A stretch of DNA of 64,000 bases from Dryococelus australis (Eukaryota > Arthropoda > Insecta > Phasmatodea > Phasmatidae), in contig CM057005.1 in NCBI GenBank assembly GCA_029891345.1, forward strand, positions 67,403,760 through 67,467,759, in the 5' to 3' direction. Under the pieces are notes generated by a model. That model was not told where the DNA came from, ran no database searches, and saw nothing but the letters and a program-made list of their open reading frames with translations. A program made the translations under genes and the position numbers. Below are positions 1 to 64,000 of this stretch, piece after piece (the first letter of the stretch is position 1; each line of letters opens with the position of its first letter).

Positions 1-239
1 TGTGTCTGTCCTATGCAAAAGAATTTTAAGGTCTCCATAGGGTAGAAACCGAAATACTTCTATGCTATTCTTGGAAAAATACCGGGGAAAAGTATGAAAA
101 TATGTTATATTAAACCACTAGGGGGAAGAGGACATCGCACATTCTAAAAATCTATTGTAGAATATTTTATGCACACTCTATAAAAAAAATTTCTGGTAAA
201 CTTCTTTAACTGTAATGGACATTTTTTATCTATCCCAAC
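1..239. other. AT-rich sequence, nothing recognised
   Basis: I see no gene, repeat unit or terminal inverted repeat here. It leads into the duplicated segment that starts near 240. Confidence 0.5.
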
Positions 240-532
240 AAACACGAAAAGTACGGGCCGGAATCGGGCCAGTAAAAGATAGCTGACAAACTCCAGCCAG
301 ATGATGCCGGCCCGCTGTCTTATGCCGGAAGCGGCCCGATGTAAATATGGACTGGCAGCTGCCTGTTTGCGGACAGTATCAAAAATACACCGTACCGCTA
401 ACAGCAAGATACAAAATGTATTCCGGCCCAACATACACAAAAAGTACAGGCCGGAATCGGGCCAGTAAAAGATAGCCGACAAACTCCGGCCAGATGATGC
501 CGGCCCGCTGTCTTATGCCGGAAGCGACCCGA
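240..532 (+). repeat. 100-bp direct duplication with GGCCGGAATCGGGCC core
   Basis: The segment 240-339 recurs almost unchanged at 433-532, a 193-bp offset. Both copies contain the near-palindrome GGCCGGAATCGGGCC, then a CCAGATGATGCCGG stretch and a CTTATGCCGGAAGCG stretch. Only a few substitutions separate the copies, so the duplication is fairly recent. Shorter relatives with CGGAATCGGGCC or TATCGGGCC occur near 1340 and 1555. The open frames crossing this block are translations of the repeat and are not treated as genes. Confidence 0.8.
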
Positions 533-533
533 T

Positions 534-665
534 GGATGGCGGCAAGACGCCGGGCCTGCGGCGGCAGGATGGCGGCAAAATGCTGGGCCAGCGGCGGCTG
601 GATAGCAGCAAGACGCCGGGCGTGCGGCGGCTGGATGGCGGCAAGATTCTGGGCCTGCAGCGGCA
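534..665. repeat. 33-bp minisatellite, 4 units
   Basis: There are four contiguous 33-bp units: 534-566, 567-599, 600-632 and 633-665. Each starts GGATRGCRGCAAR and ends GCRGCGGC(A/T). Because 33 is a multiple of three, frames on both strands translate as 11-residue repeats, for example WMAARRRACGG on the plus strand. Those reading frames are probably an artefact of the repeat. GC content is far above the flanks. The array directly abuts the second copy of the 100-bp duplication. Confidence 0.85.
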
Positions 666-800
666 TGATGTCCAGAAATAAGCAGTATAACCATGAAAAA
701 ACTTAACTTTTCGATTAAAGATTTTAGTAATTGTTATTTCGAAACTTATATTCATTTAATTTACTTCTCAACATATTATATGATATGATAATATTTTGCT

Positions 801-873
801 TGCCGAGTGCGGGATTCGAACCTCAGATATTGAGTTGACAGTCCAGCATGCTAATCTATACACCACGAGATAA
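801..873 (-). repeat. tRNA-like sequence (tRNA-derived SINE head or tRNA pseudogene)
   Basis: On the minus strand there is an A-box-like GGTGTATAGATTAGC followed by a B box GGTTCGAATCC near 811-823. The total length is close to 73 nt, and the anticodon position reads GTC. The acceptor and T stems do not pair convincingly, so this is a decayed tRNA or a SINE head, not a working tRNA gene. No Pol III terminator run follows directly. Confidence 0.55.
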
Positions 874-1146
874 GTTGCTGAAACTCTCCAGAAATTTCAA
901 ATTTATCAAAACACAAATTATTGTGAGTATAAATGTCATGACAATATAAAAATAATTTTAAAACACTGATTATTTAAAAATGTTTATTCATTTCTTCAAA
1001 GGCTTGCAAACAAAATCGTTTTTGTTAGTTTTTAATATATCTGTAAGATGGTTGTACAAATGAAAAGAATTTCAAAGTAAAAACTGCCATGGACTACCAC
1101 GTGACACATATATGATGAAAAAAAAACATGCAAACGGTTAACACAT

Positions 1147-1590
1147 GGTCTCAAAAAAGACATCATGCCATTAACAGCTAGCTAACATCTTGCCTATTCA
1201 AAAAATACTTTCAAAAAGATTGTCGGCAAAAAGACATAATATTTGTATCTTTATTGTGATACAGAGCCATGTCTCGAATACGTTAGAGGGCCGGAATAAA
1301 TCAGATGACGACCAGCTTACCGAAAAAACAAAGATGCTATATCGGAATCGGGCCAGAATATTATTTTTGCTATTGACATGTTGGCTGTGAGAGATCACGC
1401 CGACATAATTTAGGTGATATCCATCTGTTATCCAAAAAAATACAACGGGCCGTTGTCTTTTTTCTAACGGCAAACATACTGTCTCAAAAAAGGCGTCACG
1501 CCGTTGTCAGGTGGCTATCTTCTGGCATTGAAATGACAGTTGCAGACAGTAACAGGTATCGGGCCGACAATTTTCCGACACTTTACCGAC
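1147..1590 (+). repeat. Diverged direct repeat pair with CGGGCC motifs
   Basis: The segment beginning GTCTCAAAAAAGACATCATG at 1147 recurs, diverged, at 1481 as GTCTCAAAAAAGGCGTCACG, a 334-bp offset. The TATCGGGCC and CGGAATCGGGCC motifs inside link this region to the duplication at 240-532. A short palindrome ACAACGGGCCGTTGT lies near 1441. No protein frame persists across both copies. Confidence 0.5.
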
Positions 1591-1699
1591 AGGTTGCGTT
1601 TGCTGGGATACGTTGTATGAGAATAATACCATATAGCAAACTGCAAATGTAGGAATGTTTTCCAAATTTTTATAGCAGCAATGCAAATTTCCCTACGCA

Positions 1700-3590
1700 A
1701 TGGACTCTTTCTTGAACCAATGTAGAAAAATTACCATGGGTGCATGGAAAACAACTTTACAATTCACTGTTTCTCACTGTACGTATACACTGATATGATA
1801 AACTTGCGAATAATTTCTTAGTGTGATCGTCGGTTTACGGCGAACACTGGGTAGAAAATGGGAAATCTCTGCCAAGTAGTGAAGTAGGCAACGCTCGAAT
1901 ACGCACAGGAGTGCAACAAGGTCACCAGCGTACAATGGCGAAAATTACACCAAGTCCAGACAATCGGAGCAAGATAAGTACAGTACGAGAGCTCAAGTGC
2001 TATTCTGGCAGGCGACATGAAGAAACACATGAAGGCCCTCTACCTGTGCAATGTAACTCGGTAGTTGTGTAGCGAAAGGACTCTGCATGAAGCAATAAAT
2101 CAAAATAAATTCACATAGTGGTGCAGGGACGCAGAAAGAAGCACGGAATTCTGTTAACGTAAACTAAGCATATGGCCGAAAATTACGTATTAATTTCCTC
2201 ACAGAAATGAGGGATCGTAAAAAGAAAAATAAGCAAGGAAGACAGCTCTACTTGGAAGCAAAGCGCTGGAAGAAAGCACTCTGGAGAAAATGTCTTATTG
2301 CAAACTATTTGATTCTGTCGTTCAAGTGTCTAGCACAATTTCGTTTAACTGTTCCTTAAAAAGATATCTGGTTCGTTTTACTTTCTTTTTATTGGGAGGG
2401 ACAGGAAGAGAGAAAGCGAGGTAAAAAGCACACCCCTTGCTTAATATGGAGGAGATTCTTTCTGATAAACTCTAAGACTCTAACGCGGCTCTCTTGCTCC
2501 AGCTGTGGACAAAAGATTACGTAAATTTGACTCAGGAGTAGGAATCTCTGGCTCAAAGGCTCAATAAGTAAAGAACTGATCATGCATAAATTATCTGGAA
2601 TTGATCTCGTATTGTGTCGCACTTTAAGCCTCAGTCATAAAGCTGATTGTATCAATTTAAAGTTGACTAAAATTTATTATGCTCCATTTAAATTCATAAA
2701 GGTCTTGGGGCCATTTACAGTATTGCTTGGAGATCCTATGGACCAGATGATTGGTTTTTAAGACATGTCGTACAAAAATTAGGACATCCAGTAATGAACC
2801 GGTCCAACGGGAAATAGTTTCTCACGCAGAAAAGAAACTAGTAACAAAGTAATTGAAGTATATAAACAGTAGTGAAACTTATCACACGCATTGTTTCGCC
2901 GAAAATCACTTCCTGTACTGGGTAACAAAACATTTTATTTCCTGGACAAAAATAACTGTTCGAAGAATAATATTACATTATTTGCTACCGGAGTTTACTT
3001 ACAAATTAGAACATTATTATGAAATAAGAATTTTATCTGTTCAAAGACTAAACAGCTGTTCGGAAAAGATCAGCTGCAAAATGTTCGATGGAAAAGTTGG
3101 ACGAACAAACAGATATGTGTGCGCACGATTTATCCACTTCCTCTTCGTTTGTGAAGAGCTCTGCAGTTTGTCACGACCGTGTCACATGTTTAACGCTTTA
3201 TCTGTGTACTACGCGCATTGTTACTGAAGAGACTGAAATACACTGTGACTCAATAATACATCATTCACGCACAGCAGCATCCGTATGTCTCTCCTTGAAG
3301 CCACAGATGTTCCTGTTTTCATGGACTCGATGGCACCAATACTTGAGATAGTTCCTAGCGTTTTTTTTTCTTCGAGAAAAATAACGGAAGGACGAAGAGG
3401 TAATGATTGCTTATGGAGGTAATTTTAGCTGTGTCTCATGAATTTCGTGTTTTGTTGTATGATTATACAACACAGTATGAACACTCGTTTGAAGTAGCTA
3501 TTTGATACAGTTTATTAAAAACTACATGTTTTGACCAGTGAGCAAGCTACTGTAGATGCCTAAGGACCATAAATTAGTACTGTAGCATAT
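1700..3590. other. About 1.9 kb with no supported feature
   Basis: The longest frame is 124 codons (2853-3227, plus). It has no recognisable domain and no splice context. I see no TIR, SINE boxes or tandem repeats. It is treated as unannotated sequence. Confidence 0.5.
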
Positions 3591-4629
3591 TGTTACGTGT
3601 CAACTGACGCACGAGGTGTGGGTACTATGATGCGTGGACTCTGCTCTGTGAAAAAAAGGGGAGGGGAGGGGCACCAACCTGGATCCTCCTCACCCAGGCA
3701 GACCTACTCGCAGTCCCGTCGCCGGGCGGCCGGGAATGATTGACAGCTGACCTGGCTGGCAACATGGCCCCTCCCCTCCTTATAGGCTGTTCACGGTAAA
3801 GTGAGCACTTTTGATGCCCTAGTTTTTTTTCCTTTCAGCCATTTTGTATCCTTTAATCATCATTTTAAAATAAATATTGCCATGTAAGTAATAAACACAG
3901 CTAATATAAAATTATTTATTGACTATTAATGCAAATGAGAGGGCTTTCAAAAGTGCTCACTTTACCGTGAACAGCGTATACTGGAGAAACCGACATCTTT
4001 AAAGGATTCGCACAAATATTCTGGGAACTAGGACCCTCGGCGCAACGCGGCATTTGGAGACATTTCTGGGCGATGTTGCTGAGTGCGGTAACCGGGCAAA
4101 TCGAGTGCGGCGAGGGATATCGGTGGAGAGGACGGACGACGACGGGAGATTGCGAGACGACGGCGGACGAGGTGTTTGTGGTGCGAACGGACGAGAGGGC
4201 GTGAAAGCCGACGAGTGAAGGCTACTGTGGACGAGGGCGCTCGGGGAATTATTGAACATTATGTACTTGTGGAATCTGGACTAAATTGATGTGGGACTGT
4301 ATGCACATGTGCTACGGACTTTATTGTAAATATTGGAACTGTCAAGTATGGGCATATAATTTATAAAGTAAGTTTTGATATACTGTTTATTGGGAATTAT
4401 TTTAGTTAATCAACTACATTAATTTCTTTGAGGTAATTATAAATTGTACTTATTGAATTTATTAATTGCAAATAGCCAGAGATATCAATTTATTTGAAGT
4501 TATTGAGGCGAGAGTATTTTCTTTGTAATTATTGTAAATTAATTAGGAAATTGTAATTAATTCTTGATTAATTAAGACCTCCATCCCTTAACGAAACCGA
4601 TTTCGCCCACTGGCTGAGAGATTGTAACA
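3591..4629 (+). mobile_element. LTR-like block 1 (solo LTR candidate), interrupted by MITE A
   Basis: It begins TGTTACGTGTCAAC and ends TTGTAACA, the TG...CA inverted termini expected of an LTR. Its last 600 bp are homologous to the blocks ending at 5641 and 28125. The reverse complement of its 3' signature TTAAGACCTCCATCCC is also seen at 24600, 50608 and 59359. A MITE A copy (3783-3978) is inserted inside. No gag-pol frame is attached, so a solo LTR is the best reading. A 4-5-bp target duplication is not visible. Confidence 0.55.
3783..3978. mobile_element. MITE A copy 1 (short form, 196 bp)
   Basis: The termini are near-perfect inverted repeats: TAGGCTGTTCACGGTAAAGT at the left, and the complement of that sequence at the right. 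It is flanked by TA on both sides (3781-3782 and 3979-3980). The interior is AT-rich and non-coding. It lies inside LTR-like block 1. TA duplication is the signature of Tc1/mariner-type insertion, but no transposase is present to confirm the superfamily. Confidence 0.85.
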
Positions 4630-5046
4630 CTAAGTAATGAGAGCGCGCTGTGCTAATTTTCCTCCTTTGTCAAGAAGGAAATCTGCAGAGAACATATAGT
4701 CACGTGCTGCAGCTGGCGCCAAGAGGCTGCCCGGCGCTGTGTGGGGTGACGCATCTCGACCCACCCCTCTGCCCGGAACGACCCCTATCAGAGTAGCGTA
4801 GCCTATGAATGATGGACAGCGGTGAGACTAGCTGACGTCACAGCTCTTCTCCTCTGCTTAAGATGCCGACGATTGTAGCTATGACGCAAGAATATTCAGG
4901 TAAGACTGGCTGGCGTCACAGGCCCTCCTCCTCCTCCCCCCACTTCAGAGGCCGACACTTGTAAAAGGTGCAAGTATATTCCGGGAATTAGGACGCTTGG
5001 CGCAGCGCACGAGTTAGAGAAAATTCTGGGTGACGCTCTATGATAC

Positions 5047-5056
5047 TATATATAAT
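5047..5056 (+). promoter_or_regulatory. TATA-like box inside LTR-like block 2
   Basis: TATATATAAT lies at the same relative place as TATAAATA in the blocks at 27495 and (minus strand) 25038-25031. This supports reading these repeats as LTRs carrying a Pol II promoter. Activity is not implied. Confidence 0.4.
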
Positions 5057-5589
5057 GCCGCAGTCCAGCCGCCAGTACTCTTTGGCGAAGGCCATCTGGC
5101 CAGTGCGTGAGCGAAGTTATGTACGAGATGACGGCGGCGGACGAGTGTTCTTGATGTGAATGGACGAGAGGGTGTGAAACCCCAGCGAGTGAAGCGTACT
5201 GTGTGTGAGGGCGTTCGGAGGACTCTAGAATATTGCGGACTGGCAGGTCATGGACTGAACTGAGGTGGGACTGAATGGACATGTAATACGAATTTTATTG
5301 TAAATATTGGAACTGTCAAACATGGAAGCATAATTTATAAAATAAATGAATAAATTATACACTTTATTGGGACTGATTTTAATTATTAATTTAATTGATT
5401 TCTTTGTGGTAATTATAAATTGTATTAATCGGAGTCATTAATTGTGAACAGTAAGTGATATCAATTTATTGTGAGATGTTGAGTTGAGAGAGAGAATTTT
5501 TTTGTAGTTATTGTAAATAAAATTAGTAAATTATACTTAACTCTTTTATTTAATTAAGACTTTCACTTAACGAACTTGGTTTAGCCCAC

Positions 5590-5595
<6 letters not shown>

Positions 5596-5631
<36 letters not shown>
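5596..5631. repeat. (GA)n microsatellite
   Basis: An uninterrupted GA dinucleotide run of about 36 bp, sitting near the 3' end of LTR-like block 2. Confidence 0.95.
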
Positions 5632-5634
<3 letters not shown>

Positions 5635-5644
5635 GGTAACAATA

Positions 5645-6770
5645 TAGTTACATACTGTACGAGAAAATCTGAGTAAGTACATAAATTGTATTATTATTAA
5701 TTAATTACATAAAAGAGACAGAAAGACAACATAGACTTGTAGGCCTACAGTATACAAAATAGTAACTAGACAGAAGGAAATATGGAATAATTACACTATG
5801 GCAAAGATAAAAAATCTATTATTACAATTCTGTGCAACTTACACAGATGGGCGAGAGACTACACATTATCTATACAAACCGTATAAAGACAAAATTATTT
5901 GCAAAAACTTGTCTTCTTGTGAAGGTAGATTGCAAATTTAATTCATCTATTACTTAAGATAAAAATGCGTAGCGTGAATATGAGCGAATAGCAATCACGT
6001 AAAAATATGTTAAGGCTGTGTTTAAAGTGTTTTCATGGTGACCTAAATAAAATGTTACTGAACTCCTTCAAGATGAAACTTTGTCGGGAAAGGAGAGACA
6101 ACCAGAGGGGGAGGCGACCACTTTAACTGTCCTGAAGTACATAAATCCTGTCGGCGCCCCCAGGAGAGAGGCAGAGCCGGAGATATATACCCCGGCAAGG
6201 CGGTGTGCTACTAGGGTAAGGAGCACCCCCAGATACGTATTTCACGCCTGACGGTATAGACGTCGCCGGAGCCCGCGGCCTTGAACTTCCAAGGCGGCTG
6301 TCACCAGGCAAGGCGCGTAGCGTCAGTAGGAACCCTCTTTAACTTGTTAGTAAACTTGCCGGACCGCTGTCTCGCTTCCAACGACTAAATCAACTAGAAA
6401 AGGGACACTCTCTATAGCCCGTTCTACGTTAACTTGATACACGTTAATGGTGCGTGGCACATCAATTGATGCTTTAGAGGTCGGTTTCACTTTGCTGTTT
6501 TACAGAGGTCAAAATGGACAAACAGAGAAAGAACAATCCTACTTAATTGTAACGAAGTGGCTACTTGACTTATGCATTAAATCGACAGGATACAGAATGT
6601 TGCCAAATTGCATGTCAATACTTCGAGGAAACATTCCTCACATCTGGAGGATGCAAAAATGTTATATGAACATAGGATAGCAAAAGCTTCGTTTCGTTAC
6701 TACAGCCCGTAATTCATAACGTACAGTGTATGTCCCGCTGGCTGGATCATATTTTTCTTTTATTTATTAA
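5645..6770. other. No gene; GC-richer patch at 6080-6330
   Basis: Mostly AT-rich unannotated sequence. A patch at about 6080-6330 is markedly richer in GC and CpG and holds a TATATACC run at 6182. It has no frame above 62 codons. It could be a remnant promoter or an old repeat. I cannot decide. Confidence 0.4.
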
Positions 6771-6773
6771 CTT

Positions 6774-6849
6774 AACTTGGTAGTGCAGATGGTAAAACGG
6801 CCTAAAAACGAAGTAGAAGGGTGTGCGAGTTCAATCCCGGGCAGCGACG
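6774..6849 (+). repeat. tRNA-like SINE head
   Basis: TGGTAGTGCAGATGG resembles an A box, and GAGTTCAATCCC at about 6828-6839 resembles a B box with the usual spacing. An oligo-T run follows. Stem pairing is poor, so a tRNA-derived retroposon head is more likely than a functional tRNA. Confidence 0.5.
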
Positions 6850-7671
6850 AATTTTTTTTAAATCTTTTAAATTACGGTAAAATGTGCAATATAAATAATA
6901 AACTATCGTAAGTATGTTTATTTCGCGTAATTATGTTGCTAAATTCAAATAAAACAATATTTAATTCGCCACTGTTGTAGGCCGTCACGTATTCAATCAG
7001 TGTAATTGTTTCACGCCACTAATTCAGTGAGTGAAATTTTTTCACTGAAACAATCAGTGATTCTAAGTGGAGCTATTTTTACTAATGCGAGTAGTTGAAT
7101 TTCACTGCGAATCAGTGGTTTTCCACGGATTCGAATTTAGAGTGTACCTTCCTACTTAACTCCTTATTGGATGAGGTTAAGGAAATCGATAAGGGAACTA
7201 AAATTAGCCAATCCTAACCCTTCCTTCGTGCCAGGGGTCAGTATTCATTCCACTTCGAAGCTCAAACCAATCCTTCGTGCCAGCAAAATGTTGCACCTTC
7301 ATTACCCAAAGTGTTTGAAACTGTATGGGAACTGCCCTTGCGTGCTGCAGAAGCAGAAGAACCCAGAGCTCTCTGGTGGCTGTAATTCTGCACTCGCCAT
7401 TAATTCACCACGTTCCAGACAGCTACTGGAGATGGTTTACTACCCATTATCAAACCCCGGGGCTATCGATACTATAATTGCTAGATTACGTCTCGAAATT
7501 CTAGTGCGATTGTTCGATCCGAGAAGAATTTTAGTGTTTCTGCGACCGAACTAGTGCCAGATATGACGTCACTACCGTACTTATGTCCATGTAATTGCAT
7601 TTTATTTTTGGATCGCTCTCTACCTTCGTAACTGCGTTTTATTCTAGTATCATACTGTGCTCGTCGTGGTA

Positions 7672-8028
7672 AAGGCTGTTCACGATAAAGTGAGCACTTT
7701 TGAAAACGACCTTAGAAAAAAGTCACTGCTCCTACCTGCATATATTTTAACGTCTAATAAAAAGTGTTAGGTAACAATTTGTGACAACTTAAATTATTTC
7801 TATCGCTTTCTGTTTTTTTTTTATGCATCGAAGTGTAAAAATAAGCAGATTTTTAATAAATACTTAACTTTATAATAATTTTACAGTTTCACTTGACTGA
7901 CGCATGAAGAAAGCGATGAAGCCCATGGTAATGCTAATTTTTACATAAGGCGGAAGAACACACAACGTGCATACAAATAGATCTTAAGCAGGGCTTTCAA
8001 AAGTGCACATTTTACCGTGGACAGCCTA
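7672..8028. mobile_element. MITE A copy 2 (357 bp)
   Basis: The left end is AAGGCTGTTCACGATAAAGT after TA (7670-7671). The right end is TTTTACCGTGGACAGCCTA, followed by CA in place of TA. Compared with the 420-bp copies it lacks part of the middle. The reading direction is reversed relative to copies 3, 9 and 14. Confidence 0.85.
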
Positions 8029-8221
8029 CAACATGAAAATGAAAAGAAGATAATTAATAAAAAAAACCCACAAAGAATGTTGTTCACCAGGGGCTTCAGA
8101 AAGGAGGAAGCAAACAGAAGACTTCGTGATGGTGCTCCACAGTAAAACAATATAGATTAAGATTCATACTTTCTGTATATTTATTAAAAATGGAGGTCAG
8201 TGGTAAAAAAAATCTCTAGTG

Positions 8222-8466
8222 GGGAGTGAACTCAGGGCGAGGCAACCCTCTCCGAGTGACGGGCTTACCAGCTGGGACCCGTAGGATGGAGCGGCGTTGG
8301 AATGTAAGGGTAGGGTAAACGGGAGTACTCCGAGAAAACCCGCCGGCAAGCGGCATCGTCTAGCACGATTACCACATGCAAAAATCCGGGAGTGAACCCG
8401 TCGGGGATCGAACCCGGATTGCCATGTTGGGAGGCGAGCGCCCTAGCCACTTCGTCACCGCTACCC
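8222..8466 (-). repeat. tRNA-derived SINE, family S1
   Basis: Read on the minus strand, the head has an A box-like segment (GTGACGAAGTGGCTAGGGCG), CTCGCCTCCCAAC, and a B box GGTTCGATCC. It is followed by the S1 body containing CGGGTTTTCTCGGAGTACTC. The same organisation recurs in at least eight other places in this window. The head resembles a serine/leucine-type tRNA in its A-box spacing, but the parent tRNA is not determined. Confidence 0.8.
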
Positions 8467-9370
8467 CAAGTCAGTGGTATTATTTAATAATTATGTTTTT
8501 ACTAGTGTATGTGTTTTTTTAAATATGTTAATGGGATGCATGTATGTGTGTAAATACTGACATCATTGATTTGAAAACTAAATTTCGGGAAGGGGCGTTT
8601 TTTGCAGTACCAGGGGCGCCAAAGTCTGTAAAAGATGTTACCCCCCTTCCCCCTCTTTTCCCTGTTTAAACGAAAAAGGTTTGACGCACCTGTTGTCCAC
8701 AACATACGTAGACAAAAACATTAACACATTTTAAAACTAAATAATACTAAACAAGAACAACTTTTTTACTTTCATACGCGCATTACGTGATGCTGAATAA
8801 ATGTCCACCGCGATTTGTCTGTAGTAGTAATGGAAAATCACGTGCTTCCTGGACGTCCAATGTGGACAGAGCAAGCGGCCTCATGCGGTCCGCCATATTG
8901 TCATGGACTTGCTGTTTAAAGTACAAAATATACTACTTTTACGTCTATTCTTACTCTGCTGTCCATGAAACCAAAAATAACCTGTTTCATCTGGAACTAA
9001 TTTTTTAAGTTTTCACTTTCAACAAAAAATTAACACGTAAGACTATTTTCCACAGTTCGCTGCCAACAATACTTTGGACTAGCTAGTAAAGATATTTACG
9101 TTAAACGTATGCAGTTACGGAATGAGATTTCTTCACAAATACCGATTTCGAAAATACTTTATTGACCGTGCACTGACAAACAATGGTGTTTGGCGTATAC
9201 CAGTACGAGATGCCTGAAATAACTTCCGAGTGTTGCGCAACTGATTTTTCTTTAGTAATACGTAACAAACATTAGGTTTAATTTTTTTTGCACGTTGAAA
9301 AATGACAGACTCCCATTCACATAGGTTATTATTAGCAAGTCGAGAGATCGATAGAGAGAAAGAGACAGAA
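8467..9370. other. About 0.9 kb with nothing recognised
   Basis: AT-rich sequence without TIRs, tRNA boxes or coherent reading frames. A T/C-rich patch at 8640-8665 is low complexity. Confidence 0.5.
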
Positions 9371-9374
9371 ACTT

Positions 9375-9568
9375 GAGCGGTAAGTAATATGTTGAGAATC
9401 TTCAGCACCGATGGAAATGAAGGGAGGCGAAGATGGAGAAGCGGTGGAATACAGTGATGGTGGAACAGGAAGTAACGTCTGCCACGTGTCCACACATGCG
9501 AAAATTCCTGACGGGAACCGAACCCATTTCGTCGTGGTGGGAGACACGTGATCCAAGTGCTACACCAC
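9375..9568 (-). repeat. tRNA-derived SINE S1, diverged
   Basis: On the minus strand the head reads AGCCACTGTGGTGTAGCACT (with small changes), then CTCCCACCACGACG, then GGTTCCCGTCAGG. It is followed by the body words GAATTTTCGCATGTG and CACCATCACTG. The order matches the other S1 copies, but this one is older. Confidence 0.6.
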
Positions 9569-9569
9569 A

Positions 9570-9650
9570 GTGGCTCCTAGTTTCAACCATAACGGCCAAA
9601 GGGACCCTGAGTTCAAATCCTAGGCAAGACATGTGTGTGTGTGTGTTGTG
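9570..9650 (+). repeat. tRNA-like SINE head, family S2
   Basis: A B box GAGTTCAAATCC is followed by TAGGCAAGACATG and a (TG)n tail. This is the same ending as the element at 20407-20491 (TTCGAATCCCAGGCAAGGCATGG). It adjoins the minus-strand S1 copy. Confidence 0.5.
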
Positions 9651-10734
9651 CCGTTAAAAAGAAAAAGAAAATTGTTTGGTTTCTTTAATTCGGTCTGCCG
9701 TATTTAATTTAGCTGGAGAGCATGAAAACCGAAGGGTGTTCATAAACGCTGTTTAATCAGTTGGTACGAACCGAATGTGACTTCATATATGGTTTATCAC
9801 AGTTGGCAGATTTTAAACTATTGCAATCAGAGATACCTTTAGTATATTTTATCAATAAGCAGCTCCTAAGAATAGTAATAAAATGTGGGAATTTTGGCGC
9901 GTCATGAAAAGACAAGGTCTAAAAGTTCATGCCGTGTTTCAACGGTTCGTTTGAGAAACGAAACATTAAAATTTGAAACGAACCGAACCGTGCAATGAAC
10001 TTGAAAATTATTTCTAACGTGTAAGTGCAGATCTTATCTTTCTGTGGTGCACCAGAATTCCCACTTACATCTACTAACAATGCTATTGCATATAATGTTG
10101 GCTGGTAAGTGCTTTTACTCCTGCATGACCTTCTAATATATCTTGCTCCCGAATCTTAATGTAAACGTTTATGGCGTAAGAAATGCCTTGACAGAACATT
10201 TGCTCATAGAGTCGGCAAAAAAATAAAATAATCTCCTGGTTTTCACATGCTGGCTTCATGAACCTGTGGACATAAGTTCTCGTGCTTAGCGTTAATTTAG
10301 GTCTGATGCTTTCTTAATAAAACAAGACTGCGCTTAAATAGTCCAGCGATGGAGCGGAAAAGTTTCCAATGCAGCATCTTGGCACGGCCGCTTGGTACAT
10401 CTGGGCCACGCTCGACTTGTTTACGACGCATAATGGACTCGTTTACAGCAGCGCGGACAAACGCCTATAAAAAGCCACAGCGACTTGAGGTAAATATCTT
10501 TAGTCTTGGCAAACGCACCTAATCCCGTTAATATTGTACGGCCTATTTTAGGGTGCGTAACTATATTTCGGCCGACGTCACAATTTCATTTATAGGAGGA
10601 ACGACTGTTAAATTAGAATGTCCCCTGAACAACAGAATAGACGTATGCGGAACTGTCTAAAAAGGCATGTGGAAGGTTACGACATGGAATCGCGCGAGCC
10701 AACTTATTGAAACACCGATATATAGTGCATTCAC
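9651..10734. other. About 1.1 kb with nothing recognised
   Basis: I found no repeat unit shared with the rest of the window, no tRNA boxes and no reading frame above 60 codons. Confidence 0.5.
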
Positions 10735-11380
10735 GGTTACTTCCAACTTTTCAGAAGACCTGCTAAAATTATACTTCCAGGATATTCCTCCGCCTCGTAC
10801 AAACAAAGCTTAAACGAGTCTAAAAAATGAAACTAAACACACAGCCCATCGCATTCGTGCGCACTTAGTTTAATACTATTCTACACAAGAACTATTTCTT
10901 ACTAGGCATTACCAACCCACCCCTTTTCTCCCCCGGGGGGGGGGGGGCACGGTGGCTGTGCGGTTAACCTGCTCGCCTCCCACCAAGGCGATCCGGGTTT
11001 GCGCATGCGGGAATCGTACCGGACGATGCCGTTGATCGGCAGGTTTTCTCGGGGATCTCCCGTTTCCCCCGCCCTTTCATTCCGGCGCTGCACCATACTC
11101 ATATCAATCACCCTCATCGGCTCTCAAGACCTCGATGTTAAGAGCCGTCCAACTCTCTTCACTCACACACGTTTTTGTCCCTGTCGTTCATATTAATAAG
11201 TAAAATTATAATTTATAAATAAAACATTAGTAAAAATACAATTTAACCCAACTCTGTGTTAACACAAGTATAAAACGCTTGTGATACGTGAAATATTTTG
11301 GAAAGATCCAATCATGTCATACATGGGGTGATTTCTCAAAGGTTTGACTCAAAAAGTATGAAGAAAACGCGAATTGGCCA
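10735..11380. mobile_element. MITE B copy 1, split by a SINE
   Basis: The left end is GTGCATTCACGGTTACTTCC. The right end is GAAGAAAACGCGAATTGGCC. These are imperfect inverted repeats. The body matches the B copies at 34278, 36487, 42412 and 45476, for example the AGGATATTCCTCCGCCTC word or its complement. The SINE at 10939-11196 interrupts the body. Removing it gives about 390 bp, the usual B length. Confidence 0.8.
10939..11196 (+). repeat. tRNA-derived SINE S1 nested in MITE B
   Basis: The order is head GGTGGCTGTGCGGTTAACCT, CTCGCCTCCCACCAAGGCGA, B-box-like CCGGGTTTGCG, body ACGATGCCGTTGATCGGC and TTTTCTCGGGGATCTCCC, then a CACTCACACACG tail. A G-run (about 10936-10947) precedes it. It is the longest and best preserved S1 copy in the window. 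Confidence 0.85.
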
Positions 11381-11904
11381 TATCAGCGATTCAATAAAAT
11401 CTAGGGAAAACAACACGACGTGTTTGCTCCTACTGATTTTATGCATCCTTCACGAGCAATAAATGCACGAATAAAGCAGATTCATCTATTCTAGCAACTA
11501 ACACTATGCCTTAGTTAATACACTGCAATATAATTAAAACACTGAAGAAGTAGAAGATGCTTTTATTTTTCTGTCAAATCATCGTCGTTAGGAGGTGTCA
11601 ATGTAATGCGGAATTTAGCACCAATCAGCTACTACCCGGGTGGGTTTCGCTCTTACTATATATAATTACTCCTTGGTTCGCGTTTGGGTCATTAGTTTTA
11701 ATGGATGGATCGATGAACACTGGCATGTGCCAATACATCTGCAAAAGCAAGCTGCTTGCACTGTGTAATGTGGAGTAGGACCTTTCCTGCATCAGCAAAA
11801 TAATAATTCTGTTCACGACGCACGGTCAAATGCATCATGGTTTGTATACGAATCAGCGGGACTGCCCAACTGTTCCTCTCGAATTCTCACTTAAATCCAA
11901 TATA
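11381..11904. other. No supported feature
   Basis: Unannotated sequence. Two overlapping frames of 63-73 codons on opposite strands have no recognisable content. Confidence 0.5.
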
Positions 11905-12329
11905 TAGGCTGTTCGCGGTGAAATGAGCACTTTTGATTGCCCTGCTTAGGATATACTTGTATGCACGTTGTGTCTTCTTCCGCCTTATGTAAAATTAATA
12001 TTGCCACGGGCCTCAGCACTTTAATCATGCATTGGTCAAATGGAACTATAATATTATTAGGAAAGTAAATATTTTAAAAATCTCCTCATGTTTACAATTC
12101 TATACATTAAAAAAAAAAACAGAAATGGAAAGATGTCATTTAACTTATCACAAATGGTTACCTGACACTTTTTATTCGGTGTCAATATATGGAACTACTT
12201 TTCACCCTACGTTACCAACTTTACTGGTTACATGTCACTCTGTGCGCCCGTTAAACTATATGCAGGCAGGGGCAGTGACATTTTTCTAAGGTTGATTTCA
12301 AAAGTGCTCACATTATCGTGAACAGCCTT
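11905..12329. mobile_element. MITE A copy 3 (425 bp)
   Basis: It starts TAGGCTGTTCGCGGTGAAAT after TA (11903-11904) and ends ATTATCGTGAACAGCCTT followed by GA. It holds the full interior found in other long copies, including CACTTTTTATTCGGTGTC and ATATGCAGGCAGGGGCAGTG. Confidence 0.9.
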
Positions 12330-12636
12330 GAAAATTAAGAACTTGCAGGCTAACAATTTTCTTCCCTCCCTAAAATGTTAACGTAACAAATTAATCATCA
12401 AAAAACTATCCCAAAAAATTTACAATAGTGACCCGTGTGGCCTCTACGTCGTTCTCTGCACTCTTACCAGTGTTGCCAACCCTACCACTTGTAAATGCAC
12501 GAGATTGGACAAATTAAACACAGTAGATAGCAGTATATTTAAATTGCAAATCTTAATTATCCAGTTAATATAAAATATATATAATTGGTTATTTATAAAC
12601 ACTTGTTCATTCAAGCTCGTTAAGTAGAAAAATTCG

Positions 12637-12637
<1 letters not shown>

Positions 12638-12709
<72 letters not shown>
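12638..12709. repeat. (AT)n microsatellite
   Basis: An AT dinucleotide run of about 72 bp. It produces a spurious tyrosine/isoleucine-repeat frame on the minus strand (12444-12914). Confidence 0.95.
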
Positions 12710-12710
<1 letters not shown>

Positions 12711-12714
<4 letters not shown>

Positions 12715-12775
12715 TAACGCGAATTTTGCAATATTATATATATATATATATAATATGCAAAATTCGCGTTATTAT
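12711..12775. repeat. 65-bp palindrome with 20-bp perfect arms
   Basis: ATAATAACGCGAATTTTGCA at 12711-12730 is exactly reverse-complemented at 12756-12775, around an AT-rich centre. A third, forward arm AATAATAAAGCGAATTTTGC occurs at about 13013-13032. It probably marks the termini of a small TIR element, either a folded or collapsed copy or two abutting ends. Confidence 0.75.
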
Positions 12776-13169
12776 TTGGAACCAGGTTAAACTTCATAGC
12801 ACTGTATACACTCGAGCCAGCGTCGTTTCTCCGCTGGCTGCTGTATAGTTGTGAAGCCACGCCCTTTCTGACTGAACTGCATGTGATTGGAGCACGCAGC
12901 TGTGAAGCGTTCATTTATAGGCGCAGAGATACCAAGGGTATGTCAAGTAAAGTATGGTCCAATAACAAACATGTTGCAAAGGTACACGATTTGAAGTTTA
13001 ACTTGTCCTCAAATAATAAAGCGAATTTTGCAGGCCTTTATATATAAAAAATCGGTCTACTCATAAGCAAAAAAGACTATCTGAGAACAACTAATGGCCG
13101 TAGCCTGCCTCAGCCTCCAAGAATATTAGTCCTTTTCACAATTCACAAGGCTTCACAACACTAAACTAC

Positions 13170-13247
13170 GAGCGGCTCCGCCGGGAATCGAGCCCGGTTC
13201 GCCTTGGTGGGAAGCGAGTGGTCTGGACACTGCACAACCGCGGCCCC
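13170..13247 (-). repeat. SINE S1 head only
   Basis: The minus strand reads GGGGCCGCGGTTGTGCAG, then CTTCCCACCAAGGCG, then AACCGGGCTCGATTCCCGGC. It contains A- and B-box positions but no body, so it is a truncated copy. Confidence 0.7.
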
Positions 13248-13947
13248 TTCGTTCGGTGGTGTAACAATTTGTGGAGGCGTCATGTGTCTTGCCCTTCTGT
13301 AAATTTAGGACAGGGCCCCAGAACTGGAGTAAGTGGATACTTAGCACAGTTTTCGTTCACCGAGATGCATTCATATATTGTACACGATCTCTGATGCTTG
13401 TCTCCGCAGTTATACGCCTGGCATGATGATATTGAGTTTTAAAATCCTCGCAGTCTGACGCGATTGAATATTTAAAGTTGTGTGTTACAGGCATGTTATC
13501 TTAAAATATAAAAATTTCAATGCAGACATGTCCACGTGGTATTGAAACATTGTTTCAATAGGTTCTTTTAACTGGCTACGAAATACGGAAGGACAAAAAA
13601 CAGGATACCTGCCTCAATCGTTTTTAATTTCAACAATAAATCAATACATTACTTTGAAAAAAATTCAACCACGTGAGATCTTCTGCAAAATTAGTATAGA
13701 AAAGTTAAACTGAGAAAATAATGTCTGCGCAGCTTTGAGGGAGGTAACATAGGGGTGAAAGTGTAGGGGGAAGATTTCTCCCGGATGCTCGGCGCTGGAG
13801 GGAGAGAAACCACGTGGCCCTACTTGGCTTGTACACTCCATACTATTAACATCGCTCTCTGCTACCGCACTCTTAAATACCGCCGACGACGTGATTTATG
13901 TTTTTTCAGACAGGTAATATGCAAGCGCCGAGCAGCTCTCTTCTGAC
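13248..13947. other. No supported feature
   Basis: Mixed-composition sequence with no shared repeat and no coherent frame. GC is slightly raised at 13735-13870. Confidence 0.45.
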
Positions 13948-14376
13948 CTTCCTTTCAAGCTCAGCTGTAATAAAATAACTTTCAGTGTCGTTACTGGGGC
14001 CAGAATATTGCCACACTAATGTCACTGCAGTGACTGACTATCCCGGTAGTTACCAACACTAAGAAGCCACGAGATAGCTTGTTCTTCACACGTTGCTCGA
14101 GTTTAAGTGACGTCAAGTTCTACACAGAACAGGCAACTTGCTGCGTAGAACAATGTTCAGCACACTACACGAACTCCATTTCAGTTCGTTCCCACATCAC
14201 TGCGCCCCCACTTTAGTTCAGGTTGCTACAACCAGCAACATAGAATGAAGACAGAAGACATTTGCAAACCGCTGTTGCAGTGCCAGACTACTTCCAGTTG
14301 TTTCTTTTCAGTTTGGTTCGTTATTATTAACTAAGGGCATCACTGACCCCACAATTGTCTAAACTATTGGCGTCCT
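13948..14376 (+). repeat. Inverted-pair segment, left member
   Basis: This segment is the reverse complement of parts of 19256-20270. Shared words include GGGGCCAGAATAT, ACTACCGGGATAG (as its complement here), TTGCAAACCGCTGTTGCAGT, TAACGAACCAAACTGAAAAG (as its complement here) and the boundary ACAATTGTCTAAAC. The right member is longer because MITE A copy 7 and other sequence were inserted in it. I see no coding content in either. Confidence 0.8.
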
Positions 14377-14394
14377 TCTAATTTATAAATGTCC

Positions 14395-14600
14395 CCGGCC
14401 CAATCCCACGCCCTCAGTGTAGCTTAGCTCCAAGTCATATCCAAAATGAGGCCATTACAGCCCAATCCCTAGCAGCCGCGATGCATGTCTCCTTGCATGA
14501 ATTCCTTCCCTTGTAGGCGTATGGAACCGAGCTCTAAGACGCAATTAGCTCCCGCCTGGCTATTTCCAAACTGTAGTTGAACTGCCAAGCCGCAATTTAA
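14395..14600 (+). repeat. Interspersed repeat I, copy 1
   Basis: It shares an ordered series of words with 31815-31970: CCAATCCCT, GATGCATGTCTCC versus GATGCACGCCTACC, TGCATGAATTCCTTCC and TAGGCGTA, GCTCTAAGACGC versus CCCTGAGACGC, TTAGC. No tRNA boxes or TIRs are visible, so the class is unknown. Confidence 0.6.
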
Positions 14601-15260
14601 TTTTCCCGGTGTACCAGGGTACCGCCGGGAATCTGTACCCATGCTGAGAATTTTTCCCTTTCTCGCTGCCTCTGGGGGTTTGGGGGATAAAGTTAAATTC
14701 CGAGGAATTTAAAAAATCTTACGAATTTTAAAAATTTTAGGACTTTTAGTTTCTGTCGCGAGTACCAGGCAGCGGGCTTGCGACAGTTGATTCATTTAGA
14801 AAAGTGGAAGTTAATGCCAAAGGTGATTTTAATTTAATTAGATTTTAAAATGTCATACTCATACCTTGCTTCCCGAACCAATCGAGTCATATTAGTATTG
14901 AGAATAAGTTATTAGATAAGTGTTAGTGTAGTATTTGAATTGTGTGTATTATGCAATATAACATTGGAGATTAAGTTTGAATACGTATACTGAACTAATT
15001 GGTATTCTTATTGTTAGTATTAATGCAATTAATACACGGGCTTGAGAGTCAATAACAAAAGTTATTTGTAAGAAGTGTGTGCGTGTATTTCGTGTGAGTG
15101 TCTGAGGGAGACTGACATTAAATTTAACTCTGAGCTGTTTAAAAGTAATATTTACAACAGGAAACTTGCAAAATTCAACCGAAAATGGTTTAATAAGAAT
15201 TAAGTAAGCGGGTATGATACTCCGAGTGAGGTTTCGGAGCTACAGAAGACATTTGAATTA
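14600..15260. other. No supported feature
   Basis: AT-rich sequence after a short GC patch. No repeat or gene was recognised. Confidence 0.5.
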
Positions 15261-15686
15261 AAGGCTGTTCACGATGAAGTGAGCACTTTTGAACTCAACC
15301 TTATAAAAAAGTCACTGCCTCTACCTGCACATATTTTAACTGGTGCACTGAGTGACAAATGCACCCAGTAAATTTGGTAACGACGGGAAGAAAAGTAGTT
15401 CCCTATCTTAACGTCGAATAAAAAGTGTTGGGTAACCATTTAGGCTACAATAACTTAAATGATTCCTTCGTCTTCTGTTCTTATGCATCGAAGTGTTAAA
15501 AAAGACCAGATTTGAAACGTATTTAATTTTGTAATAATTTCACAGTTTCACCTGACAGACGCATGCATAAAGTGATGAGGCCGATGGCAATGTTAATTTT
15601 ACGTAAGGCGGAAGAATATACAAAGTGCATACAAGTAGATCTTAAGCAGGGCTTTCAAAAATGCTCATTTTGCCGTGAACGGCCTA
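15261..15686. mobile_element. MITE A copy 4 (426 bp)
   Basis: TA (15259-15260), then AAGGCTGTTCACGATGAAGT; the right end is TTTTGCCGTGAACGGCCTA, then TA (15687-15688). This is a full-length form with a perfect TA duplication. Confidence 0.9.
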
Positions 15687-15893
15687 TAGTAATTTACGAG
15701 GTGCGCAAGGCGGCGGCAGAGAGGGACCATTGCACCCGGGCGGAGTGGCGCCAACTCGGCGGCGCAGTTAACAGAATAACTGACCGCCCCGAACGTTGTT
15801 TACGCGCCGGCTGCCAGCCGGCCGCCCCACTGGTTATTACGGTCCCGAACTCCGCCTGACCCCAGCCCGCACGCTACGCCAACAACCACACAC
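15687..15893. other. GC-rich spacer between two MITE A copies
   Basis: A CpG-rich sequence of about 200 bp. A 98-codon frame (15563-15859) begins inside the MITE and is not considered a gene. Confidence 0.45.
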
Positions 15894-15895
15894 TA

Positions 15896-16296
15896 TAGGC
15901 TATTCACGGTGAAATGAGCACTTTTGAAAGCCCTGCTTAAGATCTACTTGCATGCACATTGTGTATTCTTCCGCCTTACGTAATATTAACATTGTCATGA
16001 GTATCGTCACTTTATTCATGCGTCGGTCCAGTGAAACATGAAATTATTAGAAAAGTAAATATTTAACAAATCTTCTAGTTTTTACACTTCGGTGAATTAA
16101 AAAAAAAACAGCAAGCGAAAGAAATAATTTAATTTATCACTAATGGTTACCTAGCACTTTTTATTCGACATTAAGATATGGAGCTACTTTCCGTCCATCG
16201 CTACCAACATTACTGGCCTATTAAAATATATGCAGGTAGGGGCAGTGACGTTTTTCTACGTTGATTTCAAGAGTGGTTAATTTATCGTGAACGATT
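15896..16296. mobile_element. MITE A copy 5
   Basis: It starts TAGGCTATTCACGGTGAAAT after TA (15894-15895). The right end is diverged (TTTATCGTGAACGATT). The interior has the same word order as copies 3, 9 and 14. Confidence 0.85.
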
Positions 16297-16537
16297 TGGG
16301 TAAATTAAATTATTTATTTCGATTTTTTTTAATACATCGAAGTGAGAAAATGAGTAGTAAGTATTATAAGAAATTTACTTTTTAACAATTTCACATTTTC
16401 ACTTTACTGGCGTATGAATAAAGTGATACGGCCCATGGCAATGTTAATGTCACATAAGGTGGAGGAATACACGCCGTGCATACAAGTAGATCTTTAGCAG
16501 GGCTTTCAAAAGTGCTCATTTTACCGTTAACAGCATA
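16297..16537. mobile_element. MITE A copy 6, left-truncated and abutting copy 5
   Basis: The order is ATACATCGAAGTGAGAAAAT, GCGTATGAATAAAGTGATAC, TACAAGTAGATCTTTAGC, and a right end TTTTACCGTTAACAGCATA, then TA. Its left half is missing. It joins copy 5 directly in the opposite orientation, so one copy inserted into, or recombined with, the other. Confidence 0.8.
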
Positions 16538-16642
16538 TACAGAGGTGGAACTGTAGAGTGAATACGGGGCACAGCAATCTCGCTAGCTGTGCAGCACCAG
16601 TCTACGTGTACTAACATTGAACTGCTCTTCTGCACATAAGAG

Positions 16643-16830
16643 GCCCGGGTAGTGAAGTGGTTAGACTACTCGCCTCCCACCTAGGCGAACCGGGCTCGAT
16701 CCCCGGCCGGGTCACCGGGTTTTCTCATGTGGGAATCGTGCCGAACGATGCCGCTCAAATATCTTCACTCTTCACCCTTTGCCGCTAATGCTAGCGTCAG
16801 TAGTCATTAAAAACAAATTGGGTTAGATTT
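16643..16830 (+). repeat. tRNA-derived SINE S1
   Basis: The head is GGTAGTGAAGTGGTTAGACT, then CTCGCCTCCCACCTAGGCGA, then a B box-like GGGCTCGATCCCC, body GGGAATCGTGCCGAACGATG, and a CTTCACTCTTCACCC tail. The head is well preserved. Confidence 0.85.
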
Positions 16831-19255
16831 GGCTTTACTCAGATGACAGAATTAGTTTCAAACTTAAGTACTTTGGACTTTGAATACAGAAACTTTCACT
16901 AATTTCTGTTTTATACTGCAGTCCTTGCCACTATCCGTTAGACCAACAACAGTGTGTCTGTCATTTGGCAATCGTAGGTACTCCATATGCATGTGCAAAC
17001 TAACTTTCTGTTTGAAGACTTTCATTGTACTGAACCAAGAACTACCTAAACTCTGGTACTTAGGGCCTACGTGCTTAGTTAAGTATACTTTGATTAAATC
17101 TAAGATATAAAAATAAATCAATATGGCACTGGTAACATTCTCAGAAAAATTATTACCTAATAATAAACAGTTCTCTCACAGTGACAACTAAAAAACGCTT
17201 TACCTGATAGAGTATAACTTTTTTTATGGAACGAGATCCTGGAAAACAAACGCAAACTTGAAAAAATCTATACGAGTAGAAAAAGAAAAGGTAAGTAGAT
17301 GTCTCAAAGTGAAGTCGTATGTGGCATTAAAAAAATTAGACAGCTAAGTGTGTGCAGCATGCGGACATGGATCTACGAAAGTGGAAGGGGCCGAGGAAAA
17401 GAATCAATATGAGGCTTTAATCCCATTTATCCTGCACGCCACGAGAGCTTCAGAGAATTCATCCGGGCAGCAAATGAAATTGCTCTCGCTGTCAATAGTA
17501 CTACGAACCAATGGAAAAAAGCTATCGGAAGCCGCACCACTCAGCGCACAAAAGGAAGCCTTTGTAACAGGAGTGGCGTAGAAAGGGCGCGAGAAAGGTT
17601 TATACATCAAATTCTGGCGAAGTGCCTGGAAAGGTATGGAAAAAATCGTAAAAGTGGAGGGGGGTGGAGATAATATTTATAACATCATAAAAAAAATCAA
17701 TACGAAACGGAATGTGCGTAAGCTACAAATTAATTATTTACTTGGGGTAGACATGTGTGGTAATTTACAGTGTATGTTTTAAAATGCGAAACTTTCAATA
17801 TCATCGCGCTTTCCACTGGAGGCTATGTCACTCCCCGAATTACAAAAAAAAAATCTAGAAAATACTATTGCAACAATGCCGGAAACCTGCACCCACCCTC
17901 CAAACATAGTGGAATTATTCTTTCATGTTACTACCAAGATCATTTGGCGGATGCATGGAACTTTGAAATGTAAGCCTGGCGTTAATAAAAAAGTAAATCA
18001 CACCTAGGGCAGCTTTAACCACACTGTAAATCAAACTCTGTTCGTCATGATGGGAGAAGGGTGGTACCTACATGTATAGGATTGACTATGTATTAAGTAC
18101 GGAAGCACTCAGAGTTCCTGTAACATCGATATTTTTGAGACTTTACTCCATTATGTCAATTATGTGATGCGAGTCCATGACGTAGATTTTCTATATAATC
18201 GAGACAGGAAATTAAAACTTATAAAATTTCCCGTTTAGTTGATACAGTGGCCGATAGCTCTAGAACAAACAGAATATAAATGCAAATGAAAATTCGGTTG
18301 GTCTCTTTGGAAGGATTCGCAGCACCTGCATTCCATCATCGTGTTAGTGTATACGTAATAGTTAAACATGGCAATTTCAAACACTTTCAGGCATTAAGTC
18401 TCATGATATCACTTAGATATTGCTAAATTAGCTCATATCCTATAGGGACATCTACAGTAGTTGACATATGCATTGTGACACCCAGGAGTATATTACATGA
18501 TTGAACACATTACTTTAATTTGGAGCCTTATTTTATAGTATTAGAAAGTTTTCTCTGTCTTACCTAAGTAATTTTTCCGGACATCAGAAGACCTTTTGTT
18601 CACTTTTAACTTTTGTGTTACGCGCAAGAGTTGTTCAAATACGTGAGTTAATTTGGAAAGTGGCATTTTACTACGAAGTGAAGAACGGGAGAAAAAGCTA
18701 GCAGTAGTTTTAAGTGTCGATATTGTTTGTTGAGGTCACGCGAAATTTAGAAGGAAACCATATCGTAAAGTTGATTTAGTACCCAATGAATCATCATTGA
18801 TTTAAAAAGAAAATAGGTTGTTTTTCCTACATATTCGTACGAAGTCAGATAATTACATAGTTCTTCACTAACAACTTTACTTTCCCGAAACAGTCTTAAA
18901 ACACAAGTTTACTAATACTTTTTTCATACTATCACGTTATACAGACAAAACGTACTGTGTATACAACGTGAAAAATCATTACTTTCCAACCTTTTATTTA
19001 TTAAATGTATATTGCTGATATAATATGTATGTATATATGTATATTCGTACTACGGTTACACATTACAATGATCTGTGTACAACTTGTAATTCCTAAAGAC
19101 ACACGAACTGAGATGATACGGATGGAGCAGCAGCGAAATAAACACCACGAAAGTAAATAGGATCACCTTTAAAAGACTCCTGTCGCCTACGTAAGAATAA
19201 TTCCCCCCCATTTTTTCTACTCTAAGGGCGTGGGAACGAGACGGGGACATTGCAG
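16831..19255. other. About 2.4 kb with no supported feature
   Basis: The longest frames are 60-85 codons and overlap on both strands without domain signal (for example 16864-17121 minus and 17348-17581 plus). I found no TIRs or SINE boxes. A (TATG)-like run at 19023-19045 is the only simple repeat. Confidence 0.5.
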
Positions 19256-20270
19256 GACGACAGTTGTTTAGACAATTGTCTTAGTTTTATTTTTTGCGAA
19301 ATAAATAATAACGAACCAAACTGAAAAGAAACAACTGGAAGTAGTTTGGCACTGCAACAGCGGTTTGCAAATGTCTTCTGTCTTCATTCTATGTTGCTGG
19401 TGGTAGCAACCTGAACTGAAGTGGGGACGCCGTGACATGGGAACGAACTGAAATGGAGTTAGTATGGTGTGCTAAACATTATTCTGTGCAGCAAGTTGCC
19501 AGTTCTGCGTTGAACTTAATGACACTAAACTCGAGCAACGTCCGAAGAACCTGCTCCGAGCGAGGAGAAGAAGAACCGCAAATAATTCCCTGTACTACGG
19601 ACTGCTGGAGGAAAGGAAAAACACGCACTACAGGCTGTTCACAATAAAGTGAGCACTTTTGAAATCAACCTTAGAAAAAAGTCACTGCCCCTGCCTAAAT
19701 ATATTTTAACGTGTGCACAGAGTGGCATGCACCCAGTAAAGTTGGTAACGAGGGAGGGAAAGTAGTTCCATCATATTAACGTCGAATAAAAATTGTTAGG
19801 TAAACATTTGTGATAAGTCAAATTATTTCTTTCGCTTCCTGTTTTTTTTTTTATCATCGGAGTGTAAAAATGAGCAGATTTGTACAGTATTTACTTTTCT
19901 AATAATTTCACAGTTTCGCTTGACCGACGCATTAATAAAGTGATGAGACCCACATAAATGTTAATTTTACATAAGGCGGAAGAATAGGCCTACACAACGT
20001 GCATAAAAGTAGATAAGCAGAGCTTTCAAAAATGCTCATTTTACCGTGAACAGCCTTTACTTGTATTTTTCCCACAGCTGTCTTACGGCTTCTTGGTAAT
20101 GACAACTACCGGGATAGGGATTGCCAGTCACGTGGCTAGGCGAAGTCGTGATGCAGTTTATTATGAAGACGTGAGTGATGCTCCACGAAGTGACAGCAGC
20201 GTGACTATATTCTGGCCCCAGTTACGACATTGAAAGTTATTTAATTACAGAGAGAGTTTGAAAGAAAATT
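19256..20270 (-). repeat. Inverted-pair segment, right member
   Basis: It is homologous, in reverse orientation, to 13948-14376. Homology runs 19256-19545, is interrupted by unrelated sequence and by MITE A copy 7, and resumes at 20086-20265 (GGCTTCTTGGTAATG, ACTACCGGGATAG, CTGGCCCCAGTTACGACATT). The two members, 6.3 kb apart end to end, could be long terminal repeats of a large TIR element or two oppositely inserted copies of one repeat. Confidence 0.75.
19631..20057. mobile_element. MITE A copy 7 (427 bp)
   Basis: It begins CAGGCTGTTCACAATAAAGT after TA (19629-19630) and ends TTTTACCGTGAACAGCCTT before TA (20058-20059). It is inserted into the right member of the inverted pair. Confidence 0.9.
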
Positions 20271-20406
20271 TAGTTTCACTACAGCGATTCCTCCATGAGT
20301 ACTATTAAAACTGAGGGGCTGAATGTTGTTAGCATTAATTAACTATGTAGTCCTCTGGACTATAGTTTTAATTATGGACTAAGTACTTCGCAATGCTTAT
20401 TTTAAG

Positions 20407-20491
20407 AAGCCGACCTCCCGTGGCGCATTCGGTCGGTACGCCACCGGTCTGTGGTGCGGAAGGTTCTCGGTTCGAATCCCAGGCAAGGCAT
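20407..20491 (+). repeat. tRNA-like SINE head, family S2
   Basis: The A-box-like TGGCGCATTCGG is followed at normal spacing by the B box GGTTCGAATCCC, then AGGCAAGGCATGGATG and a TG-rich tail. It matches the head ending at about 9650. Confidence 0.65.
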
Positions 20492-21042
20492 GGATGTTTG
20501 TTTAAGTTACGCATATTACTGCGGGATGTTGATAAGCCCCTTAAAATACAAATACCATTTATTTGAAACATGATTAATCGTAACAATTTCGGCATAATTT
20601 TTATTAACCGTAATACTTCAAATAAAACAATAATGTAAAAATTAGCATAGAATTTCTAACAATTTGTGAAAATTATTATTGATAAGTGTTATGCGTTTTT
20701 CTTTTCTATTTTACTTTTTCAAGATACATACTTAATAATTGTTAAATGAAAGGCAGTAAAACTCGTCGACTTCGTGCACGTGTAAACAGCCTATATGAGT
20801 GGCAGAAGATTTCTTAGTGACAAAGGTCAGCTACATTACCAACACATAGGCTGTACATACCACACATATACACTATCTACCAAAAAGTAATTGGGCACCC
20901 GTGGAGATAGGTAATTCAGTACCTCAGTACGCCTTCGACGTAGGACCGCTGGTGTTTGTCCGTGGTAGCATGAACACAGAGGCCTATTGTAACATTCTGG
21001 ATAATGAAATGCTCCTAACATTGTGGCGTTTTTACGGAATGG

Positions 21043-21345
21043 ACCCATGTTTTCCTTGCAAATTCTGCTGTCTGAAGCATCCGGAATGGAAATATGCTTA
21101 AATTTGGTTAAAAATACAGACTATTTTAATAGAATATTTTTTTAGATTTAAAAAGTATATTTTAGTAAATTATTTTATAATGATGCAAAATATATACATT
21201 CTTCTTTCATATACAGCATAAATCGCACTTTTCTGACAGTTTTTATGGTGTCTGTACAATTTTTTTTTTGTGAATTCTTCACGTTGTATAGTCGCGTGCA
21301 GTGCTCATTAGGTAGTGGCTTTACTTCAACCTTAAGGTGGAGAGA
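21043..21345 (+). repeat. Interspersed repeat L, copy 1 (partial)
   Basis: It is closely similar to 26306-26612 in the same orientation: CTTGCAAATTCTGCT, GAAGCATCCG, TATACATTCTTCTTTCATAT, ACAGCATAAATCGCACTTTT, CACGTTGTA, GCAGTGCTC. The copy stops near 21345, while copy 2 continues another 400 bp. Confidence 0.8.
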
Positions 21346-21783
21346 GAGGAATCCAAATATGGTGTTACCAGTATTTGAGTCAAAATGTATTCAGGATTTA
21401 TTATTGAAATGTATTCTTTGAGAAGGCACATACAGTGTGCCACGCGGATGATTGATTAAATATTTGTAATTGCAATAATTTCCTTCCTTAATTTGTTTAA
21501 CATATAGAATAATTGGAAATTAACTATTTACTATAGAAGCGATAGTAGTACACGAAGTCAACCGGCAATCATGTATAATTTATAGTTAAATAATGTTTTA
21601 TGCACTAACGAAATCGTACATTTTCAGAATAATCTCAAACATAAGTAATGACAAAAATATATAAATCCAAGATGGCGTGTAATTTTTTCCCCAAGCTATA
21701 TTTAAATGTATGTGTGTTTTATATTTATTAATTTTAAGATCCTAGGTTGGCTCAGTTAATTAGTCACTGGCCGCCCCACTTAA

Positions 21784-22259
21784 GGTGGTCGCCTGGTTGA
21801 AGGAATTTTGCACGTCTGAGGCATAAAAGCGTGGGAGCTAGGGGCGACCGAGACATGCGCATCAATTCTCTTATCGCCTCTACGCGCAAAGCACTGAACT
21901 GGAGCGCAGTCTTGCCGTCGATAACGCGCTTCTATGAGACTTTCAGCGGAGACCCTACCATTTCATGACGTAATAATAAAAATAAAGGTTTGATGCATAT
22001 CCCTATTCCTTTTTTAATGCATTGTACCGCAATGTTCATACATAAAAATGACCGTTAAAATACCCGTTTGAGCCATTTTCACTATCACAAAAACATGCTT
22101 TAGAGAGAAATGGAGGAACTAAGAACGCATACAGACGTGTAACGTTTCTTAAATGCTATTCGTAAGCAGACTTCACTCAGAAACGTTTGACAGTTTTTTA
22201 ATAAAATGTTTTCTGTTGGAGCTCTGCACACAGTTCGGCGCCCTACCCAGGCGGCCACC
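21784..22259. mobile_element. piggyBac-like MITE F, copy 1 (476 bp)
   Basis: The termini GGTGGTCGCCTGG and CCAGGCGGCCACC form a 12/13 inverted repeat. TTAA is present on both sides (21780-21783 and 22260-22263), the exact duplication made by piggyBac transposases. No transposase frame is present. The interior includes GGGGCGACCGAGACATG and a CTCTACGCGCAAAGC word shared with copies at 44971 and 51903. Confidence 0.85.
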
Positions 22260-22279
22260 TTAATGAGTTGCCGGCAGGC

Positions 22280-22515
22280 GGGAGATTTATGGAATGGGGT
22301 TCTCACGTAGAATGTGGCGAACAATACCGTATTGTAGGGGTTTTCTCGGGGCTCTTCCATCACCTTCCCCCGTTTTCATTTCATTGCGTCTCAAACTCCA
22401 TCTCGTCTCACCTCACCAATTCTTCGGGCTCGCCAGGCCGACAGATCTGTGTGTCCCTCGGGTCGGGCAGCTGGCTCCTCGACTAGCGCCATCCATAAGC
22501 GACACTGCCTCAGGT
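22280..22515 (+). repeat. S1-like SINE body without head
   Basis: TTCTCACGTAGAATGTGGCG, GTAGGGGTTTTCTCGGGG and CCTTCCCCCGTTTTC follow the order of S1 bodies. The tRNA-like head is absent. It lies immediately right of the TTAA-flanked MITE. Confidence 0.5.
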
Positions 22516-22559
22516 GCAAGACCACATTTGAATTTTCATTTTCATTTTTTCATTACTTT

Positions 22560-23410
22560 AGACATCTCGCTCTTTCGCAGTAGTGGGTAGTGGGCAGCAG
22601 GTGGGCGGGGAAGGCGGCGGGTCAGCGACACGCGAACACAACAGCTCGGCGCCGCGCCGCCGGCCCCACGTTGAGGCGCCAACTGCGACACAGCCACGTG
22701 CCGCGCGCGGGAACAACGTGGGTCTACGCCAAACAGCAGAACTCGCCTCCGGCGAACAATGCGAGACCCTGTTTACACAAGTCGTGTGTCCGCACCGAGC
22801 TCCTGAGGCGGCCGCCTACCATCACACCACTCTTACTCTCGGGTATGCCAAGAAGCTTTTATAGCGACACGCCGCTTTGAATTCTTTGATTTCTTGCCGA
22901 GTCGCGTTTCTCAGAAAAAAACACTTCCAAAATACAACTTTTGCCCTGCAGTATAAATATAACGACTGTACAACTATTGTACAATTATGACACGTCGCAA
23001 CGTAATATATGTTATGGCCGCAGGTGTCCTGTGGCAGGCCAGTCGTCGTCCGACCATGAACCACACGTTTTCGATAGACGAGAGATCCGGAGAACGAGTA
23101 GGCCACGGAAGCAGTGCGACATGGTGGTCGTCTAGGAATCGTCAGACGATGTGTGCCATATGTGGTCGCTCACTGTCATGTTCGTACAGGGCGACAGGCT
23201 GGCCCTGAAAATAGGGGACAACAACAGGCTCCAACACTCCGCGCTTGTAAAGGTACCCACGCACGTGCATGCCAAACCTTGAGGCCGGAACTTCGCAGAT
23301 ACGGCTTCGAGGTTTGGCCCGAAACGTGCTGTCCCCACACACGCTCCAACATTCCTCAAGGAACAATTCAGTCCACAGCCAGCGATGTCAATGTCGGACG
23401 ATGATATTTT
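22560..23410. other. CpG-rich block with short ORFs on both strands
   Basis: It is strikingly GC- and CpG-rich compared with its surroundings, especially 22580-22830. Six frames of 64-96 codons overlap on both strands with no recognisable domain. It could be a CpG-island-type promoter or first exon, or an old GC-rich repeat. No copy of it is seen elsewhere in the window. A function cannot be assigned. Confidence 0.4.
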
Positions 23411-23499
23411 AGCGCTCAGGTTGCTTTATCACGACAAAGTCCATTAAAACTCGCGTGAAAAAGCACCGTGGTATCTGGCAGTGGACCACTCGACAAGCC

Positions 23500-23723
23500 G
23501 CAATCTTGGTTCCACCATCGTGGATGACCTTCACCTAGTGTCAGCCATATTATTTGCTTCCCCCATCTTGTTTTGAATTTGCCATCTTGTTTCAAGGAAG
23601 TTCTAGTTCATGCTGTAATTCTGCCTTGGTACTTCATGCTCTTGTCATTCCATGTCATAATCTTGTTTGTAGAATTTTTTAGTTTTTTTTTGTTCCTCTC
23701 TCTATCTCTCTCTCTCTTATCTG

Positions 23724-23756
<33 letters not shown>

Positions 23757-24010
23757 CACGATTTTAGATTCTGTAAAACGCCATCTTATTTATTCTGTTG
23801 TAGACCTCCATCTTATTTCTTCTATCGTCTGTTAGGTGGTGCTGGTGTCGACTGTCATCTTGGATGTCGGTTACTCATGCCAGGGACATCATATGGTTTT
23901 TATTATCATCTGCTAGGTGGCCTAGTATCTGCTGCCACATTGTTGCCCATAGGGGTGCCATCTTGGTTCCCTACAATATGCTAGGCAGCGCTAGTGTAGT
24001 TTGATAACGT
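23500..24010 (+). repeat. CATCTTG-motif repeat, relative of the foldback arms
   Basis: It repeats CCATCTTG and CATCTTGTTTC words with CATTCCATGTCA in between. This is the same vocabulary and order as the left arm of the foldback-like element at 46853-49657. A (CT)n run lies inside. It is probably a partial copy, since a matching inverted arm is not seen nearby. Confidence 0.55.
23695..23752. repeat. (CT)n microsatellite
   Basis: About 58 bp of CT repeats with a short interruption, inside the CATCTTG-motif segment. Confidence 0.95.
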
Positions 24011-24141
24011 CATCGGGTGTTAGGAGCATTGGTGTCGGTGGGAGCCTAAGGACGATGTTCCATGTGCTGTATGCAGACACTCACCTATATCGATGCGATG
24101 TGATTTAATACATTATAAATTGCTGTGGAGATAAGGACCGG

Positions 24142-24205
24142 CGAACTGCCGAACCTTGGATTGGAAGACAGATGCCCTAGTCGACTGAGCCATCAGGACA
24201 TCGGT
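24142..24205 (-). repeat. tRNA-like sequence
   Basis: The minus strand reads ATGGCTCAGTCGACTAGGGC (A box), then TCTTCCAATCCAAGGTTCGG (B box region). The spacing is tRNA-like but the stems are poor. It is probably a SINE head. Its A box is close to the unit of the array at 62.2-64.0 kb. Confidence 0.55.
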
Positions 24206-24556
24206 GTCAGTACAGGTCGAAATGATGTGGCACATGTGTGTTTCTGTGTGTTTATATACATAAATATTAAGAAGAATTTCTCCAAAACATTATAGGAATG
24301 AGAATATATTCGAGAGGAACATGTCAGATATGGTCGTTGTGTTAACTTGTGCAGCAGCCATGTTAGCAAGATACTGAAAATAACTTTTCATTGCTTTTTT
24401 TATCACTAAAAGCAGTACTCTGATTTTTTTTATTACTAACATAACACACAGTTCCTGGTGATACACACATCTCATCGACTATCTTTCTTTACCCGCCCCC
24501 TTATCCCTTTCTGTTACTAGACAATGAAATACCATAAAAGTATTACTTATAAATAT

Positions 24557-25150
24557 TGTTTCAAGCGAGGACGCCTGAGGGATATATCTGAGCTCGTGAG
24601 GGATGGTGGTCTTAATAAAAAATAAAAGAAACTTAATGTGCTTTCTAATTTATTCTCTATGTTACTATGTACAACATTCAACTATCTGTCTTCTCTTATA
24701 CTATTTTTAGTTAACAGTGAGCTTAATATTTAATGTATATTTCAACTCTTATTAACATCCTTCTTAATGTCTCTCTTGGTTACAGTCAATTAACTCCTGC
24801 TCATTATCAACACATGTTCAGTCTATCTGTTTCCATCATTTATAATGTTTTTCACTCACATATCTAGTCCAACATTCCAGCCTGCCAGCCGCACATTCCA
24901 CTACTTGATGCTTGCAGTCGCAGACTCCCCTTCCGTTGGTCACTGGTCGCCTTCTATCGCTCGGAACTCAACCACTCATTCAATCATTCATTGCCTCCAA
25001 CTTAACTCCCGGCCCGGAGGCCTGCTGCGATATTTATATCGCACCTTACCATCTGGAAGGTTCAATGCATCCCGAGATGCGCTGAGAGAACGAGGTCAGT
25101 AATCCAGAACATTCTTCAGCTATTGGCCGAAAACAATACGACCAGAGTAC
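24557..25150 (-). mobile_element. LTR-like block 3, minus strand
   Basis: Its left edge is TGTTTCAAGCGAGGACGCC, followed by GAGGGATGGTGGTCTTAATA. This is the reverse complement of the 3' end of blocks 1 and 2. On the minus strand a TATAAATA box lies at 25038-25031, about 475 bp before the end. It is very similar to the block at 50570 over 420 bp. No internal retrotransposon sequence is attached. Confidence 0.6.
25031..25038 (-). promoter_or_regulatory. TATA box in minus-strand LTR-like block
   Basis: TATAAATA on the minus strand, in the LTR position shared with 27495-27502 and 5047-5056. Confidence 0.45.
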
Positions 25151-25420
25151 ATGGCGCGCGTCTGTAATTCGAAACCCACCATTGCCTCGCCTTCCGCCGT
25201 CGGTATCCTATGACAACTCTCTTTCCTTCTCTTCCAGTCGCCCGCGCACCATGCGAAACAGTGAGCGCGCAACAATATATTATATACCTCAGTCGCACTC
25301 TTGTTGTCATTGCCATCATCACTGCTATCTAAGTTTGTTCGAGAAGCTCTATGTAGATCTTGTTCACCTAGAAAACTAAATCAAAATACAACAATGCAGA
25401 CAGTGAAACAAACAACTATA

Positions 25421-25458
25421 TTAATTTTACTGAAAGATGTAATCTTTCAGTAAATTAA
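25421..25458. repeat. Short hairpin
   Basis: ACTGAAAGAT, a 3-nt loop, and ATCTTTCAGT form the inner part of near-perfect arms of about 17 bp with a 1-bp bulge. It could be the two ends of a deleted TIR element, or chance in AT-rich DNA. Confidence 0.5.
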
Positions 25459-25699
25459 TTATTACCTTACCTTAACAATGGAAAGCACCATAACTTCAGT
25501 TTATAGATTTCGTCATCTGCTGCACTTGATTTGGTCGAAGCCTCCTCAGATTATTTATCTTTCTTATTACAGCATCTTTCATGGTGTTCGCGTCCACCTC
25601 TTTCAATATCACCAACAGCCGAGCGTAGCCCGCGTCTTTTTTCGCCCTATCATGGTATTCTTTACACTTCACTTGTCACAGACATGGCTCACTCTCATA

Positions 25700-26110
25700 T
25701 GTTTCCAATCTTCTAGAAACACGCGATTCACCGATGAGTCTTCGTCAAACGCTGAAGGCGAACGGACGGAATACACGTTGTTTGTCCACACACGCCAGTT
25801 CTGGTCTGTACAGTCCTGGACTGCGCAGGCTGGCGGAAAGTTTTTTCGATTCCGATTTTGCGGACTGCGCAGTTCGCCAGTGGCCTCAAGGCCGTTACCA
25901 CACACGCTCCGGATTTCCCTGAAGCCGACACTGTAAAGTCCCAGCCTTGAGGAATTCATCATCGTGTGTGGGCACCTTAACGATGCTGGTCAGCATACCA
26001 GCGATACGGACTAAGCACGAGCGGGAATGGAATCCGATGGCTCCCTATTCTAAAACTCCAGGTGCTGGGCAGAACTCGGCCAAGCATGAGCCACGGCACC
26101 GCAAGCACGG
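25700..26110. other. GC-richer block, overlapping short ORFs
   Basis: Frames of 62-152 codons overlap on both strands in 25478-25962, none with a recognisable motif. CACACACGCTCC occurs here (25911) and CACACACGCTCC also at 23336, which hints at a shared repeat. No further evidence was found. Confidence 0.35.
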
Positions 26111-26305
26111 ATGAAGTCATCGTCGTGCATAGTAATAATATATCATATCAACTTTATAATTACCTTTATTTGCGCCAGTTTAAGTCGTAAATCTTTGTAA
26201 CAAATGGATGCACATAAATTCAATTATAAAAATTATTTCCTACATTATTAGTATTACAATTTTCATACACACTATCATAGTAAACATTATGACGATGTTT
26301 CTTTT

Positions 26306-27000
26306 AAGAAGATTTTCTTGCAAATTCTGCTTTCCGAAGCATCCGAAATGGAAATGCGCTTATATTTAGTTAAAATTGCGGACTCTCTCGATCGACTATT
26401 TTTTTACATTTAAAAAGAATATTTTAGTCAAATATTTTATAACTTTGCAAAATATATACATTCTTCTTTCATATACAGCATAAATCGCACTTTTCTGACA
26501 ATTTTCATGGCGCCTGTACTACATTTTTATGAGTTATTCACGTTGTAAAGTCGGGTGCAGTGCTCCATAGGCAGTTGTTTCACTTCAACCTTCAGGGCGA
26601 ATAATTCTCTGGAGAGTACAGCGGAGGCTAATTTGAGGGAAGCTACGTATCCGAGGGAGCCGTGTAGCTCAGTACGCGAGTTGCAGGTAGACATGCGATA
26701 CGGCAGTTTGGGGAACTTGTTCCTGAGTAACGAGGACCACTGAAAGTTAGGCGAGCCTCGTGGTAGCAGTATGCGTGCGTGCGTGGGAGACAGCGTTCCG
26801 TCGACGAAGTGTGAGAATATATTCGCGGTGTGAAACCAGGGGCCCGAGAACGCATCCAGCTTATACTGCAGTACTTTTGGTTGCTTCCTGGTCGCTCCGA
26901 TGGTCCTACACAGCTGCCACCAATGATCACGCAAGACTGCCGACACAGAGACACGCCGCAGCTTATATAGCTGAGCTACCCTGGCCCAGAATATTCTTCG
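26306..27000 (+). repeat. Interspersed repeat L, copy 2 (longer)
   Basis: The first 300 bp match 21043-21345. The extension to about 27000 is GC-richer. On the minus strand it has TATATAAG near 26969, with a 139-codon frame (26946-26527) starting only about 20 bp downstream. A repeat with a TATA box and AT-rich end could be an LTR, but TG/CA ends were not located. The 139-residue translation is not recognised and is interrupted in copy 1. Confidence 0.6.
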
Positions 27001-27249
27001 CGCCTCGAGTCGCGCTGAAGGATGCAGTGACCAAAAATTTCGTGCAACGACTCAAAAATATTTTTTTTCTGCTACAGACAGCAGTGGCAACAGTCACAAT
27101 AGCGCTATCGCTGAAGGTGCTAGTGTTATATGGCGCATGTTGCTCCGTCTCCCCATCTCCGGTTACCGGCGATGACCTTGGAGGACTGTGCTAAGCATGT
27201 CTGACCGCCCAAGGGGAGAGAGTACACCACGGATACAAAGAGACACCTC

Positions 27250-28125
27250 GTAACACTAGGGATGGCTGGACTGGCAATAGGACGCGTGTCCTCTTGTATG
27301 CGAGTCATGTGCGTTACCACTATGTCAATGGCCAAATATTGGCAAGGGGCCGAGGGATGATTGGCGTCACAGCCCCTCCACCACCTTGCCGGAGGAGTTG
27401 ACGACTTGAGAGGATAAGTAAAAATCTTCTAGTAATCTTCGTCCTCGACGCAAACCGACATGTAGAGAATATTCTGGACGTGAGACAACAACGCTATAAA
27501 TACCCCCGGCAGCCAGAGAGTATATAGATTTTGTGGTAACCATCTGGCTGGAGTGCGGCAATTGGGTAAAGTCTGGTGCAGCGAGGAACATCAGCAGAGA
27601 GTAAGGACGATTGTAGAGGGTGTGAGACGATGGTAGACGAGAGAGAGTGTGTGTGTGTGTGTGTGGGGGGGGGGGTATGGACGCACGAGAGGGCGTGGCA
27701 CACGACGAGTATAGGACTACAGTGCACGGAGGCACTTTAGAAAATTCCGAACTGGTGGAATCTGGACTGAGTTAAGGTGGGACTGCAGGAATGTGTGATA
27801 CAGACTTTATTGTAAATACTGGAAAAGTCAAAAATGGACATATAATATAAAAAAAATTCATAAACTTGGATAAACCTGTAGATATATTGGAAAACTGATA
27901 TTAGTTGGTTGGTTGCATACATTTCTGTAAGGTGATGGACGATTATGTAAATAGTAGCCATAAATAGCAAGTGATAGTAATTGGTTGTCGGATATTAAGT
28001 CGAGAGTATTTTCTCTATAGTGGTTGTAAATATATTAAAAAATTATTATTTAATATTTTATTCAAATAAGACCTCCATCCCTTATATAATTTGGCTAAAA
28101 CGACTGATTTTCAGAAATTGTAACA
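27250..28125 (+). mobile_element. LTR-like block 4
   Basis: It is homologous to blocks 1 and 2: ACGAGAGGGCGTG, GGTGGAATCTGGACTGAGTT, GACTTTATTGTAAATACTGG, AAATAAGACCTCCATCCC, and a final GTAACA at 28125. A clear TATAAATA lies at 27495-27502. The 5' boundary is uncertain. A (GT)/(G) run at 27648-27675 interrupts it. Confidence 0.6.
27495..27502 (+). promoter_or_regulatory. TATA box in LTR-like block 4
   Basis: TATAAATA followed by GC-rich sequence, in the mid-LTR position equivalent to those in the other blocks. Confidence 0.5.
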
Positions 28126-28199
28126 GTACATTGAAAAATGAAATATAAAAAAATGTTTATCACACATATGATCTCTATAGTCGTATATGCGATGGACGA

Positions 28200-28560
28200 G
28201 CAAGTGTTGGGTACCTACATGTGCGAAATAAACAAGCGATCTAATTCATCTTTAGTGTGCGCACCACGGTCGTAGTCTACGGCGACAGAGAAGAGGTTAT
28301 TCATGGACACGGCGAGAGTGCCAACCGGCCGCGAGGCGTTCACCCTCGTTGTAGTTCGCAGGTGCTGCAGTCGACTGCACGGCTGCACGGGCGTTGTCTG
28401 CCAGGAATAACTTGCAGCTCTGACGGAGACTGCACCCCACGCACGTCCGCTGCCTATGCCGGTGCATGCGTGGCCTGCAGCGTGCATGGCACCGCGCTTC
28501 TTGACCACCGCCGAGTCGTGTCGACCCCTCCCGTCTGACCAGTCACCTCATGGCGAGACA
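28200..28560. other. CpG-rich segment with an open frame on each strand
   Basis: A plus-strand frame of 93 codons (28257-28538) starts just after a splice-acceptor-like TTCATCTTTAG. A minus-strand frame of 97 codons (28508-28215) covers the same bases. Neither has a domain I recognise, so I do not call a gene. It stands out by composition from the AT-rich flanks. Confidence 0.35.
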
Positions 28561-28849
28561 TCAGTTTGCCAGTTCAACACATCCAAAGGGATCAATTTGT
28601 AGTAGGGCTTGTGCCAAATGTATTGGCACAGCTTAAATTTTTTTGGTTACTATTAATTTAATAAGTTCTTCATTAATTTCTTCTTCTGCCAAATATGACT
28701 GGTTTAATTAAAACGTGCTCCAGTTATATTTATTTGATTTGTTTGCAATTCGAAATGTAAAACATTAAGAATCTATTTAAATTATTTTACTGTTGCCCTA
28801 GTCTTGTTAACTAGAAGAGGCAAATTATTTAATAAAATTTACATCATTT

Positions 28850-28852
<3 letters not shown>

Positions 28853-28931
<79 letters not shown>

Positions 28932-28945
28932 TGTGTGTGTGTGTT
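28853..28945. repeat. (AT)n followed by (GT)n microsatellite
   Basis: About 76 bp of AT repeats pass directly into a short GT run. Confidence 0.95.
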
Positions 28946-30790
28946 GTTTCCAAAACTACATTTTACTTAATAATTAAATGAGTATTTAGTATTTGCAAGA
29001 TGCAGATATAATTTAAAGTAATAACATAATGAAATAATTGTTGGTTATCTGTATTTTATACATTTTTCTAAATATTGTACTGCGTATCGATTAGTCATAC
29101 CAGACTGGAGTCCTGAGCACGATAGATTTCATATATATCCCTGCTCGCGAGGTTATTGCCTCCATGTTGAACTTAACCATACAGCATGTAGTTATTCTAC
29201 AAATATTTATCTACTTGTTTACATTCTTCTTTCTATGTAATTGGTAATTTCACCTGCCGATAAGCGTGTTGCACTATTAGTGATTTTTTTTTGCCGTTTC
29301 ATGTTATTTTTGTGTGTGCCGAGCCACATTATTTTTTCTTTGATATATCTTGTAGAGGTGCATGTGTTGGAGTTTCGTTCTACGATGCAGTAGATCGTGG
29401 CCAACATCCTTCCTGGGATGATTTCTTCACAGCCTTTCTTGGTTTCTTCTTGAGTGTTGCTTCTTGGCCTGCGCAGCAGATTAAATTTTGGTTCTCTCCA
29501 GTACCAAGTAAAATCTAACAATTTTGTTCGCATGCCACATATTCCGAGCTTACAGCTCTCATTAACATGAACTGTTCATAGACTAGTTGCACTAAATTTT
29601 ACTTAACATTGGCAACTAATTAACATGATTGTGTTTTTTTGGGACGGTAAAACATGTAACCTACAAAATTAAGAAAATTGTATGTACCCTTGTTGCTAAT
29701 ACTTGCAAACGGGTACCCGAAGGTGATTCATTTGCTGTCTTACTGAAAATAGCATGTTTTGTTTTAAACTAACTTAATTTGAAAAGAGAAGGCCTAAGTT
29801 GTGAAAGATATTGAATACTTAAGATCCTTTGATATTTAATTAATTATTAAAATATTTATTTTACTCATATAAAATGCTCAAGTATATATGCTTGTGTTGT
29901 ATGCCAGACGATATTTTACATGTGTGTGTGTATATATATATATATATATACACATATACATACTGAGATTTTGTAATTGTAATTTTTTTTACTGAAATTT
30001 CTCCTCTTAAAATATAAGTACACTGGTGTGGTTAGTATGAATTTAACAGTTGTTCTATGTCGATAGCAAAAGAAAACGACAACCAACAAACCACTTTATT
30101 GATAAAATAAATATATTTCTACAAATGAGTTGTTTGTAAAGACAGGAGCACGTCTTTAACTTAAGTTCTGCAATCACTACTACAACAGGAATCTGTATCC
30201 ACCCTTCCACATGTATCATCCTTGTGTCGTGATGAGAGTAACTATTGGTGTTGGAATCAACTACTCGAGGGCGTTAGATAACACTTCACAAAGAGATACC
30301 AATTTGGCGTGTCATCTAATAAAGACTCGTCTTTGCGAGGTTCACGATTTTATAGTTACGGCTTAACGTCTCGTTGACAGCGCGTTCATTAGGGATGAGA
30401 CTAGTAATTCCAACAAAAGAGGATCAGGGAAGAAATAGGCCACACTCTAAAATCGAAAGCGAATTCGACTGCAGATTCGTTGAAACTGCTTGACTAGAAC
30501 CAGTAAAATTGTACTTATAATTTAGTTGCTGGTATTCGGTCACTAAACAGCTATTTACACTAATTTCTAGTGAAGTGCATTCTATGGATTCTCCAATATG
30601 TAACAGTTCATTAAGTAAAAATTAAGTAAAATAATTATTCTGATTGAAATAACATATTCAGATTTAGAGTGTGTAGCGTGTATCAAGGAACCACCCCGGC
30701 ATCCGGCTAGTGTGAAATGAAGCGATACAGGTCGTTGCGAAAGCGAGTCCGTTAGTGCGTTACTACTGCGCCACTTCAATCGGGAGGCGG
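28946..30790. other. About 1.8 kb with no supported gene
   Basis: AT-rich sequence. A (TG)/(TA) run lies at 29920-29952. Overlapping frames at 29219-29533 (minus, 104 codons) and 29291-29518 (plus, 75 codons) have no convincing domain. Confidence 0.45.
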
Positions 30791-31690
30791 ATGGAATCTA
30801 ACTATACCACTAGCTGAGTTGCTGAGGGATGAACATCACGCTCGTAGTCGCTCACACTCTCCGGGAACTGCCCGCCCCTTGGATCCAGCGAAGGCGAGGT
30901 GTGTCTGCTGGCTTGGTGGGACTGTTTGCAGCTCAGATGCGGCGCCTGTCCGCAACTACTCGAGTCCCCAGGTGGCGGATCGGGGATTCTCAGGTTCTGG
31001 GATGGCTGGGAATAATCAAATACTGGCTCGTGGACCAAGATGCCGGCTCGACAGAGCAGTCGTCGTGGACGTCGATTACCTGGGTGGCTCAGTTGAATAT
31101 GGCACTAGCACGTCGGCAGGAGGCGGCCCAATGATCAAGGCAATGGGAAGGGGGAAGGGGAGAGGGGGAATCCCGAGGTGCTGAAACATGCGAAGTGTGG
31201 CAAACCCTCCTCCTGCTGGATTCTGCGGGCTGTCGACTGCAGATGTGCGAGGAATGGAATTGAAAAGCACCAGACCTTGGAAGCACCCCGATGTCAGCCT
31301 TTGCACCTGGGCCAGCGGATTCGCCTCCATCACTGGTAGCTCCTGGATGTCCCGCCGAGCACTTTAAGTGCTCACCCAAGACCAACGGAGATTTTGGAGG
31401 AGAGGGGTGGAGTGGCTCCCCTCTTGCAGGTCCCTACCTTCACCCATGGCGTGAAGACCCTGATGTCGGTGCAGAAGAGAGAAGATGGCTGCCCAGGTTT
31501 TTGACGCACTCGACGAGAAGCAGGGGGATCCTGCAACAAATACTGCTGCCGATGTTGTTGTGCAGGCAGCCTGCGCAGGAACATGGGCGGCAGTTTCCAT
31601 CTCAAGGGGACATGTGCCCCAAGCATACTCACACAAGCCCCACCTCCTATCTACTAGTTCTTCTGTCGCATTAAACCAACATTCAGTACA
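30790..31690. other. GC-rich 0.9-kb block with several overlapping ORFs
   Basis: It is much GC-richer than its surroundings, with frames of 61-127 codons on both strands (for example 31291-31674 plus and 31693-31364 minus). The plus frames are rich in Gly, Pro, Ser and Arg. I recognise no domain and see no copy elsewhere in the window. It could be a retrotransposon UTR or a gene exon. It is left unassigned. Confidence 0.4.
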
Positions 31691-31814
31691 CACCTGATAT
31701 TTCCTGTAGCATTTTCATTAATGCTCCTACAGTTTGTCTTTTCTGTCGGTATATGTTTTACCGTGTCTGTGCTGGTTTTACCATACACCTTCTAGAATAT
31801 AGTTTCAGTTATAA

Positions 31815-31970
31815 GTACACTCAGGGAGGCAGTCACGGCCTTACACTCTGGCCATGGCTGCCAATCCCTTGTGTCGAGATGCACGCCTACCTGCATGAAT
31901 TCCCTTCCTTTTAGGCGTAAGGGGCGCAGCCCTGAGACGCGTTTAGCACCTGTCCTACCGTTGGCGCACA
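31815..31970 (+). repeat. Interspersed repeat I, copy 2
   Basis: It matches 14395-14600 over about 130 bp: CCAATCCCTTG, GATGCACGCC, TGCATGAATTCCCTTCC, TTTTAGGCGTA, CTGAGACGCGTTTAGC. Confidence 0.6.
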
Positions 31971-32239
31971 CCTAATACTTAGAAATAGGGTAGGTTAAGA
32001 AATTTGACTATAAAACTACGGGAATATTTGTGACACGAGATCAGTTAACTAGGACTGCGTTACAAGTGTGGGTAGGGAGTGTTCAGACTGCTGTGTGATT
32101 GCAAGTAACAATGCGTTTCATAGTTGTGATAAAACCTTGACGAACTTCTTTCGTAAGGTACAACTGTGCCAGTAATTGGCTTGATTCAGAAACATCAAAC
32201 TACATTCTCTGTATTCGGGGAACTTTGTAGCCGAATTCG

Positions 32240-32425
32240 CCGTGAGTGAGTGAAGTTATTTGGGCGGTTCATGACATAATGGAGCAGCGCCGGAATAAAG
32301 GGGCGGGAGAATCGCAGCACCCCCGAGAAAACCCGCCGACCAGCGGTATCGGCCGGCACGAGTTCCACTTGCGAAAATCTGGAGTGAACCGTCCGGGGAT
32401 TGAGCCCAGCTCGCGTTGGACACGG
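32240..32425 (-). repeat. tRNA-derived SINE S1, head diverged
   Basis: On the minus strand the B-box region GGGCTCAATCCCCGG is followed by GTGGAACTCGTGCCGGCCGA, GGTTTTCTCGGGGGTGC, TCCGGCGCTGCTCC. The 5' head has decayed. Confidence 0.7.
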
Positions 32426-32563
32426 TGTTTGACGAGAAAAATTATTTCAACACTATTGACTTAACATACAAAATCTAGACGATCATTTCCCTATCACACC
32501 TCTAAAATCCAAGTCCAAGGATACCGCTATGTCAGAATGAAAGATAAAAGTAGGCCTATAGTT

Positions 32564-32845
32564 AGGGATAGGAGAATTTTGCTAGTTCACCGACCTGTAT
32601 GCTAGATTCGACAATCTTTTGTATAGTCGAACATCAGATGTTTGTTCATTGGCTGTTGCCCCAGTGTTAGCCCACATTTGACAGTGTGGGGTTGACTTCG
32701 TGTTCCCTTGTAAGTCGGCAACTGGCGCGGAGTCGGCCAGGGCGTGTCTAATAGACTCTGATCCGATTGCAAATGTGATTTCAGTGTACACGCGTTTGAA
32801 ATATATCTTGTCCAGAAATGAATTCGCGAATATTTCCTATTCCTA
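32564..32845. mobile_element. MITE C copy 1 with 9-bp target duplication
   Basis: The termini AGGGATAGGAGAATTTTGC and GCGAATATTTCCTATTCCT are imperfect inverted repeats. CCTATAGTT flanks it exactly on both sides (32555-32563 and 32846-32854). A 9-bp duplication is typical of Mutator-like elements. The interior of 282 bp is non-coding and homologous to 36661-36954. Confidence 0.85.
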
Positions 32846-32854
32846 CCTATAGTT

Positions 32855-33674
32855 CATAGTGGGAAGAAGTGAGGTTCAGTGCTAGAAAGTTCAAATTCAC
32901 TATTGTAAGAATCACTTCATTAGCCGGGAAAGAAACAAGTCACGCAGATATATTGTCCAGCTTGGCCTACGTGATGCAAAAAAAAAGTGCGTTGTAATCG
33001 CAACCATGATTTGTTTTTTAGTTCTCGTTTGTTCGAAAAGAAAAAAAAAATGGCACGGTTCTCAACCCGGAGATTTGTTTGGCGCTAGCAGAAAGGGGAT
33101 TATACCGGGTCGTTATGAAAGGAGAAATCGTATTGTCGTATTGTATTTTCTGGGATTAAGATTTTGAGGATGAAAATGTTATTGTGCATGTACATAGTCA
33201 CGCTTCAGTGCTCGCATCGAGTCTGGTGCAGCTGGGTTAAATAAAGCCTGTTGATACGTGAAAATGCTAAACTGAAATTACTTAAACAATTCATGTACTT
33301 GAAAATATTTATTTGCTTTTCCATGAAAAAAAAAAAAAAAAAAAAAAATGCTTCAACGGTAACGCAACCAAATAAGTCATATTTAAAACTTCTGTCTGCA
33401 AATTTTAGCTTTGTTTATGAAAGTCGTGGCCGACCTTTATAAATGAGTTTCTTTTCCCAGGACCAGAAAGAAAAACATCGAACAGAAGACTCATTTTAAA
33501 TAAAGATTTATTTTTCTTTCCGGTTAAAAATAACCGACACCTACTATTTGGCTATTGATGTCAGAATAACAATATATATGCATCTTAAGTTTGTAATAAA
33601 AAGCGTAATTTAATAGCGGTCGTACGTCACGAGTTATGGACTATTCAGAACAAAAACCACGAGTAGCTAGTATA
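32855..33674. other. No supported gene; poly-A run at 33326-33348
   Basis: AT-rich sequence. The 23-bp A run at 33326-33348 could be the tail of a lost retroposon, but nothing recognisable precedes it. Confidence 0.45.
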
Positions 33675-33894
33675 TATGCTATTCACGGTCAAATGAGCAC
33701 TTTTTAAAGGCCTGATATTTTTTCCCTTTCAAGCAATTTCTAATATAAACATTACCACGTGAGTAATAAACACAACGTATAAGTTTCACCACTCTCAAAA
33801 AGTTAACGCCTGATGCTGCAATAAAATATATTTATAAGTGGTTAATGGCGAAGGGAGGACCTTAAAAAGAGCTCACTTTACCGTGAACAACCAA
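33675..33894. mobile_element. MITE A copy 8 (short form, 220 bp)
   Basis: It starts TATGCTATTCACGGTCAAAT and ends CTCACTTTACCGTGAACAACC. TA is present on the left (33673-33674) and right (33895-33896). The interior belongs to the short subfamily with copies 1, 11 and 12. Confidence 0.8.
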
Positions 33895-34277
33895 TACACA
33901 CTTGTATTTTACATCCTCGAGTTCTTATATGAGGCGGTATGAACAAGGAAAACACACGTGGACTAATATATCAGAGGCACAGGTATGTCGTTCCTTGCCA
34001 TGGAGAAGCAGGCGTGAAGAAGCAGCAGACAGATGATAAAATATATAAATGAAAATTCGGCAAGCGCTTGAACTGCTCAATTTCATCTTCCATCCCATCG
34101 TATGTTATTCCACACATATGAAAATAAATAGTTATGTGAGCCTGATGACCTGTATGTCCTTGTGGCGATCAAATAACACTGCAAGATGTTAATAAACACA
34201 AATCCATTTCTTTTATGCTAAGAATAGCTCAGTGCCAGAAGCCAGTACTTAGCAGTAGGCCTACAGCGTGCAGTCTA

Positions 34278-34707
34278 TAGTCCATTCGCGGTTTCTTCGG
34301 CCTTTTTGAATCAAACCTTTGAAAAATCTCCCTTATGTATGACGTGTTTAGTTATTTCCAACAAAGGCTGTACATCACAAGCGTTGTATACTTGTGTTCA
34401 TAATATTTACTTGTTTACCTGTTAAATTAAAACGTTATTAATATTTTATCTAAAAGTTGTAATGATAAATTTATAAATAATTTGAATAAAAAAACAGTGA
34501 GAAAACTCGTATGTTGGTAGCGCCTAGTAAGAAATAGTCCTTATACAAAATATTATTAGAAATGAGTGCTCACGAATTCGGTGCGTTGTACTCTGGTGTA
34601 ATTCTACAGGCTTAGTTAAGCTTAGTTTGTACGAGGCGGAGGAATAGCTTGCAAGTAGAACTTTAGTGGGGTTTCAGAAAAGGCTGAAGTAACCGTGAAT
34701 GGATTAT
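34278..34707. mobile_element. MITE B copy 2 (430 bp, complete)
   Basis: The left end is AGTCCATTCGCGGTTTCTTC. The right end is GAAGTAACCGTGAATGGATT. The inverted termini pair over about 15 bp, and TATA-type sequence flanks both ends. Words TTGAATCAAACCTTTG and GAGGCGGAGGAATAGCTTGC are shared with the other B copies. Confidence 0.85.
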
Positions 34708-34708
34708 A

Positions 34709-35187
34709 TAGGGGAAAGTCGCCGAAATCGTACCACCGCTGGTTTTCTATAAAGCAGGACTAGCGGAGCACTCTCACGGTGAATACTTGAACTACTAGAT
34801 GTATTGAGCAATCCCTGAAAATATCTAGTCAGTGTAAGCACGTGTTGCGTTTTTACTACAGTTATATTGTTTGAGTGTTTGCTGATGTTTTTCTACTCCA
34901 TATGCAAGATAATACAGCACTTCAAGGTAAGTGTTACTGGATTGCATGCAGTTATCATTGTGGTGCAAGTAATATTGAACGTAACGTCTTGTCGCTTTGT
35001 AGTGAGGCACCTGTTTTAGGTTAGAAATGACGTAAAGAGTGAAGTTGTACGCAGTTGCCTAAATCGTACCACGGGTACGAATTCGGATATCATATTATTT
35101 GAAGCTCGATATTTTCAATTTAATTGCACCAATTAAATAAATTTAAAATAAACACCAATAACACACGTGTTAATTGTGTATTATAGG
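34709..35187 (+). mobile_element. Putative 5' terminal region of a pogo-type element
   Basis: It begins GGGGAAAGTCGCCGAAATCG, immediately after MITE B copy 2. The motif AAATCGTACCAC occurs at about 34734 and again at about 35065, as a subterminal direct repeat would. The psq-type frame follows at 35188. I infer this is the 5' end and UTR of the transposon. No matching 3' terminus was found, so the boundary is tentative. Confidence 0.4.
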
Positions 35188-35388
35188 ATGGCGAAAAGGA
35201 AATATGGCGCCTGGAGTGAATCAGACATGGAAAGGCCTCTGGCAGCGTGCAGAAATGGGGACATGGGGTTCAACGAGTGCTGCCGCCAGTACGACATTCC
35301 AAAACCAACGCTAAAGCGCCACTTGGACTGTAAAGACGTAATTGCTAAAGACAATACGAAGGCGCTTGGACGGACCTTGCCTCTTGTA
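35188..35388 (+). pseudogene. Truncated pogo/Tigger-type transposase, psq helix-turn-helix N-terminus
   Basis: The start at 35188 (MAKRKYGAW) is chosen because the pattern of this family begins there. The upstream in-frame ATG at 35167 adds seven unrelated residues. About 66 residues follow the psq/CENP-B-type helix-turn-helix of pogo-group transposases and of jerky-like domesticated proteins: basic start, acidic SESDMERPLAACRNG helix, MGFNECCRQYDIPK, the recognition helix PTLKRHL, and a GRTLPL linker. The domain binds DNA, usually the element's own ends. The DDE catalytic domain is missing. Coding similarity stops exactly at a 21-bp perfect fold-back, after which the frame runs on to 35523 in unrelated sequence. 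The fragment is therefore non-functional as a transposase. The family is recognised from pattern memory, not from a search. Confidence 0.75.
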
Positions 35389-35409
35389 GAGGCAAGGTCC
35401 GTCCAAGCG
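35363..35409. repeat. Perfect 21-bp fold-back hairpin at the transposase break
   Basis: Bases 35363-35383 are exactly reverse-complemented at 35389-35409 around the 5-nt loop TTGTA. The left arm is native coding sequence of the psq fragment (residues ALGRTLPL). The right arm is its inverted copy and marks where homology ends. A perfect arm implies a recent event or an artefact. Confidence 0.95.
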
Positions 35410-35423
35410 TCCGTCCGTCCGCC

Positions 35424-35447
35424 TGTAACCGTGAATGGATTATATCT
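35424..35447. repeat. Isolated MITE B right terminus
   Basis: GTAACCGTGAATGGATTATA recurs here, 727 bp after the same terminus of MITE B copy 2 (34688-34707), with no B body before it. The psq fragment therefore lies between two identical B ends. Confidence 0.6.
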
Positions 35448-35729
35448 GCTAGCAGTTGCAAAAAGTCAAGAACATGTTTATACTTTATCAATACGTTTCT
35501 GTCTCTTTGCAAGCAGGGAATAACGCACAGTAAAAATTAGTTACGAAAATATTAAACATCTAGTAAATTGTAAATTTTCTGTAGCCAAACACTTCAAATA
35601 GTACCTCTGAAAATGAAATTACGACGCAAGAAAGACAAATTTTGCATAATATGTGAAGCAGGGCCTTAAGCCCCTATTCCATTCTCGAACTTTATTCCGC
35701 CAACATAGCGTTTCGAATGAACTTACGTA

Positions 35730-36148
35730 TAGGCTATTCGCGGTAAAATGAGCACTTTCGAAAGCCTTGCCTGAGATATACTCGTACGCACGTTGTGTAT
35801 TCCTCTGCCTTATGTAAGATTAACATTGCCAAGGGTTTATTACTTTATTCATGCGTCGGTCAAGTAAAACTGTGAAATATTAGAAAAGTAATTATTTAAA
35901 AAATCTGCTAATTTTTACACTTAGATTGAATTTAAAAAATAATACGAAAGAAATTATTTAAGTTATTACAAATTACTACCTAACACTTTTTATTCAACGT
36001 TAAGATAAGGAACTATTTTCCATCAATCGTTACCAACTTGACTGGGCGCATGTCTCTCAGAGCGCCCGTTAAAATATATGCAGGCAAGGGCAGTTACTTT
36101 TTTTCTAAGGTTAATTACAAAAGTGCTCACTTTATCGTGAACAGCCTT
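35730..36148. mobile_element. MITE A copy 9 (419 bp)
   Basis: TA (35728-35729), then TAGGCTATTCGCGGTAAAAT; the right end is CTTTATCGTGAACAGCCTT, then TG. The long-form interior is complete. Confidence 0.9.
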
Positions 36149-36486
36149 TGAAGAAAGTTAGAAGATCGTGACGTCATCAAAATGTCATTGGCGCCGGTAT
36201 ATTCGTCTGAAAAAATTGGATGGCTTCATTTTGCATCAAACGTATTTTATTTATAAAATTTATTAGACGTTTTAAAGTCTCAATCAATTAAAATCATGCA
36301 CAACAAAAACTCTTATTTCAGACCTCACACAACTTAGAAGCTGCAAGCAATAAGGTTTCGGGGGAAACAAATTTATATAAAAGCTACGTGGGAGGTTCTG
36401 TGTCGCAGACTGACATGTTCCCATGAGTCAAGTTGGCACATAAGAGTAAGACCTACCATAATATAAACATATGTATTTATGTATCC

Positions 36487-37210
36487 AACTATTTGAAAGT
36501 TTCACTTTTTGAAACAAACATTTGAAAATCCACACCATTAATGACGTGTTTCGTTTTTTTTTTTTTTATGTATCATGTATCACAAGCGTTTTATACTCGT
36601 GTTTACATAAAAGTGCTTAATTTTTGGTTAAATAGAACTTAACATATATTTAATATGGATAGAGATAGGAAAAATTCGCGAGTTCAATGACCTGTAGGTT
36701 AAACTCCGCAGTCATGTGTATACTCGAGCGCCAGATGTTCGTTCATTGGCTGCTGCTCCAGAGAGTAGCCAGTGTTACTTTACACCTGACAGTATGGCAC
36801 TCACTACTTGTTTCCTTGCAAGTCTGCTATTGGCTAAGAGTCGTCCAGGGAGTGTCTAATAAAACTGCGATCCAATTGCAAAGACAACTTCAGTGTACAC
36901 GTGTTCGACATTTATCTTGTCCTGAAATGAACTCGCGAAATGTTCCTGTCCCTAGATATGAATTTATATATATTTTTTTTTTTTTCATTGATAACTAATA
37001 TAAAACAGTAATCAAATAGTTGTGTTAGTAACGCTGGTAAGAAATAGTTCTTTTGCACAATATTATTACACGGAAAGCGCATGAATGCGGTGAGCTGAGT
37101 CCTCTGGTGTAATTTTCTCAGCTTTGAATGATATGAAACGGAGTAATATACTGGAAGTAAAACTTTAGCAGGGCTTCAGATTGGTTGGAAGTAACAGTGA
37201 ATGGAGTATA
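36487..37210. mobile_element. MITE B copy 3, split by MITE C
   Basis: The left portion has AACTATTTGAAAGTTTCACT and GAAACAAACATTTGAAAATC. The right portion has GTAACAGTGAATGGAGTATA. The C element at 36661-36954 interrupts it. Excluding that insert, the length is about 430 bp, as in copy 2. Confidence 0.8.
36661..36954. mobile_element. MITE C copy 2, nested in MITE B
   Basis: The termini AGAGATAGGAAAAATTCGCG and CTCGCGAAATGTTCCTGTCC form an inverted repeat. Flanking AATATGGAT (36652-36660) and GATATGAAT (36955-36963) match at 7 of 9 positions, consistent with a decayed 9-bp duplication. The body matches 32564-32845. Confidence 0.8.
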
Positions 37211-37343
37211 GGTCTGAAAGGGTAAAGTGAGGGGAAGGACTGGGCGAGGATATGTACACCCCTGTTGCCAGCAGTAATGAGCACACTTGGCCGGCCGCTA
37301 ATGAACAGTGGGTGGCGGCCTTGGCCTTGACCTTGCATCAGTA

Positions 37344-37344
<1 letters not shown>

Positions 37345-37389
<45 letters not shown>

Positions 37390-37408
37390 GCACGCACGCA
37401 CACACACA
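37345..37408. repeat. (CA)n microsatellite
   Basis: CA repeats with a short CG-containing interruption. Frames of repeated His/Thr or Cys/Val across it are spurious. Confidence 0.95.
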
Positions 37409-37787
37409 CGTGGTCGAGAGCCAGCCCTCCCGCTTGAGGCTGACTACCGCCATCTAAGAGAATATAGATGGATACAGATAAATAGATGTGTGTGTGTGTA
37501 TACAGGATTTTCGGAAATTTAAACTCGCAAACTATGGTAGTTGATTTCTTATGAAAAATAAAATGTAAAATATATACGACACCACATACCAATACGGAAT
37601 GTTGAAGGGGGATACGAGTCTCTAAAAATTGGGTTTCGAAAACTTATTTTCACCTACAAAATCCGCAGCGGAAAGGTGACTCGTGATCCCCATGTTGCAG
37701 GGACACATGCGTAAAGCCTGGTTTACATGTACGCCGATCACGCCGAACAGACAGAGCGAAAAACTGGAACAGCCAATCAGGAGCCGG

Positions 37788-37822
37788 CCTCGGTTTCCGC
37801 GCGAGTCGCGCAGAAACCGAGG
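37788..37822. repeat. 35-bp GC-rich hairpin
   Basis: CCTCGGTTTC pairs exactly with GAAACCGAGG, with GCGCGA and TCGCGC adding to the stem. It lies in a GC-rich insert just before the truncated MITE B at 37835. It is possibly the end of a small palindromic element. Confidence 0.7.
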
Positions 37823-37834
37823 CTGGTGTGTTGG

Positions 37835-38026
37835 CAAGACTGCCCAGTGAGAAATAGTTCTTATACAAGATACTGGCACTGAGTGCGCACGAATTCGGCA
37901 CGTTGTCCTTTGGCGTAATTTTCTGTACTTCGTTACGCTCAGTTCATTCGAGGCGGAGGAATAATCTGGAAGTAGAACTATAGCAGAACTTCAGAAAAGG
38001 TCGAAGTAACCGCGAATGGATTATAA
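37835..38026. mobile_element. MITE B copy 4, left-truncated
   Basis: It holds the right half of B only: GAGTGCGCACGAATTCGGCA, GAGGCGGAGGAATAATCTGG, ACTTCAGAAAAGGTCGAAGT, and the terminus CGCGAATGGATTATA. Confidence 0.8.
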
Positions 38027-38193
38027 CCGCCCTCAAACGTATGCACAATAACCACGGCCTCGGAGGTTCGCAGACAATCGTCCATTTCATATAAGTGGTC
38101 TCAAATGTGACAGTTCTAGGAAAGTAGTGCCAATGGCATCTGGGTGGTTATGTATCCATTCGCCACAGCTGAACTGTCATTGAAGGTGACTGT

Positions 38194-38268
38194 TTGCAAA
38201 CAAACACCATGTGACTGCCAGTATTTGTAAACAAACACCACGTGACTGCCAGTATTTGTAAACAAACC
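38194..38268. repeat. 31-bp tandem repeat, about 2.4 units
   Basis: Units start at 38194, 38225 and 38256 and share TTGYAAACAAACACCAYGTG, then ACTGCCAGTAT. It lies inside the TIR-bounded region. Confidence 0.85.
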
Positions 38269-39185
38269 GGATGTGCCTCCTCCCAAATGACTTTTAGAAG
38301 CTGTGAAGGGCTGTTCAAACAGTTGCAGGTTCGCAAAAATCCCATTTTTTTTAGTCTATGAATATTTTATGTAAATGACTAGCAGCCCATGTAACAAGTC
38401 TATAAATTGATAATTTTTTTACCTTGCAAGAAATTTGTAACCAGGATGTGCACGAAAATTAAATTGTATTTTGACTGTCAAATTAATAAAATATATTTTA
38501 CTGTTTTTGAATACACTCAAAATATATTAATGACAACTAAGCTTGTCACACTTACCAGAGGAAAGTTCTTGTAAACATAAAAAATTTAGCATGGTTTCCA
38601 CAAACACCAAATACCAAGATCCCAGCCCTCCCCCCCCTTCCCAAGGCATGCACAAATACCGAAATACCGCGCCACCCCACCCACACTACAGTATACATTC
38701 TTACATACAGACTATGCCTACTATTGCATTAAAAGTACATAATTCAGCTTTGTGATATGATATGAAAACAAACTCTGTATAGCCTGATACTTTTATGGTG
38801 GTTATAATTCTTAGGATGTTAGTATGTAGAAAAAAATATTTAAGCAAATGTTACTTAATTACAGTAATTTCAATAACTCTCATTTAGTAACTCAAATTAT
38901 TTTGTACGTAGACCTGCAATACTTAACATTTTATAACTTTTCTCAAATACCTACATGTTCAGATTGTCATGCTGCAAATAAGATTTTTTTTTTTCTGACT
39001 AACTCAGTGTTGATATTTACACTGAAGTTCAGTCGCACAACTTCCCTCCTCAAAATTGTGAATACAGCCCTAGGCTTGTTCTCGGGTACCTAATGAAGAA
39101 CTTTATTTCAGTTCAGAGATGTTACAAAGCGCTCTAGAGATGCAGATGTGACCTACAGAAACAATATATCAAACGAACATGTTAC

Positions 39186-39310
39186 TTACACACTGAAAAG
39201 ATGCTCCACCTCCCCAAGATTGAAGACATCATAAGGCTCATTTTCCTTAGCGATAAATTTTGGAATGTCGCAGTTCCCGCTGATGCACGAGACACTTCTT
39301 TATGATGTTG
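39186..39310 (-). pseudogene. Possible coding remnant on the minus strand
   Basis: Read on the minus strand, one short open frame gives ISGNCDIPKFIAKENEPYDV followed by FNLGEVEHLFSV. This is low in unusual residues and looks like real protein. It runs into GTGTAAGT, a good splice-donor-like sequence. The frame is only about 37 codons, and the upstream part contains stops, with an alternative frame open there (STQRRCSNIIKKCLVHQREL). I do not recognise the family. It may be a decayed exon of the transposon bounded by the 27-bp repeats, or chance. Confidence 0.3.
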
Positions 39311-39906
39311 GAGCACCTTCGTTGGGTGCTTAAATTGGAAGAATTTTGTTTGATAAGTATGTTGTAATTTACTTGACATCAAAAAGTTGTCTTTCCAATG
39401 TAAATCCTGTTTATGTGAATTATTCTTCCGTTATTCTTACAATATTCTTAACAATGTATGTTAAAAACATATGAGCGCTTTTAATTTGCAAACCAAAAAT
39501 GCTCAAAACGTTTATGAAGGACTCCAACGTTGAAACCTACATGCCATTAAGTTACTTTCAAATACAGCATTTAAAAACAGGAAAAACCTTTATTTTTATT
39601 TGCTAACAAGTATCCCTGCGTAACAAGCTTGACAAATTCTATAAACGTTCTAACAAAATACAAGTGATACAACTTACAAGTTTGTATGGCCAGTAAGCTT
39701 TGCATTTTGATACCCTCCAGGACCAGAGTGTTAGAGTTTCAATCAATAATAACACAGATAAATGTTCATAGCAATGAAATGCGGGCCCAATTAGGGTATC
39801 ATCTTTATTTTATTTTGAGGGAAAAAGAAAAAAGTGAGTAGATTTGGGGGGGGGGGGTTTAGTTTATCGTCTTTCATGATACAGGATAATTTTGATGTTC
39901 TTACGA

Positions 39907-40402
39907 TGCCGGAATCACATAGCCCCTGCGTGCACGACACGACGGCCAACAGCCAATGAAATACTACATAGATTTTCGTAAGTCCAACCGATTCTGTCGT
40001 CCGACAAGCAATTTTGGATTAGAAATTATAGCTATTTTTCGTCGTGTCGTGCGGCACAACACAAGAATGTACAACATTGCAAAATGAAATTGTATTGCAA
40101 GCTTTCTCTACAATGATAAATACGCAGCTTTGAAAACTACCGTACCTAACTCTTAAAAATAATAATTTTACTTTTGTATGCATTAGAGATACTAATTTGT
40201 CACCATTATGTATTACAAATTTCCCTCTTGTTCGCCGCCTTTAAGACTAACGTAGCCTATCAACGCCTTCTAAATAGTTAGGTTTAATGCCAAGAGCGTG
40301 GTGTCGGTCGTGCTGTAAATTCAAGTAGTCACATTGAAATGTGTCGTGGTTGCGTTTTTGGTCGTTTCGTGCTGTGTTGGTCGGGGCCATGTGATTCCGG
40401 CA
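39907..40402. mobile_element. Harbinger-like MITE N, copy 1
   Basis: The termini TGCCGGAATCACATAGCCCC and GGGGCCATGTGATTCCGGCA are inverted repeats. The flanks CGA and TGA do not match cleanly. The interior word CGTCGTGTCGTGCGGCAC and others match copy 2 in opposite orientation. Confidence 0.8.
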
Positions 40403-41569
40403 TGAGTGTGTGGCATTTTGAGTTGCATATTGTTTTGATGGAGCAATGGAAAATTTTGCTCGTATGGAAATAACATTTAAATTATTTAACTTCAAAAATT
40501 ATAACTCTAATTAAAATTCAAAACGCGATACATACGTCGCTATTCGTATTCGTATAGATGCAGCAATATATATACGCACACACTTTGACCGAAGTTAACC
40601 TTACACTCGAATTTACGATGTAGACAAACAAACATTGTTCACTCACTACAAAAGTGTGGAAAGTGCGGTTTTTTTTCAGGCCACGCGTATTTCAATCATT
40701 ATATTAATGGTTTACAGATACATTTACTTAACACGCAAAACTTACTGTTTGGAATATTTGCAACCTCTTGAACACGTGTTTTTCTATGGCAATCCTGGCG
40801 AGTGTACTTCACTAAAATCACGTTTTTTCGTCACGAGCATTAAATTATTTATTTGCAAATTAATTCAGTAAAATCAACACTGTGCACGTTTCCTGATACA
40901 AACAAACTCAAACTTATATACGGAAATTATATTCGTGCCACTTCATTGTGGAAGGCGGTTAGGAAAATGGCGGAACGAGCAGTTTTAACGACGTACCGAT
41001 TAATATTACATTTCACTCAACAAAACGCACAACGGTACCTAAAACCAACTATGTTTGGAGAAAGCGAATAAAAAATAATTTACCACCGATTAAATATTCC
41101 GACAACACCAATAAGATATTCGTATAATAAACACGATGAGAAAAAAAGCACACGGTACACAAGGGCCTTCACCGGGCTGGAAACTGGAAACAAACATGGA
41201 TAGCCATTGGCTGTAAACGTTTACTGTTCGTATGTGTATACATACTCTGTCATAAATGGCGAACATGTTTCTTAAAGTCTCGTTATAAATAGCCAAGAAA
41301 ATTTAATATTGCTTTAGAAACATAATTGAAACCATAAATGTTGTAAGTATAATTAAGATTTTAAATTACAACTTTGAGTTCCGAGTACTATTTTCTTCCA
41401 AAGACATCATCAAAATAGCCAACCTAACGACACGGATCCCGCAGCAGTTCATCAGCTGATACAATACTGTAAGAGCGAGAGCATTTAGTGTTTACAGAGC
41501 GTGTAGGTTGGTCACGTCTGTCAATTTGAGACCACTTATATGAAATGGACTAATATCAATTTTGTATTT

Positions 41570-41653
41570 GGCGGAAGGATACGTTAATGGACAAATAAGT
41601 GGTGCCTCAGCAGGGCTTTGGAAAGTGCTCAGTTAAACGCGAACAGCCTATTA
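41570..41653. mobile_element. MITE A fragment (right end)
   Basis: CAGCAGGGCTTTGGAAAGTG and AGTTAAACGCGAACAGCCTA are a diverged right terminus of family A. The rest is absent. Confidence 0.55.
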
Positions 41654-41800
41654 GAGGAGTGGAGGGGAAAAATCGTTTGAAAAAAAAAACCGCTGCCGCA
41701 ACCAGCTGTCTGTGATCGAAACCACTACCACCCGGATGCGAGGCTGGCATGCAACCGCATAACAAAACACGCTCGGTTATCGCAGCCTAGACAGAAGTTA

Positions 41801-42346
41801 TGCCGGAATCACATAGCCCCAACGAACACAGCACAAAACAACAAAAACCGCATCCATGACCATTTTAAATGTGACTGCTCGAATTTACAGCCCAACAGTT
41901 TACTGACGCCACGCGACGAGTAGAATTCTTCAGATCCGTTTAGAAGGCGCTGATTAACTACGCTAGTTTCAAAGGCGGTCGGCAGACGGGAAATTTGGAA
42001 TACATGATAGTGACGAAGTTTTACAGCTTATGCATACAAAGGTAGAATTATAATTTTAACAGTTCAATACAATAATTTTTATAATTTGTTTCCTTTTAGG
42101 CTACGTATTTCCCATTGTAGGGAAAGCTTATCATACAATTTCATTTTGCAAAGTTGTACACAGTGCGTCGTGTCGCACGGCACGACGAAGAATATAAATA
42201 ATTTCTAACCCAAATTTTCTGGTTGGGCGACAGAACTGTCGGGCGTGCGTCATATCTATCTTGCATTTCATTGGTTGTTTCGTTTTAAGTGTCGTGTCGT
42301 GTCGTGCTTGCAGGGTCGTGCTGGTCGGGGCTATCTGATTCCGGCA
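41801..42346. mobile_element. Harbinger-like MITE N, copy 2, TTA target duplication
   Basis: TGCCGGAATCACATAGCCCC at the left and GGGGCTATCTGATTCCGGCA at the right are inverted, with TTA on both sides (41798-41800 and 42347-42349). A 3-bp TTA/TAA duplication is typical of PIF/Harbinger insertion. It is oriented opposite to copy 1. Confidence 0.85.
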
Positions 42347-42411
42347 TTAAACGTGTAGAACGACGTACGTGAAGCCCTCACGACAGCCCCGACACGTCGA
42401 AAAATTTATGA

Positions 42412-43215
42412 AGCCCCATTCACGGTTATTTCCAACTTTTCCGAAGCCCTCTTAAAGTTCTATTTCCAGGATATTCCTCCGCATCATCCTAACAAAGCTT
42501 AACAACGTCCAGAAAATTACACGAAAGAGACAACACACTACATTCGTGCGCACTCGGTTTGATAATATTTTTAATGTGAAATATTTCTTACTAAAGGCTG
42601 TTAACGATAGAAAAAAAAGTCACTGCGCCTATTATATTTTAACTGGCGCACTGAGTGACATTCACCCAGTAAAGTTGGTAACGATGGATGGACAGTGGTT
42701 CCATATCTTAACGTCCAATAAAAAGTGTTATGTAACCCTTTGTGATAACTTTAATTATTTCTTTCACTTTCCGTTTTTTTTATGCAGCGAAGTGTAAAAA
42801 TGAGCACATTTTTAAATATTGACGTTCCTAAAAATTTTACAGTTTCACTTTACTAGCGCATGAATAAAGTGACGAGGCCCACGGCAATGTTCATTTGACA
42901 TTAAGCGGAAGAATACACAACATGCATACAAATAGATCTTAACAGGGCTTTCAAAAGTGCTAATTTTACAGTGAACAGCCTATATATTCATTACCAGCAC
43001 ACTCCTATACTCTCTTTTTTATTCACATTAATTATAAACGAATTATCATAAATGATTAATAAAATATAAGTAAAGGTTCAATTTAACAAAAAGTAAATAA
43101 GTTTTTTTTTTAATACAAGTATAAAACTCTTACGATGTAAGACATACAAACACTGCAAACATTGAGTGATTTTTCAAAAGTTTGATTTAAAACGTGCGAA
43201 GATAATACGAGTAGA
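42412..43215. mobile_element. MITE B copy 5, split by MITE A copy 10
   Basis: The left end has CCCCATTCACGGTTATTTCC and AGGATATTCCTCCGCATCAT. The right end has GATTTTTCAAAAGTTTGATT, close to the GATTTCTCAAAGGTTTGACT of copy 1. Excluding the insert at 42594-42982, about 415 bp remain. Confidence 0.8.
42594..42982. mobile_element. MITE A copy 10, nested in MITE B
   Basis: TA (42592-42593), then AAGGCTGTTAACGATAGAAA; the right end is TTTTACAGTGAACAGCCTA, then TA (42983-42984). The clean TA duplication in B sequence proves that A inserted into B. Confidence 0.9.
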
Positions 43216-43720
43216 CTAGTATAATAGAAAGCAAGATCGGCTCGACGAATTTGCAGTCCCGACACCACAACAGAAATGGACTCTGTTTCTACTTCCCATC
43301 GTGTTGGACTCGTCGGAGTGAAGAAATAATGCCAATGCAATATTACAAAAGAATATTTTGAGCGAATTGTAATAATTTTCCTACGGAAGTAAATAATAAA
43401 GAAACTAACTTGGCGCCAAAATCACCTTTCGGTTTGTTTCTAACGCATTCAAACATGCAATCAAAAGCAACGACATACTTTCACTTTACCGCGATTTCTA
43501 CCCGTTCATATTGAATGTGCATGAGTGGCTCGAGTTTTAAGATTTTAAAACAGCCGCGTACAACACTTGTTGGGTAGATATTGTCGGGGTATTGCGAATA
43601 CTGAATAATGCATCATATGAAGTTTCGTCGTGCTTAGGGTGTAGTGCTGTTGTGTGGTGTTATTGTGACTTCACATTGAGAGAAAAAAAAATTGTTCGTA
43701 AAGGGCCAGCTATATATTTT

Positions 43721-43958
43721 AAGGCTGTTCACGGTAAAGTCAGCACTTTTTAAGGCCCTCCCAACAGGCATTGACCACTAATAAATATATTTTTTGTAGC
43801 TTCGGGCATTAAAATTTGAGGCTGGAGAAATGTATACCCTGTGTTTAATGGTCACATTGCAAAGTTTATATTAAAAAGCAGCAGGAAGATGGAAATTTTG
43901 ATGAAAGGAAAAATATAGAAGGGCCTTAAAGAGTGCTCACTTTACCAAGAACATCCTA
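43721..43958. mobile_element. MITE A copy 11 (short form, 238 bp)
   Basis: The left end is AAGGCTGTTCACGGTAAAGT after TT. The right end is CACTTTACCAAGAACATCCTA before TA. The sub-terminal AAGGCCCTCCC and GGGCCTTAAA match the short subfamily. Confidence 0.85.
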
Positions 43959-43964
43959 TAGCTG

Positions 43965-44680
43965 CTCTACCAAATATAGCCTATTGTTGAGCAAACAAAA
44001 TTTGAAAAGCAACCAAATTACTTTTTGTTCGTCTAACAAAATATATGTTTGAATAAACAAGATCTCTGTGTTGGACCAAATAAATTAGATTGCCAGCTAA
44101 ATATTTTGTTGAATCAACTGTATGTATTCGTTTGGCCAATCATTTGACTGCCTTCGTTCGAAAATAAAGCTCGTGAGTTTGTTTGTATTGTTTTTTGACG
44201 ATTATGATAGTAACCGTGTTTGTTAGTACATTTATTGATGCTTAACAATTGTATAAACACATTAATAAAACAATGCAACAAGAAATTTATGAGTAAATCT
44301 GTAAAACTAGAAATATTTGTTTGCACACGCTGCTCAATATTTGCAGTATATCTACTTGAAAGCTTTCCGGCGTCATCACTTGTCATATTAGCCGTGGTTA
44401 CGAAGGCGTAGCGTGCGGACCTAGGTGATCTAGGTTCGGAACTCTGTCGAACTTGTAAATATTTTTGTTTATATTGGCCCAAACTGTTTAATGTACGTGT
44501 ATGCAAACAAATATTTAGTTTTACAGACCAAATCGTACAGTTTGGGGCAACCAAATGAGAGCACAACAAAATAATTTGGTTGCAGCAACGAAATATTTCA
44601 CTGTCCCTATACATACAAATAATTTGGTTGCACCAAACAAATCTTGTTTGATTCAACAAAACCTTTTTCTCAGTGGCATT
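43965..44680. repeat. Motif-rich block J (TTTGGTTG / CAACCAAAT)
   Basis: The motifs AACAAAAT, AACCAAAT, TTTGGTTG, TTTTGTTG and their complements occur about every 20-30 bp at both ends of the block, in both orientations. The motifs thin out in the middle (44150-44480), where a tRNA-B-box-like TCTAGGTTCGGAACTC lies near 44428. A long minus-strand frame (44114-44806, 230 codons) runs through the motifs and has no domain. It is possibly a TIR element with multiple internal binding-site-like repeats. Confidence 0.6.
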
Positions 44681-44754
44681 AAAATACGAACACACTGTTA
44701 TGTAAATATATACTAGTGGACATGAGCGTGGGAACAATTTTTGGTTACGAGGCC

Positions 44755-44770
44755 GGGGGGGGGGGGGGGG
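44755..44770. repeat. G homopolymer run
   Basis: Sixteen G in a row. Similar runs lie at about 10936-10947 and 39847-39857. Confidence 0.95.
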
Positions 44771-44970
44771 ACAAAGTCTTGTAGATAACTCGGCACCCCT
44801 CCTCAAAATTTTGTTTTGAGATCAATTACGGCTGTATTTACACATGCGCACACGTTGTTTCCTATTCGCATATTTTGACACAAAAATACTTATACCAGTA
44901 TAAACATTATTATTTGATATTGTTATTGATCTAAACTTTCAGTAACTACACGTAAAGTATGAATTTTTAA

Positions 44971-45449
44971 GTGACCGCCTGGTTGAAGGAATGTTTCACG
45001 TCCGAGGCCTAACAGCGTGGGAGCGCTAGGGGCGACCGAGACATGCACATCAACTCTCTCATCGCCTCTACGCGCAAAGCACTGAACTGACGTGCAGTCT
45101 TGCCGTCGATAATGCGCCTCTATGAGACTTTCAGTGGATACTCTACCATTTTATGACGTAATAATAAAGATAAAGGTTTCGTGCACATCCCTGTTCCTTT
45201 TTTAAGTTTTGTACCGGAATGTTCACACATAAAAATGACCGTGAAAACACCCGTTTGAACCATTTTCACCATCACAAAAACATGCTTTAGAGAGAAATGG
45301 AGGAACTTAATACCGTATACAGACTCGTGACGTTTCTTAAATGCTATTCGTAAGCAGACCTCACTCAGACACGATGCACGGTATTTTTTCGTATAACGTT
45401 TTCTGCTAGAACTGTGCACACCGTTCGGCGTCCTGTCCCGTTAGCCACG
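44971..45449. mobile_element. piggyBac-like MITE F, copy 2
   Basis: TTAA (44967-44970), then GTGACCGCCTGGTTGAAGGA, nearly the same as copy 1. The interior is homologous throughout (GGGGCGACCGAGACATGCAC, CTTGCCGTCGATAATGCG, ACATGCTTTAGAGAGAAATG). The right terminus near 45449 is eroded and its TTAA lost. Confidence 0.8.
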
Positions 45450-45475
45450 AAGAAAAAAAAGGGGAGGATGTCGCT

Positions 45476-45886
45476 GGTATAACATTTTGCGGTTTATTCA
45501 CTCTTTTTGAAACAAACCTTTCGTATGACCTGTTTGTTTCCTATATATGACATTTATCATAAACGTTTTATACTTGTGTTAACATAAAAGTGCGTTATTT
45601 TTAGTTAAATAGGACTTACTTAATGTTTATAAATTACTAAATTTCATTTATAAAGAATATGAACAAAAACCGAGAGAAAACAGGCGAGTTGGCAATTCCT
45701 GGTAATAATAAGTTCTTATGCAAAATATTATTAGACTGAATGTGCACGAATGCGGTGTGCTATATCGTTGGTGTAATTTTTGTTTACAATTGTTGAGGAT
45801 GTGTTTGCGTGGGGAGAAGGAATATCCTGGAATTAGAACTTTAGCAGGGCTTCAGAGAAATTGGAATTAACCGTGAAAGAACCTTA
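45476..45886. mobile_element. MITE B copy 6
   Basis: The left end has TTTTGCGGTTTATTCACTCT and GAAACAAACCTTTCG. The right end has GCAGGGCTTCAGAGAAATTG and AATTAACCGTGAAAGAACC. This is a complete-length copy with diverged termini. Confidence 0.75.
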
Positions 45887-46620
45887 GTGGAAATGTTAGA
45901 GCAGATAACTGATAATCACGTCTGGACCACAGCACTCTACGTCACGCTGATGAACTGTATCTGGCAGCGCGGAGGGATGGCAAATTCTCGAAGATTTTCC
46001 GTTGGTAAACAGACTCCACGACACTTGGTGGCTGGGAAAATAACTTGCAAACATTTATTTTTGACAGTGGCATTTACGAGTAAAAATAAATTAAATAGAA
46101 GGATAATCTCAGAAGATTATCGTCAAAGTCATGAACAAAAATAATCATGACAAAAGTCAAATGCATCCTCGGCGGGTAGCCCATTAATAATCCATACAAA
46201 TGTCGGCATTTTAGAGGGTAAAATTAATTCATGCACTTTGGGAATGTTTTATAGCACTCGGAAGGTAGACACACGGATATACCAGCGCTGCACATGTATT
46301 ACGTTAATTTTTCGTTTTAATTTTAGCGACTATATTTCAATATTTGCTTTGAGGAAATGGTGCAAGTGAAGCAATAATTAACATAAAACCACTAAGTCTA
46401 CAGTTAGGACAAGATGATGTATTATTGGTTTACGACAGCAACGACTTTTGGAAGAGTAACACAGCCAGCATACAAACATCACATGCACCTAAATTCGAAG
46501 TTAAATTTTACCTCCTACATTCCGGATGGCAGGCAGAAGCTATGATTCCCTTTTCATTCGCTGCTCCATCTTCACCTGGTTTCACCCTCGTAGGCGCTTA
46601 CGTATATTTGTATAAGTGTA
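45887..46620. other. No supported feature
   Basis: AT-rich. Plus frames of 85 codons (45887-46144) and 70 codons (46425-46637) lack recognisable content. Confidence 0.45.
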
Positions 46621-46846
46621 GGGGCTGTTCGCAGTAAAGTGAACATTTTTTAAGGCTATGCTTAGAGTTACTTTCAGCTTGTTTGTATTGTTTCACCAGT
46701 TGTTTGTATAAAAACTGAAATGTGATGCAGCGTATACATGCTATAGCTCTACAAAGTTAACGTCTGAGGATACAATGAAACATAAATTTTTGGTTTATAT
46801 GCCTGCTGAAAGGGTTTTAAAAAGGGCTTACTTTACCGTGAATATA
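46621..46846. mobile_element. MITE A copy 12 (short form), right edge lost
   Basis: GGGGCTGTTCGCAGTAAAGT after TA (46619-46620). The right part, GGGCTTACTTTACCGTGAAT, stops before the usual CAGCC. The foldback-like element starts only a few bases later. Confidence 0.7.
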
Positions 46847-46852
46847 TCCAAT

Positions 46853-49657
46853 AGTAGGAGGATATAGCCGATTCTGGGGCAGTCTCTAGGCTCCGGAAAC
46901 CTGGAGCCATAACATTTGACCTTTGAAGTCACCACCTCCATCTTGTTTTTCCCTGAAAATTTCCGTTTTCCCCCTCAAAAACACTCAAAATTCCTAGAAT
47001 TCCCTCAAATTTTCCCTTTTTCCTTCAAAATTACTATTCTTCACTCAAAATCTCCCATTTTTCCCACAAAAAGCACCGACCCAAGTGCAAAAAAACGAGC
47101 CCCCAAAACCTATCTCATCCAAAATGGGGGATTGCTTTTTACCCTCAAGAAGCCCCATTTTCCTCTCGAAATCAGCCCCTTTTTCTGGCATAGGCTAAAG
47201 ACTACGGAGCCTCACAGCCATGACCTATGAATTTTTGAAGTCACTGTCGCCATATTTCCTAGCCGCCATCTTGTTTCCGGATGCTATCTTGTTTCCTACC
47301 ATCATCTTGGACTTTTTTTGTCATGCGCTATGATTCCATTCCTATTTTCTTGTGCTCTCGCATTCAACTTTAGTCTCCTTCGCTCCACCCCACCATCTTT
47401 GATTTGATTCGGCTAAGCCACCTAACGAACTGCCAACAATACCTTTCTTTCATGCTCTGTCATTCCATGTCACCACCACCATCTTGTTTCCCAAATATTC
47501 TCTGTCATTCCATGTCCACCACCTTGAATTTCATTTCCTCGTGGTCTTTCATTCCACCTTGATGACCGCCATCTTGGATTAAGTAACTACCACCCAATTA
47601 CATGACATTGTCACCTTGTTCCAATTACTTATGCTCCAACATTCAAACTAAGTTGCATTCGCTTCACCCCACCATCATGAAATTCTCTAAGCCACCACTT
47701 AAGCTGTCGTCAATACCTTTCCTCCATGTGCTGGCATCCCACCTTAATAGCCTTCACCCGACCCCATCATCTTGGATTTAATTTTTTTCTTAGTAACTTC
47801 TCTTTCATTCTCTATCATTCCTTCCAGATTAAGTCACTACAATTTAGTAATCTGCTATTTTCTCAGTCCCTTAGAACCGGAATTGTACATTGTATTCATG
47901 CTCTGTCATTCCACCTCGATTAAGTAGACTACTGATTACTCATTTTGTCGCTTGTGCTCTACCCTGAGTACTCATATTCGTTCGACTCTACCAGTCTGTA
48001 GGTACGAAATACACATGTATATACCTGGACCACATTAAGCAAAGGATAATCAATTAATGAAGTGAATAAGTTTAAGAAGGTCCCATAAAATATAATGTTT
48101 CTCTGGAGTGTACCTATGAAAAGCCTCGACTTTTGGATAAAGAAGTCAGTCGTCGAGCATTCAAGACTGCGAATCATGCATTGTGCAATGTTGATCGCAA
48201 TCCAGAGGCTATAGAGGCCTTAAAAGGAAAAGTTAGCCATGAAGAAGAATAATATAAGGGTTCTGGCTGGATTCTAGCTAGTGTAGACTGTCTCGAGTTG
48301 CATATTAGCAGATTATATTAGTTATGTGAAAAGTGAGCACATTGCTAGAAAGACCCTGCATGAATGGCATGGAGAATGTATGATTCTGTTTTTTTATGTT
48401 TGTAGTCTGAAGTACATAAATACATACATAGGTTTTCAATGAATAAACAACAGTATTTTATTTCTCGTTGGTGTTGTACCCTGCTTACGTTCCTGATATA
48501 GGGAATATGACAGCCTTGGTTTTAAAGATCGCCATTACATGTTGACACTGTCAGTTTGCATGATAACAATAAATAAATGAAACCATGTGGGCAACAGGCT
48601 TACACAGCAAATATTTAAGTACTATCACTGGATGCACACAATCAATGATATGTAGGTAAATGTATATAATTAAATGAAATGCACAATAAACGAGAGTGGA
48701 TTAATATTGTAATACAGTCACAGTAGGACGGATGCGACAGGCTTGGAAGTATGCTTTTAAAGTGGTAGAAATTTTATTCTGAAACTTGGAGGGAGGACTA
48801 ATGTCTTGCCGGGCCTGTTCGGACCTGCTTCAGTTCAGTACATGGAGAAGAGAGGTCCTATAATTTCCACACGACTAGCCTATAATATAGCACGGTTATT
48901 TTTTTTACTAAACACAAATGGCAAACTAAATGGAAGACTTCGATGGTTAAAAGTATAATGGTATAATGAAAAATGGTTGTGATATAATCCAAGATGGTAG
49001 AGTCAAACAAATGTGACTACTCAGGGTACTCAATGTGGAGCACAAGCGGCAGAATGAATAATCAGCAGTCTACTTAATCGAGGTGGAATGACAGAGCATA
49101 AATACAATGTACAATGCTGTTTCTGTGGGACTGAGTAAATAGCAGATGACTAAATAGTAGTGACTTAATCTGGAAGGAATGCTAGAGAATGAAAGAGACG
49201 TTACTAAGAAAGAAAAAAGAAATCTATGTTTGAGGAATGGAGCGAAGGCGACTAAGGCAGAATGTTAGACCAAGACGGTGGACATGGAATAACGGAGCAT
49301 AGATAATTGGGAAACAAGATGATGATGACATGGAATGACAAAGCATGTAAAAAAGGTGTTGTAAGCTGCTATTCTGGCGGCTTAGACAAATTAAATCAAA
49401 GATTACTGGATGGAGCAAATACGACTAAAGTGGAATGCGAGAGCACGAGAAAATAGGGGTGGCATGATAGGGCCTGACAAAATAATATCCAAGGTGATGG
49501 CAGGAAACAGGATAATGGCCGGGAACAAGATGGCTGACAATATGGCGGGCAAGATGACGGCCGGATAAGATCGTGACAGTGACATCAAAAAGTAATAGGT
49601 CATGACAGAGTTTCTGGAGCCTGGAGCCTATCCCAGAATCGGCTATATCCTTCTACT
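46853..49657. mobile_element. Foldback-like element with long inverted arms, 2.8 kb
   Basis: The termini AGTAGGAGGATATAGCCGAT and (reverse complement) AGTAGAAGGATATAGCCGAT match at 19 of 20 positions. TCCAAT flanks both sides (46847-46852 and 49658-49663). Homology continues deep inside. Left 46853-46960 pairs with right 49560-49657, left 47335-47500 with right 49470-49270, and left 47795-47975 with right 49225-49018. The left arm is longer because of extra CATCTTG/CATTCCATGTC-type segments. The unique centre (about 47976-49017) has no long frame. The structure resembles foldback elements with modular inverted repeats. The class is inferred only from architecture. Confidence 0.8.
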
Positions 49658-49754
49658 TCCAATATATGTATGTATATGCATATATTTGTAGGTTTGCGGT
49701 ACATATATGTATATATGTATGTGCATGTATGCATAGGATAACTTATGCATATGT

Positions 49755-49935
49755 ACTGTCAGTGAAATGAGGTGAAAATGGGGTAGCGAAGGAATACAAT
49801 GTTGAGGGAAATTCCACATGCGGGAATCCAGGCCAGGGCGACTCTGCTCGGAATTGAAAATTGTTCTCTGCGGTGGTAGGCGAGAAATATGACCATTACA
49901 CCACTGTGCCCAGTGCCTTGCAGTGAGGTGGTTCA
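49755..49935 (-). repeat. tRNA-derived SINE S1, strongly diverged
   Basis: The minus strand gives CACTGGGCACAGTGGTGTAA, CTCGCCTACCACCGCAG, then a degraded B box and GATTCCCGCATGTGGAATTT. The order fits S1. Confidence 0.5.
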
Positions 49936-49992
49936 CTGGATTCCGGTATAAACCAATGAATCAGCGAAATTCTGTTACCTCAATAATCAGTA

Positions 49993-50327
49993 GGGCCCCC
50001 TGTTTTTCGCAAATAGTTTTACGCGGAGGCTAGACTTTAATATCCCCCGTGCACACTTGCAGTCTTCATTTGGCTATCGACTTCTTGTCTTCGTCTCTCA
50101 AAACGTCCGAACCTCGTCACTCTCTTCTTGTCTTCGTGTGACGAGTGTCTGTTACATGAGTGAGCCAATCAGAATGAAGTTTATCCGATACTGACCGCCC
50201 GTGATTCGCGGGCAGAGAGACAAGACGCGTGACAATTCAAATGATCCAATCACCAAAGTGGTTCCGAACTTAAGTGTTTTGGAACACAACTTGTCCTGAA
50301 ATATTTTCGCAAAAAACAGGTGCCCCT
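49993..50327. mobile_element. MITE D with 11-bp target duplication
   Basis: The left end is GGGCCCCCTGTTTTTCGCAA. The right end is TTTTCGCAAAAAACAGGTGC plus CCCT. They form an inverted repeat of about 22 bp. AATAATCAGTA flanks both sides exactly (49982-49992 and 50328-50338). A 9-11-bp duplication fits the Mutator-like group. It shares the word CTTGTCCTGAAAT with family C near the right end. Confidence 0.85.
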
Positions 50328-50569
50328 AATAATCAGTAAGCTATCACCGTATTTCGGAGTCGCAATTTAATTGATTCAATTTTTGGAGTCATTTTTAGTA
50401 CGTAAGGTTCTGAGTGCAATGTGGCAAGTTGAAAAAGTGTCGGCACTGAGTGGGGCAGAGCCTATAGGAAATCCGAACACGCGCCGTTCCAAAAAATAAG
50501 AGCAACTTTTTAGCCGGATAATTTTTTTTTCCGACTTTTAAATATGAAATTTAAAATATTGTTACATGT

Positions 50570-50990
50570 GACGCCTGAGGGGCGTGTTTGAGTTCGTAAG
50601 GTATGGAGGTCTTAATAAAAATAAAAATAAAAATAAAATAACTAAATTTGATTTCTACTTTATTCACACAACTATTATTTGCAGCATAAGATCTTCTGTC
50701 TCCAATTTCACTCTGTCTATTTAATAGTGAGCACAATATTTGATGCATATTTCAACTCTAATTAACGTCCTTCTTAACAGTCTCTGTTGGTTACAGTCAA
50801 TTAACTCATACTTATTATCAACATGTGTGTCAGTCTATCTGTTGCCATGATTTATAATGTCTTTCACTCGCGCATTTAGTCCAGTAGTCCAGCCTGCCAG
50901 CTGCATACTTCGCTTCTTGATACCCACAGTAGCATACTTCCCTTCCACTGATTCTCCCGCTACTCGTATTCTATCGCTCGGAACTCATCC
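50570..50990 (-). mobile_element. LTR-like block 5, minus strand, truncated
   Basis: It begins TGTTACATGTGACGCC (the complement of a GTAACA end) and then GGTATGGAGGTCTTAATAAA. It tracks the block at 24557 closely (TTGGTTACAGTCAATTAACT, CAGTCTATCTGTTGCCATGA, TTTATAATGTCTTTCACTCG) up to about 50990, where similarity stops before the promoter region. Confidence 0.65.
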
Positions 50991-51474
50991 AACCTGGGAG
51001 TGGATGTGTTTGGGGCACGAACATGGGTTTTACTTGAATATGTTTACTTTAGCGGGCAATATTTCATTGGGGTATTGGAATTAAATGAAAGTAACGAAAG
51101 AGATACTTGGCTTTTACGAATAAAATCGAGATATATCGACAAGATCTTTCGTTTAGCACCAGAATCAGCACGCCAGCACACCGGAGTCGCCGCCGGAAAT
51201 TTACGCGCACGCCTGAAATTGCTACCAGTCGCGCATCAGGCCATGCTCCCATCGTAGTCGTATGCCCGATCGAATGGGACCACGTTTATCCCAATGGTGT
51301 TATTAGTCACGGCCAATAGCGTGCGGTGAAGTGTTGCAAGGTAAGTTGGTGCTTGCTCAGTGATGCAGGAACCAGTGACCAGAGTGGAGAAGGGAGAAAC
51401 TGAATATACTGCGGCCACTCACGAGAGAGCGACGAGGCGCCCAGTACACACGTGATGTGACGTCAACTGCACTA
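50991..51474. other. No supported feature
   Basis: Moderate-GC sequence with overlapping frames of 60-85 codons on both strands and no recognisable motif. Confidence 0.45.
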
Positions 51475-51890
51475 AAGGCTGTCCACAATAAAGTGAGCAC
51501 TTTAGACATGAACCTTAGAAAAAAGTCACTGCCCTCGCATGCATACATTTTAATAGGCGCATTGAGTGACATTCGCCTAGTAAAGTTGGTAACGATGGAT
51601 GGAAAGTAGTTTCATATCTTACCGTCGAAATAATAGTGATAGATAACCATTTTTGATAGCTTAAAATTATTTTTTTCTGTGTTTTTTAATGCATCTTGGT
51701 GTAAAAATGAACAGATTTGAACAGTATTTACTGTCTTAATAATTTCACTGTCTCATTTGACCGACGCATAAATAAAGTGATTAGGCTCGTAGCAATGTTA
51801 ATTTTACATAAGGCGTAGGAATACACAAGGTGTATACAAGTAGATCTTAAGCAGGGCTTTCAAATTGCTCATTTTACCGTGAACAGCCTT
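51475..51890. mobile_element. MITE A copy 13 (416 bp)
   Basis: TA (51473-51474), then AAGGCTGTCCACAATAAAGT; the right end is TTTTACCGTGAACAGCCTT, then TA (51891-51892). Full-length long form. Confidence 0.9.
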
Positions 51891-51902
51891 TACTACATTT
51901 AA

Positions 51903-52354
51903 GAGGAGTGTGCATATGCGCATTCAAGTTCAAGAGCGAGGGAGCGATACGGGCGATACTAACACGCACGTCTAGTGCCTCATCGTTCCTACGCGCAAGG
52001 CTTGCAGTGTTTCCGTCGTGGTCCTGTACTGTGCAAATCAGATCTGTAACAGTGGGATTTTATTACATGCAGTGAAAGCCCACAGAATAAACTACGCCCC
52101 TATATTCGTACTTTTCTCTTGCCGCTTAAAGAAACAACATAGGCAACCTTTAAAAATGCGATGTTTGACCATTTTCGCGATTTTTTTTCTCCATAAATAT
52201 ACTTAATATGCTGACAGGAAAAACATAAAGGCGAAGATAATTTTTTTCTACCTTTTCTAGCAAAAAGTCGTATTTACAGAACATATATTTACCGAGATAC
52301 GCAAATACGAGCAAACGACGATTTCACAAAAAAAAATGGTTCAATGCACACTCC
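51903..52354. mobile_element. TTAA-class MITE, diverged relative of family F
   Basis: The termini GAGGAGTGTGCAT and ATGCACACTCC are inverted. TTAA lies on the left (51899-51902) and TTTT on the right. The internal words CGATACGGGCGATAC and CTACGCGCAAGGCTTGCAGT, and the order CGTACTTTTCTC...CCATTTTCGC, parallel family F. So it is the same lineage with different ends. Confidence 0.65.
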
Positions 52355-52535
52355 TTTTACGTGGCCGATGTGTAAACTAGCAAACGATTAGGTATAGCAC
52401 AGGGCAAAACACAGCTAACCTTGCAACAGTTCACCATACGCCACTGGTCATGATGTCGGAATGGATCGCCCTCCAAGTGATGTTAGGTCGCAGTTTCCAT
52501 TCTGGAACCACCACATGTCGGTCTGGTTCAAAGAG

Positions 52536-52561
52536 TATATAAGGAAAAAAGACATTTCACT
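52536..52561 (+). promoter_or_regulatory. Possible core promoter (TATATAAG plus initiator-like TCACT)
   Basis: TATATAAG at 52536-52543 is followed 15-25 bp later by TTTCACTGCC, an initiator-like sequence. No downstream coding frame was found. The spacing is slightly short, so this is only a candidate. Confidence 0.3.
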
Positions 52562-52787
52562 GCCAGGCTGAACCTATTTGCTTATTACCTCTCTACAATC
52601 AGGCCACTAACGCTTCTCTTGTGACCAACATAAGAAACAAATAATTTTTTTTCGTTGCTATTTTATTACATTAAGATTGATAAAACATCATTTTAGAGGA
52701 CATGGTAAGGGTTTTTTTTTGCATTAATATTTACCAAACTGATGTAATTAAATTGTTTTTTCTTTGTTTTTGCTCTATATCCGAGAT

Positions 52788-52994
52788 TCCCAGCAATCCA
52801 AAAAGTTAAATTTCAAAAAAGAATTTTTTTTGACAGTTAACTGTAGTATTTGAATAAAAGAGACAAATATTTAGGCAAAGTATGGATTATTATTAGAAAT
52901 AATTGAAAGGTCGTAACCAGATAAACAGCCCAAACCTAGACACCAGTCAAAACAAACAAAATTGGTTCAGAAACAACTTTCTGGATTGCTGGGA
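52788..52994. mobile_element. Small TIR element or palindrome, 207 bp
   Basis: TCCCAGCAATCCA at 52788-52800 is reverse-complemented at 52982-52994, and similarity continues to a total of about 24 bp with mismatches. The interior is AT-rich. No target duplication is evident. Confidence 0.65.
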
Positions 52995-53349
52995 AAGGTG
53001 AACTATTTCACAAGTGTGTTTGGCTTCGAGTTTTCACAGTGAGGAACCCAACACCTTGTTACACATTTATTTTTAATTTTCCCCATTTCGAAGTTGTAAT
53101 TCAATTCACGTACAAATTTGTAAACAACTTGGTCAAGTACGTCAACTTTACAACATAGACAATTGAAAAAATGTATTAAATTGTTTGCTTAGTGCTTAAC
53201 GTGTGTACGATTATGGTTGATTGGATTTTAAACGTAAAAAAAGGATAACTTTGCTTGAACACCAATCCGATGAATAAATTATTTCACAATTGAATGTGAC
53301 TTTCCGATATTGGTACAAACGGAATTGTTAGTGCTCGATAAGAGCAGCG

Positions 53350-53700
53350 AAAGCCATATGTAGTGACTGGCTCCTGGTCTTGTTTGAAAGACGCACTCAC
53401 GTCAAGAAAAATAGTTGTCGGCTATTTAAGGAGCAGTGATTCCTCGAGAAAACCTGCGGCGGCGGCTGGAGCTGGCGTGGGCAGTGAGAGAGATGAGATC
53501 AGGAAGGGGGGACGAGTAATGCACTGGCTCACGGCCCGGCCCGCCCCGCCTCCCCGAGGGGGATGCACGACTGCCAACCTCACCGGTTATAAATACCGAG
53601 CGCCGTGTCGTCTTCTGCAAGCGTCGCCCGGCTTTGTCCGTCATCAGTTGCCGCCCGTGCGACGAACCTCAAAGGAAGCCGACAGCTGAGACACAGTTGG
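53350..53700 (+). promoter_or_regulatory. CpG-rich block with TATAAATA box, candidate Pol II promoter
   Basis: A TATAAATA at 53588-53595 sits in a GC-rich, CpG-rich block. A TSS would be expected near 53618, and an initiator-like TCATCAGTTG lies at 53641-53650. Frames of 61-108 codons on both strands cover the block but none is recognised. No second copy exists in the window, so it is not obviously an LTR. It could serve a gene beyond or an exon not detectable here. Confidence 0.4.
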
Positions 53701-53877
53701 ATGCTTGTTCGACCAACAGGCACATTTGCCTGGAGTCCACTGGGAGTAGAAAGCCTGTCAATCACACGCTACTTCATTGGCTGAACGTCCAGCCGCTACT
53801 GTATTTTCATATTGCCAACCTTCCATTCACAAGCAGAGAAACGACCAACTTGCAAATCTTGTTTAATGTGTAGAGTG

Positions 53878-54060
53878 AATATGGAGTAGCGCCGGAATGA
53901 AGAGGCGGGAGAAACGGGAGATCCCCGAGAAAACCCGTCGACCAATGGCATCGTCCGGCACGATTCCCACTTGTGACAATCCGGTGACCCGGCCGGGGAT
54001 TGAACCCGGTTCGATTTGGTGGGAGACGAGCGTGCTAATCGCTCAGCCACCGTGGTCCCC
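53878..54060 (-). repeat. tRNA-derived SINE S1, well preserved
   Basis: The minus strand reads GGGGACCACGGTGGCTGAGC (A box), CTCGTCTCCCACCAAATCGA, GGTTCAATCCCCGG (B box), GGGTTTTCTCGGGGATCTCC, and ends TTCCGGCGCTACTCCAT. It is the clearest minus-strand S1 copy. Confidence 0.85.
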
Positions 54061-54117
54061 TTGTTCAGTGTGACCTCCATTAATTTTTATACACATCTCA
54101 ACGCCGTTTCTCGAGTC

Positions 54118-54757
54118 CAGGGTTGCCAAATGTAGCATAATTATGCTACATGTAGCACAATTTGTGGTTGCTGTGACATGCATCATGCAACGGTAGTTAT
54201 ACTAGGCAAAAGTAGCATAATTTTTGTGTACAGTTTAAACACATTATCACTTCCGCAATTAATGGGACATTTTTGTACGAAGGCATGCAAAGAAATCTGA
54301 ACACTGTACAGGCTTCACTCCAAGCAAAACAATGATAGCTTAAAGGCATCCTTGTATTCCAGCACCAGTACCCGTGCTGTTGACACAGGACATATTTCTG
54401 CTGACAACAGTGATACAGAGAATGAAGCTGTTCCGTAGCAATAAGTAATTATTTAAGAATATTACAATAATATTGTGCATGTGTGTATTTAAAAACATCA
54501 CGAAAGTAACAAAAATTAATACTAGGTTCTTATTTCAAGTTAGGGCCTATATAATTTTAGTGCCATACTTAATCTAGGTTACCTATTATTTTAAGATGTG
54601 TAATTGTTTTTGTTTTCTTATTAATTTATCATAAAATCAATATATTTTACCCTAACATGCATCAAGTCATTTTATTAACTGTAGCATATTTTTTACAAAG
54701 TGGAATAATTTTTATAAAGTGGTAGCACAATTATTTACAGTGAGGTTGGCAACACTG
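54118..54757. mobile_element. hAT-like non-autonomous element, 640 bp
   Basis: CAGGGTTGCCAA at the left and TTGGCAACACTG at the right are inverted (11/12), the CAGnGTTGCCAA type seen in hAT elements. The flanks CTCGAGTC and CCCCAGTC match at 6 of 8 positions, consistent with a decayed 8-bp duplication. GTAGCATAAT-like motifs recur in both sub-terminal regions. A short frame in 54320-54440 (SSTSTRAVDTGHISADNSDT) may be a leftover of transposase coding sequence. Confidence 0.75.
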
Positions 54758-55476
54758 CCCCAGTCTCCCAGGACACAACGCAGGGCGGAATGTGAGACAG
54801 CTTAGGCAAGTTGAGTTGAGAGATTTGGGCGTCCCTTAACCCTGTGAAGTTCGCACACGTTTACTGACATTCAGGACTAGTTAGAAGCGAATCACCTGTC
54901 GTCAGCACTTAGGATGTAAAATTTTATTGGGTTTTGTATTTCTCCATTCACGACCATCCTACTGGTTCACGTGACGTCGGGCACGTCTACTGTACGCAAC
55001 AACGTTCCTTATTGGCTGGTCGTCGGCCAATGGGATGGCAAGTTGGTTTCGCCCCAAACAAGTGTCCTTCGCTGAGTAAAAGGGTTTGCAGTCAAACGTG
55101 TCCTTTTGAATCGGTTTAAGAAAGTATTATTTTTTAGTCCGGAAAGTCATTATTGCCAGGCTAAAATGTTCTTGTAGGATTTAGCTGCATACAAGTGGAA
55201 CAAAGAAACTACATCTGTGCAGGTTTTGTTCAGAAACAAAAAAAAAAAAAAAAAAAAAGATTTTGCACAAGTTACACATTGATGTAGTCCTCAAAGTGTT
55301 AACCCTTTTCTTCCGACATTAATCGGAAGAAAAGGTTTCTAGTGTTGAAAATAGGAACTTTTTTATGCATGCTGTACTTGATTTGGCAAAAAAAAACTTG
55401 TTTCTTATCACAACCAATAAGCAGTAGGCGCTTTTTTTTTTTTTGGTTCAGTGATTATTGATACGAACCACTTGTA
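54758..55476. other. No supported gene; poly-A run 55238-55258
   Basis: The 21-bp A run and a T run near 55432-55444 are low complexity. An inverted pair CTTTTCTTCCGACATTAATCGGAAGAAAAG at about 55304-55334 forms a short hairpin. Confidence 0.45.
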
Positions 55477-55890
55477 TAGGCTGTTCACGCTAAAATGAGT
55501 ACTTAAAGCCCTACTTAAGATCTACTTGTATGCATGTTCTGTAATCTTCCGCCTTATGTAAAATTAACATTGCCATGGACTTCATCACTTTATTCGTTTG
55601 GTCAAGTGAATTTGTGACATAATTACGAAAGAAAATATTTTAGAAATCTGCTCATTTTTACACTTCCATGCATAAAAGTACAGAAAGTGAAAGAAAAAAT
55701 CTATGTTATCACAAGTGGTTACCTATCACTTTTTATTCGATGTTGAGATATGGAACTACTTTCCCTCCATCGTTACCAACTTTACTGGGCGCATGTCACT
55801 CAGCGCGCCCGTTTAAACATATACAAGAAAGAGCAATAACTTTTTTCGAAGGTTGATTTCAAAAGTGCTCACTTTATCGTGAACAGACTT
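55477..55890. mobile_element. MITE A copy 14 (414 bp)
   Basis: TA (55475-55476), then TAGGCTGTTCACGCTAAAAT; the right end is CTTTATCGTGAACAGACTT, then TA (55891-55892). Confidence 0.9.
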
Positions 55891-56009
55891 TAACGCAAAG
55901 AAGTAGCATGGTTTACGGGACAGTTACTCCCCAAGGAAAATTATTGGGCACTGAACTACACAGAATACAGCGTGGGTCAAATATCACCTTCCTGTGCAAC
56001 GTATAAACC

Positions 56010-56125
56010 GAGAGTGAAACGATGTGAGAATGGAGCAGCACCGAATAGCAAGGGCGGGGAAACGAGAGATCCCCGAGAAAACACGCCGACCAGCACCATC
56101 TTCCCATACGATTCCCTACTCAGTC
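56010..56125 (-). repeat. SINE S1 body fragment
   Basis: The minus strand has GGGAATCGTATGGGAAGATG, GGTGTTTTCTCGGGGATCTC and TCGGTGCTGCTCCATTCTCA. No tRNA-like head is left. Confidence 0.65.
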
Positions 56126-56148
56126 AAGGTTAAATTAAACAACCTGGT

Positions 56149-56318
56149 TTAGGTTGTTCACGGTTAAATGAGCACTTTTGAAAGCCCTGCCTAGGATCTA
56201 CTTGTATGTACGTTGTGTATTCTTCCGCCTTATGTAAAACAGTCATTTTTATGGGCCTCATCGCCTTCTTCATGCGTCTGGCAAGTGAAACGGTGAAAAT
56301 AGAAAAGTGATTATTTAT
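56149..56318. mobile_element. MITE A copy 15, right-truncated
   Basis: It starts TTAGGTTGTTCACGGTTAAA and matches the first 170 bp of long copies, ending around GAAAAGTGATTATTTATC. Confidence 0.75.
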
Positions 56319-57736
56319 CAAATTGTGACGATTGCATCGTCACTAGTTTGTTTTTAGTAGCATTTTCAAAAGTTGGTAACCCTGTGTGTGCGAACTGTGG
56401 TTCGTACTAAGGTCTTTGTCTTTTTTAAATTTGTATTTTAATATTGATTATTAGTATTATAGATATTATATATTATTATTATTAAGCATTTATATTTAGA
56501 TCACGATCATGTATTTTATATTGCTTTTATTTCTCAGCTGAATTTTGTATTAATATTTGAACTTGTAACTTTTTCGCCGTCCAGCTGAGCTGGGCCGTTG
56601 AAGCTCTTTGCCTTTTAGTATGTAGTTCCCGTGGTCGTCGATATTGGCGCTCGGACGACTGCGTGTTCCTTTGCGGTAGGCCAGTGCATAAGTTCCCCAG
56701 CTGTTTAGCCTTGTGGAGGCACCAAGGGTGTGCTCGCGATGTCAGCTGAGCGCGGATTAAAGGGATTTGCCTGTCGCGTAACGAGGCTTCGGCAGTTGCA
56801 AATATATGAATGGTGCTGAAGAGCGTCGGCGTCTGGTTTGAACATGAGTTGGTTAAGTTTTGCACCGATAGCCTCCGCGAAATTTGTAGTAACTTTCGTG
56901 TGCGCGTTTTTCTTTTTTTGCAATGATAGCCGCAGTACATTGTCTTGTCCGTCACGTCGCGTTCGTAAAGTTTTACGTGTACGTGGATAGACTATTGGAG
57001 TGAAATTACGTAAATTGTGTTTCGGAATAAAAGTGGCAGTTTGTTGGAAATGTTCTTCGCCACGCCGGGCCGGGGTGCTGCCGACATCTGCCCAGCAGAT
57101 CAACTTTATCCAAATGGGACGGACAGCAGGTTTTCTAGCCTGCTGGGATTATATCTGGTAAGATGCTTGGGGGTCGCGTACACGGGTTCTTCGCTACAAC
57201 AGAAATTAAGCTACTGTCTCATCGATAATTTCGCCCGAGAACATAGCGGGTGGTTACGTCTGAAAGTTTTCCCAAGATTCACCTGTGCGACCCACAAGCG
57301 GCGACCACTGTTAATGTGTGTAAATTGCATTTTCCCTAATAATTTTAATGTTAAATTTTGGAGCACCTGTGCGTGATTCGTTCATATTTCTTACGCCGTC
57401 ATGTATTTACCATCACAAAATTAAGCCTAGAGCGCAGCGTGTATGCGAATGAACTTAGTTGTGTATAAACTATTTTTCCAGCGATTGGAAATAAATGAAC
57501 TCAGACTTTACTTGCGTGAATTATCCATTAGTAGTGTCGCTGATCCCGTGCATACGCTATTAAAAAATATTTCACAGAGACATGAACGCATTTTTGCCAG
57601 AATGTAATTGCCTTAAAGGATTTTTTGTTAAATACGAGTGCTGCTTGTCCCTTGGCGTGTTATAAATGTTGCGTGGGGGTTTCCGCAAGTGAGGTAGGCT
57701 TGAAGTGCCTGAGCGACTCAAAATCTCATAGTTTTT
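56319..57736. other. No supported gene; CpG-richer non-repeat stretch 56540-57380
   Basis: After an ATT-rich patch (56440-56530), 56540-57380 is CpG-richer than its surroundings and carries frames of 119-142 codons on both strands. An ATG at 56739 opens MSAERGLKGFACRVTRLRQL before a stop, and ATCTGGTAAGAT near 57152 resembles a donor site. I cannot connect these into a gene. Confidence 0.4.
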
Positions 57737-57900
57737 TACACTTTTAAGTCATTAAAAATTGCTATCTAACACCTTTTATTCGACGTTAAGACATGGAACT
57801 ACTTCCCCTCCATCGTTACCAACTTTACTGGGCACAGGCAGGGGGTAGTGACTTTTGTCTAAGGTTGATTTCAAAAGTGCTCATTTTATCGTGAACAACG
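57737..57900. mobile_element. MITE A copy 16, left-truncated
   Basis: GCTATCTAACACCTTTTATT, CATCGTTACCAACTTTACTG and TCATTTTATCGTGAACAACG are the right third of a long copy. Confidence 0.75.
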
Positions 57901-58905
57901 TGGTACTCATTAGAACCGTAAAAGTACACGCACACACTCTGGAGGCGAGTCCACAACGTGTTCCCAGCATGGCGGGTGACACGTCAGCAAAGCGTGTTCC
58001 GCTGACATCGAGAGCTTGTTTTGCCACTGGCTTTGTCGACACATCTAAACAGTGTTGCTCGTGCAGTCCATTCAAACTGCAAGTATGCTTAATAATAGTG
58101 GCCCGTGCTTTTCACGAAAATATTTCAAGAACAGTTGTGCTCCAAAACACTCAAGTTCATGCACTTTCGTCGTTGGAAGATTTTTACATGCCACGTCCGT
58201 GTGGTGTCTGCCTGCGAATCATAAACGTTCGGTATCGGAGTACTTTATTCTCATTGGCCCAGTCAAATAAGAAAATGTCTTCTCACCTAGACGATTGATC
58301 TATCAACAAGGAAGTTATGGTCGTGTACGTAGGATATTGAAGTAGGCCTATAGCAGGCTCATAAATCTCTTCGTGAAAAATACATGGAATGCTTATGTGC
58401 TAAAATAAGAAAGAAAACATAAAATAACGCTATTTTGTTATCGTGCACACAGAATTGCCACATTTAAAAATCACTAGAAGATTTATGATCACGCGGTACT
58501 AATATAACATCAATTGGGAATTATAAAGTTGTGCAACACAAGAGTCCATCTGAAAAATTAATTCATGTCTGGTGGGGTAAAACCTATGGGCGGACATTCA
58601 AATTATGGGGTAAAACTGAACATAGAGTGCCATTTGGAAAATGATGCACGCTAATCGTTGTGGCTACTAAGTTTCCGCCTATAATGGCTGAGAAAGAACT
58701 AAAAACTAGAAATTGTTTTCGTTTGGTGGCATGTCTGGCAATAAGATAGTGGGTCTGACTCTCGCTATTAGTGCCCACAGGAAGTCGTAAAATAAAAACA
58801 AACATCTTAAAACGACGAAAGGGCTGCCAACAGATAATGAGAAAAATAGTAGACTATACAAAAGGCTAACTAAGAATGGGTAGAAGCTAAAACAAAATAA
58901 TGTTT
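57901..58905. other. No supported feature
   Basis: A 147-codon plus frame (57855-58298) starts inside the MITE fragment and has no recognisable domain. The remainder is AT-rich. Confidence 0.45.
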
Positions 58906-59318
58906 AAGACTGTTCACAATAAAGTGAGCACTTTTGAAATCAACTTTAGAAAGAAGTCACTGCCCCTGCCTGCATTACTTTAACAGGCACACTGAGTGAC
59001 ATGGCGCCCAGTAAAGTTGGTAATGGTGGATGGAAAATTGTTCCATTACTTAACGTCGAATAAAAAGTGTTAGGTAACCATCTGTGATAACTTAATTATT
59101 TATTTCACTTTTTTTTTTCTCTTAATGCATCAAAGTATAAACATTACAATATTTGCAACATTCTTATAATGCCACAGTTTCACCTGACCGACGCATGAAT
59201 AAAGCGATGAGGCTCAAGTCGATTTTAATTTTATATAAGACGGAAGATTACACAACATGCATACAAGTAGATCTTAAGCAGGGCCTTCAAAAGTGCTCGT
59301 TTTACCGTGAAAAGCCTA
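58906..59318. mobile_element. MITE A copy 17 (413 bp)
   Basis: AAGACTGTTCACAATAAAGT after TT. The right end is TTTTACCGTGAAAAGCCTA before TA (59319-59320). It adjoins an LTR-like block directly. Confidence 0.9.
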
Positions 59319-59320
59319 TA

Positions 59321-59850
59321 TATGACGCCAGAGCGGCGTAACCGAGTTGGTGAGGGATGGAGGTCTTAATAAAAATAAAAGAACTAGATTTTAATTTGAA
59401 TTTATACACAACGCTATTATTTACCACATCAAGATATGCAACTCCAATATTACTATTGTTACTCTCAGTGAACGCAATATTTAATGTATCTCAATTCTAA
59501 TTAAAGTCCTTATCAATACCTCTAAATTGGTTACAGTCACCTAATTCACACTCACCATTTACACATATTCAGTCTATTTATTGCGACTGCACTCTCGGCG
59601 CCACCCGACGCCTGCTGCCCCGCCCCTTCGCCATCTTCACACACCTGGCGCTCAAGGTCGTACAATCTCCATCTCTCAACTGCCGCGCTCGGAGGCCCGT
59701 CGCGGTTTAGGTAGTCCCGCTGGCCCAATCTAGAAGATCTCACGCACCCCGAGTCTCGCTGAGAGCGGCAAGGGCTATGACCAGAACATTCTTTCGAAGA
59801 TAATCCCCGAAATTCAATCAGTTCCAGACAACACAGCGGCGTACGTTAAG
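59321..59850 (-). mobile_element. LTR-like block 6, minus strand
   Basis: TATGACGCCAGAGCGGCGTA, GGTGAGGGATGGAGGTCTTA, ACGCAATATTTAATGTATCT and TTGGTTACAGTCACCTAATT follow the order of blocks 3 and 5. The terminal TGTTAC is lost, replaced by the MITE A junction. Confidence 0.55.
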
Positions 59851-60560
59851 AAAAAACGTAAAGTTTCAAGAGCGAGAATATTAACACGATCGTTCCGGGC
59901 ATAGAAGTTTTTCTCGTTTCACACACTAGGTAACATAACAACATACATGCTAGTCACGAACCTTTTTGACAGTATACATAGTACCGCCGACGATGTTCCT
60001 CTTGCATGTACAACAGCGACACACGTGTGTCACCATGCTCGGCCGCACACTGGCTCTCGACTCTTTTTTCCTGCTACCGCGCCAAGCACCACTCGTACCC
60101 CGGCCTATAATTACGTCATGGCCACGCAGGTGGCGAGCTCCGGCGGCGACACTTTACACTAATATATCACTACACTACGTAAAAACACAAAAACGTACAT
60201 GTCACTACTAATTGCAATTATATATATAAGTAAATCCATAACTATACATATCAGATAATAGTAGGCCGGCCTATATAATATAAATTGATAAAATACTTCA
60301 CACTAAACCGCAGTAACTTTCTAAGATATTGCCAACAGTACCGAAAAACAACCAGAGGCATCAAATTACCATGTGACGAACCACTTCATCACAATTTCTT
60401 CATTTAAAATATCCCGTTCCATTCGTGCTCATTTAGCTTGCGAATATTTCTCCTTTACAGCAGATATACCAGTATGTAACGCTGATTTAGCAAAGTTGGG
60501 GTATTATTCTATACTCACCCTTTATTATAGCATAATTAAAATATATATAAAAGTTAATTT
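59851..60560. other. No supported feature
   Basis: A mixture of AT-rich sequence and a GC patch at 59985-60150. Short frames only. Confidence 0.4.
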
Positions 60561-60569
60561 TAATTAAAA

Positions 60570-60709
60570 ATGAGGTACTTTTACATTAACAGAAATATAA
60601 AACACTTTATACATAGCATATGTAGGAAATAACCAAACATGTAATACATGGGGTCATTTTTCAAAGGTTTGATCCATAAAACGTGAAGAAACCGCGAATC
60701 GAGTATAAC
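60570..60709. mobile_element. MITE B copy 7, partial
   Basis: CATGTAATACATGGGGTCAT, TTTTTCAAAGGTTTGATCCA and GAAGAAACCGCGAATCGAGT match the end of MITE B copy 1 (11300-11380). The other half is not clearly present. Confidence 0.65.
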
Positions 60710-61285
60710 CAACAACATTATAAATTGGTAAGCGTCCAGGAGACACCCTCTGCACAGTTGAAAGCCAGGAGCCTCATCCAGCTCCTTGCTTTCAGTCCTG
60801 AAGGTGACTACTGCAAGGTACGGCGAAATGTCGGTTTGAGAAACCAAGATGCGGCCCGGAAGCCAAGACAACTACTCTAACAACGGCCGCCAAAGTATGC
60901 AATCTCCTACTAGCTTTGTGTTGCTCAAATGACGAACGAATCATATACGGAGACATTATGCCTACCTCCCTTGCCTTATGGCTTTGAAGAGTACGATTGT
61001 TCATGAAGCAAATATGGAGCTCCAAACAGGATACCTATTTATAAGGCTGTTATAGGCAGCAGTAGCATATTCCTCTTTAGGAGTTAGATATAGTCATCGA
61101 TCTGGAAGTGCTTACTCGCCTTGCACTGAAGATTATTCAAGCAGACGAAATCCTACGACTGACTGTGATGAAAATAGAGTTTATGTCTTCGAGTACAACG
61201 TAGCTACATGAGAAGAGTGAATGTTTGAAGAACCCAACTCGTGTGATTTTTAGCTGCGCTAATTCTCCTGGGCAGTTCGCTTTAA
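60710..61285. other. No supported feature
   Basis: Unannotated sequence before the coding remnant. The frames are short and incoherent. Confidence 0.4.
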
Positions 61286-61878
61286 GTGACAATTTCAATA
61301 GAAGCATTAAGGTCAGCATGTATAGTTTACCTTCTACCGAGAAACAGCACATATTTACGTCGCTATCTCCTTCTGTTAAACTGCAGTATACCATGTTCAC
61401 TGAAGACGAGTAGACTACAGACAAGCGACGATCAGCATGCTGTACAGCTGGTTCATGCGAGATGTGCACTTGCTAAAGTGCCATGTGAACGGGGCGAATT
61501 TCAGAAGAATAACATAGCACCATTAGCTATAAAGATACGTTGTAACTAGACACCTTTTACAAAGCAAAGTATTCCTGTTGATGTCTATGATGACGAAGAA
61601 GCAGGTAATGTCTGTGCTGAAAAAGAGAAGGGCGATGAAAACGATAATGAAGACAGAGTTGGCAACGAAGACAATGGCAATTTTCTTGATGCCCTTACGC
61701 ATCTCCCCACCAGCTTTTCTGGGAAAAGTGGCATGAAGAAGATAGAAGACTGCAAGAATACCGTCTACATACTTCCTGAGGACCCTAATGAGCTTGACAA
61801 CAGACTCAGACATTTGATCACTTCATAACATGGTGGAGATTTCTCGCACATTAAGGAAATATCTTCAATTATCAGTTA
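61286..61878 (+). pseudogene. Decayed coding remnant with acidic stretch and NDPNEL-like motif
   Basis: One frame stays open from 61286 to 61828, broken only by TAG at 61547-61549. The 61550-61828 part looks truly coding. It has an acidic segment (YDDEEAGNVCAEKEKGDEND), a hydrophobic-basic linker, and VYILPEDPNELDNRLRHLIT before TAA at 61826. Translation past that stop continues sensibly (HGGDFSHIKEISSIIS), then another stop at 61876. That argues for a mutated longer gene. The DPNEL-x-RLR-L-S motif recalls short uncharacterised proteins abundant in some invertebrate genomes that behave like repeat-encoded genes. I cannot name the family. The 61286-61546 part is less convincing. Confidence 0.5.
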
Positions 61879-61879
61879 A

Positions 61880-62205
61880 CTGAAGAATAGGGGTTATAAC
61901 TTATGAGACCAATGCGTCTTATCCATTATCAGGAAACATATAAGAAATGTAATGATAAAAATGTTTGAAATAAATAGAACAAATTTATATACATTTAAAA
62001 ACATGCATTTATTTACTTGTAAAATACCTATTGATTTTCTAAAAACAAACTTATTAATTCGATTGTCTATACAATCATTTGCTTGCTGGTTGGTTTTGTT
62101 GGTCTGGGCAGTTGGTGTAGGTGATCGGTCTGGTCGGTTGGTATGAATAGTGTGGTCATTGATATTAACTTTTGGTATGGTTGGTATTGTTGATTCTAGC
62201 CACTA
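61880..62205. other. AT-rich to GT-rich transition, no feature
   Basis: A TTGGT-rich patch at 62080-62190 leads into the tandem array. No gene is seen. Confidence 0.4.
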
Positions 62206-64000
62206 TATCACTGCGGCCCCATTTGGGAGTACTCTAGCTACTAGGTCACAGAGATTGCGAGTGTTCCAGCAACTAAATCATTGTGGCCCCAGTTGAAAAT
62301 GTTCTAGCCACTATATCACAGCGACCCCAGTTAGGAATGTCCACTGTAACACCACTTATAGAGCGCTCTAACCACTAAGACTCTGGGGCCCCGCTTGAGG
62401 GAACTAGCCACTGAGCCACTGTGGCCCAACTTGGAGGGGGGTTGCTCTAGCCACTGAGCCATTGTGGCCCAACTTGGAGGGGGGTTGCTCTAGCCACTGA
62501 GCCACTGTGGCCCAACTTGGAGGGGGGTTGCTCTAGCCACTGAGCCACTCTGGCCCCACTATTTTGGGCTATTGCCACTGAGCCACTGCGGCCACACTAC
62601 AGAGTGCTTTAGCCTTTGTGATGCCACAGTGGTTCAGTGGCTTGAGCTCCTCCTCGTGAGGCCACAGTGGATCAGTGGCAAGAGCACAATAGAATGGGGC
62701 CACAGTAGTTAAGTGGGTAGAGCATCCACAATGGGGGGCCAAAGTGTCTCAGTGACTAGAGCACCCCCACAAGTGGATGCGGCCCCAATGGTAGGTGCTG
62801 TATCCCCTGAGCGATCATGGCACACTATTATGGGATTTAGTTCCTGAGCAGCTGCGGCCCCACGTTGGATGCGCTAGCAACTGGGCAACTGTGGCTCCAC
62901 TGTTGGGTGCTCTAGCCACTGGGAAATTGCGGCCCCACTATTGAGTGCTCTAGCTCCTGTGCAACTGCAGCCCCAATGATGGATGGGTGCTCTAGTCACT
63001 GAGTTACAATGCCTCCGCTATTGGATGTTCTAGCCCTTAAGCTTCTGCGACTCCACTTTTGGATGATCTAGCCACTGAGCAACTACGGCCCCACAAATGG
63101 AAGCTCTAGCCACTGAGCTACTGGAGCCCCACTATTGGGTGCTCTAACCCCCGAGAAGTTGCTGCGCCACATTTGGGTGATCTAGCCACTGAGCAATTGC
63201 GGCCCAAGTATTAGGTGCTCTAGCCACTAAGCCACTGTGGCTCCTATGATATGTGCTCTAGTAACTGAGCAACTGTGACCCCACAAATGGAAGCTCTAAC
63301 CACTGAGCAACAGTGGCCCTAATGTAAAAAATATTCGTTTTGGCCACTGTGCCTCCATGGCCCCAATGAAAAAAATCGCTCTAGCCACAGACCCTCTACA
63401 GCCACACTGAAAAAAAAATGGTTTTAGCCACTGAGCCTCCGCGGCCGCACTGGAGAAAACATCACTCTAACCCCTGCACCTCCTGGCCCCACTGAAAAAA
63501 AAAATTTGTTCTATCCCCTGCACCTTCATGGCCCCACTGAAAATAAATTTGCCCTAGCCACTGCGCCTATGCGGCCCCACTGAACAAGAATCGCTCTAGA
63601 CACAGCCCCTCTGCGGACTCACTGAAAAAAAAAAGTCGTTCTAGACACTGCGCCTCTGCGCCCCACTAAAAATAAAGTATATCTAGCCATTGAGTCTACG
63701 TGGCTCCACCTAAATAAATATCGCTTTAATTCCTGAGCCTCCGCGGCTCACTGAAAAAATATCCCTATAGCCACTTACCCTCCGCGAACCTATTAAAAAT
63801 TGTCTCTAGACACTGAGACTCCGCGACCCCACAGAAAAAAATTGCTCTAGCCACTAAGCCTCTGCGGCCCCACACTGCCCTTCCGCGGTCCAAATGAAAA
63901 AAAAATTGCTCTGGCCCCTGCCCCTCTGCGGCCCCATTGAAAAAAATTTGCTCTAGCCCTTGCACCTCCACGGCCCTACTGAAAAAATTAACTTGCTCTA
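62206..64000 (-). repeat. Tandem array of tRNA A-box-like units (runs off the window)
   Basis: Units of about 40-60 bp repeat to the window end. Read on the minus strand, most carry a variant of CAGTGGCTCAGTGGCTAGAG preceded by GGGGCCGC. TGGCTCAGTGG fits the Pol III A-box consensus (TRGYnnAnnnG). No B box is present. Three adjacent 43-bp units (62404-62446, 62447-62489, 62490-62532) are almost identical. Others diverge and gain A-rich spacers (CCCCACTGAAAAAAA) toward the end. At about 62620-62780 several units are in the opposite orientation. The unit resembles the head of the tRNA-SINEs in this window, so it is probably a satellite derived from a SINE or tRNA head. Confidence 0.8.

Follow-up and report, generated by a model that had tools for sequence, protein, structure and literature searches.

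A tandem array of SINE-head-like units inside Helitrons and a second dispersed element of Dryococelus australis

One end of a 64,000-nucleotide stretch of the Dryococelus australis genome (the window; G000:C13:67403760-67467759, C13 being contig CM057005.1) is filled by a row of short units that resemble the A box of tRNA genes, part of which points the other way. The locus therefore raises the question of how part of a tRNA-like promoter came to be repeated in tandem, and whether the resulting row has any function. The array is probably a SINE-head minisatellite, in which each unit consists of the 5' ~29 nt of a SINE, its A-box end, together with a linker, and which has spread as a passenger. 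The evidence for each part of this answer was sought in the window and in the 3.415-Gb assembly of 646 contigs.

Structure of the array and its inverted block

The preliminary description had reported tandem repeats running to the window edge, and had proposed that a tandem repeat finder be applied. TRF found periods of 38 and 41-43 within 62262-64000, and the tandem structure is real. An iterated profile gave 48 matches, from which 5 weak plus-strand matches outside 62600-62790 were excluded, leaving 43 candidate units with model starts at 62218-63975, 39 on the minus strand and 4 on the plus strand, and with 3 of the 43 scoring below 5 bits. Each unit comprises a core near GGGGCCGCnGnnGCTCAGTGGCTAGAGC and a short linker, with a length of 38 or 41-45 bp, which is also the spacing of most units, rather than the 40-60 bp originally given. 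The core is common to all blocks, and the linker differs from block to block (Table 1). The array extends 979 bp beyond the window edge, where a second plus-strand block terminates it. In total it contains 57 units of at least 8 bits (locus L009), exceeding the cut-off of at least four tandem units applied to SINE-derived satellites in PMC10702118.

The A-box string is far more frequent in the window than expected by chance. With at most one mismatch, TGGCTCAGTGG occurs 15 times, 13 of them at 62408-63438, against an expectation of 0.48, and 0 of 100 shuffles contained 15 or more. This is in agreement with the A-box fit first noted on the minus strand, although that fit does not hold for every unit type: the 38-mer and the first 43-mer pass the tested A-box patterns, whereas the consensus of the T-rich block misses them, because A, not T, precedes GGCTCAGTGG.

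The sub-block at 62.62-62.78 kb that had been described as oppositely oriented was recovered as four plus-strand units at 62622-62762. This inverted block and both of its junctions align across three copies on two contigs (L009, L010 and L011) at 82.8-85.0%. As the junctions are common to all three, the inversion was copied, not created at the window locus, and must be older than their dispersal. Other orientation switches are present in L030/L045 and L032.

Table 1. Features of the window relevant to the array (window coordinates)
Feature	Position	Strand	Basis
SINE copy of the family that the units resemble	16640..16758 (approximate limits)	+	alignments
Non-tandem part of the dispersed element carrying the array	60491..62205	+	homology in L030, L032
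92-codon open frame within the carrier element; related frames in other copies mostly broken	61550..61828	+	
GGTTGGT-rich segment abutting the array	62083..62205	+	92-93% identical in L030, L032, L033
Tandem array of SINE-head-like units	62195..64000	-	TRF and profile; continues to C13:67468738
Diverged leading units, spacing 32-64	62195..62400	-	profile
43-bp block of almost identical copies (96% matches by TRF); linker close to AACCCCCCTCCAAGTT	62404..62595	-	
Inverted four-unit block; two further copies in the genome align across each junction at 83-85% identity	62612..62785	+	
38-bp block; unit type also present in Helitrons	62800..63320	-	TRF and profile
41-45-bp block, T-rich linker on the A-box strand; best SINE-head fit	63326..64000	-	

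Relationship of the unit to SINE heads

The same genome harbours a dispersed tRNA-derived SINE of ~245 bp (40 copies scored of 4604 candidates), which begins near GGGGCCGCGGTGGC; four copies encountered by chance in other loci start with GGGGCCGCGGTGG or close variants. The array units align in register with its 5' end, from SINE nucleotide 1. A head consensus was built from nine places in 312,780 bases, chosen by the SINE body rather than the head, and including one place (window 32415) that is unlike the SINE head. Against this consensus, the T-rich 43-mer is identical in 21 of 25 columns, and was matched by 0 of 5000 shuffles, these preserving base content only, as in all the SINE-head tests. 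The 38-mer was equalled by 6, and the other 43-mer by 30, of 5000. The homology was weaker against the L044-like subfamily, represented by ten heads drawn from the 40 places that best match the L044 copy, in which the D-arm differs (GCCGAGCGGTTAGCTC): as many as 107 and 434 of 5000 shuffles did as well as the 38-mer and first 43-mer respectively, with only 4 doing as well as the T-rich 43-mer. The fit of the units to single SINE copies ranged from poor to good, the 38-mer being equalled by 63 of 300 shuffles against L041, 76 and 22 against L042, and 87 against the window copy. Five places in the genome match the array D-arm combined with a B-box pattern, compared with none for a reversed control, and all five resemble the SINE downstream; their D-arm identity is by construction, as they were found by searching for that D-arm.

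The SINE-head origin proposed in the preliminary description, which had suggested comparing the unit consensus with SINE heads, is therefore supported. The register from nucleotide 1 and the T-rich 43-mer, clearly above shuffles, support it, but do not prove it, because the other two unit types fit only weakly to the sampled subfamily. These comparisons favour a related SINE subfamily as the putative parent. The T-rich unit, which has the best SINE fit, is without the first T of the A box.

Two other accounts of the likeness have to be weighed. Firstly, a duplicated 8-mer in the core (CAGTGGCT) might mimic an A box by chance, as a loose A-box pattern is found in 360 of 20,000 shuffled 38-mers, and is failed by the T-rich unit. 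This is very unlikely, given that a pattern joining A box and D-stem (written after the unit was seen) occurs in 0 of 20,000 shuffles, and that no shuffle equalled the T-rich 43-mer against the nine-place consensus. Secondly, the parent of the unit might be a tRNA gene or a different SINE family with a tRNA head, the GGGGCC start then reflecting shared head ancestry. The array D-arm GCTCAGTGGCTAGAGC can pair as in a tRNA (GCTC/GAGC), unlike that of the sampled SINE subfamily, and a tRNA-like repeat at window 24120-24250 also matches the units over 18-20 columns, with 1, 19 and 20 of 500 shuffles as good for the first 43-mer, 38-mer and T-rich unit respectively. However, that repeat does not have the GGGGCCGCGG start, and it is the ~245-bp SINE that is fitted by a 5' GGGGCCGCGG in register from nucleotide 1, making such a parent rather unlikely.

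The sequence at 24120-24250 (minus strand) represents a second dispersed tRNA-like repeat, containing GATGGCTCAGTCGACTAGGGC, with at least 41 matches (40 scored of 187 candidates). As candidate parents, the tRNA-like repeats around 812 and 20469 were rejected, with 357 to 499 of 500 shuffles as good.

Mobile elements carrying the array

The genome search with the array that had been suggested gave at least 393 matches in 40 scored of 4677 candidate places, and 20 of the 40 loci (L009-L028) were examined. The flanks of 14 matched Helitrons by BLAST, L016 over 55 bp only, and L024 is a fifteenth Helitron locus by virtue of its ends. The 38-bp unit thus lies inside short Helitrons, 15 of the 20 examined loci having Helitron flanks or ends. 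The remainder are three loci of the window type (L009, which is the window itself, L010 and L011), plus L014 and L020, which were left unassigned.

Canonical Helitrons are described in PMC4067079 as having a 5' TC, a 3' CTRR and insertion between A and T, and the array loci elsewhere in the genome have these features. Two end sets were distinguished (TCTATACTACTAAATAAAATAG... and TCCTTACTACTATATAAATG...), with the 3' ends reading CTAG before T. At the array elements, 8 of 11 5' ends have TC preceded by A (exceptions L025, L026 and L027), and 9 of 10 3' ends have CTAG followed by T (exception L015), for motifs written from these same loci, and leaving out a weak L020 3' match and a separate L026 element. 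Both ends are present in eight loci, 1.0-3.7 kb apart and of two sequence types, and in L018 the 3' end is 2.4 kb past the array. Canonical Helitrons also have a palindrome of 16-20 nt close to the 3' end; when folded as RNA, two of the 3' ends gave -6.5 and -0.8 kcal/mol. Judging from their size, these Helitrons would be non-autonomous. Within them, L021, L022 and L023, which have the second end set, match 131-247 bp of the leader that adjoins the array in the first set (L012-L019), suggesting that internal modules may have been exchanged between Helitrons.

The window locus has no such termini or flanks. The Helitron end motifs are absent from the window and from L009-L011, neither end type is present in L009-L011, L030 or L032, and BLAST found no Helitron flank match in L009-L011. 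When window-type and Helitron loci were compared, their immediate array flanks did not match, and the matches farther out are other dispersed repeats. Hence the unit occurs both inside Helitrons and in a second dispersed element, homology to which begins at window position 60532 in L030 (88.7%) and 60491 in L032 (83.0%). Using window 61145-62150 as the query gave at least 54 matches (40 scored of 1651 candidates). The array is present in all five close copies (82-100%), and seven distant copies (69-72%) contain no unit of at least 8 bits within 1.5 kb. Nor was the array recovered farther downstream in four of these distant copies, in which a further 6.5-6.9 kb contained a single 7-bit match.

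Other short tandem repeats were instead found by TRF at the array position in five of the seven distant copies (L034, L035, L036, L038 and L040), and those of L034 are followed by a piece resembling window 62127-62183. The repeats of these array-free relatives, the sequence of which was inspected in three, include GAGGAATATTTTTGAGGAATG and GAGGATTGGTGAG types. The 92-codon frame of the window copy matched no Pfam family, and had no homologue in a protein search. Among the distant copies, L036, L037 and L034 have frames with C2H2-like finger motifs, and that of L036 has a C-terminal DPNELVDRLR motif; proteins of this sort occur in virus-like Maverick/Polinton elements.

Tests of three window-type copies revealed no target-site duplication, the longest shared words being 5-6 nt, and the carrier is therefore called simply a dispersed repeat. 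The same result would be expected if the five window-type copies were segmental duplications instead of copies of a mobile element, as would their varying left breakpoints (61145 in L031/L011, 61692 in L033/L010). Yet the 40 scored relatives (of 1651 candidates) are distributed over many contigs, in the manner of an old interspersed family, and duplication of this kind is somewhat unlikely.

Function of the array and comparison with known systems

Searching the whole window for GGTTCGAATCC with at most one mismatch gave only the sites at 812 and 20469, and a B box of this form is therefore absent from the array, as had been noted at the outset. A search of the array with tRNA and other RNA models found no fit, all listed matches being below gathering scores, which rules it out as a tRNA gene or known RNA; the combination of A box, B box and tRNA fold that would mark a tRNA gene or Pol III transcription unit is not found. 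A special unit hairpin was also rejected (folding z = -0.26, -0.31 and 0.59). Mismatch rates were 8.5% in the core and 8.3% in the linker for 194 units from six Helitron loci, and 14.7% and 17.8% respectively for 112 other units, the 16 units of L016 being left out of both groups. Core conservation is thus not above linker conservation in the Helitron units, and strong constraint on the core specifically is rejected.

As the core is no better conserved than the linker in the Helitron units, and neither a B box of the form searched nor a matching RNA model was found, a Pol III or TFIIIC function is without support, and the residual TFIIIC or nucleosome-phasing effects suggested in the preliminary description are not borne out. 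It is improbable in the extreme that selection maintains the array as a row of working A boxes, whether for TFIIIC, Pol III or nucleosome phasing. The core is retained while linkers vary between blocks, a T run follows it on the A-box strand in the T-rich block units, and the units outside the six Helitron loci have fewer mismatches in the core than in the linker; against this stand the near-identical rates in the Helitron units, the absent B box and the ordinary folding. It is likewise highly improbable that a row of SINE A boxes was adopted by at least three types of mobile element, the two Helitron end kinds and the window type, because it is beneficial. Were this the case, the benefit might be the recruitment of TFIIIC and the maintenance of inserted DNA in an accessible state, and a fragment of a retroposon promoter would now serve several DNA elements as a common cis-module.

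The array is most simply read as a passenger. The process may have started when a short segment spanning the 5' junction of a single SINE insertion was duplicated in tandem, such that the initial unit would have joined SINE nucleotides 1-29 to a linker made of flanking bases. Slippage or unequal exchange could then have enlarged the array, which would have spread partly through rolling-circle transposition of short Helitrons, and partly with the window-type dispersed element. No promoter function is necessary at any step of this passenger scenario.

Both halves of this history have parallels. PMC10702118 describes squamate SINE-derived satellites (sSat), which, like the array, are tandem units built from part of a tRNA-headed SINE, and sometimes include added bases of unknown origin. 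However, the snake sSat has a 67-nt unit that takes in the 3' portion of the head, with its box B, and some of the body, whereas the unit here is 38-45 bp, is limited to the 5' head end that bears box A, and is found in Helitrons, a word absent from the main text of that paper. The same source cites the newt PolIII/TAN repeat, which similarly has tRNA-related sequence in tandem, but with a unit of ~360 nt that is transcribed in vitro, rather than the A-box part alone in a 38-45-bp unit; Xenopus OAX and satellite are named by title in its references. Helitron-type elements with tandem arrays include the Helitron/Helentron-type Cg_HINE of oyster (PMC7492417), DINE-1 of Drosophila (PMC4067079) and insect Hel-2 (PMC4344730). 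The array elements share with these their conserved rolling-circle ends and internal tandem array, and differ in having a unit that resembles a SINE head. The ends of the array elements follow the canonical Helitron pattern (TC, CTAG, A/T site), which Hel-2 also has and the HINEs lack. A review (PMC12628747) mentions that one and the same array can be present in different elements, and that arrays can run in different directions.

Among the titles and selected passages covered by a literature search, there was no A-box-only SINE satellite in Helitrons, and no end motifs were found in PMC4038834. The present repeat would be an unusual combination of a SINE-derived satellite with a Helitron-carried tandem array, using a unit from the A-box end. 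A single repeat would thereby unite two known satellite routes, the conversion of SINE fragments into tandem repeats and the carriage of tandem repeats by Helitrons. The order of these steps is testable within one genome, which has relatives both with and without the array, three types of unit and an inherited inversion.

The window also contains an abundant MITE-like family with inverted ends (TATAGGCTGTTCACGGTAAAGTGAGCACTTTT), at 3781-3980, 11903-12347, 15255-16540 and further positions, for which 17 and 16 copies of the ends were listed.
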